A stretch of DNA of 38,139 bases, taken from Candidatus Zixiibacteriota bacterium (lineage in GTDB: Bacteria > Zixibacteria > MSB-5A5 > GN15 > FEB-12). A program made the translations under genes and the position numbers. Below, piece by piece: positions 1 to 38,139 of the stretch (its first letter is position 1; the number at the start of each line of letters is the position of its first letter). The stretch covers positions 1 through 38,139 of the forward strand of contig JAHOYZ010000013.1 in assembly GCA_019038695.1 (NCBI GenBank). Reading direction: 5' to 3'. A model generated the notes under the pieces. That model worked only from the letters and a program-made list of their open reading frames with translations. It searched no databases and had not been told where the DNA came from.

Positions 1-78
1 GAAGACAGTTTAGAATATCCAACGCCCTAATAACAGAACTTTTTCAACAAGCCCCTTGCTGTGGGTTCCATTCGTTGG

Positions 79-106
79 GTGGCCAGCTCAAACTTGTTTG
101 GGCTGG
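79..106 (+). repeat. REP-like hairpin with GTGG foot
   Basis: A GTGG foot at 79-82 is followed by a 10-bp stem (83-92 with 97-106, one G-T wobble) and a 4-nt loop. This is the same geometry as the REP copies around the RAYT gene. A degenerate relative of the stem lies near 1632-1657. Confidence 0.55.
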
Positions 107-118
107 GTTGACCACCGC

Positions 119-144
119 CATGCTTCGACTCCGCTCAGCATGAC
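119..144. repeat. Imperfect palindromic intergenic repeat
   Basis: An ATGCT/AGCAT palindrome with the core TTCGACTCCGCTC. The same core recurs at 29629-29642 and, inverted, at 29584-29597, so this is a dispersed intergenic repeat. I see no coding content in 1-245 apart from repeats. Confidence 0.5.
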
Positions 145-180
145 ATCAGGCGAGAATGACAGAGAGCGGAATAACAATTA

Positions 181-206
181 TCGAAACTGAAGACAGTTTC
201 AACCTA
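181..206 (-). repeat. Degenerate REP-like hairpin
   Basis: A diverged copy of the GTCGAAACTG/CAGTTTCGAC hairpin found intact at 3423-3450 and 12263-12290. The loop and most of both arms are kept, but the outer stem and the CTAC foot carry substitutions. Bases 1-12 hold a further fragment of the same repeat. Confidence 0.5.
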
Positions 207-245
207 TTCAATCTCGGTTTGGCAGAACCACCAAGGGATTCTGCC

Positions 246-1199
246 CTACAAATCCTGATTCATCAGAACAATACGAGCAACTTGCTGAAGTCCTTCCAAT
301 CGCGGCCGTGTGAGCGGAGTACCGGCAGTCAGATTGAGGAACTCCTCACGCGTAGTCATGGAGAGCACCCGTTTGAGATCAAGCAACTCCCCCACTCCGG
401 CCGCAGATAGAAACTCGGCGTGGCGAGTCAGCTTGGCACGCCCATTATGCGGACACACTTTCTGGCAAATGTCACACCCAAAGAGCAGGTTGCCCATCTT
501 GGCGGCCAAGTCCTCCGGGATTTGGGATGGACGTTCGACGGTCAAGTACGAAATACATTTGCGTGAGTCGATAACGTTGCCCGGCAGAATCGCACCCGTC
601 GGGCAGGCATCCACACAGAGGGTACATTTGCCGCAGCGACCATGATTGCCACCGAACGGTTCATCCGGTTCCAATTCGACCGAAGTCAATATTTCCGAGA
701 TGAAAAACCATGATCCAAACGTCCGGTTGATCAACATGCCGTTCTTGCCAACAAATCCGAGTCCGGCTTTGCCAGCATAAGCCCGTTCAAGGAAAGGACC
801 ATAATCGACATACCAGAAAAAATCATGATCCGTCCGACTGCCAAGCGTATCCTGTATTTTGCTGATCAGATGTTTGGTCATACGACCAATGACCTTGTGA
901 TAATCCCGTCCGCGAGCATATCGCGCCACACGCCCATAGCCAGGAGCTGTCTCTTTCGAATCGGGTTGATAGTAGTTGACGCCCAGCATGATGATTGATT
1001 TGACGTTGGGGAGTGACAGCAACGGATCGACGCGACGATCCCGTGACCGAGCCATCCATTCCATATCGGCGTGGTGTCCCTTCTCCAGCCATTGATGCAG
1101 TCGCTCTTTGTCATCGGGCATAATATCGGGAGTGGTTATCCCTCCCATATCAAACCCGCAAACGAATGCAAGACGCTTGACAACTTCCGAGGTCAACAT
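246..1199 (-). CDS. queG: Epoxyqueuosine reductase QueG
   Basis: QueG carries out the last step of queuosine biosynthesis, reducing epoxyqueuosine to queuosine in tRNA with cobalamin and two [4Fe-4S] clusters in the cytoplasm. The 317-residue product has the two ferredoxin-type cysteine sets expected: C189, C192, C195, C199 and C242, C245, C249, with C215 between them. It also has the family signature VDYGPFLERAYA near residue 131, which holds the catalytic aspartate. The length is slightly below the usual 340-380 residues because the C-terminal HEAT-like tail is short. There is no Shine-Dalgarno sequence before the ATG, but TATACT lies 6 nt upstream, so the mRNA may be leaderless. The gene stands alone, with REP repeats on both sides. 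Confidence 0.95.
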   Translation of the reverse strand: MLTSEVVKRLAFVCGFDMGGITTPDIMPDDKERLHQWLEKGHHADMEWMARSRDRRVDPLLSLPNVKSIIMLGVNYYQPDSKETAPGYGRVARYARGRDYHKVIGRMTKHLISKIQDTLGSRTDHDFFWYVDYGPFLERAYAGKAGLGFVGKNGMLINRTFGSWFFISEILTSVELEPDEPFGGNHGRCGKCTLCVDACPTGAILPGNVIDSRKCISYLTVERPSQIPEDLAAKMGNLLFGCDICQKVCPHNGRAKLTRHAEFLSAAGVGELLDLKRVLSMTTREEFLNLTAGTPLTRPRLEGLQQVARIVLMNQDL

Positions 1200-1205
1200 A
1201 CGGAT

Positions 1206-1211
1206 AGTATA
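1206..1211 (-). promoter_or_regulatory. Candidate -10 box for a leaderless queG mRNA
   Basis: TATACT on the minus strand ends 6 nt before the queG ATG. No purine-rich ribosome site is present. No convincing -35 hexamer is seen, so this rests on position alone. Confidence 0.35.
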
Positions 1212-1294
1212 ACAAGTTTATGGGTGAACGACACGAAGATGTTTTGGGAATGGCGAATCGAGTAGATACCGTCTCCCGTGGGCGGCAGTATTCG

Positions 1295-1321
1295 GTAGGG
1301 CAGGAGCCCTGTGCTCCTGCC
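1295..1321 (+). repeat. REP-like hairpin with GTAG foot
   Basis: GTAG at 1295-1298 is followed by a perfect 9-bp stem (GGCAGGAGC, 1299-1307, with 1313-1321) and a 5-nt loop. The same stem occurs inverted at 3596-3622, on the far side of the RAYT gene. A half copy of another subtype (GTGGGCGGCAG) lies just upstream at 1278-1288. Confidence 0.75.
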
Positions 1322-1355
1322 AACTTCTCAGGCTTGTCATTCCGTCCCTATTGTC

Positions 1356-1375
1356 ATACCTGCGAAAGCAGGTAT
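1356..1375. repeat. Perfect 8-bp hairpin (ATACCTGC/GCAGGTAT)
   Basis: An 8-bp perfect inverted repeat with a GAAA loop. A diverged reverse-complement counterpart lies at about 3381-3400, just outside the right long inverted repeat. The pair extends the symmetry of the RAYT island. Confidence 0.55.
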
Positions 1376-1387
1376 CCAGGCTTCTCA

Positions 1388-1603
1388 CCCCAAAATGGCT
1401 TTGTTTGGTAATACGCGTTTTGTGTTTTTAGCGTAACTCCTTATCATTAGTTGCGTAAGGCAGATTCTCTTATAGTTTCAAGCCGTGAAATTGTAGTGAA
1501 TATGAGACACTTTTCGTATTCCTTTTGGTATTGAATCGGTGTTTTTACTCGTGGATATTTCATACACAAGGGGTGGGGGCAAGATTCAGGGGAGATATTG
1601 TGG
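1388..1603 (+). repeat. Left arm of a long inverted repeat around the RAYT island
   Basis: About 216 bp align, diverged but recognisable throughout, with the reverse complement of 3152-3367. Shared blocks include GGCTTTGTTTGGT, GTAACTCCTTATCATT, GGTATTGAAT, TTTCATACACA and GGCAAGATTCAGGGG. The reading frames in the two arms differ more as protein than as DNA, so I read the arms as non-coding. Confidence 0.7.
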
Positions 1604-1680
1604 GGAAAGTGTATTATTCGCTTCCGTATGCCCGGCTCAAACTCGTTTGGCAGGCATCGCCTGTTTTTCTGAAGGTTCTT

Positions 1681-1708
1681 GTAGGGTGGGTCCGTCCTCG
1701 GACCCGCC
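1681..1708 (+). repeat. REP-like hairpin with GTAG foot, upstream of the RAYT
   Basis: GTAG (1681-1684), then a 10-bp stem (1685-1694 with 1699-1708, one wobble) and a TCCT loop. Near-identical copies lie inverted at 3069-3096, just after the RAYT gene, and at 34894-34921. It abuts the left end of the 1718-2503 insertion. Confidence 0.85.
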
Positions 1709-1759
1709 ATCTTCATTTGGTACTGTTCTGATTTGGGTTTGTCCCTGCTCAATGGTACT

Positions 1760-2415
1760 CTAACGGTCGGGATATATCGGGGTTGGGCCGGTACTGGTAT
1801 CCAGCTTTACCCAGTCCGTTTGGCGAATGTAGTCTCTTAAGTACTCCACACTACAGTTAAAACCGCGACCAACTAACCATTCAGACAGTCTTTCTGTTGG
1901 GTTATACAGGCGAAAGCCATAGTAGTAATAAGCCGCCCCGTCAAGTCGCCGCCACTTGATAGAATCACCCTCGCAAAGCACCTGACCAGCCAACCGCTCC
2001 CCTATTCCCTCGCAAAGCAAGTATCTAACTCGCGTCGGATGAACCTCCCGATTTCCCTCGGTTCGAAGATTCTCAGTGACATATTCCTCTGCCTCCCGTT
2101 CGGACACATAAGTTTCAGTCACCAATGGCTGTTTAAGCTTAACGTATGCAAAAAACCCTGTATGCGGGGCCAACCCAGCCAGATGATGACCAGCAACAGC
2201 ACTATTAAAGCTAAGGAATGCCTTACGCCCTTGATAGAATATAGACACTTCAGCCATTTGATGATTTGATCGTGAAACTGGGCCACAACCCCCATTATTG
2301 CGGCGATGACGAAGCAAAGCCACCAGGGCATATCGGCACCCGTCACTTTCCCGACCCCTGCGGCTGCAAAGCCTCCAGCAATCGCCAAGCCAATACTCCT
2401 GAACTGTTTCGCCAT
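1760..2415 (-). pseudogene. Uncharacterised membrane protein gene split by a -1 frameshift
   Basis: Two overlapping minus-strand frames look like one protein. The first frame starts at 2415 and encodes two hydrophobic stretches, near residues 7-47 and 68-83, then stops at 2119. The second frame is open to 1760 and carries a soluble domain rich in aromatic and charged residues, including AAYYYYGFRLYNPTERLSEW. They join without a gap by a -1 shift at TTTTTTG (2155-2149), giving about 218 residues. One missing base in the T6 or the nearby C4 run would have the same effect. The start has TATGAT 5 nt upstream and TTGAAA 17 nt further up, but no ribosome site. I do not recognise the family. It fills the transposon-like unit 1718-2503. 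It could be a decayed gene, a sequencing error or programmed frameshifting. Confidence 0.55.
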
Positions 2416-2420
2416 GTCTT

Positions 2421-2449
2421 ATCATATATAAGCATGACCACATTTTCAA
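2421..2449 (-). promoter_or_regulatory. Promoter of the 1760-2415 gene, leaderless type
   Basis: On the minus strand, TTGAAA (2449-2444), a 17-nt spacer and TATGAT (2426-2421). The predicted transcript would begin at or next to the ATG at 2415. Confidence 0.5.
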
Positions 2450-2511
2450 GTCTTAAATCTACCACCCTATTCCTCACCTCCTATCCAAATTAGGACAGTA
2501 CCATTCATTTT

Positions 2512-2532
2512 GACTGACATCACCTGTCAGTC
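2512..2532. repeat. Perfect 8-bp inverted repeat upstream of the RAYT gene
   Basis: GACTGACA (2512-2519), a 5-nt loop, then TGTCAGTC (2525-2532). It lies 20 nt before the RAYT start codon and just outside the right end of the 1718-2503 insertion. It may be an operator or a hairpin bound by the RAYT protein. It has no GTAG foot. Confidence 0.45.
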
Positions 2533-2552
2533 CGACCAACTACCTTGATTCC

Positions 2553-3053
2553 ATGTCAAAGTTAATTCGTCACTTCTTGCCCGGACAATCCTGTTTCATT
2601 ACTTCGGTAACCGCTAATCGAGAGCCCTTGCTTGTTCAGCACGCAAGACTGTTAGCGCGGGCGGTGAGAAGGGCAGGAAACAAGGACGATTTCAAGGTTG
2701 TTGCATGGGTAGTTCTGCCTGACCATTTTCATCTTATCCTCAATGCGCCGAACGGAGATACTTCGCGTATCATGCAGAGAATGAAGCTCTCCTTTTCAGG
2801 TCAATACAAGAGTCGAACAAGAATCGCTGGTTCTGTCTGGCAACCTCAATATTGGGATCATATTATTCGTTCACAGGAAGATATGAATCGCCACATTGAT
2901 TACATCCATTACAATCCGGTAAAGCACGGGTTGGCAGATTCTCCGAAAGAATATCGGTTGTCATCGTTCAAGAAGTATTGTCGAGAAGGCAAGTGTGATT
3001 TGAATTGGAGAGAAATTGGGGACAGTTTTGGGAATCATGAGTATGGTAAGTGA
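2553..3053 (+). CDS. REP-associated tyrosine transposase (RAYT, Y1/HUH family)
   Basis: RAYTs are IS200/IS605-related single-strand endonucleases that recognise REP hairpins with a 5' GTAG-type foot. They are thought to have spread REPs through genomes. The 166-residue product carries the HUH motif HFH at residues 58-60 (context LPDHFHLIL). It also has the catalytic tyrosine region HIDYIHYNPVKHG, where Y117 is the likely nucleophile, and the family segment WQPQYWDHIIR near residue 96. The length fits intact RAYTs. REPs lie upstream (1681) and inverted immediately downstream (3069), the genuine REPtron arrangement. There is no good ribosome site; TACCTT lies 6 nt before the ATG. A transposon-like unit has inserted between the upstream REP and the gene. 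Confidence 0.93.
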   Translation: MSKLIRHFLPGQSCFITSVTANREPLLVQHARLLARAVRRAGNKDDFKVVAWVVLPDHFHLILNAPNGDTSRIMQRMKLSFSGQYKSRTRIAGSVWQPQYWDHIIRSQEDMNRHIDYIHYNPVKHGLADSPKEYRLSSFKKYCREGKCDLNWREIGDSFGNHEYGK

Positions 3054-3068
3054 CTTGTTACAGTATGT

Positions 3069-3096
3069 GGCGGGTCCGAAGACGGACCCACCCTAC
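3069..3096 (-). repeat. REP-like hairpin with GTAG foot, downstream of the RAYT
   Basis: Reverse-oriented copy of the 1681-1708 REP: 10-bp stem (3069-3078 with 3083-3092), AAGA loop and CTAC foot (3093-3096). It begins 16 nt after the RAYT stop, so the RAYT is bracketed by an inverted REP pair. Confidence 0.85.
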
Positions 3097-3151
3097 ATCG
3101 GTACCCCACAGAGCTACCAGCATCGGGCGGGATCCTCCTGTCCTCCATTTT

Positions 3152-3367
3152 CTCTACAACACTTCCCCTGAATCTTGCCCATGTTCCCTGTGTATGAAAC
3201 GTTCACAAATAGCAATCACAGATTCAATACCGGAAAACTACAGAAAGCGCACCAGATTCACTACGTTTTCACCGCTTGAAACCACAAGCGAATTTGGTCT
3301 ATTCGCCCAATGATAAGGAGTTACACAAAAACACAAAATGTGAATAACCAAACAAAGCCATTTGGGA
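3152..3367 (-). repeat. Right arm of the long inverted repeat
   Basis: Reverse-complement counterpart of 1388-1603 (shared blocks are listed there). With the palindrome near 3381-3400 the symmetry extends to about 3405. The stretch 3097-3645 holds no recognisable gene, only repeats. Confidence 0.7.
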
Positions 3368-3422
3368 AAAAGAAGACTGGATTCCCGCGTTTGCGAGGGT
3401 AACAGGGCGTGGAGAATTGATT

Positions 3423-3450
3423 GTCGAAACTGAAGACAGTTTCGACCTAC
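3423..3450 (-). repeat. REP-like hairpin (GTCGAAACTG stem)
   Basis: Perfect 10-bp stem (3423-3432 with 3437-3446), AAGA loop, CTAC foot at 3447-3450. A copy identical over all 28 nt lies at 12263-12290, and a degenerate one at 181-206. Confidence 0.8.
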
Positions 3451-3460
3451 TCAACTAAGT

Positions 3461-3487
3461 GTCAAGCCGACAAGTGGCTTGACCTAC
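3461..3487 (-). repeat. REP-like hairpin (GTCAAGCC stem)
   Basis: 8-bp stem (3461-3468 with 3476-3483), 7-nt loop and CTAC foot (3484-3487). Paralogous to 29652-29678. The stem differs from the neighbouring REP but the GACCTAC end is the same. Confidence 0.75.
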
Positions 3488-3495
3488 AAGACTGG

Positions 3496-3516
3496 ATGCC
3501 GGATCAAATCCGGCAT
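3496..3516. repeat. Perfect 9-bp hairpin (ATGCCGGAT/ATCCGGCAT)
   Basis: 9-bp perfect inverted repeat with a 3-nt CAA loop and no GTAG foot. It resembles the generic TGGATGCCGGATC intergenic palindromes found in many bacteria, and sits inside the REP cluster downstream of nfnB. Confidence 0.5.
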
Positions 3517-3550
3517 GACAAATCTGTGCATGGCACCCGACGGAAGACTT

Positions 3551-3578
3551 GCGGTAGACGAGGGCGTCTGCCGCCCAC
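3551..3578 (-). repeat. REP-like hairpin with GTGG foot
   Basis: 10-bp stem with one mismatch (3551-3560 with 3565-3574), AGGG loop and a CCAC (GTGG) foot at 3575-3578. A half copy lies at 1278-1288. Related GGCAGAC hairpins lie at 10840-10865 and 36664-36693. Confidence 0.65.
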
Positions 3579-3595
3579 TGAACTAAGACTGAATT

Positions 3596-3622
3596 GGCAG
3601 GAGCGCAGGGCTCCTGCCCTAC
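3596..3622 (-). repeat. REP-like hairpin with GTAG foot (GGCAGGAGC stem)
   Basis: Perfect 9-bp stem (3596-3604 with 3610-3618), 5-nt loop, CTAC foot (3619-3622). Inverted partner of 1295-1321. It lies just past the 3' end of nfnB and may also act as a transcript end. Confidence 0.75.
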
Positions 3623-3645
3623 CGAACTTAACGACGGGCAAGCGG

Positions 3646-5121
3646 CTACTTCTTGACCTCTTTCATCAGGTACTCATGCATCGCACGGGCCGCTTTCCTT
3701 CCGGCTCCGGCCGCAAGAATCACAGTGGCGCCGCCAGTCACAATATCACCACCGGCAAACACACCCTTGCGGGAAGTTGCCATCGTGTCATCGTTGACCG
3801 TGATATTACCCCACTTGTTACAATCAAGTCCGGGGGTGGTCTGGGGGATCAATGGGTTGGAGCCGTTACCGATAGCCACAACCACAAGGTCGGCTTTAAT
3901 GATGAAGTTCGATCCTTCGATTGGCACCGGGCGACGACGTCCGGAATCATCCGGCTCGCCAAGTTCCATCCTGAGACATTCCATTTCCTTGACCCGATTC
4001 TGGTCATCACCAATGAACTTGAGCGGGTTGCAAAGCATGTGAAACTGTATGCCTTCTTCTTTGGCGTGGTGGATTTCTTCAATTCGAGCCGGCATCTCCG
4101 TCTCGCTGCGACGATAGACGATATGGGCATTATCTGCTCCCAATCGTAGACCGGTACGCACAGCATCCATAGCGGTGTTGCCACCACCGAGAACGGCGAT
4201 GTTCTTGCCCTGGATAATCGGAGTATCGTAGTCGTCAGGATCAAAAGCCCGCATCAGGTTGGATCGCGTAAGGTATTCATTGGCGGAATAGATACCGATG
4301 AGGTTCTCGCCTTCAATACCCATGAACCGGGGTAGTCCGGCTCCGGTGCCGACGAAAACGGCATCGTAGCCCATCTCGAACAGCTCGTCAATCGTATCCA
4401 TCTTGCCGACAACGGTCGAGAGTTGGAAATCAACGCCCATATCGGCCATGAAATCACACTCAGCTTGCACGATAGATTTCGGGAGACGGAACTCCGGGAT
4501 TCCATAGACAAGCACACCACCCGGTTTGTGCAACGCTTCAAAGATAGTAACGGCGTGCCCCAGTTTGATGAGATCACCGGCAACCGTCAACCCGGCTGGG
4601 CCGGAGCCAACAATGGCAACTTTGCGACCAGTAGAGGGAGCGATTTCCGGGAGTTTCACCAGCTTGTTATCGCGCTCGTAGTCGGCCACGTATCGTTCCA
4701 GATGACCAATGGCCACCGGTTTGTTATTCTTGCCCGTCACGCAGACAATCTCGCACTGTTCTTCCTGCGGACAGACACGACCGCAGATAGCAGGCAGGCT
4801 GTTGGTCTCTTTGATCTTGCGAGCCGCGCCAGCGACGTCCTTAGCAACAATGAGAGTGATGAACCCGGGGATGTCGATCTCTACCGGACAACCAGCAACA
4901 CACGGCTGCTTGGGACATTCCAGACAGCGCAAGGCCTCCTGGAAAGCTTGTTCGTCAGTGAAACCAAGGGGTACTTCGTCGAAGTTCTTGCAACGAACGG
5001 ACGGCTCCTGATTGGACATATCCTGACGCGGGAGCTTCATCCGCTCCTTGACCTTGAGCTTATTCGGTCCCTGAGGTTTCTTCTTCTTTTTCTTCTTCTT
5101 TTTCTTCTCTTCGTCGCTCAT
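3646..5121 (-). CDS. nfnB: NfnB/GltA-type NADPH-binding flavoprotein subunit
   Basis: With NfnA this forms a cytoplasmic electron-bifurcating transhydrogenase that couples NADH, NADPH and ferredoxin. The subunit resembles the small subunit of glutamate synthase. In the 491-residue product, two iron-sulfur cysteine sets are visible (C66, C69, C74, C78 and C113, C117, C123, C127). An FAD-binding GSGPAG follows at residues 172-177 and a second nucleotide-binding GGGNTA at 312-317. No large glutamate synthase subunit is nearby, which together with the upstream nfnA favours NfnB over GltD. The gene begins 15 nt after nfnA, so they are co-transcribed. The N-terminus is odd: MSDEE is followed by ten consecutive lysines before the conserved start of the domain near residue 35. 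Confidence 0.88.
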   Translation of the reverse strand: MSDEEKKKKKKKKKKPQGPNKLKVKERMKLPRQDMSNQEPSVRCKNFDEVPLGFTDEQAFQEALRCLECPKQPCVAGCPVEIDIPGFITLIVAKDVAGAARKIKETNSLPAICGRVCPQEEQCEIVCVTGKNNKPVAIGHLERYVADYERDNKLVKLPEIAPSTGRKVAIVGSGPAGLTVAGDLIKLGHAVTIFEALHKPGGVLVYGIPEFRLPKSIVQAECDFMADMGVDFQLSTVVGKMDTIDELFEMGYDAVFVGTGAGLPRFMGIEGENLIGIYSANEYLTRSNLMRAFDPDDYDTPIIQGKNIAVLGGGNTAMDAVRTGLRLGADNAHIVYRRSETEMPARIEEIHHAKEEGIQFHMLCNPLKFIGDDQNRVKEMECLRMELGEPDDSGRRRPVPIEGSNFIIKADLVVVAIGNGSNPLIPQTTPGLDCNKWGNITVNDDTMATSRKGVFAGGDIVTGGATVILAAGAGRKAARAMHEYLMKEVKK

Positions 5122-5136
5122 CGTTGCGGCACCTTC

Positions 5137-6030
5137 CTACTCCGTCCCGGACTGCTCATCGGGGTACTTAAATTTCCGGACCGATTCGGCCAAATTACAC
5201 CCGGGGTCACCCAGAAGGTGCTTCATAGCCTTGCGCTCCTGTTGGCGATAGGCACCCAAACGCGCCGTAAGCAAATCAAAATCGACCAGATGACCATCAA
5301 AATCGGGGCCATCCACGCAGGCAAACTTGGTTTCATCTCCAATTTGCACTCGGCAGCCACCGCACATTCCGGTACCGTCGATCATCAGGGGATTAAGTGA
5401 AACCCAGGTCGGTACCTTGTATTTTCTGGTCAGGTTGCTGAGAAACTTCATCATCGGTACCGGCCCCACGGTCATAATCATACCGATAGAAACGCCATCG
5501 TCGAGGAGTTTCTTAAGCGGATCGGTTACAAAGCCATGATGACCGTACGAACCGTCGTCGGTACAAACGTGAAGCTCATCAGCCACAGACTTATGCTCTT
5601 CTTCATAGAATAAGAGGTCTTTCGATCTGGCTCCGATGATAGTGATAACCTTGTTACCGGCCTCTTTGTAGGCCTGGGCAATCGGATAGATCGGAGCGAT
5701 CCCGATACCACCACCCACCACTATAGCGGTGCCCCATTTCTCCACATGGGATGGAAGTCCCAGCGGACCAACACAATCGGAGATTTCCTCGCCGACTTTG
5801 ACGGTTGTCATCAGAGCTGAAGTCTTTCCGACCACCTGGTACACTATGGTCAGAAGCCCCTTGTCCCTGTCAAGCCCGGCAATGGACATGGGAACTCGCT
5901 CACCATGCTCGTTGACGCGCAGGATAACAAACTGCCCGGCTTTAGCTTTGGAAACCAACCGGGGAGTTTCCACCACCATCTTCCATATCATTGGCCCGAT
6001 CTGTCTATTGTCTACTACCTTCGGCATCAT
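5137..6030 (-). CDS. nfnA: NfnA-type ferredoxin-NADP reductase subunit
   Basis: A 297-residue FAD/NAD-binding protein of the sulfide/dihydroorotate dehydrogenase-like family. It is the subunit of NfnAB that binds NAD(H), FAD and a [2Fe-2S] cluster and is the presumed bifurcation site. Visible features are a flavin-binding barrel with RVPMSIAG near residue 45, the nucleotide-binding GGGIGIAP at 106-113, and the C-terminal cluster motif GMCGGCRVQI with C223 and C226, then C238. First gene of the nfnA-nfnB operon. GGAGG lies directly before two adjacent ATG codons, and the second (6027) has the better spacing. The 264-bp region upstream is shared with the divergent aminotransferase gene and must hold both promoters. 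Confidence 0.87.
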   Translation of the reverse strand: MMPKVVDNRQIGPMIWKMVVETPRLVSKAKAGQFVILRVNEHGERVPMSIAGLDRDKGLLTIVYQVVGKTSALMTTVKVGEEISDCVGPLGLPSHVEKWGTAIVVGGGIGIAPIYPIAQAYKEAGNKVITIIGARSKDLLFYEEEHKSVADELHVCTDDGSYGHHGFVTDPLKKLLDDGVSIGMIMTVGPVPMMKFLSNLTRKYKVPTWVSLNPLMIDGTGMCGGCRVQIGDETKFACVDGPDFDGHLVDFDLLTARLGAYRQQERKAMKHLLGDPGCNLAESVRKFKYPDEQSGTE

Positions 6031-6294
6031 TCCTCCAAGCTGTCAAGTCAGGCAATTATAGCGTCCACTTCCCCAAAATCAAGAGCTTTCTTAGCCATTT
6101 CAGCCTATTCTCACCGGTTTGGCAGTTGATCTGATCAAGCCGGAATCGGGTACAAAGAATAATGGAGAAGTGACCATTAACACCCGAAATTCGTAAGAAC
6201 CACAGAAACTCCTCTTGAGTTTCTGTGAGGTCCGACATATATTCTCGGGCTGATATTTTGTTGATAGATTGGATTCCTGAAGTGGAGGTGAGCT

Positions 6295-7581
6295 ATGGCT
6301 GATGTCAAAACTAAGAACAACCCAGTGATCGGTTTCTCCGGACTGCCGGACGAGACTATCCTGAACTACGAAAGTACATTCGGCGCTCACCACTATAGTA
6401 GACAGCAACTGGTGGTGCGCAAAGCCGAGGGAATCTGGCTGTACGACCAGAATGGAAAGAAGTACCTGGACTGCCTGGCAGCCTATTCGGCCGCCAACCA
6501 GGGGCACCATCACCCGAGAATCGTCAAAGCCCTGGTCAATGCCCTGCAGGGAAGTTTCGGTTCCGTGATCTCCAATGTTGTATTTACCGATTCTCTGGCC
6601 ATGTTTCTCAACAAACTGGCCACACTGGTTCCGCAAATGGGGACTCGTTTCGGCGATAACGGCAACAAAGTTCTGCCCAAGTGTGGAGGTGTTGAGTCGG
6701 TGGAAACGGCGATCAAAATGGCCCGGTTCTACGGTTTCAAGAGCAAAGGCATTCCCGACGGCAAGCAGGAGATTATTGTCTTTAACAACAATTTCCATGG
6801 CCGGATGATTACGGTGATTTCTTTCTCATCGTCTCAGAAATACAAAGAAGGTTTTGGTCCGATGACACCCGGCTTCAAACTCGTCGACTACGGCGATCTT
6901 GACGCCGTTGAAAAGGCCGTAAACAAAAACACCTGTGGTATCCTGGTGGAGCCGATGCAAGGCGAAGGGGGCATGTATCGTCCCCCGGAGGGATTCCTCA
7001 AAGGTCTCAGAGACATCGCCGACAAGAACGACCTGCTGTTACTTTTCGACGAGATTCAGGTTGGCCTGGGACGAACAGGTAAAATGTTCTGTTTTGAGCA
7101 TGAGAATGTCGTTCCCGACGGCATCGTGCTGGGCAAGGCCCTCTCTGGCGGATTGGTACCGCTGTCAAGCTTTGTCACCAACTCAAAATTGATGGACATG
7201 GCCTTCCAACCCGGACGTGACGGATCAACCTATGGCGGCTATCCGTTGGCCTGTGTGGCCGGTATCGAAGCACTAGATGTCATCATTGACGAGAAGCTGG
7301 TCGAAAACTCGGCCACCGTCGGTAATTATCTGGCTGACAAAATCCGCGACATAGCCTCGCGTTCATCGCGCGTCAAGGAAGTCCGTAACCGCGGCCTGTT
7401 TATCGGCGTCGAAGTCAATGATGGCGACGCGATGACTTATTGCCGGAAGATGCTGGACCTGGGCTTGATGGCTAATGACAGTCACGGTCATACGATCCGC
7501 ATTAGCCCGCCACTGACACTGACCAAACCGGATGCTGACTATATCGTCGAACGGTTGGAGTCGGTTCTGGTAGATAAGTAG
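6295..7581 (+). CDS. rocD: Class III aminotransferase, ornithine aminotransferase-like
   Basis: A PLP enzyme of the ornithine/acetylornithine aminotransferase group. It would transfer the delta-amino group of ornithine to 2-oxoglutarate, giving glutamate semialdehyde. The 428-residue product has the N-terminal block YLDCLAAYSAANQGHHHP (residues 57-74), typical of ornithine aminotransferase. It also has NNFHGRM (165-171), the cofactor aspartate in LLFDEIQVGLGRTGK (D252) and the Schiff-base lysine in GKALSGG (K281). The substrate-loop segment MNTGVEA of classical enzymes reads PKCGGVES here, and there is an insertion near residues 112-128, so another omega-amino substrate (lysine, 4-aminobutyrate) is possible. 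A GGAGG-type site precedes the ATG. It is divergent from nfnAB and ends at a bidirectional terminator. Confidence 0.75.
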   Translation: MADVKTKNNPVIGFSGLPDETILNYESTFGAHHYSRQQLVVRKAEGIWLYDQNGKKYLDCLAAYSAANQGHHHPRIVKALVNALQGSFGSVISNVVFTDSLAMFLNKLATLVPQMGTRFGDNGNKVLPKCGGVESVETAIKMARFYGFKSKGIPDGKQEIIVFNNNFHGRMITVISFSSSQKYKEGFGPMTPGFKLVDYGDLDAVEKAVNKNTCGILVEPMQGEGGMYRPPEGFLKGLRDIADKNDLLLLFDEIQVGLGRTGKMFCFEHENVVPDGIVLGKALSGGLVPLSSFVTNSKLMDMAFQPGRDGSTYGGYPLACVAGIEALDVIIDEKLVENSATVGNYLADKIRDIASRSSRVKEVRNRGLFIGVEVNDGDAMTYCRKMLDLGLMANDSHGHTIRISPPLTLTKPDADYIVERLESVLVDK

Positions 7582-7603
7582 ACGAATATCCGAGGATTAT
7601 TAC

Positions 7604-7632
7604 AAGGGTGATCGGCAACGGTCACCCTTTTT
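7604..7632. terminator. Bidirectional terminator between rocD and the EamA gene
   Basis: AAGGGTGA (7604-7611) pairs with TCACCCTT (7622-7629) and runs into T residues on the plus strand. The TGA stop of the converging minus-strand gene lies inside the stem. Confidence 0.85.
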
Positions 7633-8587
7633 CTGTGGGCAGCACTGCTGCTCTCTTTTGGCTAACGGATCCAATATAGATGGCCGTGAGCGTTACAACG
7701 GCCCCAACAATCTGTAGCAAACCCAGCCGCTCACCAAAAAACATATAACCCCAGACAGTCGCCAGTACCGGTTGCAACAGCAAGGCCAACCCACCACGCG
7801 AGGCGGCGACTCGTGGCAAAGATCTTGATATCGTCCACCAACCGAGTGCCTGAACGACCAACGCCAATCCCGCCACGTAAAGAAACGACCGCGGACCGGG
7901 CGGAAGCATGGTTTCATTGGCATCGACGCCGGCAGCTATTCCAAGGAACAACGCAGAAAAAAGTGATGTCCAGGCTATCATTGCCGTGTAATTGACGCGT
8001 CCCTTTTGCCCGGTAGACCTGCGCACAACTTCTTCGCGAGCATGTCCCGCCAGTTTCAGCACAATCAGGTAATGTGCATACGCCACGCCGGTCAGCAGGC
8101 CCAAAACTACTCCCCGGATATAGATCGAAGAGAACTCGACATCACTACCGATTCCGATCAAGAGTACAACACCACCGATCGCTGAAAGAACGGCAATTGC
8201 AAAACGACGACCCAGGCGTTCCTTGAATACAAAGAAACCAAGCACGGCCGTCGCAAGGACTTGTGTGTTGGCCAGAATCGTGGCCATACCCGCTCCGCAA
8301 TAAAGAATCGACTTGTGCCAGAAGTACAGATCAAGAAAGAACAAGAAGCCAGCCGCTATGGTCCAGCGCATAACCGACCACGGCATGAGAATCCGTTGTC
8401 GAGTGGCGGCGGTGGCAGCGAAGAGGATGACCGCCCCCAGCATTGTGCGCCAAAAACCGATAGCCGTGGGCCCCATCCCCAGAGGTTCAATCAGCTTCAC
8501 GAAGATGGCGGCAAAACTAACACATGTAGCCCCGAAAAACAAGGCACCCAGAGCGCGTAGTTCCGATTGTTGAGGAATTGTATTCAC
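7622..8587 (-). CDS. EamA/DMT-family transporter
   Basis: A 321-residue inner-membrane protein with about ten hydrophobic helices in two repeated halves, as in drug/metabolite (EamA) exporters. Recognisable segments are GATCVSFAAIFVKL and PTAIGFWRTML in the first half, ATILANTQVLATAVLGFFVFKERL at the end of that half, and LALLLQPVLATVWGYMFFGERL in the second. Substrate unknown; family members export amino acids or metabolites. It starts at GTG with no ribosome site, but TATCAT lies 6 nt upstream, suggesting a leaderless message. It is a single-gene unit that converges on rocD. Confidence 0.87.
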   Translation of the reverse strand: MNTIPQQSELRALGALFFGATCVSFAAIFVKLIEPLGMGPTAIGFWRTMLGAVILFAATAATRQRILMPWSVMRWTIAAGFLFFLDLYFWHKSILYCGAGMATILANTQVLATAVLGFFVFKERLGRRFAIAVLSAIGGVVLLIGIGSDVEFSSIYIRGVVLGLLTGVAYAHYLIVLKLAGHAREEVVRRSTGQKGRVNYTAMIAWTSLFSALFLGIAAGVDANETMLPPGPRSFLYVAGLALVVQALGWWTISRSLPRVAASRGGLALLLQPVLATVWGYMFFGERLGLLQIVGAVVTLTAIYIGSVSQKRAAVLPTEKG

Positions 8588-8593
8588 AGAGTA

Positions 8594-8599
8594 ATGATA
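8594..8599 (-). promoter_or_regulatory. Candidate -10 box for a leaderless EamA mRNA
   Basis: TATCAT on the minus strand ends 6 nt before the GTG start. No Shine-Dalgarno sequence and no convincing -35 hexamer at 16-18 nt. Confidence 0.35.
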
Positions 8600-8642
8600 G
8601 CTGTTTAGGGCGTCAAAGCAAAGAAACAGGATCGTATTTGAG

Positions 8643-8671
8643 TTGACTTTCGTCGTATAGTAAGTGATACT
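8643..8671 (+). promoter_or_regulatory. Promoter of nfeD-slipin
   Basis: TTGACT (8643-8648), a 17-nt spacer and GATACT (8666-8671). The first ATG follows after 5 nt, so the transcript would start at or just past it. An in-frame ATG at 8689 is the alternative start. Confidence 0.5.
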
Positions 8672-8676
8672 TCACT

Positions 8677-10026
8677 ATGCGAACTAAGATGACCCTCATA
8701 GCGATTGTCTGGTTGCTCCTCTCCTTCTGTGTTATCTCTATCTATGCAACCGAAGACACCCTGCAGGTGGACACACTGGGTGTGGATACGCTGGACGTTG
8801 ACTCTATTGCCAGTATCTATGAAGCACTGGTATACACAATGACCATCAACGGAGCGATAGGTACCGTGACCAATGACCGGATCATACTGGCTATTGAAGA
8901 AGCCGAAGACAACGATGCCGAATTGCTGGTCATTTTCCTTGATACGCCCGGAGGATTCACCAAACCGACCTGGTCGATCTGCAAGAGCATCCTCAACGCC
9001 CATGTTCCGGTCTGTATGTATATCGCTCCCTCGGGTGCGCGAGCCGGTTCGGCCGGGGTATACATGACGTACGCTTCCCACTTCGCCGCTATGGCCCCTT
9101 CGACCAACATCGGCGCGGCCCATCCCGTGGCGGGCGGGGGTGAGGAAGTTGACTCGTTGATGAATGAGAAGATCACCAACGATGCTGTGGCTCAAATCAA
9201 AGCCGCTGCCGAAGAACGCGGACGCAACGCCGAGTGGGCCGAGAACGCCGTCCGCGAGTCGGTATCGATCACTGATCGCGAAGCTCTTGAACTCAACGTC
9301 ATCGAATTTCGGGCCGAGAATCTCGACCATCTCCTGGGACAGATCCATGGCCGTACGATAGACCTGCCGCGTGGTGCAAGAACGGTGAACTTGACCACAC
9401 CTAGGATTATCACACTGGAGATTTCGCTGGTGCACAGGATTCTCCAGGTCATCACCCAGCCGGACATCGCCTTCATTCTATTTTCGATTGGTAGTTTGGG
9501 CATCATGCTTGAGCTATACAACCCCGGATCATATCTCCCCGGCGTAGTGGGTGCTATCTGCCTGATCCTGGCCTTCTATGCCTTTCAGGCTCTGCCGATT
9601 AACTACGCCGGACTGGCGCTGATTGTTCTGGCTATCATATTATTCATTGCCGAAATCAAAGTGGTAAGTCATGGAATTCTCACAATCGGGGGCGTGATCT
9701 CTCTCTTTTTTGGAGGGCTTATGTTGATTGATACGGTTGACCCTACGCTACAAATATCACGATCCATACTAACTACGATCGTTCTCCTTGTAGGTGCTGC
9801 CGCCGCAGGAGGCGCTTATCTGGTGATCAAAGCTTCTCAACGACAACCCTCCACTGGCAAACAGGGAATGATTGGCAAAACGGCTGAGATTCGAGCCAAT
9901 GGAATGGCCTACGTCGACGGCGCCTTATGGAAGATTAAATCAACCGATGTTTTGACCGAGGGTGACTTCGTTGAGATAGTCGGCATGGATAAACTGACCC
10001 TAATAGTGAAGAAAACAGACGTGTAA
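8677..10026 (+). CDS. nfeD: Long-form NfeD membrane serine protease
   Basis: NfeD long forms are membrane-anchored ClpP-like serine proteases that act with stomatin/slipin partners, probably in membrane-protein quality control. The 449-residue product has a signal or anchor segment (about 5-24) and a ClpP-like domain. That domain shows FLDTPGGF (87-94), GARAGSAGVYMTY with the nucleophile S125, and a candidate base lysine at 165 or 175. Four to five membrane helices follow (about 255-385), then a C-terminal OB-like NfeD domain. A short threonine/aspartate/valine-rich repeat (VDTLGVDTLDVDS) follows the anchor. The slipin gene begins within about 20 nt of the stop, making the classical nfeD-slipin operon. 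Confidence 0.93.
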   Translation: MRTKMTLIAIVWLLLSFCVISIYATEDTLQVDTLGVDTLDVDSIASIYEALVYTMTINGAIGTVTNDRIILAIEEAEDNDAELLVIFLDTPGGFTKPTWSICKSILNAHVPVCMYIAPSGARAGSAGVYMTYASHFAAMAPSTNIGAAHPVAGGGEEVDSLMNEKITNDAVAQIKAAAEERGRNAEWAENAVRESVSITDREALELNVIEFRAENLDHLLGQIHGRTIDLPRGARTVNLTTPRIITLEISLVHRILQVITQPDIAFILFSIGSLGIMLELYNPGSYLPGVVGAICLILAFYAFQALPINYAGLALIVLAIILFIAEIKVVSHGILTIGGVISLFFGGLMLIDTVDPTLQISRSILTTIVLLVGAAAAGGAYLVIKASQRQPSTGKQGMIGKTAEIRANGMAYVDGALWKIKSTDVLTEGDFVEIVGMDKLTLIVKKTDV

Positions 10027-10044
10027 ATTGTGGAGGGAATGATT

Positions 10045-10812
10045 ATGCAGATAGCACCTATTTTCTTAGTAGCGTTCTTTGGGCTGATACTCTTGTTCAA
10101 CATGATCAAGATTCTCAAGGAGTACGAACGCGGCGTGATTTTTCGACTGGGGCGGTTGATCGGTACCAAGGGACCAGGACTGATTATTCTCATACCGATC
10201 ATCGATAAGATGGTGCGAGTAGACCTGCGCGTGATAACCTACGATGTACCTTCGCAGGATGTTATCACCAAAGACAACGTTTCGGTCAAAGTCAACGCTG
10301 TGCTCTATTTCCAGGTTGTGGAATCAAACAAGGCAATTGTTCAGGTCGCCAATTTCTTTGAAGCTACATCCCAGATTGCGCAGACCACATTGCGGTCAGT
10401 GCTCGGTCAGGTGGAACTCGATGATCTTTTAACCAATAGGGACAAGATCAATTCCGAATTGCAGCAGATAATCGATGAGCAAACAGAACCGTGGGGTGTG
10501 AAGGTCAGTGTTGTCGAGGTCAAGAATGTCGATCTACCTCTTGAAATGCAACGCGCTATGGCCAAACAGGCCGAGGCCGAGCGTGAACGCCGCGCCAAGA
10601 TTATCCACGCCACTGGAGAGTTCCAGGCCTCTTCGAAGCTGGCTGAAGCAGCCACGGTTATCGCCTCAGCACCCAATGCGATGCAGCTTCGATTCCTCCA
10701 GACTCTGACGGAAGTTGCCGCCGAGAAAAACTCAACTCTCGTGTTCCCGATTCCGATCAATCTTCTGGAGGCGATTCAGGTTTACGTGGACAAGAACAAG
10801 CCAAGCGAGTAG
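10045..10812 (+). CDS. Slipin (stomatin-like SPFH-domain protein)
   Basis: A membrane-associated SPFH/stomatin protein that forms oligomeric scaffolds and pairs with NfeD. The N-terminal hydrophobic helix ([17 protein letters not shown]) is followed by [12 protein letters not shown] and [14 protein letters not shown], the hallmark start of the SPFH domain. The coiled segment [26 protein letters not shown] comes near residue 180 and [14 protein letters not shown] after it. I place the start at the ATG at 10045, because GGAGGG at 10032-10037 then has a 7-nt spacing. The frame is open further upstream (GTG at 10030, ATG at 10039), but those starts lie on or next to the ribosome site. The product is 255 residues. 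Confidence 0.95.
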
Positions 10813-10839
10813 GGCCAAACCTACTGCACAATCTTCATT

Positions 10840-10865
10840 CCCGGCAGACATCCCCGTCTGTCGGG
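10840..10865. repeat. Intergenic hairpin with GGCAGAC stem
   Basis: 10-bp stem with one wobble (10840-10849 with 10856-10865), followed by TAGC and no T run, so it is a poor terminator. It resembles 3551-3578 and 36664-36693 and probably belongs to the same dispersed repeat group. Confidence 0.5.
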
Positions 10866-10892
10866 TAGCAAGATTTCTATAAGGGGGTTAAT

Positions 10893-12254
10893 ATGGAAAT
10901 CAACAATCCACGCCGACGCCAGTTCGAACTTAAGGGCAAATTGGCAGAAGAGATTATCCATCATCTGGCTTACCAATCGTTTCTAAAGGAATGGTGTTAT
11001 CCGAATCCAAAAGACGAGAAGGGCAAAGAGATCTGCGATTTGCTGGTCGTGCTTGACTCGTCAATTATTGTCATTCAGGTAAAGGACATTAAGTTCTCTG
11101 GCAACGAGGAGAGATACACCAGGAAAGCGATTGACGATCCGGTCAAGCAGGTTCTTGGTGCGGAACGCAGATTACTGGACTACGGATGCAGGGTGAAACT
11201 CAAGAACGCTCATGGCTACAGCCATACCTTTGATCCGAATGATGTATCAGAGATACAGCGAGTTGTTCTTACGGTTGGTGACGGATTTGTGCGACGAAAA
11301 CTTGCAGTGGTAAAAAAGGGTAAGGTTATACACATTTTTGATCGCGATATCGCGACGATTATGAATGAACTGGATACCATCGCAGACTTCCAGCGTTACC
11401 TCAAGTGTCGAGAGAACTTCATCCTCGCCGAACACGCTCCAAGCTTGCTAATCATGAGCGAGCTAGATCTGTTGGCGACGTATATTCACGACGGGAAGTC
11501 ACTCGACAAATTTACCAGGGCAGATCACGTCATAGTTTCCGAGGGATGCTGGGAAGAAGTAATCAGAAAGCCCGAGTATATCGCCAGAGTGCAGGAAAAC
11601 CGCGTGAGCTATATCTGGGACAGCATAGTTGATTACTCTAGAGAATGTCCCGGAGATGAGTACAGAGAGATCGCCAAGGAAATGTCACGACCTGATCGCT
11701 TTCAGCGCCGGTGCCTATCAAAGGCTTTTCTTGGTGCTAGGGAGGAGGCATTTCTTGGTGCGAGGAAAGAGAAAAACACGGAAAGGGGTTCATTCACGAG
11801 AGTTTACGTACCAGACAGCACGACTACAACCTACGTGTTCATTGTTACTCCTGCATCTTGGGATCGTACTCGGCGCTCCGCGCGGTTAATAAACACATGC
11901 CTTGTTGCTCGTGATAAATATCGAAACAACAAGCGGGTTTTCGGTTTGGCAACGGACTACGATATGAGTAGCAATCATGTCTTTGAATTCGCGTTATTGG
12001 ACTATCCCAAGTGGAGTAAACTCAACCAACGTGTTGCAGAGGACTTGAGAAAAGACCAAAAAATCCTTGTGAGACGAAATGTCCACCACGTCAGTGAGTC
12101 GGAGTATCCAGGTACTTCTATGCCACCTGAGCCGCCCGGAGAGATAACTCTTGCTGGTGCGCCACATCAGCCCAGAAAACGAAGGGAAATAGGTAGAAAC
12201 GAGCCTTGTCCCTGCGACAGCGGCAAGAAGTACAAGAAGTGTTGTGGAAAATAA
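10893..12254 (+). CDS. SEC-C motif protein with nuclease-like N-terminus
   Basis: A 453-residue protein of unknown role. The C-terminus is a complete SEC-C zinc-binding motif, RNEPCPCDSGKKYKKCCGK (435-453), of the kind found at the end of SecA and many accessory proteins. The first 70 residues read like a restriction-endonuclease-like core: helix LKGKLAEEIIHH, then EICDLLVVLDSSIIVIQVKDI with D49 and Q62-V-K64. That matches the D...(E/Q)xK pattern of PD-(D/E)xK or NERD-type nucleases. A 24-bp tandem duplication encodes AFLGAREE/AFLGARKE. An AGGGGG site precedes the ATG. It stands alone between slipin and a converging methyltransferase, with a REP immediately after its stop. A defence or DNA/RNA-processing role is inference. 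Confidence 0.7.
   Translation: MEINNPRRRQFELKGKLAEEIIHHLAYQSFLKEWCYPNPKDEKGKEICDLLVVLDSSIIVIQVKDIKFSGNEERYTRKAIDDPVKQVLGAERRLLDYGCRVKLKNAHGYSHTFDPNDVSEIQRVVLTVGDGFVRRKLAVVKKGKVIHIFDRDIATIMNELDTIADFQRYLKCRENFILAEHAPSLLIMSELDLLATYIHDGKSLDKFTRADHVIVSEGCWEEVIRKPEYIARVQENRVSYIWDSIVDYSRECPGDEYREIAKEMSRPDRFQRRCLSKAFLGAREEAFLGARKEKNTERGSFTRVYVPDSTTTTYVFIVTPASWDRTRRSARLINTCLVARDKYRNNKRVFGLATDYDMSSNHVFEFALLDYPKWSKLNQRVAEDLRKDQKILVRRNVHHVSESEYPGTSMPPEPPGEITLAGAPHQPRKRREIGRNEPCPCDSGKKYKKCCGK
11724..11771 (+). repeat. 24-bp in-frame tandem duplication
   Basis: Units 11724-11747 and 11748-11771 are close copies encoding AFLGAREE and AFLGARKE. Being a multiple of three, the duplication keeps the frame. Confidence 0.75.
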
Positions 12255-12262
12255 GCCGACCT

Positions 12263-12290
12263 GTCGAAACTGAAGACAGTTTCGACCTAC
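12263..12290 (-). repeat. REP-like hairpin (GTCGAAACTG stem)
   Basis: Perfect 10-bp stem (12263-12272 with 12277-12286), AAGA loop, CTAC foot. All 28 nt match 3423-3450. It fills the 47-bp gap between two converging genes. Confidence 0.8.
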
Positions 12291-12301
12291 GCAAGCTCCC
12301 C

Positions 12302-12982
12302 TCATCCCCGCTTTGTGTACATCACCATCCAACGCTGCAGATCGTTGTCGCGGATGTACTTGATGTCGTCGGCGTAGGGAGACAATGTCTCGCGCAATTC
12401 GGTCTCGTCGGGGAAGTTCTTGACCACCCAGAACTCACCTCCACCCGGTACCGTGCGCCTGCTGATACGGTTGCCGTCTTCGTCGTAGCGAACTTCCTCT
12501 TGTTCAAAAAAGTCGATCACAAGCATATCGATTATAATGACGCAGGCGCCTTTTTCAAGATGATCATGTAAAGCCTGCAAGAAGTCAGCAACTCGTTGCT
12601 TGGGAATATGCGACCACCAGTCAGCCATGAAGGCCACGTCGAATGAACCGGCTATCTTATCAAGTGCGTAGGCATCGACTTCCTCAAACCTGACCGGCGC
12701 TCCCCTGTACTCCTTTAGTTTAGCAAGCTCAATGACTGATGCGTTGACATCTGTAGCCACAACAGATCGGGCACGGGTTGTAAGAGTCTGTGTCCAGATG
12801 CCTGTTCCGCACGCAACTTCGAGGACATCCTTGCCGATGATCCTCTCTTTGATCTGGTCCAAGAGTGGCTGCATCAGAGTCTCGTGTTCTCTCTGTGAAT
12901 GGTAGCTCATGTACTCATCATGCCACGGCGCCCGGCGATCATAGTAGACATTCATCTCCCTGATTAAGTCATCGCGGCTCAT
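12302..12982 (-). CDS. SAM-dependent class I methyltransferase
   Basis: A 226-residue Rossmann-fold methyltransferase. Motif I is VLEVACGTGIWTQTL (53-67), followed by the acidic end of strand 2 (VVATDVN, near 74-80) and the motif IV-like AFMADWWSHIP near 115. The N-terminal segment YYDRRAPWHDEYMSYH is common in methyltransferases acting on small molecules. Substrate unknown. It is monocistronic and lacks a ribosome site, but a well-spaced promoter ends 5 nt before the ATG. Confidence 0.85.
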   Translation of the reverse strand: MSRDDLIREMNVYYDRRAPWHDEYMSYHSQREHETLMQPLLDQIKERIIGKDVLEVACGTGIWTQTLTTRARSVVATDVNASVIELAKLKEYRGAPVRFEEVDAYALDKIAGSFDVAFMADWWSHIPKQRVADFLQALHDHLEKGACVIIIDMLVIDFFEQEEVRYDEDGNRISRRTVPGGGEFWVVKNFPDETELRETLSPYADDIKYIRDNDLQRWMVMYTKRG

Positions 12983-12987
12983 AGTTC

Positions 12988-13016
12988 AGTCTAAACCCTC
13001 AAGCACTGCCAATCAA
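12988..13016 (-). promoter_or_regulatory. Promoter of the methyltransferase gene, leaderless type
   Basis: On the minus strand, TTGATT (13016-13011), a 17-nt spacer and TAGACT (12993-12988), then 5 nt to the ATG. No Shine-Dalgarno sequence is present, so transcription would start at about the first codon. Confidence 0.5.
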
Positions 13017-13081
13017 GTTCACTCTGAAGAAAACGGACTCATCCGCGCCACAAATTCCTTTCCCTCTCCCCTGCCAAGCGC

Positions 13082-13087
13082 TATAAT
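13082..13087 (+). promoter_or_regulatory. Consensus -10 box of the dCMP deaminase gene
   Basis: A perfect TATAAT ends 8 nt before the ATG, with no ribosome site between them. The -35 region is weak. Confidence 0.45.
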
Positions 13088-13095
13088 CCTCCATC

Positions 13096-13587
13096 ATGGA
13101 TACCAAACGTACCGACTACATCAGCTGGGAAGAGTATTTCATGGCCATCGCCCAGCTTTCGGCCAAACGGTCCAAAGACCCCAGTACCCAGGTCGGGGCG
13201 TGTATCGTCAATGCCAGCAAGCGGATTATCGGCATTGGCTACAATGGCTTCCCCATTGGCTGCTCCGATGACGAACTCCCCTGGGGTCGTCAGGGAGATT
13301 TTCTCGACACCAAATATCCCTATGTCTGCCACGCCGAAATGAACGCTATCACCAACGCCTCCAACAAACCGGACCTTGACGGCGCCAGTATATACGTCTC
13401 ACTATTTCCTTGCAATGAGTGCGCCAAACTCATTGTACAGGTTGGCATTAAAGAAGTCGTCTATCTGTCGGACAAGTACCAGGACGACCCGGTTTTCGTG
13501 GCCGCTCGACGTATTTTCGACATGGCCGGAGTGGCTTGCCGCCAGCTTGAGCCGACCCACACCGACATCAATCTGAAGCTGGAATAA
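13096..13587 (+). CDS. dCMP deaminase (ComEB-type cytidine/deoxycytidylate deaminase)
   Basis: A zinc-dependent deaminase converting dCMP to dUMP, which feeds dTMP synthesis in the cytoplasm. The 163-residue protein has the zinc and catalytic motif CHAEMNAI (H and E of HAE, about 78-85) and the second zinc half PCNECAKL (about 101-108). The nucleotide-binding start [15 protein letters not shown] and the long insertion before HAE are typical of the dCMP deaminase/ComE operon protein 2 family. Full length. The start codon follows a TATAAT by 8 nt without a ribosome site. Confidence 0.92.
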
Positions 13588-13727
13588 TTCCCAGCATATC
13601 CACCATACGACCCAAGACCACAGGCCTCTACTACTGAGCTAACCATGCCGATAATTGATGGTAAGGATCGCTTCTTGTGGTGCTTGCGATATCGCTGGCC
13701 CCTTGTAGCCACCCCGGACAGTTTTTG

Positions 13728-13756
13728 TTGCATTGAGCGAGCCAGTTCACAATAGT
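13728..13756 (+). promoter_or_regulatory. Possible glnA promoter
   Basis: TTGCAT (13728-13733), a 17-nt spacer and AATAGT (13751-13756), about 50 nt before the glnA ATG. Moderate match only; no NtrC or sigma-54 type site was seen. Confidence 0.25.
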
Positions 13757-13812
13757 AGTTTTTTCGGAGATGATGCTGTGCCCCGAACTATTGTCTTTCA
13801 GGAGCCCAAACC

Positions 13813-15138
13813 ATGACCAGAACCAGAGAAGACGTTCTGCGGCTGATCCACGAAGCCGGCGTGCGCTATATCCGCCTTTGTTTCACCGATATTCTGGGGA
13901 AGATCAAGGGGATGTCAATTACTCGCTCCGAGATCGAACAGGTTCTTGAAGAAGGACAGGGGTTCGATGGTTCTTCAGTGGCAGGGTTTGCGCGCATTGA
14001 AGAATCCGACCTGATGGCTGTGCCTGACCCACTCACATTCCGCGTTATCCCCTGGGAAATATCCGGCGAAAAAGTGGCTATGATGTTCTGTGACATCACC
14101 AATCCTGACGGTACTCCCTACGACGGCGACCCGCGTTGGGTGCTCAAGCGTAATCTTCAGAGAGTACAGAAAAAGAGATGGACGCTTAATGTCGGACCTG
14201 AGATTGAGTATTTCTACTTCAAGAACGATCAAGGCACAGAAGCTCTCGATCGGGATGGTTATTTTGACTTCGGCACGGTCGACATTGGTTCGCAGGTGCG
14301 CAAAGCGACTGTTAATGCTCTCGAAGCTATCGATATCCCCGTAGAATGTTCGCATCACGAAGTAGCCCCTTCGCAACACGAGATCGACCTGAAATATCAG
14401 GAAGCGCTCGTGATGGCAGACTTCGCTCAAGTCTATCGGTTTATCGTCAAACAGGTAGCGATGCAGAACGGACTCTATGCTACCTTCATGCCCAAACCTG
14501 TCTTCGGCCAGAACGGATCCGGGATGCATTGTCATATGTCTCTTTTCAAAGGCGACAAGAATCTTTTCTTCGACGGCAAGGACGAATACAATCTGTCTAA
14601 GATGGCTCGCCAATTCACAGCCGGCTTATTGAAACATGTTTGCGAGTTTGCGCTCGTTACCAACCAATGGGTCAATTCCTACAAACGCCTGGTACCGGGT
14701 TATGAAGCGCCGGTCTACATTGGCTGGGGAAGGCGAAACCGTTCGAGCATGGTGCGAGTGCCATTGTATCGGATCGGCAAGGAGAAAGCGACGCGGATAG
14801 AATTGCGTTCACCCGACCCAGCCTCTAATCCATACCTGGTCTTCTCCGCCATGCTGGCGGCCGGGATGGCGGGGATTGAAGGTAAGTACAAACTGGCCGA
14901 TCCGATTGAGGATAACATTTTTGAAATGTCCGAGGCTACGAAAAAGAGCAACAACATCAAGACTCTTCCAAACTCGCTTGAGAACGCGATTCGATTGTTC
15001 GAGGAATCGGAGTTGATGAAAAAGTGTTTAGGGGAACACGTTCACGCCAAACTGATCGCGAACAAGAAAATCGAGTGGGATCAGTATCGAGTCCATGTCA
15101 GCCACCACGAACTCGACAAATACCTGCCTATGCTGTAA
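13813..15138 (+). CDS. glnA: Glutamine synthetase type I
   Basis: Catalyses ATP-dependent formation of glutamine from glutamate and ammonia as a dodecamer in the cytoplasm. The 441-residue protein shows the N-terminal beta-grasp block (FTDILGKIKG, GFDGSSVAGF) and the metal-site segment GPEIEYFYF. It also has the ATP/ammonia-site block NGSGMHCHMSLF and RIELRSPDPASNPYL. The C-terminal adenylylation tyrosine block (NLYDLPPEE in GSI-beta enzymes) is replaced by IEDNIFEMSEATKKS. It is therefore GSI-alpha-like and unlikely to be controlled by GlnE. AGGAG sits 7 nt before the ATG. Confidence 0.93.
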   Translation: MTRTREDVLRLIHEAGVRYIRLCFTDILGKIKGMSITRSEIEQVLEEGQGFDGSSVAGFARIEESDLMAVPDPLTFRVIPWEISGEKVAMMFCDITNPDGTPYDGDPRWVLKRNLQRVQKKRWTLNVGPEIEYFYFKNDQGTEALDRDGYFDFGTVDIGSQVRKATVNALEAIDIPVECSHHEVAPSQHEIDLKYQEALVMADFAQVYRFIVKQVAMQNGLYATFMPKPVFGQNGSGMHCHMSLFKGDKNLFFDGKDEYNLSKMARQFTAGLLKHVCEFALVTNQWVNSYKRLVPGYEAPVYIGWGRRNRSSMVRVPLYRIGKEKATRIELRSPDPASNPYLVFSAMLAAGMAGIEGKYKLADPIEDNIFEMSEATKKSNNIKTLPNSLENAIRLFEESELMKKCLGEHVHAKLIANKKIEWDQYRVHVSHHELDKYLPML

Positions 15139-15155
15139 TTCGGGAATAGCTCTCG

Positions 15156-16985
15156 CTACAGAGCGCGGCGTTGTTTGGTCGACCCGGATGGAGTCGCACC
15201 ATCAGATGGTTTCTCACCTATCAGAGCGTTGAGTTCTTTACCAGCACCCGCCAGGTCACGCAAGAACTTCACCCTCGCTTCGGGACTAAGTTCCTCCGCT
15301 AGACGACCGTAGTATTCGATGCCCAAAATCATATTTTGGCCAAAATCGCTGAGGTACTTCCGAATGCGATCCGTATCGGCCTCGTCGCCATCAAGCTGTT
15401 CACGCAGCATCTCAATGTAAAGGCGCAGTTCGGTGATAAACATATGGGGACGGCCGGGACTCATAGGCAGTGCCTGTCGCCCATAGATATGGTCAAGCAT
15501 CTGCTCAAGAGTTGTGACAGTCGAATAGTGAGCGATACTTGGTCCACAGCAAATCGCCGAGTTGAACTCACCCTCTACCCCATGGCGCGACAGAGCATTG
15601 GCGGCGAGATCTTCACAGAGACAAACTCGCTCCATTACTTCCTGCGCCTTCCGGTAAAAACCAGCCGGTGCGAGGTCATCTTCTTTCAGGGCTTTCAAGC
15701 GCCGACTCTGATAGCCTCGCGAGGCAGGACAGAGTGCTTTTTCGGTAAACTCTGTACTTGAAGCCAGGAATCCCTTGGGACACGGACTCCCGGGTTTTCC
15801 GTCCTTGATCCGCTTAAGACGGGTTTCCTCGCTCAACGATGTGCGCAGAAGCCAGAACGGTACGCCCAAAGGTGAACTGTGACTGAGCCAGACATCTCGA
15901 TCCGAAGCCTCAGCCAGTTTCTCGAGATGACTGGCATCAACATTGGTGACTTCAGGAACCAGCAGGAACGGAGTTCCCCAGCCGGTACTATCGACTTTAT
16001 AGTATTCGCGTAGGAAAGTATCTTCATCGGCCGTGGAAATTCCACCCTGGACAGTAATGCGAACCGACGGCGGTTCAGCAGGTGTGGCCAAATCGCGAGC
16101 GTCCAGAGCCTTGCAGTAAGTGGCATGAAGCTGCTTGATCGTGCTCTCTTTCTCACTGACAAACTCAGCGAGGATGGGGCCCATAAGATGTCCCTTGGTT
16201 GCAAAAGCATGGCCACCGCAGTTGAGCCCGGATTCTATCCGGTATTCCGAAACCCACAACCCCTTCTTGGCCAGGAGTCTGCTCTGTATCTGGGCGGAAC
16301 GAAAATCACTGACCTTGAGGGTGATTCCTTTCCGGGGAGCTTCGTCTCCGTGAGGGAAGAAATCATCAAATTTCTCAAGGTAGGCGAACAGGGGCCGATT
16401 CATCCCGGCAGAAAAAACAACCGAAGATCTCAATTTGCTTCGGGCGAAACCGCGCAGGGAGGATTTGGCAACACCGAATTCAGGAGGTAAATCTGTTTCT
16501 TCTCGGTATGCAGTCCCGTCAACCTTGGTCATTATGTTGACATCAATCGCCCCCGGAACAATATGCCGGCGCAATTCATCCTGAAGACCTTTTCTGGTTG
16601 CCTCGTCGGTTGTCGCGAGCATTCGTTCGTAAGCAAGTTTTAGTGCTGAATCGGGAAGCAATTCGAAGTAGCGTGTGATGTCAGTCCCAGGCTCAAACGA
16701 TTCAGTCTTGACAGTTGTGATCTGGGCCGTTACGAGATCATCCAATAAATCAAGGTAAGCTGTAATACGGTTCGCCCTGGAATCGGGCTCATTCTTGGAG
16801 ATTGCCTTGAAAGGAAGACCCGCCTTATCGGAGTGGATTTTCCGCATGGTCTCAATGAGAATATCATCGCCGATAGATACAACCGATGAGATTCCAAACC
16901 TGGCTATCCGCAATGGCGAATCGATAGTAAACCCGGTTCCCATAACGGGAATGTGAAATGAGTGCGGAGCTACTCTGTCACTCAT
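15156..16985 (-). CDS. Uncharacterised protein, TIM-barrel-like (distant nitronate monooxygenase/PfaD type)
   Basis: A large protein (609 residues from the ATG at 16985; a TTG at 17006 would add 7 and has a better-placed purine-rich site overlapping the TetR stop). I do not recognise a named family. The N-terminal HIPVMGTGFTIDSPLRIARFG resembles the first strand of FMN-dependent TIM barrels. SGLNCGGHAFATKGH and VQGGISTADEDTF followed by GWGTPFLLVPE recall the phosphate-binding end of nitronate monooxygenases (GGI..., GTRFL...E). The C-terminal third has paired cysteines (CPKG, CPASRGY, CLCED, CCGP) that could bind a metal or Fe-S cluster. It begins within 4-26 nt of the tetR stop, so the pair is an operon. 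Confidence 0.5.
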   Translation of the reverse strand: MSDRVAPHSFHIPVMGTGFTIDSPLRIARFGISSVVSIGDDILIETMRKIHSDKAGLPFKAISKNEPDSRANRITAYLDLLDDLVTAQITTVKTESFEPGTDITRYFELLPDSALKLAYERMLATTDEATRKGLQDELRRHIVPGAIDVNIMTKVDGTAYREETDLPPEFGVAKSSLRGFARSKLRSSVVFSAGMNRPLFAYLEKFDDFFPHGDEAPRKGITLKVSDFRSAQIQSRLLAKKGLWVSEYRIESGLNCGGHAFATKGHLMGPILAEFVSEKESTIKQLHATYCKALDARDLATPAEPPSVRITVQGGISTADEDTFLREYYKVDSTGWGTPFLLVPEVTNVDASHLEKLAEASDRDVWLSHSSPLGVPFWLLRTSLSEETRLKRIKDGKPGSPCPKGFLASSTEFTEKALCPASRGYQSRRLKALKEDDLAPAGFYRKAQEVMERVCLCEDLAANALSRHGVEGEFNSAICCGPSIAHYSTVTTLEQMLDHIYGRQALPMSPGRPHMFITELRLYIEMLREQLDGDEADTDRIRKYLSDFGQNMILGIEYYGRLAEELSPEARVKFLRDLAGAGKELNALIGEKPSDGATPSGSTKQRRAL

Positions 16986-17010
16986 TGTTATCCATGCTGC
17001 TGCCAAATGG

Positions 17011-17613
17011 CTACCTCTTCCTGATGCCGTTGATCATCACATCCATCATCATCTCAACATAATCCTCAAGCGATACGCCCATCCCCTTAGTGGCCCATGA
17101 GTACTCCTGCGCTTTCAGAGAAACGACCATCATATGCGATACCAGAGCAGGATCTTTTACATCCAGTTCGCCGGATTCATTCCCCTGACGAAGAACATCC
17201 TCAACTATCTTCCTCTCTTGTGCAAGAAACCACTCCCGAGTCTCCGCCACAAACGGCCAATAGTCCTGGGAAGTTTCCTGCGTAACCTGATAGAAATTGA
17301 TCAGATCACGAAACTTCTCCATCTTGGTCAACAGGTGAGCCTTGAACTTGCCGAGTACTGTATCTTCACCATCTACGGCTTCCTGTATCGCCTGCAACAA
17401 CATGTCGGCCTCGGTTTTGACAACGTCGTCGAAAACCTCTCCCTTGTTGCGATAGAGCTTGTAAATGGTACCCTTGGAAACATGCGCCTCGCTGGCAATG
17501 TCGGAAATCGTGACCTTTTTAAGCCCGAAACGGGAGAAAAGCTGCTGCGCAGCTTGAAGAATGTCTTCTTTCCTGGTCACCACTGGCCTCGTCATTGAGT
17601 ACGTTTTGGTCAT
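17011..17613 (-). CDS. TetR/AcrR-family transcriptional regulator
   Basis: A one-component repressor. The N-terminal helix-turn-helix reads REDILQAAQQLFSRFGLKKVTISDIASEAHVSKGTIYKLYRNKGEVFDDV, a canonical TetR DNA-binding domain (described here by its pieces: KVTISDIASEAHVSKGTIY is the recognition part). The all-helical C-terminal ligand domain follows (VLRQGNESGELDVKDPALVSHMM is typical). I favour the ATG at 17613 (200 residues) over the upstream TTG at 17643. No clear ribosome site marks either. It is directly upstream of, and nearly overlaps, the TIM-barrel-like gene, which it probably controls along with itself. The ligand is unknown. Confidence 0.88.
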   Translation of the reverse strand: MTKTYSMTRPVVTRKEDILQAAQQLFSRFGLKKVTISDIASEAHVSKGTIYKLYRNKGEVFDDVVKTEADMLLQAIQEAVDGEDTVLGKFKAHLLTKMEKFRDLINFYQVTQETSQDYWPFVAETREWFLAQERKIVEDVLRQGNESGELDVKDPALVSHMMVVSLKAQEYSWATKGMGVSLEDYVEMMMDVMINGIRKR

Positions 17614-17747
17614 AATACGTTCTACCGTTACCAATAGCAACAACTATTCTCGTTTTGCCAAAGATTCTTTAAGACCACGCTCACAAGCTCCTCAAAATAA
17701 CCATAGTGACTAGTAACCACATATACACAAGACACTTAGCCAGCCCT

Positions 17748-18203
17748 TTAATCAGTCACCGACAGACCTTCTTCCACCGCACGAATCTTATTTACTCGAG
17801 GAAGATGCCGTCCACCCTCAAACGGAGTATCGATGAAACTCTTGAGAATCTCTTCGATCTGATCTTCCGGCGTATATTTCTGTGCAAGGGTAAGGACATT
17901 GGCATCATTGTGCGACCGGGTCAGAAAAGCCATCTCGGCATTCAGGGCCAGTCCAGCCCGGATACCTTTAATTTTGTTGGCAGTGATGTTCATTCCGTTG
18001 CCGGTCCAGCAAATTGTAACCCCTCGGTCTACGTCTCCCCCGGCGACAGCTAGGGCAACTTTCAATCCATAGTCAGGATAGTCAACCGAATCTTCTGAGT
18101 GGGTGCCAAAATCAACAACGTCGTGTCCCCATGAAATCAGGATCTCTTTGACCTTCTCCTTGAACTTCAGACCAGCATGGTCACACCCAATAGCAATCCT
18201 CAT
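17748..18203 (-). CDS. rpiB: Ribose-5-phosphate isomerase B (RpiB/LacAB family)
   Basis: Interconverts ribose 5-phosphate and ribulose 5-phosphate in the pentose phosphate pathway. The 151-residue product starts with MRIAIGCDHAGLKFKEKV, which contains the substrate-binding D8-H9. It keeps the active-site cysteine (C65), the loop ANKIKGIRAGLALN and the TRSHNDANVL block (95-104). The usual CGTGIGM loop reads CWTGNGM, placing a tryptophan beside the catalytic cysteine and an asparagine as in the actinobacterial GNGE variant. A related ketose-phosphate isomerase activity cannot be excluded. Likely single gene. Confidence 0.88.
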   Translation of the reverse strand: MRIAIGCDHAGLKFKEKVKEILISWGHDVVDFGTHSEDSVDYPDYGLKVALAVAGGDVDRGVTICWTGNGMNITANKIKGIRAGLALNAEMAFLTRSHNDANVLTLAQKYTPEDQIEEILKSFIDTPFEGGRHLPRVNKIRAVEEGLSVTD

Positions 18204-18417
18204 CGTACCGCTTCTCCATTGTATTCGGTCGGGGTCATGGGATCTCCTGTATCGGGGCAGAACTATTCTTCACACTGCTGCATATGATAATGGAAAGGGT
18301 GTGCGATATCAATGGGAAACCCAATATCATTTCAAAGACAACATCCAATGCCGTCATGCAATCAGGCAATGCCTATGAGCGGAGTCGAAGGATAGCGACA
18401 ACCAACCCAACATATCC

Positions 18418-18900
18418 TTAAGCGTCCTGGCCATCCAGCACCAGGAAAACCTCATCTTCGATCTCCTTGGCCCATTCTATGTCCCACACTTTGAAACCTA
18501 AATTCCGATAAAGGGAAGCTGCCGCGATGTTCTTCTTTTGATGGCTCGTGGCTATTAGTTCAACTTCAGGATGCAAACGCAATCTTCTGATGACCTCAAT
18601 CATTGATGCTTTTCCATAACCCTGTCGCTGAAATTTCTGATCCACCATCAGGCGCAGGATGAATCCAACCCCGGCCACCAATTCGTACATAGTAAAACCG
18701 ACCATAGGTAGTTTCGGTTTTTCCCAGCCTCTGGCCTCCACATCATATATTCCCAGCGGACAGAGGGTCGGGTTCACATAGGCTTCTGCCAGTGACTTGG
18801 CATTGCTGGCTACCAATCCGGCCTGCGATTCGTCAACATCCAGATTGATGCACTCACGATAATTTTCTTTTGTAATTGGTTGTAATGTTACCTGTTTCAT
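18418..18900 (-). CDS. GNAT acetyltransferase, diamine acetyltransferase-like
   Basis: A 160-residue GNAT-fold N-acetyltransferase. The N-terminal LQPITKENYRECINLDVDESQAGLVASN (in pieces: PITKENYRECINL, then ESQAGLVASNAKSLAEA) is typical of the PaiA/BltD polyamine acetyltransferase group. The acetyl-CoA-binding motif A is RLMVDQKFQRQGYGKASM, with Q/R-x-x-G-x-G/A near residues 92-99, and motif B is AASLYRNLGFKVW. It probably acetylates a polyamine or other small amine. AAGGAA lies before the ATG. It is monocistronic and separated from rpiB by 214 bp without visible genes. Confidence 0.85.
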   Translation of the reverse strand: MKQVTLQPITKENYRECINLDVDESQAGLVASNAKSLAEAYVNPTLCPLGIYDVEARGWEKPKLPMVGFTMYELVAGVGFILRLMVDQKFQRQGYGKASMIEVIRRLRLHPEVELIATSHQKKNIAAASLYRNLGFKVWDIEWAKEIEDEVFLVLDGQDA

Positions 18901-19001
18901 TCTTGATTCCTTATTACAACGCTACGAACATTCTGTACAAAGACGCAGTCACTCTGTGGAATGTGGTACATTGAGCTTGCAGTGTGTTCACCGTCCTGAG
19001 A

Positions 19002-19616
19002 TCAGAACTTAACACCAAGCGAGATCGGGATCATCACAATCCTATCATCCGAGCTACCCAATGCCACAGCATCAGCATCACCGGCAATGCTCATATAGGC
19101 CGCCTGAACAAAGAACGTCAGTCCGGGGCCTCTCTTGAATTCAAGACCAGCCCCAAAGTTGTAATATAACTTGGAGGACGTGAACTCAGCTTCCGGCGCA
19201 CTGTCAGACGTAATCTCACCCAGATTCAGATTGGCCATCCCCAGGCCAATAAAACCGAACGGTTTGATAGGCACAGCCGGAGCGCCAACAGCCATTCGGG
19301 CATCAACACCATAAGAGAGAACCGTGAAAGAGCCACCATCAACATTGCCTAAAGCATCGCCGGCGTAGACATCGCTGTCCAGCCCGAGATTGTGGTAGCC
19401 AATTTTTCCTACCATTTGAATCATGGGCGAAACGTTCAGACCCATACCAACGAAACCGTGAAAACCCATATTGTAAACATCTTTGAAATCAGCCGGTTGA
19501 TTCGGGAGTGTGACACCACCACCCGCGTAAATGTTGAATGGCTTGCTCGGCAATTGAGCTGACGCCCCAACAGCCAGCAACACGACCAGAATGATTGTTA
19601 TGTGTAACGCTTTCAT
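19002..19616 (-). CDS. Outer-membrane beta-barrel protein (paralogue 1)
   Basis: A 204-residue exported protein. The signal peptide MKALHITIILVVLLAVGASAQ ends in ASA-Q (read in pieces: KALHITIILVVLLAVG, then ASAQ). Alternating beta strands follow and the C-terminus is ISLGVKF with the terminal phenylalanine typical of outer-membrane barrels. The segment YAGGGVTLP...DVYNMGFHGFVGMGLNVSP is shared with the genes at 20796 and 19812, so these are paralogues. AGGAGG lies 7 nt before the ATG at 19616, which I prefer to the GTG 3 nt upstream. Function unknown; the size suggests an 8-stranded OmpA/OmpW-like barrel. Confidence 0.8.
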   Translation of the reverse strand: MKALHITIILVVLLAVGASAQLPSKPFNIYAGGGVTLPNQPADFKDVYNMGFHGFVGMGLNVSPMIQMVGKIGYHNLGLDSDVYAGDALGNVDGGSFTVLSYGVDARMAVGAPAVPIKPFGFIGLGMANLNLGEITSDSAPEAEFTSSKLYYNFGAGLEFKRGPGLTFFVQAAYMSIAGDADAVALGSSDDRIVMIPISLGVKF

Positions 19617-19734
19617 CACATGACCTCCTGTCAGTCAGATTCCACTTTCACATTCTCTATGAGAATTGTAACCCGCGCGACGGAGGGGACGCAACACAAA
19701 AACGCACCCTCCACATGTTCGTCAGATTTTGACA

Positions 19735-19767
19735 ATAAAAAAAGCCCCGCCGACAACGGCGGGGCTT
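19735..19767 (-). terminator. Terminator of outer-membrane gene 2
   Basis: GCCCCGCCG (19744-19752) and CGGCGGGGC (19757-19765) with a 4-nt loop, followed on the minus strand by a T-rich run. The stem is identical to the terminator at 21587-21616. Confidence 0.9.
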
Positions 19768-19811
19768 GAAATGTCAATTGATGGATTGATGGCGGGGCTA
19801 TGCCCCTGCCG

Positions 19812-20528
19812 CTACTGACCCAGCTTGAAGATCAGCCCTGCTCTGATCGGCAGATATCCAATCGGGTCACCCTCGACAGCTACTTGGGCGTATCTAACAT
19901 CCGCAAAGATCCCCACGGTCGGTGAAACCATGTAGTCAAAACCAGCTCCGATATTGAAAGCGAGTTTCGTCTCGGTCTGTTCTGGGATCGTCTCCGAGAT
20001 CGTTGTATCCACAAGGGGGGGATAGACAATGTGCATTTCCAATTCTGTAGAGGCCTGCTTGGCATTGGTCATCCCCAGTCCGCCCAGAATGAATGGCTTG
20101 AACTTCGCCTGCTGTTGCCCCACCGGTATGGTGAACTTAACGTCACCCATAATCTCAATCAACTCCAATTTCGTGCCGTTGGTGTTGATGTCAAAAGTAA
20201 AACCAGTCATGCCGCCAGACAGCCGGATGAATTCGTCCTCCAACGCCTGCGAAAATCCGTCATCATCGAAGGCAAACGAGTTGTAGGAGACCCAGCCGAT
20301 GATCTCGACGTTCGGGCTGATCTGAAAACCGACCCCGCCCCCGATATGGGTGCCGTTCTTGTACATGTCTTTGATGCCGATTTCACTCCCATCCAGACCG
20401 CCGATGGCATCCGGCTTCATCGGCATGCTGATGCCGCCACCGACATAAAACACCGGCTTGGCACCCTCGGTCCATCCGGTTGCTGCGACGAGCAGCACCA
20501 GGGCTATCATAACAATTGCGTGTCTCAC
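19812..20528 (-). CDS. Outer-membrane beta-barrel protein (paralogue 2)
   Basis: A 238-residue exported barrel protein. The signal segment HAIVMIALVLLVAATGW is followed by FYVGGGISMP, which matches the start of the mature parts at 19002 and 20796. Later segments VGFQISPNVEIIGWVSYNSFAFD and YMVSPTVGIFADVRYAQV are amphipathic beta hairpins. It ends in AGLIFKLGQ. It starts at GTG with GGAGGA 6 nt upstream. Longer than its neighbours because of extra loop sequence near residues 85-105 and 140-175. Own terminator downstream. Confidence 0.8.
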   Translation of the reverse strand: MRHAIVMIALVLLVAATGWTEGAKPVFYVGGGISMPMKPDAIGGLDGSEIGIKDMYKNGTHIGGGVGFQISPNVEIIGWVSYNSFAFDDDGFSQALEDEFIRLSGGMTGFTFDINTNGTKLELIEIMGDVKFTIPVGQQQAKFKPFILGGLGMTNAKQASTELEMHIVYPPLVDTTISETIPEQTETKLAFNIGAGFDYMVSPTVGIFADVRYAQVAVEGDPIGYLPIRAGLIFKLGQ

Positions 20529-20694
20529 ACGAAGTCCTCCGTTAGCGGTTTCAATTTGGTTTCATCAGCCGGGCTCGCCCGAACCTGATCCTTCCCATTG
20601 CGTGTGATGCTCTGTCAATGATGATTTTAATCCAAACAAGGGTTACAGTCGACCAGCGTCAAGCGTTTTCGGGAAAGACGCAACCACGGGGTAG

Positions 20695-20730
20695 CAAAAA
20701 AAAAGCCCCGCCGATAACGACGAGGCATAA
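20695..20730 (-). terminator. Terminator of outer-membrane gene 3 (diverged copy)
   Basis: GCCCCGCCG (20705-20713) with CGACGAGGC (20718-20726), two C-A mismatches, followed by a T run on the minus strand. A decayed copy of the 19735 and 21587 terminators. Confidence 0.7.
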
Positions 20731-20795
20731 GAGGTGCTTTGTTGTGTTCGAAGTAAGGAGCTTTTGCCCAGAACAACGCCCCATCTCGGCATCAC

Positions 20796-21398
20796 CTAGC
20801 CTCCGAAACCGATCGCAACCCCGGCAGTAATCGGAATGAAGGTGGTCGCCTCACCTGATGTAGTAATGCTGATGTATCGAAACTGGAAGAAGAACTTTGT
20901 AGAGGGTGACGATGCGAATTCCAATCCTCCTCCTAACCCAATATACATCTTGGTTTCGTCTAAACCAACCGGGATGGTCTCGCCGGCGCCGGTGACATCA
21001 GAAAAAGATATCGTGCCCATGCCCAGCTCTCCCAGTAAGTATGGCCTGGCGGAGGCTGTTGGAACTCCCAACGCTACCCGGACGTCGGCCCCTATCAGGA
21101 GAGCCTGCATATCCAAACCGTCAATACCAACAACGCCAAGTTTGCCCCAGTCAAAGGCAAAAGAGTGGTACTCCAACTTGGGCACCAAACGGACATTCGG
21201 ACTTAGGGGAAAACCAATACCCACCGAGCCGTGAAAGCCCATCTTCCAATAGTCAGAAAATTCACTGGGCGACGACGGCATCCCGATGCCCGCGCCTCCA
21301 TAGAATGTGGTCCGCTCTTGTGCGCAGAGCGAGCCAGAGATTAGCACGAGCATGACGACCAAGCCGACAAGCCCTGTATGCATTAGATTTTTGTGCAT
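20796..21398 (-). CDS. Outer-membrane beta-barrel protein (paralogue 3)
   Basis: A 200-residue exported barrel protein closely related to the one at 19002. The signal segment HTGLVGLVVMLVLISGSLCAQ is followed by FYGGAGIGMPSSPSEF and DYWKMGFHGSVGIGFPLSP. The latter aligns with the corresponding segment of paralogue 1 at most positions. The cysteine before AQ does not fit a lipobox, because the preceding residue is leucine, so signal peptidase I cleavage is more likely. AAGGAGG precedes the ATG. Ends in AGVAIGFGG. Confidence 0.8.
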   Translation of the reverse strand: MHKNLMHTGLVGLVVMLVLISGSLCAQERTTFYGGAGIGMPSSPSEFSDYWKMGFHGSVGIGFPLSPNVRLVPKLEYHSFAFDWGKLGVVGIDGLDMQALLIGADVRVALGVPTASARPYLLGELGMGTISFSDVTGAGETIPVGLDETKMYIGLGGGLEFASSPSTKFFFQFRYISITTSGEATTFIPITAGVAIGFGG

Positions 21399-21586
21399 TC
21401 CATTTCCTCCTTGTGATGTCCCGTTACGGTCATTTGCGCCAATGGACTCCGCAGTGGTTTAGAAAGAAACGAGCCTGCCCCGAAGACGGAACCCATCGGT
21501 GTACTCTTGGAATTAGGCCAATTAACCGAATGACGTGTGTGATGTCAACTGCTATTGCGAACTACAGAAGGCTACGAATACACCAC

Positions 21587-21616
21587 AAAAAAGCCCCGCC
21601 GATAACGGCGGGGCTT
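21587..21616 (-). terminator. Terminator of outer-membrane gene 4
   Basis: Perfect GCCCCGCCG (21593-21601) / CGGCGGGGC (21606-21614) with ATAA loop and a T run on the minus strand. Confidence 0.9.
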
Positions 21617-21645
21617 GTACTATCAATACAACGATCGACAGATGA

Positions 21646-22263
21646 TTAGAACGAGTAGCCGAGCATGATCGAGATGTTGGCATTCTTATTGTCGGGCAAA
21701 GTTTCACCTTCCTCGACATCCCAATCATTGACGTTGGACATACCAAGCGTATAACGGGCATCAAAGGTCAACATGCCTTCACCCATGACCAAGCCAAAGC
21801 CACCACCAAAGGCCAGGCCGAAGTCAATACTCTTCAAATCGTCTTTGATGTCCTCGTCTTCTACCTTAGCACTCATCAGGATACCGAGCGCCGGACCAGC
21901 AAACAGACAGGGTTTGAAGTTGCCTTCCGTCGGGAACTTGAACTTAACGAGAACAGGAATCTCAAGGTAATCCACTTTGATCTTCCATGTTTCACCGTCC
22001 TCATCATCAAACTGAGCACCCTTCATCATGTACAGGACCTCAGGCTGGATTACTAACTGTGGTGATACGGCATAGACCAAAAAACCACCAAAGCCAAAGC
22101 CCAGTTTCATGTCCAGATCATCGACATCATCACCGGTGATATTGGCCATATTGATGCCGGCCTTGATACCCTTACCAACGATACCGGTGGTGGCCTCATC
22201 CTGTGCTGCGGCACCAAGTGCCAGCATGGCGATCAGACCCAATGTGAGAAATAAAGTCTTCAT
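21646..22263 (-). CDS. PorT-like outer-membrane beta-barrel protein
   Basis: A 205-residue protein from the ATG at 22263, chosen because GGGAGGGAG lies just upstream; the frame is open for another 21 codons but has no ribosome site there. The signal peptide KTLFLTLGLIAMLALGAAAQ is followed by GIKAGINMANITGDD and later YLEIPVLVKFKF, both typical of the PorT/outer-membrane beta-barrel (OMP_b-brl_2) family common in Bacteroidetes. Ends in ISIMLGYSF with terminal phenylalanine. Unlike the other three barrels in the array, it lacks the YxGGG start, so it belongs to a different subfamily. Single gene with its own terminator. Confidence 0.85.
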   Translation of the reverse strand: MKTLFLTLGLIAMLALGAAAQDEATTGIVGKGIKAGINMANITGDDVDDLDMKLGFGFGGFLVYAVSPQLVIQPEVLYMMKGAQFDDEDGETWKIKVDYLEIPVLVKFKFPTEGNFKPCLFAGPALGILMSAKVEDEDIKDDLKSIDFGLAFGGGFGLVMGEGMLTFDARYTLGMSNVNDWDVEEGETLPDNKNANISIMLGYSF

Positions 22264-22456
22264 TCTCCCTCCCAATAACAGTGTTTGGTTGTCCGATTTC
22301 AATTGGCTCTTAGTTTTCAATTTCACATCCCTTGTGCACTAAAAAAGACGTCCTTTGTCCTTTGCGACTCCAACAAAACAATTTACCAGGAATAATGTCA
22401 AACAAAAAAACAAGGCCGTTATGACCTTAAGGATAGCTTCGTATTGACAGGATTTT

Positions 22457-22470
22457 GTGAAATGGTTCAC
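22457..22470. promoter_or_regulatory. Possible operator upstream of the thiolase operon
   Basis: Inverted repeat GTGAA-N4-TTCAC immediately upstream of the -35 hexamer at 22471. It could bind a TetR or GntR-type regulator. No second copy was found in the window. Confidence 0.35.
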
Positions 22471-22499
22471 TTGCGCACCGGTCGTAATTTGGTTACTAT
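22471..22499 (+). promoter_or_regulatory. Promoter of the thiolase operon
   Basis: TTGCGC (22471-22476), a 17-nt spacer and TACTAT (22494-22499). This predicts a leader of about 40 nt that includes the GGAGG site of the thiolase. Confidence 0.45.
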
Positions 22500-22546
22500 A
22501 GCACAACAATGCGAATGTGACATAGTAAAGAATGGAGGAAACGAGT

Positions 22547-23740
22547 ATGTCCGATCAAAACGAAGCCTACATCGTGTCTGCCTGTCGAAGCGCCATCGGG
22601 GTTCTTCACAGTCATCTTTCGGCTTTCACAGCCCCCCAATTGGGAGCCTTGGCGGTCAAAGAAGCTCTGGCTCGATCTGGAGTTGATCCTGTTGACGTTG
22701 AGGAAGTTATCATGGGTCAAGTAGTCCAGGGTGGCTCCAACCAAGCCCCGGCTCGCCAGGCCGCAATTCACGGCGGAGTACCGCCAGAGGCAGCTGCCAT
22801 GACTATCAACAAGGTGTGTGGCTCAGGATTGAAAGCCGTCATGCTGGCAGCGCAGTCGATCCGCGCCGGTGACCAGAATGTCATCCTCGCCGGTGGCATG
22901 GAATCGATGTCCAACGCACCGATGATTCTCTCCGCCGCGGTCAAACGAGGTACGAAATTCGGGCATCAGAAATTGATAGATATTATGCTCACCGACGGCC
23001 TTTGGGATAGTTTCAACGACTTCCATATGGGAGTGGCTGCGGAGTTGACCCAGAAGAAAACCAATATCACCCGCGAAGAACAAGACGAATTTGCCGCCAA
23101 TTCGCACCATAAGGCACTTGCGGCTCAGGAGGGTGGAAAATTCGACGCCGAGATATTCCCCATCGAGATCAAACAACGTAAAGGCGATCCTGTCATCTTC
23201 AACAAGGACGAAGGTCCCCGCCCCGGTATCTCGGTCGAAAAACTGGCAAGACTTCGTCCTGCATTCGAAAAGGGCGGCACTGTCACCGCCGGTAACGCTC
23301 CAGGACTGAACGATGGTTCCTCGGCGGCAGTTATTGTTTCGGGCACTTATCTCAAAGAAAAGGGTCTGACTCCGCTGGCGAAGATTATTGACTACGCGGT
23401 CGCCGGCACCAAACCCGAAGATTTGTTTTTCGCACCTATCTATGCTGTACAGAAACTGATGAAGAAAATGGATGTGGACATCAACCACTTCGACCTGATT
23501 GAAGCCAATGAGGCTTTCTCGGTCCAGGCATTGGCCGACGGCAAGGAACTTGGCTGGGATTGGGATCGCGTCAATGTACATGGCGGCGCGGTTGCTCTGG
23601 GACATCCCATCGGAGCGTCCGGTACGCGTGTTCTGACAACCTTGATCTATGCACTGAAAGATCGCGGCCTGAAAACCGGGCTGGCTACGCTTTGCCTTGG
23701 CGGTGGAAACGCCGTGGCTATGTCCATCGAAATATGCTGA
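22547..23740 (+). CDS. Acetyl-CoA acetyltransferase (thiolase)
   Basis: Cleaves 3-ketoacyl-CoA (or acetoacetyl-CoA) with CoA, or runs in reverse. From the ATG at 22547, which has GGAGG upstream, the product is 397 residues. The nucleophile C91 lies in NKVCGSGLKAVML, the histidine block is GGAVALGHPIGASG near residue 350, and the second catalytic cysteine is in ATLCLGGGNA near the C-terminus. NEAFSVQALAD is the usual NEAF motif. First gene of a four-gene operon; the dehydrogenase follows after 21 nt with its own ribosome site. Confidence 0.93.
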   Translation: MSDQNEAYIVSACRSAIGVLHSHLSAFTAPQLGALAVKEALARSGVDPVDVEEVIMGQVVQGGSNQAPARQAAIHGGVPPEAAAMTINKVCGSGLKAVMLAAQSIRAGDQNVILAGGMESMSNAPMILSAAVKRGTKFGHQKLIDIMLTDGLWDSFNDFHMGVAAELTQKKTNITREEQDEFAANSHHKALAAQEGGKFDAEIFPIEIKQRKGDPVIFNKDEGPRPGISVEKLARLRPAFEKGGTVTAGNAPGLNDGSSAAVIVSGTYLKEKGLTPLAKIIDYAVAGTKPEDLFFAPIYAVQKLMKKMDVDINHFDLIEANEAFSVQALADGKELGWDWDRVNVHGGAVALGHPIGASGTRVLTTLIYALKDRGLKTGLATLCLGGGNAVAMSIEIC

Positions 23741-23761
23741 TTGACTTAAGGAGAGATACTG

Positions 23762-24625
23762 ATGAATACAGATGACATTAAGAAAATAGCCATCATCGGC
23801 TGCGGCACGATGGGCAACGGCATCGCTCAAGTAGCTGCCACTACCGGAATTGATATTGTTCTGATTGATATCAAACAAGAATTCCTTGATCGCGCCATCG
23901 CCGGTATCGGGAAAAGTCTCGACCGCATGATCAAGAAAGAGAAAATCACTGAAGACGACAAAAAGTCCACGCTGGGACGCATCACTACCAACACCGAGTT
24001 GACAGCTGCCAAAGATGCTCAGCTGGTTATCGAAGCGGTAACCGAGGACCTGGACATCAAGCTCGACATCTTCAAAAAGCTCGAAGATATTTGCGGTCCC
24101 GAGGTCTATTTTGCCTCCAACACCTCCTCTTTGCCGATCACGCAACTGGCTGCTGTCACCAAACGGCCTGAGATGTTTATCGGGATGCACTTCATGAACC
24201 CGGTACCGATGATGAAGCTGATCGAGCTGATTCGCGGCATCGCAACCTCTGATGAGACCTATAATCTAATCGAGGGATTGGCCAAGAAACTGGGCAAGAC
24301 GCCTATTCTCGTGAACGATTTCCCGGGCTTCATTGCCAACCGCATCCTGTTGCCGATGATCAACGAAGCCATATACGCTCATTTCGAAGGCGTGGGAACA
24401 ATCGAAGCCATCGATTCAGTTATGAAACTCGGCATGGCTCATCCTATGGGGCCGTTCACACTTGCCGACTTCATTGGTCTGGACGTTTGCCTTGCGGTCC
24501 TGGAGGTTCTTCATGACGGTCTTGGTGATCCGAAGTATCGTCCGTGTCCGTTGCTGAAAAAGATGGTCCAGGCCGGGTACCTCGGTCGTAAGACCGGTCG
24601 CGGATTTTACGATTACAGCAAGTAA
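23762..24625 (+). CDS. 3-hydroxybutyryl-CoA dehydrogenase
   Basis: Oxidises 3-hydroxyacyl-CoA to 3-ketoacyl-CoA with NAD(P). The 287-residue product has the N-terminal Rossmann motif [15 protein letters not shown] (9-23). It also has the substrate block [14 protein letters not shown] and the catalytic histidine in [15 protein letters not shown]. The C-terminal helical domain contains [19 protein letters not shown]. Length and sequence fit the short single-domain Hbd/PaaH type. AAGGAGAG lies before the ATG. In the operon it supplies substrate to the thiolase. Confidence 0.94.
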
Positions 24626-24636
24626 GGAGTCGAGTT

Positions 24637-25779
24637 ATGGATTTCAATCTCAATGAAGAGGATCTTGAACTCAAACAGATGGCTCAGGAATTTGCTGAGA
24701 AACGTCTCTATCCACGAGCCGAGGAAATGGACGAAACAGCGACTACACCACCGGAGCTAATTAAGGAAGTCGGCGAGTTGGGCTATCTGGGCTTCACAGT
24801 CCCGGAAGAACACGGTGGCATGGGACTCAGTACAACCGCGTTTGCCGGAGTGTTGGAAGAGTTCTGCGCGGCCAGCGCCGGGTTTGGAATCCTCCTGTCG
24901 GTCCATTGTTCCCTCTGTTGCGAAATCATCAAGCTGTTTGGCTCCGATGATCTAAAAAAGAAATACCTGCCAGAAATGGCGACCGGTGAGAAGATCGGTG
25001 CATATTGTGTCACCGAACCAAACGCCGGTACTGACCTGGCGGCCATCGCTACCACTTCCGAAGACAAGGGCGACCACTATCTCATTAACGGTACCAAAAC
25101 GTTTGTAACCAACGGCGGTCTGGCCGGAGTGTTTATTGTCTTTGCCAAAACCGACCCCGAAGCCGGACAACTGGGGTTGAGCTGTTTTGTAGTAGACTGT
25201 GATCTTGACGGCATTACTATCGGCAAACCGGAGCATAAGTGCGGCATCAAAGCCTCCGATACTCGCGAGGTCAATTTCGCCGATGTCAGAATCCCGAAAG
25301 AGAACCTCCTTGGCGAATTGGGTAAGGGCTTCATGATGGCGGTCACAATCCTCAATTCGGGCCGGATAGGTGTGTCCTTCCAAGCGACTGGAATTGCCCG
25401 GTCCGCGCTCGAAGAGGCTATCAAGTACTCGAAGGAACGTAAACAGTTCGGCAAACCGCTGGCTGCCTTTCAGTCATTGCAATTTAAGATGGCCGACATG
25501 GCCACCCGAATTGACGCCGGACGTCTCATGGCCTACCGGGCGGCCGGACTCAAGGATGCTGGCTTGCCTTGTCATCGAGAAGCATCAATGTCTAAACTGT
25601 TCTGCTCGCAGACAGCCAATTATGTCGTCAATGAAGCCCTCCAGATTCATGGCGGTTATGGCTACATGAAGGAATATGCCGTCGAACGTTACTTCCGCGA
25701 TGCCCGTGTGACAGAAATCTACGAGGGAACAACTGAAGCCCAAAAGCTGGTCATTTCCAGAGATCTACTGAAGGACTAA
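24637..25779 (+). CDS. Acyl-CoA dehydrogenase (first of two)
   Basis: FAD enzyme that introduces the alpha-beta double bond into acyl-CoA and passes electrons to ETF. The 380-residue product has the flavin-site motif YCVTEPNAGTDLAAI, the INGTKTFVTNGG strand, and RKQFGKPLAAFQSLQFKMADM. The C-terminal catalytic glutamate region is RVTEIYEGTTEAQKL. It resembles short-chain (butyryl-CoA type) enzymes, but isovaleryl-CoA is also possible given the methylcrotonyl-CoA genes nearby. Its ATG has AAGGAG upstream, 11 nt after the previous stop. No ETF genes are in the window. Confidence 0.93.
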   Translation: MDFNLNEEDLELKQMAQEFAEKRLYPRAEEMDETATTPPELIKEVGELGYLGFTVPEEHGGMGLSTTAFAGVLEEFCAASAGFGILLSVHCSLCCEIIKLFGSDDLKKKYLPEMATGEKIGAYCVTEPNAGTDLAAIATTSEDKGDHYLINGTKTFVTNGGLAGVFIVFAKTDPEAGQLGLSCFVVDCDLDGITIGKPEHKCGIKASDTREVNFADVRIPKENLLGELGKGFMMAVTILNSGRIGVSFQATGIARSALEEAIKYSKERKQFGKPLAAFQSLQFKMADMATRIDAGRLMAYRAAGLKDAGLPCHREASMSKLFCSQTANYVVNEALQIHGGYGYMKEYAVERYFRDARVTEIYEGTTEAQKLVISRDLLKD

Positions 25780-25782
25780 GCC

Positions 25783-26928
25783 GTGCTGAAGAAGAAACAC
25801 CAAGAATACCGGGAGAAGATTCGCGCCTTCGCTCTGGAGAAGATTGAGCCGTTGGCCAAGTCAATTGATGATGAGCAACGCTTCCCCGAGGAACAGCTCA
25901 AGTCATTAGCCGAGATGGGTCTGCTGGGGCTGCTTATCCCGGATGAGTTTGATGGTCGGCAGGTCGATACGATCAGCTATTCGATTGCCGTCGAGGAAGT
26001 ATCCCGGGTGTGTGGCTCGACCGGTATTACCATCGCCGCTCACAACTCGCTGGGAACATTCCCGATTCTCAAGTTCGGCAACAACGATCAGAAGATGAAG
26101 TATCTCCCCCGGGCTTCTCGTGGGGAATTGCTCGCCTTCGGATTGACCGAACCCGATGCCGGGTCTGACGCCGGTGGCACCAGATCAATGGCGCTTCGTG
26201 ATGGAGACGACTGGATCATTAATGGCACCAAGTGTTTCATCACATCAGCCACACCGGCTATGGCCACAATTGCTACCGCTCGAACATCCGACAAGCCCGA
26301 AGAGAAGGACATCACATCGTTCATTCTCGAAAAGGGCTGGGAAGGCTACTCGGTCGGCAAAAAAGAGAACAAACTGGGCCTGCGTGGATCCGATACAGCC
26401 TCACTGCATTTTGATGACATGAAAGTTTCTGATGCATACAGGCTGGGTGATATCGGCGATGGCTTCAAACAGATGCTCATAACACTCGACGGCGGTCGTA
26501 TTTCTATTGGCGCTATGGCGCTTGGTCTGGCTCAGGGTGCACTCGATTGTGCTTTGAAATACGCCGCCGACCGCAAGCAGTTCGGTAAACCAATCGTCGC
26601 CAACCAGGCCATCCAGCACAGACTGGCTGATATGGCGACCGAGATCGAAGCCGCCCGGTTGTTGATCTACGATTGCTCGGAGCGTAAAGATACCGGGGTT
26701 CCGTTCAGTAGTCATTCGGCCATGTGCAAGCTGTATGCCTCGGAAGTTGGTCGGCGTGCGGCGCACAGTGCTATGGAAATTCTTGGCGGGATCGGATACT
26801 ACACCGGTCCTTACCCGGTGGAACGTATCTGGCGGGATGTCAAGCTGTGCGAAATCGGCGAAGGTACTTCTGAGATACAGCGGCTTGTCATTGCGCGCGA
26901 TCTGTTAGCGTCGTTGAAGAAAGCATAG
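25783..26928 (+). CDS. Acyl-CoA dehydrogenase (second of two)
   Basis: A second FAD-dependent acyl-CoA dehydrogenase (381 residues) in tandem with the first. Motifs: GLTEPDAGSDAGGTRS, IINGTKCFITSA, RKQFGKPIVANQAIQHRLADM and the glutamate-bearing KLCEIGEGTSEIQRLVIARD. It starts at GTG 3 nt after the previous stop, so translation is probably coupled. The two proteins are clearly different, implying distinct chain-length or branched substrates. Followed by a strong terminator. Confidence 0.93.
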   Translation: MLKKKHQEYREKIRAFALEKIEPLAKSIDDEQRFPEEQLKSLAEMGLLGLLIPDEFDGRQVDTISYSIAVEEVSRVCGSTGITIAAHNSLGTFPILKFGNNDQKMKYLPRASRGELLAFGLTEPDAGSDAGGTRSMALRDGDDWIINGTKCFITSATPAMATIATARTSDKPEEKDITSFILEKGWEGYSVGKKENKLGLRGSDTASLHFDDMKVSDAYRLGDIGDGFKQMLITLDGGRISIGAMALGLAQGALDCALKYAADRKQFGKPIVANQAIQHRLADMATEIEAARLLIYDCSERKDTGVPFSSHSAMCKLYASEVGRRAAHSAMEILGGIGYYTGPYPVERIWRDVKLCEIGEGTSEIQRLVIARDLLASLKKA

Positions 26929-26934
26929 AAATAA

Positions 26935-26966
26935 AAGGACCGGAGCTTCAACTCCGGTCCTTCTTT
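26935..26966. terminator. Bidirectional terminator after the acyl-CoA dehydrogenase operon
   Basis: AAGGACCGGAG (26935-26945) pairs perfectly with CTCCGGTCCTT (26952-26962) around a 6-nt loop, with a T-rich tail. It serves the plus-strand operon and lies 33 bp past the end of the converging DUF5916 gene. Confidence 0.9.
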
Positions 26967-26999
26967 CGATAATCTGTCTCGATAACCTCACTATCGAAT

Positions 27000-29363
27000 T
27001 TACAGCTGGAACAAGTACTGCAGCTTGACGAAGAACTGCCGTGCGGTCAGGCACGTCTTGTCGTAGGGCCATCGATATTGACCAACGTATGCCGTTCCTT
27101 CCTTGTTGAGACCATATAGTTTCTCATAATCATTCGTCATGCCAACATAGAACATCGTGAACGGGTTAAGCCGGTATGTCAGTAGAGGATCAAAATCCCA
27201 CGTCTCGGAAAAATCATTGTACTGGGCAACAAACCGCAACGAAATCTCGCGCGTGAACTGTACACTCAGCTTACTGCGAGCAGTAAATCCCTTGAAGAGC
27301 ATAGCGTCGGTCTCCAGGTCACGGCTCTGAATGTAGCTGAACCAGTTCTCCACAAAAATGCGATCAAGCGGTTTTAGATCAAGCCACCCTCCGAGAGAAA
27401 TCTCTTTCCCCATCACGACCGCACCCCGGGCAATGCGATGACCGTAGCTTACGTTTCCTCCAAATGAAATCAGCTCACTCGGCTGCGTAGAAACACAAAT
27501 GTGTGTTGACCAGATATCATCAAACTGGACTCCGGCGTAATTCTCGCCACTTCTCATGTATTGAGCATGTATATTTGTCCGAGCCTTCCGAAGCTGCGCG
27601 GACATATTGAGGAAGACCCATTCGTCCTTGATCTTCCCTTCAGTATTCCAGATCCGTGCCACAAAGAAGTCCGGACGAATAGACTCTATGAGACCATTAT
27701 CGGACGGACGGATCGTATAGCCAGCCATCACACTCGCCTGACGGCGATTGTTGACTCGTTCATTTCCATTATCGGTTCGGAAGCGTGGGCCGAGTTCAGA
27801 GTACTGTGCACGAGCCCACACATCGCGCGCATCGTAATCTAGCAACCCTAAATAGCCATATCCCCAGAATGACTGTCCATCAAATCCCCCGGTCAGGTCG
27901 TCATCGAAGTAGTAATCGTTAAGACTGACCGCACTACCACTCTTATAGTCGTTGATTTCGAGGTCCGCTGTCAGTTCAGAATCGTCGGGTTCTTCCGTGT
28001 GACTTGCTGCAATTTGCCCACGAAGACGAAAGTTCTTGTTGAGTCGAAAAGAACCATCGAGGCTATAGAGCGAACCAGCTCCGCCGCCTTCGATTCGCCG
28101 ATCAGTTACCAACAATCCGACTTGGGAGTTATCGCCAAAGGTTTGTCTTGCCCGGAAGAAATTCGAGATGCTCTTGCCAACCCCAAAACTGGACGTACTC
28201 CCTTCCTCAAAGGGAATCACCATCGGGCTGTTCTCGTCATGCGCGACGAGATATGCGATGCTGGTTTTGTTGATACGAGCGGTCGCCTTGGCCGCAAAAT
28301 CCGGGTCGTTGATAGATCGCGTATAGACTGCCCCCATGAGGGTACGGAACAGATCGCTACCCTCCTGGAAAAACGGCCTCTTCTCCGGGAACGAAAGAGC
28401 TGTTGTCGAGTTCACATCAATCTGGTCGGCATCAGCCTCAACCTGACTGAAATCAGGGTTATAAGTAGCCTCGGTAGTGATATTGGATGTAATAGAATAC
28501 TTGGCGCTGATAGCCAGTTCCCCTTTGGCATCATCATTCTGAAAATCGAGCGGCGAACCAAGATCCCCTTCGGAGAACAACTCACCCGCCTGATAACCAA
28601 CCATAGCCGGAAGTATCTCGATCCCGCGACCGGGTTTGACATTTTCTATGCCAGTGATTGTCCCCCACTGACATGGCCAGCATGGCTCATCACGGTCATA
28701 AGCGGCCCATGACATCGTGTAGTGAGTCTCACGCCAATGATGACGCCAGAAATCTACTTTCCATTCCTGAACTTCCTGATTTGGAAAACGCAGGCTCGAA
28801 AAAGGGATTGCAATTTCAACCTGATAACCAGAATCGGTGACCTTGCCAGCTGATTCCCAAATAAGATCATACCGGCCATCCTCGCCAAAACCGTTGGACC
28901 AGATTGCATCCGCCTGAACACCACAGGCGTTGACGTTCATAGTGTAGGCCCAGGCGGCATCTCCATAGGTGTCGAGACAAAAACAGATATTGTCATCGCC
29001 ATACATTCGGTCTCGTTCACACAGCGATGTGCGAGTTTCGGCCGGGTCGTCATAGCAGACAAAAGCGACATAGAGATGATCGTCATCGTACGTCATGAAA
29101 GCCCGGGTATCCACCGGCGGTTTAACTTGATCGCCCGGATCATGTTCGGCGAAATTATCCGCCATCGCAGCCCCCTGCCAACCGGGGTCACCCAGATCGC
29201 CATCGACATGGATTGCCTGCGTGGTTTTCGTCACATGCAAACTCGGATGATATACGGGTGTGAAATCGTTATCGGCGATAGCTGATGCTGCGATTAGCAG
29301 ACACATCATCGCCAGTCCGAGACAGTAGTTGTGAGATCGTGAGATTCTTAGCAATGAAGCCAT
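27000..29363 (-). CDS. DUF5916 outer-membrane protein with CBM9-like domain
   Basis: A 787-residue exported protein. I start it at 29363, where AGGAAA lies 6 nt upstream, followed by a signal peptide (hydrophobic NYCLGLAMMCLLIAASAIA). Residues of about 45-240 match the carbohydrate-binding family 9-like fold seen in DUF5916 proteins (IHVDGDLGDPGWQGA, YDDDHLYVAFVCYDD, VEIAIPFSSLRFP). The remainder is a beta-barrel with repeated amphipathic strands ending in KLQYLFQL. A conserved FPEKRPFFQEGSDLF box follows the first domain. Such proteins are common in Bacteroidetes and relatives, often near peptidase or polysaccharide genes. Their role is not settled (surface binding or uptake). Single gene, with ATGCAT repeats upstream. 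Confidence 0.85.
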   Translation of the reverse strand: MASLLRISRSHNYCLGLAMMCLLIAASAIADNDFTPVYHPSLHVTKTTQAIHVDGDLGDPGWQGAAMADNFAEHDPGDQVKPPVDTRAFMTYDDDHLYVAFVCYDDPAETRTSLCERDRMYGDDNICFCLDTYGDAAWAYTMNVNACGVQADAIWSNGFGEDGRYDLIWESAGKVTDSGYQVEIAIPFSSLRFPNQEVQEWKVDFWRHHWRETHYTMSWAAYDRDEPCWPCQWGTITGIENVKPGRGIEILPAMVGYQAGELFSEGDLGSPLDFQNDDAKGELAISAKYSITSNITTEATYNPDFSQVEADADQIDVNSTTALSFPEKRPFFQEGSDLFRTLMGAVYTRSINDPDFAAKATARINKTSIAYLVAHDENSPMVIPFEEGSTSSFGVGKSISNFFRARQTFGDNSQVGLLVTDRRIEGGGAGSLYSLDGSFRLNKNFRLRGQIAASHTEEPDDSELTADLEINDYKSGSAVSLNDYYFDDDLTGGFDGQSFWGYGYLGLLDYDARDVWARAQYSELGPRFRTDNGNERVNNRRQASVMAGYTIRPSDNGLIESIRPDFFVARIWNTEGKIKDEWVFLNMSAQLRKARTNIHAQYMRSGENYAGVQFDDIWSTHICVSTQPSELISFGGNVSYGHRIARGAVVMGKEISLGGWLDLKPLDRIFVENWFSYIQSRDLETDAMLFKGFTARSKLSVQFTREISLRFVAQYNDFSETWDFDPLLTYRLNPFTMFYVGMTNDYEKLYGLNKEGTAYVGQYRWPYDKTCLTARQFFVKLQYLFQL

Positions 29364-29439
29364 CAGGTGTTTCCTTCTTCGCTTGACGTTCCACTTCAAT
29401 TCTCCGCTCGTCTTCAAATACGACGAGAGAGCCAACGTA

Positions 29440-29478
29440 TATGCATTACTTAACGATGCATAACTAAGAAAGATGCAT
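29440..29478. promoter_or_regulatory. Three ATGCAT motifs upstream of the DUF5916 gene
   Basis: ATGCAT at 29441-29446, 29456-29461 and 29473-29478. The first two form an inverted repeat TATGCAT-N9-ATGCATA. They lie 77-115 nt upstream of the start codon, a plausible operator region. Confidence 0.35.
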
Positions 29479-29583
29479 GAAATTGTATATGAATATCAGG
29501 AAGTTGAGCTATGCAATTTAGTGGATCGATATTGTCTTCATCTTCAACACCAAGTAGGTTAAGCAGCCTGTTCTCGTCGCCCT

Positions 29584-29642
29584 GAGCGGAGTCGAAGGGT
29601 GATAAAGGTCGAATGAGTTCCGTTCATGCTTCGACTCCGCTC
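29584..29642. repeat. Inverted pair of GAGCGGAGTCGAAG repeats
   Basis: GAGCGGAGTCGAAG (29584-29597) and its exact reverse complement (29629-29642) form a 14-bp inverted repeat. Each also sits in a small palindrome. The same unit occurs at 119-144 and, partly, near 18374-18389. The stretch 29364-29711 has no gene, only these repeats and the ATGCAT motifs. Confidence 0.6.
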
Positions 29643-29651
29643 AGCATGACA

Positions 29652-29678
29652 GTCAAGCCGACAGGCGGCTTGACCTAC
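29652..29678 (-). repeat. REP-like hairpin (GTCAAGCCG stem)
   Basis: Perfect 9-bp stem (29652-29660 with 29666-29674), ACAGG loop and CTAC foot. Paralogue of 3461-3487. It lies 34 bp past the end of the biotin carrier gene. Confidence 0.75.
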
Positions 29679-29711
29679 AAGACTAAAGGTTCCTCGCTAT
29701 GGGAACCGTGC

Positions 29712-30215
29712 CTACTCCGCCAGCTCCAACTCGATAATCGGACTGTCGGTATCGACCTGATCACCATCGGCGAAATTGATCGCCTTGACTTTGCCGTTAG
29801 CGCGACACAACACCGGGTTTTCCATCTTCATCGCCTCGACAATGACGAGCTGCTGCTTTTCGGTAACCTCGTCATCGACTTTGACCAACAGCTTGACGAT
29901 CTTGCCCGGCATGGGCGCAAAGACTTTGTCCTTCTCTCCCCCGGCATCTCCAGCACCTCCACCGAAAACATCATCCGAAGGTTCCCGCAACTCAATCAAG
30001 ACAGAATCAATATCAATATAGGTCGTTCCATCTTTGGCGCGAGCAGCAGCCACCTGCCGCCGGGTTCCATTGACGAAAGCGTGGAACAGATTGTCACCGG
30101 AGGGATAGAGTTCCACGACCTTGTTGTCAATTGTAACAAGAAAGGTCTCAGCCTTTTTCTCGACAGACGAGGTGACAGGGTCAGATCCCTCGATCAGAAA
30201 CTCATAGCTACTCAT
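29712..30215 (-). CDS. Biotin carboxyl carrier protein subunit
   Basis: Carries the biotin that shuttles CO2 between the biotin carboxylase and the carboxyltransferase. The 167-residue protein ends in a biotinyl domain with the VEAMKMEN motif (biotinylated K130). A glycine-rich linker lies at about 85-93. The N-terminal half (LFHAFVNGTRRQVAAAR, IDIDSVLIELREP) looks like part of the BT interaction domain of methylcrotonyl/propionyl-CoA carboxylase alpha subunits. Its ATG overlaps the end of the biotin carboxylase gene by 8 nt, so the two are translationally coupled. Together they equal one fused alpha subunit in length. Last gene of the operon. Confidence 0.9.
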   Translation of the reverse strand: MSSYEFLIEGSDPVTSSVEKKAETFLVTIDNKVVELYPSGDNLFHAFVNGTRRQVAAARAKDGTTYIDIDSVLIELREPSDDVFGGGAGDAGGEKDKVFAPMPGKIVKLLVKVDDEVTEKQQLVIVEAMKMENPVLCRANGKVKAINFADGDQVDTDSPIIELELAE

Positions 30216-31728
30216 TGATAGAATCTCCTATCTGCCAACTGCCGATGGTTTGCCAGGGCGACGGTGTGGCGAAATCACCTTCCTTCCCATTGTAGTCGCC
30301 GGCAGAGACCACCGCCTGGGCTGTAACACTGGCCGCAGCAACAGCGATTTCCCGGTATGCACCAAGATCAAGTTTTCGGTTAGCCATGTGTTCTGCGATG
30401 AAATCGGTATAGGTTCGCCCGGCCATAAACTCGGGATGCTGCATGACGTCAATCATGAACTTCTTGGACGTCTTGACCCCCAGAATCTTATAGGCGTTGA
30501 GAGCATCAATCATCTTCGTGACGGCCAACTCTCGCGTGGGAGCGTGGACAATCAGCTTCGCCAGAATCGGATCGTAGTCGATTGTGACTTCCATTCCGGC
30601 CACGATACCCGAGTCGACTCGCACCCCCGGCCCAACCGGCTCAGAGTAGTGAAGAATACTGCCGGTCGAGGGCATAAAGTTGTTTTCACCATCTTCAGCA
30701 TATATGCGGCACTCAATAGCATGTCCGCGCTGGGTGAGATTCTTTACCTGGTCGGATAATTCCAACCCGGCAGCTATACGAATCTGCTCAACAACCAGGT
30801 CCACACCTGCGACCATCTCAGTGATTGGGTGTTCGACCTGAATGCGGGTATTCATTTCGAGGAAATAGTATTTCCCACTTTCATCAAGAAGGAATTCAAC
30901 CGTCCCGGCACTGTAATAATCAGCCGCCTTGGCAACATTGACAGCATCGGCTCCCATGCGGGCGCGCAGGTCATCGTCAACCGCCACCGAGGGCGTCTCT
31001 TCAATGATCTTCTGGTGCCGTCGCTGGATAGAACACTCGCGCTCAAAAACGTGGATCGTGTTCCCATGGGTATCGCCGAGGATTTGGAATTCTATATGAC
31101 GTGGATTGACGATGTATTTTTCCAGATAGACGGTGTCGTCATCGAACGCATTCTTCGCTTCCCGTTGTGCCGCCTCAAGAGCATCCTCAAGTTCATCAGC
31201 CGTATGTACAACCCGCATCCCTTTGCCGCCGCCACCGGCCGCCGCCTTGATAATTACCGGGTAGCCCGCTTCCTTGGCCGTCTTCTTGTACAACTCGATA
31301 TCAACCGATGAATCTTTCATTCCCGGAATCAACGGAATACCGGCGTCGGCCATCTTGACACGTGAGGCCACTTTGTTGCCAAGCAACCTTATCGCCTCCG
31401 AAGATGGACCAATAAACGTAATTTTCTCCTCGCCACACCGCTTGACCAGAATTGGATTCTCGGACAGAAAACCATAACCGGGATGAATAGCATCGCAACC
31501 GGTTTCTTTAGCCGTATTGATAATCTTCTCGATATCCAGATATGATTCACGCGGCGGCGAAGCACCAATGTGTACTGCCTCATCGGCGAAGAAGCGATGT
31601 TTGCTCCCAGCATCGGCATCCGAATATACAGCTACGCACGGAATCCCGAGAGTCCGACAAGCGTTCATCACCCGGACAGCGATCTCAGATCGATTGGCCA
31701 CCAGTATCTTGTTGAACAGTTGCTTCAT
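30208..31728 (-). CDS. Biotin carboxylase subunit of acyl-CoA (methylcrotonyl-CoA) carboxylase
   Basis: ATP-dependent carboxylation of biotin on the carrier protein. The 506-residue product has the ATP-grasp core: KAAAGGGGKGMRVV (glycine-rich loop), EKYIVNPRHIEFQILGD, RECSIQRRHQKIIEE and EMNTRIQVEHPITE. About 50 residues beyond the usual end of AccC include PSPWQTIGSW, a piece typical of the BT domain in fused alpha subunits. Its neighbours, a methylcrotonyl-CoA carboxylase beta subunit and a methylglutaconyl-CoA hydratase, point to leucine degradation rather than fatty acid synthesis. This follows from context more than from its own sequence. Confidence 0.88.
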   Translation of the reverse strand: MKQLFNKILVANRSEIAVRVMNACRTLGIPCVAVYSDADAGSKHRFFADEAVHIGASPPRESYLDIEKIINTAKETGCDAIHPGYGFLSENPILVKRCGEEKITFIGPSSEAIRLLGNKVASRVKMADAGIPLIPGMKDSSVDIELYKKTAKEAGYPVIIKAAAGGGGKGMRVVHTADELEDALEAAQREAKNAFDDDTVYLEKYIVNPRHIEFQILGDTHGNTIHVFERECSIQRRHQKIIEETPSVAVDDDLRARMGADAVNVAKAADYYSAGTVEFLLDESGKYYFLEMNTRIQVEHPITEMVAGVDLVVEQIRIAAGLELSDQVKNLTQRGHAIECRIYAEDGENNFMPSTGSILHYSEPVGPGVRVDSGIVAGMEVTIDYDPILAKLIVHAPTRELAVTKMIDALNAYKILGVKTSKKFMIDVMQHPEFMAGRTYTDFIAEHMANRKLDLGAYREIAVAAASVTAQAVVSAGDYNGKEGDFATPSPWQTIGSWQIGDSINE

Positions 31729-31759
31729 TTCTAAACGTCACCTCATTGATTAAACAATC

Positions 31760-32542
31760 TCATTGCGCCCACTTCGGCTTGCGTTTGTTAAGAAATGCAT
31801 CCATCCCCTCCTGACCCTCGTCGGAGACTCGTAAATGGGCGATCATCTCGGCCGTGTACGGTTTAAACTGCTCCGGCGACATAGCAGTAACTTCGCTGAC
31901 AAGTTTCTTGGCCATCGCCACCGCCTCGGGTCCAGAAGACAGTATCCATTTGATGAGTTTACCCACATCATCATCGAGCTGGTCATCATCAACGACCCGA
32001 TTAACCAGCCCGACCTCATGGGCGCGGTCGCCGTTCATGCGTTCGCCGGTGATAAACAGTTCACGCGTCTTTCCCTCGCCCATCTTCCTTATAACATAGG
32101 GACCGATACAGGCCGGGACGACACCAATCTTAACCTCGGAGAACGAAAACACCGCCGACCGGGCGGCAATAGCAATATCGCACACCGCGACAAAACCGGT
32201 CCCTCCACCAATAGCCGCGCCGTTGATCCGACCGATTACCGGACGCTTGCAGGTGTAGATACTGTAGAAGAGGTCAGCCAGGGCGTTTGATTCGGCGAGG
32301 TTTTCATCGAAGGTCTGTTTGATCACACCACGCATCCAGTTTAAATCGGCACCGGCACAGAAAGACTTACCGGTTCCGGTCAGAAGCACAACCCGAATGT
32401 CATCATCAGCCTTGATGTCCTCAAACACCTGGGTCATTTCAGAGATAACGGTGCCGTTAAAGGCGTTGTGAATCTCCGGTCGGTTAAACGTGACCTGGGC
32501 TTGCCGGTCTTTCTTTTCGTATGTAATCGTAGTCAAGTTCAT
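31760..32542 (-). CDS. liuC: Enoyl-CoA hydratase, methylglutaconyl-CoA hydratase-like
   Basis: Crotonase-fold enzyme, 260 residues. It would hydrate 3-methylglutaconyl-CoA to HMG-CoA in leucine breakdown. Visible: NRPEIHNAFN, the oxyanion-hole segment GKSFCAGADLNWMRG (GADLNWM is characteristic of methylglutaconyl-CoA hydratases), and the second oxyanion/catalytic block AAIGGGTGFVAVCDIAIAA. The context between MCC beta and the MCC biotin carboxylase supports the assignment. GGAGG lies 11 nt before the ATG, slightly far. Confidence 0.87.
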   Translation of the reverse strand: MNLTTITYEKKDRQAQVTFNRPEIHNAFNGTVISEMTQVFEDIKADDDIRVVLLTGTGKSFCAGADLNWMRGVIKQTFDENLAESNALADLFYSIYTCKRPVIGRINGAAIGGGTGFVAVCDIAIAARSAVFSFSEVKIGVVPACIGPYVIRKMGEGKTRELFITGERMNGDRAHEVGLVNRVVDDDQLDDDVGKLIKWILSSGPEAVAMAKKLVSEVTAMSPEQFKPYTAEMIAHLRVSDEGQEGMDAFLNKRKPKWAQ

Positions 32543-32563
32543 AGGTTTATCAACCTCCGGCTG

Positions 32564-34171
32564 TTACATCCTAAACACGCCGTATTTCTGGTCGGGAATC
32601 TCGGCGTTGAGCGATGTCGAAATACCCAGGGCTAATGCCTGGCGCGTCTCGGTGAAACCCAGCATGCCGTCATCCCACAGCCGCGCTCCGGAATAGTACG
32701 GTGTTGACTCTTCCTCGTACTTGTCAATTATCGGTTGGCGGATTTCATCAATCTCCTCAGGCGTCAGCTTGCGTCCTTCTTTCTCCAGTTGCCTGATTTT
32801 CACGGACGAAAGCACACCCGCTGCTTGCTCCCCCCCCATAACACAAATCTTGGCGTTGGGCCACATCCACATTATCCGCGGGAAATAACCGCGTCCACAC
32901 ATAGCGTAATTGCCTGCTCCATACGAACCGCCAACCACGATCGTGAACCGGGGTACATCAGCGTTAGCCACGGCGTGGACTAGTTTGGCGCCGTCACGCG
33001 CAATCCCCCCCGCTTCATATTTCTGTCCAACGATAAACCCGGAGATGTTCTGCAGGAAAAGAAGTGGAATCTTACGCTCTGTACAAAGCTCAATGAAATG
33101 GGCGCCCTTGAGTGATGACTCGGAGAAGAGTACACCATTATTGCCAAGGATTCCAACCGAATAACCCATTATACGGGCAAAACCGGTCACCAGAGTGGCG
33201 CCATACAGCTCCTTGAATTCATGGAATCGAGAACCGTCTACAATGCGGGCTATCACTTCGCGTACATCAAATGGTTTACGGATATCGTTCGAAACCACGC
33301 CGTATAGTTCGTCCGGATCGTAATATGGATCCTCTGGAGTGCCCCGATCCAGGGGAAATTTAGAGGAGCGGTTGAGGTTCTCTACGATATTCCGGCAGAT
33401 CTTGAGCGCATGTTCATCATTCTGGGCGTAGTGATCCGACACACCTGAAGTGCGACAATGGACATCAGCTCCACCCAGATCCTCCGCCGTCACATCGGCC
33501 CCGGTCGCCGCCTTCACAAGAGGGGGACCGCCAATGAAAATAGTCGCCTGCTTGCGCACCATGATCGTCTCGTCGGACATGGCCGGCAAGTAAGCTCCGC
33601 CTGCCGTACAGGAACCCATAACAACCGAAATCTGAGTAATTCCCTTGGCCGACATGCGTGCCTGGTTGAAGAAAATACGTCCGAAATTGTCCTTATCCGG
33701 AAAAACTCCCGACTGGCGGGGAAGAAATACCCCTCCGGAGTCGACCAGATAGATGCAGGGCAGATGATTATCCTCGGCAATCCGCTGAGCGCGGGCGTGT
33801 TTCCGAACTGTTATCGGATAGTAGGAACCTCCCTTGACAGTCGCATCGTTGGCAATGACCATTACTTCCCGGCCATGAACTGAACCGATGCCCGTAATCA
33901 ATCCCGCCGCTGGTGCATCATTACCGTAAATATCATAGGCGGCCAGCGAACTCAGTTCCAGAAATGGCGTGTTCTTATCCAGCAGGTGCGCTATACGGTC
34001 ACGAGTGAGCAGCTTCTTGCGATCCAGGTGACGTTGACGGGATTTCTCCGGACCACCAAGTTTGACCTTTTCAAGGCGTTCCTTGAATTCGGTATGCTGC
34101 TTCTTGTTGAGTTCGTAATTGAGTTTGAAATCTTCAGAGCTAGTGCTGATCTTCGTTTCTATCCTGAACAT
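32564..34171 (-). CDS. Methylcrotonyl-CoA carboxylase beta (carboxyltransferase) subunit
   Basis: Transfers CO2 from carboxybiotin to 3-methylcrotonyl-CoA. At 535 residues it has the exact length of the family. Its signature blocks are [57 protein letters not shown] and the [18 protein letters not shown] box that is close to invariant in MCC beta. The C-terminal half contains [20 protein letters not shown]. First gene of the four-gene leucine-type operon, which continues with the hydratase 21 nt downstream. Isovaleryl-CoA dehydrogenase may be one of the two acyl-CoA dehydrogenases at 24637-26928; HMG-CoA lyase is not in the window. Confidence 0.93.
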
Positions 34172-34290
34172 GCGCGCTTCTTCCGTTAGCTAAGGATGTC
34201 TCTATTCCGTGTCTGCGGTGATCCTCGCCACCGCCATTAGTCAGGAATATAGGTCGGCGCATCTCAGTTGTAAAGCTGTTCCCATCTGCG

Positions 34291-34785
34291 TTAGCTTTCG
34301 GACTTACCAACCCACCTGGGGGCGGAGTCGGTCTTCTGCCGTAAGATCAGATTCAATTGGGCGGCGTGATGCTGTACATGGCGCATCTTGTACAAAAGTA
34401 ACTCGGCGACAGTGATCTCAGGCCTTTCAAATCCACAACGTTGATGAGCCGTTTGGTCGTTCAAGCCTTCAATCCGTGCCCGACACTTATTACGGCCGTG
34501 TTTGAGATAGGTCAGCAGTTCATCCTTCGTATAGACCCGATCAGGAAAAGCACCCGCTGGGTCAAGTTCACTCAGGGTAAATGGGGCCGAAGGGGCAAAC
34601 CCTTCGGACGACTCTGACATGTAATAGTCGAGAAAAAACAGGGTGTGATAAGCTATGTACCAGAACTCCTGAGGTCCTGGGCGATCACCCCAGATTTCTT
34701 TGGGACAGGCTACGATAGCGTTTTCGAGCATGTCAATGGCTGCTCCGAACTGCTGCCAGATCATTGTTTTGAAGGTAGTGTTCAT
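34291..34785 (-). CDS. DinB-like (DinB_2) four-helix protein
   Basis: A 164-residue protein of the DinB/YfiT metal-binding helical bundle superfamily. Three histidines in the expected places can be seen: WYIAYHTLFFLDYY (first) and MRHVQHHAAQLNLIL (second and third, near 137-141). Members include bacillithiol-type S-transferases and maleylpyruvate isomerases; most are uncharacterised. AGGAGA lies before the ATG. It is 119 nt upstream of the MCC operon and may or may not share its promoter. Confidence 0.82.
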   Translation of the reverse strand: MNTTFKTMIWQQFGAAIDMLENAIVACPKEIWGDRPGPQEFWYIAYHTLFFLDYYMSESSEGFAPSAPFTLSELDPAGAFPDRVYTKDELLTYLKHGRNKCRARIEGLNDQTAHQRCGFERPEITVAELLLYKMRHVQHHAAQLNLILRQKTDSAPRWVGKSES

Positions 34786-34893
34786 TCTAAATCTCCTGAT
34801 AAACGCGGTTATAGGGTAACCTCCGCCCGGGATTCCTCATGGAGACCCCTACGATCCCCTTAATTGTATAACCGACAACCTGGGGTAGCAGTC

Positions 34894-34921
34894 GTAGGGC
34901 GGGTCCGTCCTCGAACCCGCC
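34894..34921 (+). repeat. REP-like hairpin with GTAG foot
   Basis: GTAG (34894-34897), then stem 34898-34907 with 34912-34921 (one mismatch) and a TCCT loop. Same subtype as 1681-1708 and 3069-3096, more than 30 kb away. Confidence 0.8.
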
Positions 34922-34928
34922 AACCACC

Positions 34929-34956
34929 GGCAGGTTTGAAGACAGATCTGCCCTAC
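34929..34956 (-). repeat. REP-like hairpin, inverted partner overlapping a stop codon
   Basis: A diverged copy (two stem mismatches, AAGA loop) with its CTAC foot at 34953-34956. With 34894-34921 it forms an inverted REP pair (BIME-like). The TAG stop of the upstream minus-strand gene lies within the foot. Confidence 0.7.
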
Positions 34957-36092
34957 GAGCCAGATAGCCGTACCGCCTGGATCATCAGGTCACGATGACT
35001 CTTATTCTCTCGATAGATTTTCTCATAGAAAGGCACAAAGTGCCCCTCGTCCATTCCAGTCAGAGGATAGACGAGTTCCTTGGTGTCAAGAACCATTCGA
35101 TTGTAGAACTTAGCCAGGCATTCAAACGCCTCGTACAGACGCTTCCCGTCATGCTCTCCGGTGGCAGCGAGCTCAAGATACGTTTCCATTAACAAGTGTG
35201 AACCAACCTCATGGCTCAAGAATTGACAAGTCTGATCGAATGGTTTGTCATAGTAGAACAGGTTCTTCGAGTAACCAATTGAATTAGCATCCGAGCCACC
35301 CTTGTTGGCAAAACAGAGGATAATCTCGTATTCGTCGGCCTTGAACTCGATACCCAACAATTGTTCCCATTGAGCGATCAGATCCCGACCCGCCACAAAC
35401 TCACTCATTTCCAAAAGCCTAGGCGTCATCGCCGCTACAGCTTCCGGCCAGACCTGTTCCCGATACGGTTCGATGCTGTTCATGAATATCTCGGCGGTTC
35501 GCCTGAAAAGATCGTGGAAGTCCTGGTCGGCATCGGCGGGGAAATCAAGTCCTTCGCGGACATGTTTCATGAGTGGATCGGACCAGTCATGTTCGGGGTA
35601 GCATTCGAACAAAGGAGATGGATCGCCCGAAAGAAGGATCCGACGGATCACATTGAAATAATCCTGAAAATCTCCCCTCGTTCCAAGCTTGAGCCAGGAC
35701 GGCAGGTAGATAAACGAACTGGCAAGTGTACTGGGCTCGCCGTGACCGATCCAGAGCAGAGAGCCATGATATCTTAAAAAAGCCAGGTCTTGAGGGTTTA
35801 CAACCTGACTGTACTTAGCAGCGTAATCGGATTCATAACCGATTTGGGCGGAGGCCAACATATGCCAGAGGAAGTTGGGACCGAAGCGGGTTGAAATTAT
35901 GATCGGCTTGGGCCATTCAGGTCGGGGAATTGAAATTTCATTGGGGGCAGCATGGACGCCACCATAGTCACCGGTAAGGTCAGGTACAAACTCGTGAAAG
36001 CGTTCAGATTCGGGATGCCGCAACTGGCCATGCGTGGTCTTGGATTTGAGGTCCTCTGGTTTGCTAGGGTGTCCATTACGTCTGCTCGTCAT
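34953..36092 (-). CDS. Uncharacterised protein with HEVGSH motif
   Basis: A protein of 379 residues from the ATG at 36092, which has GGAG upstream (the frame is open for 7 more codons). I do not recognise the family. A helix near three quarters of its length reads CQFLSHEVGSHLLMETYLEL. The HEVGSH is reminiscent of zinc-peptidase helices (HExxH with one extra residue) and could bind a metal together with acidic residues downstream. Other segments: STRFGPNFLWHMLASAQIGY, FLRYHGSLLWIGHGEP and YEIILCFANKGGSDANSIGYSKNLFYYDKPFDQT (split here: YEIILCFANKGG, then NSIGYSKNLFYYD). There is no signal peptide, so it is probably cytoplasmic. The last codon and stop run into a REP. Confidence 0.65.
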   Translation of the reverse strand: MTSRRNGHPSKPEDLKSKTTHGQLRHPESERFHEFVPDLTGDYGGVHAAPNEISIPRPEWPKPIIISTRFGPNFLWHMLASAQIGYESDYAAKYSQVVNPQDLAFLRYHGSLLWIGHGEPSTLASSFIYLPSWLKLGTRGDFQDYFNVIRRILLSGDPSPLFECYPEHDWSDPLMKHVREGLDFPADADQDFHDLFRRTAEIFMNSIEPYREQVWPEAVAAMTPRLLEMSEFVAGRDLIAQWEQLLGIEFKADEYEIILCFANKGGSDANSIGYSKNLFYYDKPFDQTCQFLSHEVGSHLLMETYLELAATGEHDGKRLYEAFECLAKFYNRMVLDTKELVYPLTGMDEGHFVPFYEKIYRENKSHRDLMIQAVRLSGS

Positions 36093-36132
36093 ACCTAAGC
36101 TCCGTGAACACATCCGATAGAGGCCGCTGTCT

Positions 36133-36627
36133 CTATAGTCCTAATAGTCCTATGATCGAACTGAGAGGACATTCGTTCGAAAGCACTATGTTGCCTGCTC
36201 TGCAGATTAGCCCTCCGATCAGGGCAAAGAGCATTGAGATGAGAGAGCCAAGAATCCCTGTAGTACATCTGTTCAACTCGATTACGGCTGGCTGACGGTT
36301 GCCTTTCGGATGACTCAGGAAACCTTTCGCAGCGGTCCAGGCGACCATTGCCACTGCAGCCCCTCCCACATCGAATGCAACGACGATGACAAAGAAGGCT
36401 CTCTCCCAGAGGGCATTGGAATCCTTACCAAACGTGGAACCCATGTACCAGCCCTTCCTCGGCGCCGCGACCGGATTGTCATTGTAGTAGTCGCACATCT
36501 GCGGGTCACCGCAAGCAAGAGACTTTCGTATACGCTTGAGTATCAGCCCCGTCAGCTTGCCCAAGAGTAGAGCGATCAGCAGTCCGACAATCCAAAGCCC
36601 CAACCCCAACACAACACTCTGGCACAT
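36133..36627 (-). CDS. Small uncharacterised membrane protein
   Basis: 164 residues with three likely membrane helices: VVLGLGLWIVGLLIALLLG (5-23), VIVVAFDVGGAAVAMVAW (about 82-99) and LGSLISMLFALIGGLI (about 128-143). Between the first two is a soluble loop with CGDPQMCDYYNDN. GGAGG lies 7 nt before the ATG, a strong ribosome site that supports a real gene. It precedes the HEVGSH gene by about 40 nt on the same strand and may be co-transcribed with it. No function can be inferred. Confidence 0.65.
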   Translation of the reverse strand: MCQSVVLGLGLWIVGLLIALLLGKLTGLILKRIRKSLACGDPQMCDYYNDNPVAAPRKGWYMGSTFGKDSNALWERAFFVIVVAFDVGGAAVAMVAWTAAKGFLSHPKGNRQPAVIELNRCTTGILGSLISMLFALIGGLICRAGNIVLSNECPLSSIIGLLGL

Positions 36628-36663
36628 ACATACACCTCCCTCGGCATGTTAGCCCTATGTAAA

Positions 36664-36693
36664 CTACCGGGCAGACGTCTCCGCCTGCCCGGT
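36664..36693. repeat. Strong intergenic hairpin (GGGCAGACG stem)
   Basis: ACCGGGCAGACG (36666-36677) pairs over 12 bp with CGCCTGCCCGGT (36682-36693, one wobble) around TCTC. It follows the DUF35 gene on the minus strand and could end that transcript, but no T run follows. It resembles 10840-10865 and 3551-3578. Confidence 0.6.
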
Positions 36694-36707
36694 TAAGTTT
36701 GATCAGC

Positions 36708-37109
36708 CTACCACCACTTCGGGGTAAATTTGTGACCGTAACTGAGGATATCGTGATGACCCTCGGTTTGGATGCGACGGAACTCAACCCGTACTTCCAT
36801 TCCGATTTTCACCGTATCCACATCAACGTCACACATCTGCCCAAAAATGCGGGTACCATCGGTTAGGTCGACGATAGCCAGCGCGTAGGGAGCCGTGTCG
36901 CCCCACTGACCCGGAGCAACCCGGATAACAGTGTAGGTTACAATCTTTCCTGTATCCGCAAGGCGCACGATTTCGTAATCCGTGTCGCCGTTCTCCGGAT
37001 CGATAGTCCGCACCGGATAGTAGGTCTTACCACTCTTCTTGAACTTGGAGGCTTCGCCACGGTACCGCGCCGGGTACTCTCTCCAGTTGCGTGCACTAAA
37101 TTGAGACAT
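36708..37109 (-). CDS. DUF35 OB-fold protein lacking the zinc-ribbon cysteines
   Basis: A 133-residue thiolase partner of the DUF35 (zinc ribbon plus OB fold) family, which binds acyl-CoA or CoA intermediates next to SCP-x-type thiolases or aldolases. The N-terminal ribbon reads RGEASKFKKSGKTYYPVR then TIDPENG. In typical members the corresponding positions are CxxC and CPxCG, so all four zinc ligands appear to be replaced. The OB-fold part is intact (IVTYTVIRVAPGQWGDTAPYALAIV, IFGQMCDVD, GMEVRVEFRRI). The ATG overlaps the thiolase stop (TGATG) and has GGAGG 7 nt upstream, so the two are translationally coupled. Confidence 0.85.
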   Translation of the reverse strand: MSQFSARNWREYPARYRGEASKFKKSGKTYYPVRTIDPENGDTDYEIVRLADTGKIVTYTVIRVAPGQWGDTAPYALAIVDLTDGTRIFGQMCDVDVDTVKIGMEVRVEFRRIQTEGHHDILSYGHKFTPKWW

Positions 37110-38139
37110 CACGCCACCTCCAGTATGTGAACGGTTGATGAGCCGCCGGAGCCGCCCATGTTCTGAGCCATGCCAATTTTCGGATTGCTCTTCAACTGGC
37201 GGTCGCCTTCGGCCTGACCGGTTAATTGTTTATAGACTTCAACTATCTGGGCAATACCAGTCGCGCCTACAGGATGGCCTTTCGACTTCAAACCACCCGA
37301 AGTGTTCACCGGGAACTTGCCGTCAAGAGCCGATGCTCCAGCCAAGATCGCATCACCAGCTTTGCCGGGTGCGTACACACCGATAGATTCTAAAACGACG
37401 AGTTCAGCAATCGTAAAACAATCATGAACTTCGGCGAACTGGATATCCTTAATCGTCTTGCCTGCCATCTTCAAAGCCCGATCAGACGCCAGAGTAGCCG
37501 CCTTGATTGTGGTCAAATCGGCCCGTTGGGCGAGCTGAATAGTGTCCGTAGCAGCACCGGAACCGAGCACCTTGATGTACGGCTTGCCGAGCTTCTTGGC
37601 AACTTCTTCAGTCGTCACAATCACCGCCGCAGCGCCATCAGTGATCGGCGAGCAGTCGAGAATACGTAGCGGGTCGGCAATCATTACCGAACCCTCAACC
37701 GTTTCCGGCTTAAGTTTAAACGGATACTGCGCAACGGGATTCATTGATCCGTTAAAGTGATTCTTCACTGAAATCGCCGTCAACATCTGTCGCGTCGTTC
37801 CATACTTAGCCATGTGAGCATTAGCCATCATAGCGTACAGCCCTGGGAATGTTGCTCCGTGGAAAACCTCGTACTCCTGGTCGGCGGCGGTGGCCAAAGC
37901 GGCCGTAGCATCATCGCCAGAGCAGTCAGTCATTTTTTCCACACCGGCAGCCATGACGATATCCGACATGCCCGAGGCGACTTCGATATAGGCAGAGCGG
38001 AAAGACAGCCCGCCCGAGGCACAGGCCGATTCGACGCGCGTGGCGGGAAGGCCCGGCATACCCATGTAGTCGGCCATCAACGAGCCGAGATGTTCCTGGT
38101 GGACAAATAGCCCACTGGACATACAGCCGATGTAAAGTG
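37109..38139 (-). CDS. SCP-x/archaeal-type thiolase (5' end outside the window)
   Basis: A thiolase-fold enzyme of the lipid-transfer (SCP2) or archaeal acetoacetyl-CoA thiolase type that works with DUF35 proteins. The frame stays open through the window edge (codons for YIGC precede the first ATG at 38122), so the N-terminus is missing. The nucleophile cysteine is in [12 protein letters not shown], histidine motifs are VHDCFT (replacing NEAF, as in this subfamily) and [10 protein letters not shown]. The C-terminal block is NMGGSGGSS, without the second cysteine of degradative thiolases. Probably acts on acyl-CoA breakdown or C-C bond formation together with the DUF35 protein. Confidence 0.92.

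Follow-up and report, generated by a model that had tools for sequence, protein, structure and literature searches.

The unit at positions 1719 to 2502 of the analysed DNA is very probably a transposase-less cargo element, similar to a mobile insertion cassette and belonging to an IS1-type transposon lineage. The whole stretch analysed, hereafter the window, comprises 38,139 bp from Candidatus Zixiibacteriota bacterium (GCA_019038695.1, contig JAHOYZ010000013.1, positions 1 to 38,139, forward strand). The element and its surroundings consist of the following features, given in window coordinates:

1680–1709, plus strand: REP palindrome of the host locus adjoining the insertion, inverted relative to 3068–3097 (97%)
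1711–1718: left copy of the target-site duplication, CTTCATTT; 8-bp register taken from 16/20 survey pairs and the intact elements
1719–2502: element, 784 bp, starting with GG and ending with CC, as in same-ended elements
1719–1736, plus strand: left terminal inverted repeat, GGTACTGTTCTGATTTGG, 16/18 versus the right end
1760–2122, minus strand: orfB, 120 aa, predicted soluble, GTG start
2119–2415, minus strand: orfA, 98-aa membrane protein, hydrophobic segments at about 24–52 and 57–90, Gly/Ala-rich N-terminus
2421–2449, minus strand: sigma-70-like promoter, TTGAAA-17-TATGAT, 10/12, ending 5 bp before the orfA ATG
2485–2502, minus strand: right terminal inverted repeat, GGTACTGTCCTAATTTGG read inward, its first 17 bp being the L061 end
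2503–2510: right copy of the target-site duplication, ATTCATTT, 7/8 versus the left copy
2553–3053, plus strand: RAYT gene (REP-associated tyrosine transposase), 166 aa, host locus, outside the element
3068–3097, plus strand: second REP palindrome of the RAYT unit, host locus

Both ends of the element begin with GGTACTG and form 18-bp inverted repeats with two mismatches. When up to 3 mismatches were allowed, the end motif was found at two sites in the window, compared to 0.05 expected, and two sites appeared in none of 100 shuffled sequences. The original prediction had placed 19-bp inverted repeats at 1718–1736 (left end, TGGTACTGTTCTGATTTGG) and 2485–2503, and their match at 17 of 19 positions is confirmed; the repeats are real, but the outer T/A pair belongs to the duplications, one base per side. 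In the same way, the TTCATT described at both outer edges is present on both sides, but the duplication is 8 bp long, not 6. The register with 19-bp ends and a 6-bp TTCATT was dropped, since same-ended elements show GG ends and an 8-bp duplication; following the 8-bp register of the same-ended pairs in our survey (see below), we read the unit as 1719–2502. The two duplication copies are identical at 7 of 8 positions, for which the chance probability is about 4e-4, calculated for a fixed pair of flanks with equal base frequencies assumed.

Flanking the element are a REP palindrome on the left and a RAYT gene on the right, the latter identified by NCBIfam NF047646 (REP_Tyr_transpos; 147 bits versus a cut-off of 80). 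As originally proposed, excision would restore a spacer of about 50 bp, the distance from the REP end at 1709 to the RAYT ATG at 2553 being 51 bp once the unit is removed. Relatives of the RAYT gene are found in G022 (76% DNA identity) and G020 (65%), both without the insert. Their similarity to the window starts again at 2509 and 2511, where the right duplication has its outer edge. The search for empty sites thus yielded RAYT homologues lacking the insert, but as homologous units elsewhere, at another locus; they indicate that the unit is an addition to the RAYT module and do not by themselves show the exact empty allele. In addition, a second inverted repeat of 54 bp (78%; 1558–1611 and 3146–3199) lies outside the REPs and flanks the whole REP–RAYT unit, which therefore has long outer arms.

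The position of the unit inside a REP-flanked RAYT unit would fit an original part of the island, namely an accessory gene bounded by terminal repeats that arose by chance. We consider this highly improbable: the ends match transposon ends of other genomes base for base, the RAYT relatives lack the unit, and the length of the duplication fits the transposon family. Mobilisation of the unit by the adjoining RAYT protein itself, a Y1 HUH nuclease, is scarcely credible. IS200/REP-type HUH transposases act on hairpins and without target duplication, whereas the window element is bounded by inverted repeats and an 8-bp duplication, and its relatives encode transposases of the DDE type.

The relationship to IS1-type transposons emerges from an end-motif search of relatives, in which two genomes of the same order gave exact matches to the right end over its first 17 bp. 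At L061 (L007/L061), the motif lies 4 bp after the stop codon of a 279-aa IS1-type transposase. Three intact transposons carry the same ends, L060 (3220 bp), L061 (2552 bp) and L062 (2810 bp), flanked by perfect 8/8 duplications (CTTTGTTG, GAATTTTA and TTCCATTC, respectively). The original prediction had suggested looking for full-length relatives that share the ends and encode a transposase; these three are such elements. The L061 group, from another family of the same order, is the closest to the right end of the window element. L062 carries as passenger a protein with a Panacea/SocA antitoxin domain. An automatic search for ends at transposase loci with a 500-bp reach returned only noise, since these elements carry passengers and are 2–3 kb long. 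Beside the transposase of L061, L062, L064, L110, L119, L148, L071, L019 and L021, we also observed a small ORF in which, by eye, a coiled coil appears to precede a helix-turn-helix-like C-terminus; it is possibly a regulator.

In the genome of the window itself, no autonomous element with the window's own end sequence was found. An intact IS1-type transposon of 3260 bp is present at G000:C43:23820-27079 (L071:1821-5080), with variant ends GGTAGTGGGTCAGTTTG, which match the right end of the window element at only about 11 of 17 positions, and an 8/8 duplication, TTCAGCCT. Its cargo consists of an HTH-plus-IrrE-like protein with a 103-aa partner (toxin–antitoxin-like) and of accessory ORFs of 177 and 84 aa. 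This transposon is a candidate source of a trans-acting transposase for the window element. A solo exact GGTAGTGGGTCAGTTTG end was also observed at G000:C26:7698-7714 (L250, about 5155–6215), adjoining a 248-aa ORF and the 3' remnant of the same transposase, so that L250 appears to be a decayed or rearranged relative.

Concerning the transposase family, eight transposases from elements of the same lineage align over their length, with D74, D147 and E211 invariant. All eight match Pfam DDE_Tnp_IS1 (36.5 bits versus a cut-off of 24.1 in the member shown) and have transpos_IS1 as best NCBIfam match; in the member shown, the latter score is 68.6, under the equivalog cut-off of 100, and we therefore use the label IS1-type rather than IS1. 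An assignment to IS1595 was rejected (32.7 versus 68.6 for IS1 in the member shown; 4/8 members matching versus 8/8). In classic IS1, a frameshift joins two ORFs, and the duplications are mostly of 9 bp. The autonomous relatives share with the IS1 family the DDE triad and an ERQNLT motif and differ from classic IS1 by a single ORF and an 8-bp duplication, while the window unit has no transposase.

The spread of these ends was assessed by scanning a species-genome collection for GGTASTGTCCTAATTTG, which gave at least 80 loci in many phyla. Among the matches listed, 20 inverted pairs were found without a duplication filter; 14 of them have an 8-bp duplication matching at 8/8 positions and two at 7/8, i.e., at least 7/8 in 16 of 20. 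Duplication lengths other than 8 bp lack such a signal, with the exception of L094 (9/10 at 10 bp). The duplications of L119 and L123 match at 7/8, like that of the window element, and those of L110, L148 and L150 at 8/8. A full transposase is present in L110, L119, L148 and L150, and only a fragment in L108.

L120, L132, L112 and L136 contain ORFs, but no transposase match or frame long enough for one. L112 encodes a 261-aa protein with one membrane segment, and L136 a Fic protein. The L136 element has a G+C content of 29% in a 64% flank and is apparently a recent import; an exact 8-bp duplication was observed at L136:3497-4946. Eight other survey elements are MITE-like, with lengths of 70–330 bp. 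In the phylum of the window, L063 is a 373-bp element, and L070, with good ends and the duplication AACGGATG, has as its sole cargo a 766-aa methyltransferase of type I-like make-up. L103 carries a cytosine methyltransferase with Vsr and has a weaker duplication (6/8). Viral contigs gave six matches to the end motif, with no good partner end within the stretch. The relatives therefore range from 70-bp MITEs through transposase-less cargo elements to full transposons with toxin–antitoxin-like cargo. The original prediction had also called for a search for further copies of the ends; these occur in other genomes, including in transposase-less cargo elements. As a separate observation, L108, L110, L132 and L150 have in common a small ORF (ETVPV..GKTVWEGVVEVF..HPKAxRAYAWS), present in L132 without a transposase; this ORF seems to be an accessory gene of the lineage.

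With regard to the content of the window element, the claims of a membrane-protein cargo and of a missing transposase both hold, but a second ORF, orfB, had been overlooked. Transposase queries gave no match in the unit, though other elements matched. About 655 bp of the 784 bp are apparent coding sequence, and the codon-position G+C of orfA and orfB resembles that of host genes. The orfA product has two clear hydrophobic segments, and the orfA stop overlaps the orfB GTG as GTGA, in the next frame. The promoter match is weak, as chance alone would supply roughly one site of this kind in the scanned region; lying 5 bp from the orfA ATG, it would give an mRNA that is leaderless or nearly so. From this arrangement we infer a two-gene operon, transcribed from its own promoter, in which a membrane protein would be translationally coupled to a soluble partner.

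An alternative is that the cargo is a single gene, either broken or read through by a −1 frameshift at TTTTTTG (about 2150, minus strand). The ORF in frame B is indeed open across the join, and TTTTTTG could act as a slippery heptamer. We regard this as rather doubtful, as the GTGA overlap of the orfA stop with the frame-B GTG is a common arrangement of coupled genes and no stable structure is predicted downstream of TTTTTTG (z −0.09).

No credible homologue of the orfA and orfB products was found in Pfam, NCBIfam, PHROGs, PADLOC, the PDB, viral contigs, plasmids or phages, and the comparison with 132 genomes of the phylum gave only weak and short matches (28–32% identity). Structure prediction for the C-terminal part of the cargo reached a mean pLDDT of only 37. 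Going back to the two-gene operon, a toxin/immunity or defence-type module might be proposed for it, by analogy with the toxin–antitoxin-like, restriction–modification and Fic cargo of related elements and purely as a speculative guess. In orfB, a 13-bp direct repeat, CCCTCGCAAAGCA, was also noticed at 1968–1980 and 2007–2019, 39 bp apart, with LCEG repeated in the protein.

The passengers found beside the transposase in the autonomous relatives have to be considered in a further explanation, according to which a full IS1-type insertion later lost its transposase by internal deletion and never moved as a 784-bp unit. The transposase fragment retained in L108, and the slight erosion of the duplication and left end in the window element, are in line with such decay. 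However, no transposase fragment is left in the 784 bp, the interval from one end to the other is taken up by cargo, whose promoter and stop lie near the ends, and elements that lack a transposase but have 8/8 duplications occur commonly among the matches listed in the survey. On this balance, decay of an autonomous transposon appears unlikely.

We therefore retain the reading of a transposase-less cargo element. The proposal of a non-autonomous element inserted in a RAYT island agrees with the match of its ends to those of transposase-bearing elements, the 8-bp duplication and the missing transposase. As it lacks a transposase of its own, the unit was probably moved by the enzyme of another element. 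In the mechanism we propose, the IS1-type transposase of an autonomous relative would bind both ends in trans and cut or copy the 784-bp unit, which would then be joined to a staggered 8-bp cut in the REP–RAYT spacer, leading to duplication of the target. A DNA search in its own genome and 97 relatives (98 genomes) found the unit itself only, with no second copy, so that transposition of the whole unit was not observed directly, and a search of plasmid DNA gave a single 40-bp chance match. The insertion is probably not recent, since the duplication copies differ at one of eight bases and the left end departs from the end consensus at two positions. Together with the single copy, these differences suggest an old insertion that is now perhaps immobile.

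Cargo elements without a transposase almost escape annotation, as they contain nothing that looks mobile, while the 17-bp end motif and the fixed 8-bp duplication provide a searchable signature. This first survey by ends recovered Fic, methyltransferase and membrane-protein cargo in several phyla. Should the lineage prove general, the carrying ends would offer a simple route to small defence or toxin modules. Tentatively, and with the odds rather against so broad a view, a widespread unnamed IS1-type lineage (GGTASTGTCCTAATTTG or GGTAGTGGGTCAGTTTG ends, 8-bp duplication, one-ORF transposase, small accessory genes) may continually shed transposase-less cassettes. Among environmental phyla, these would spread toxin–antitoxin and restriction–modification modules as well as unknown two-gene membrane modules, and the cargo of the window element would be a new module of this kind.

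Mobile insertion cassettes (MICs) were first described for IS231-type elements. The original prediction regarded the unit as undescribed, which perhaps stands for this particular element but not for its general kind, as MICs and transporter ISs (tIS) are already known (PMC3129680, PMC9330008). For the lineage, the ends and the cargo, and for IS1-type cargo cassettes with these ends, no description was found in the literature searched, outside which most subscription papers lie; the MIC concept itself is known (PMC3129680).

Several relatives with the same ends and 8-bp duplications are MITE-like (70–373 bp), but MITEs are gene-free, whereas the window element has about 655 bp of apparent coding sequence. 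The tIS, described in PMC3129680 and PMC9330008, share with the autonomous relatives the passengers unrelated to transposition (toxin–antitoxin-like, Panacea and accessory proteins); a tIS keeps its transposase, while the window element has none. The window element follows the pattern of the MICs named in PMC3129680. In common with these, it has IS-type ends (the right end matching autonomous IS1-type transposons at 17/17 positions), a target duplication of the parental length (7/8 at 8 bp), passenger genes without a transposase and, presumably, reliance on a related transposase acting in trans, and it differs from them in the IS1-type lineage of its ends and in its orphan membrane-protein operon.
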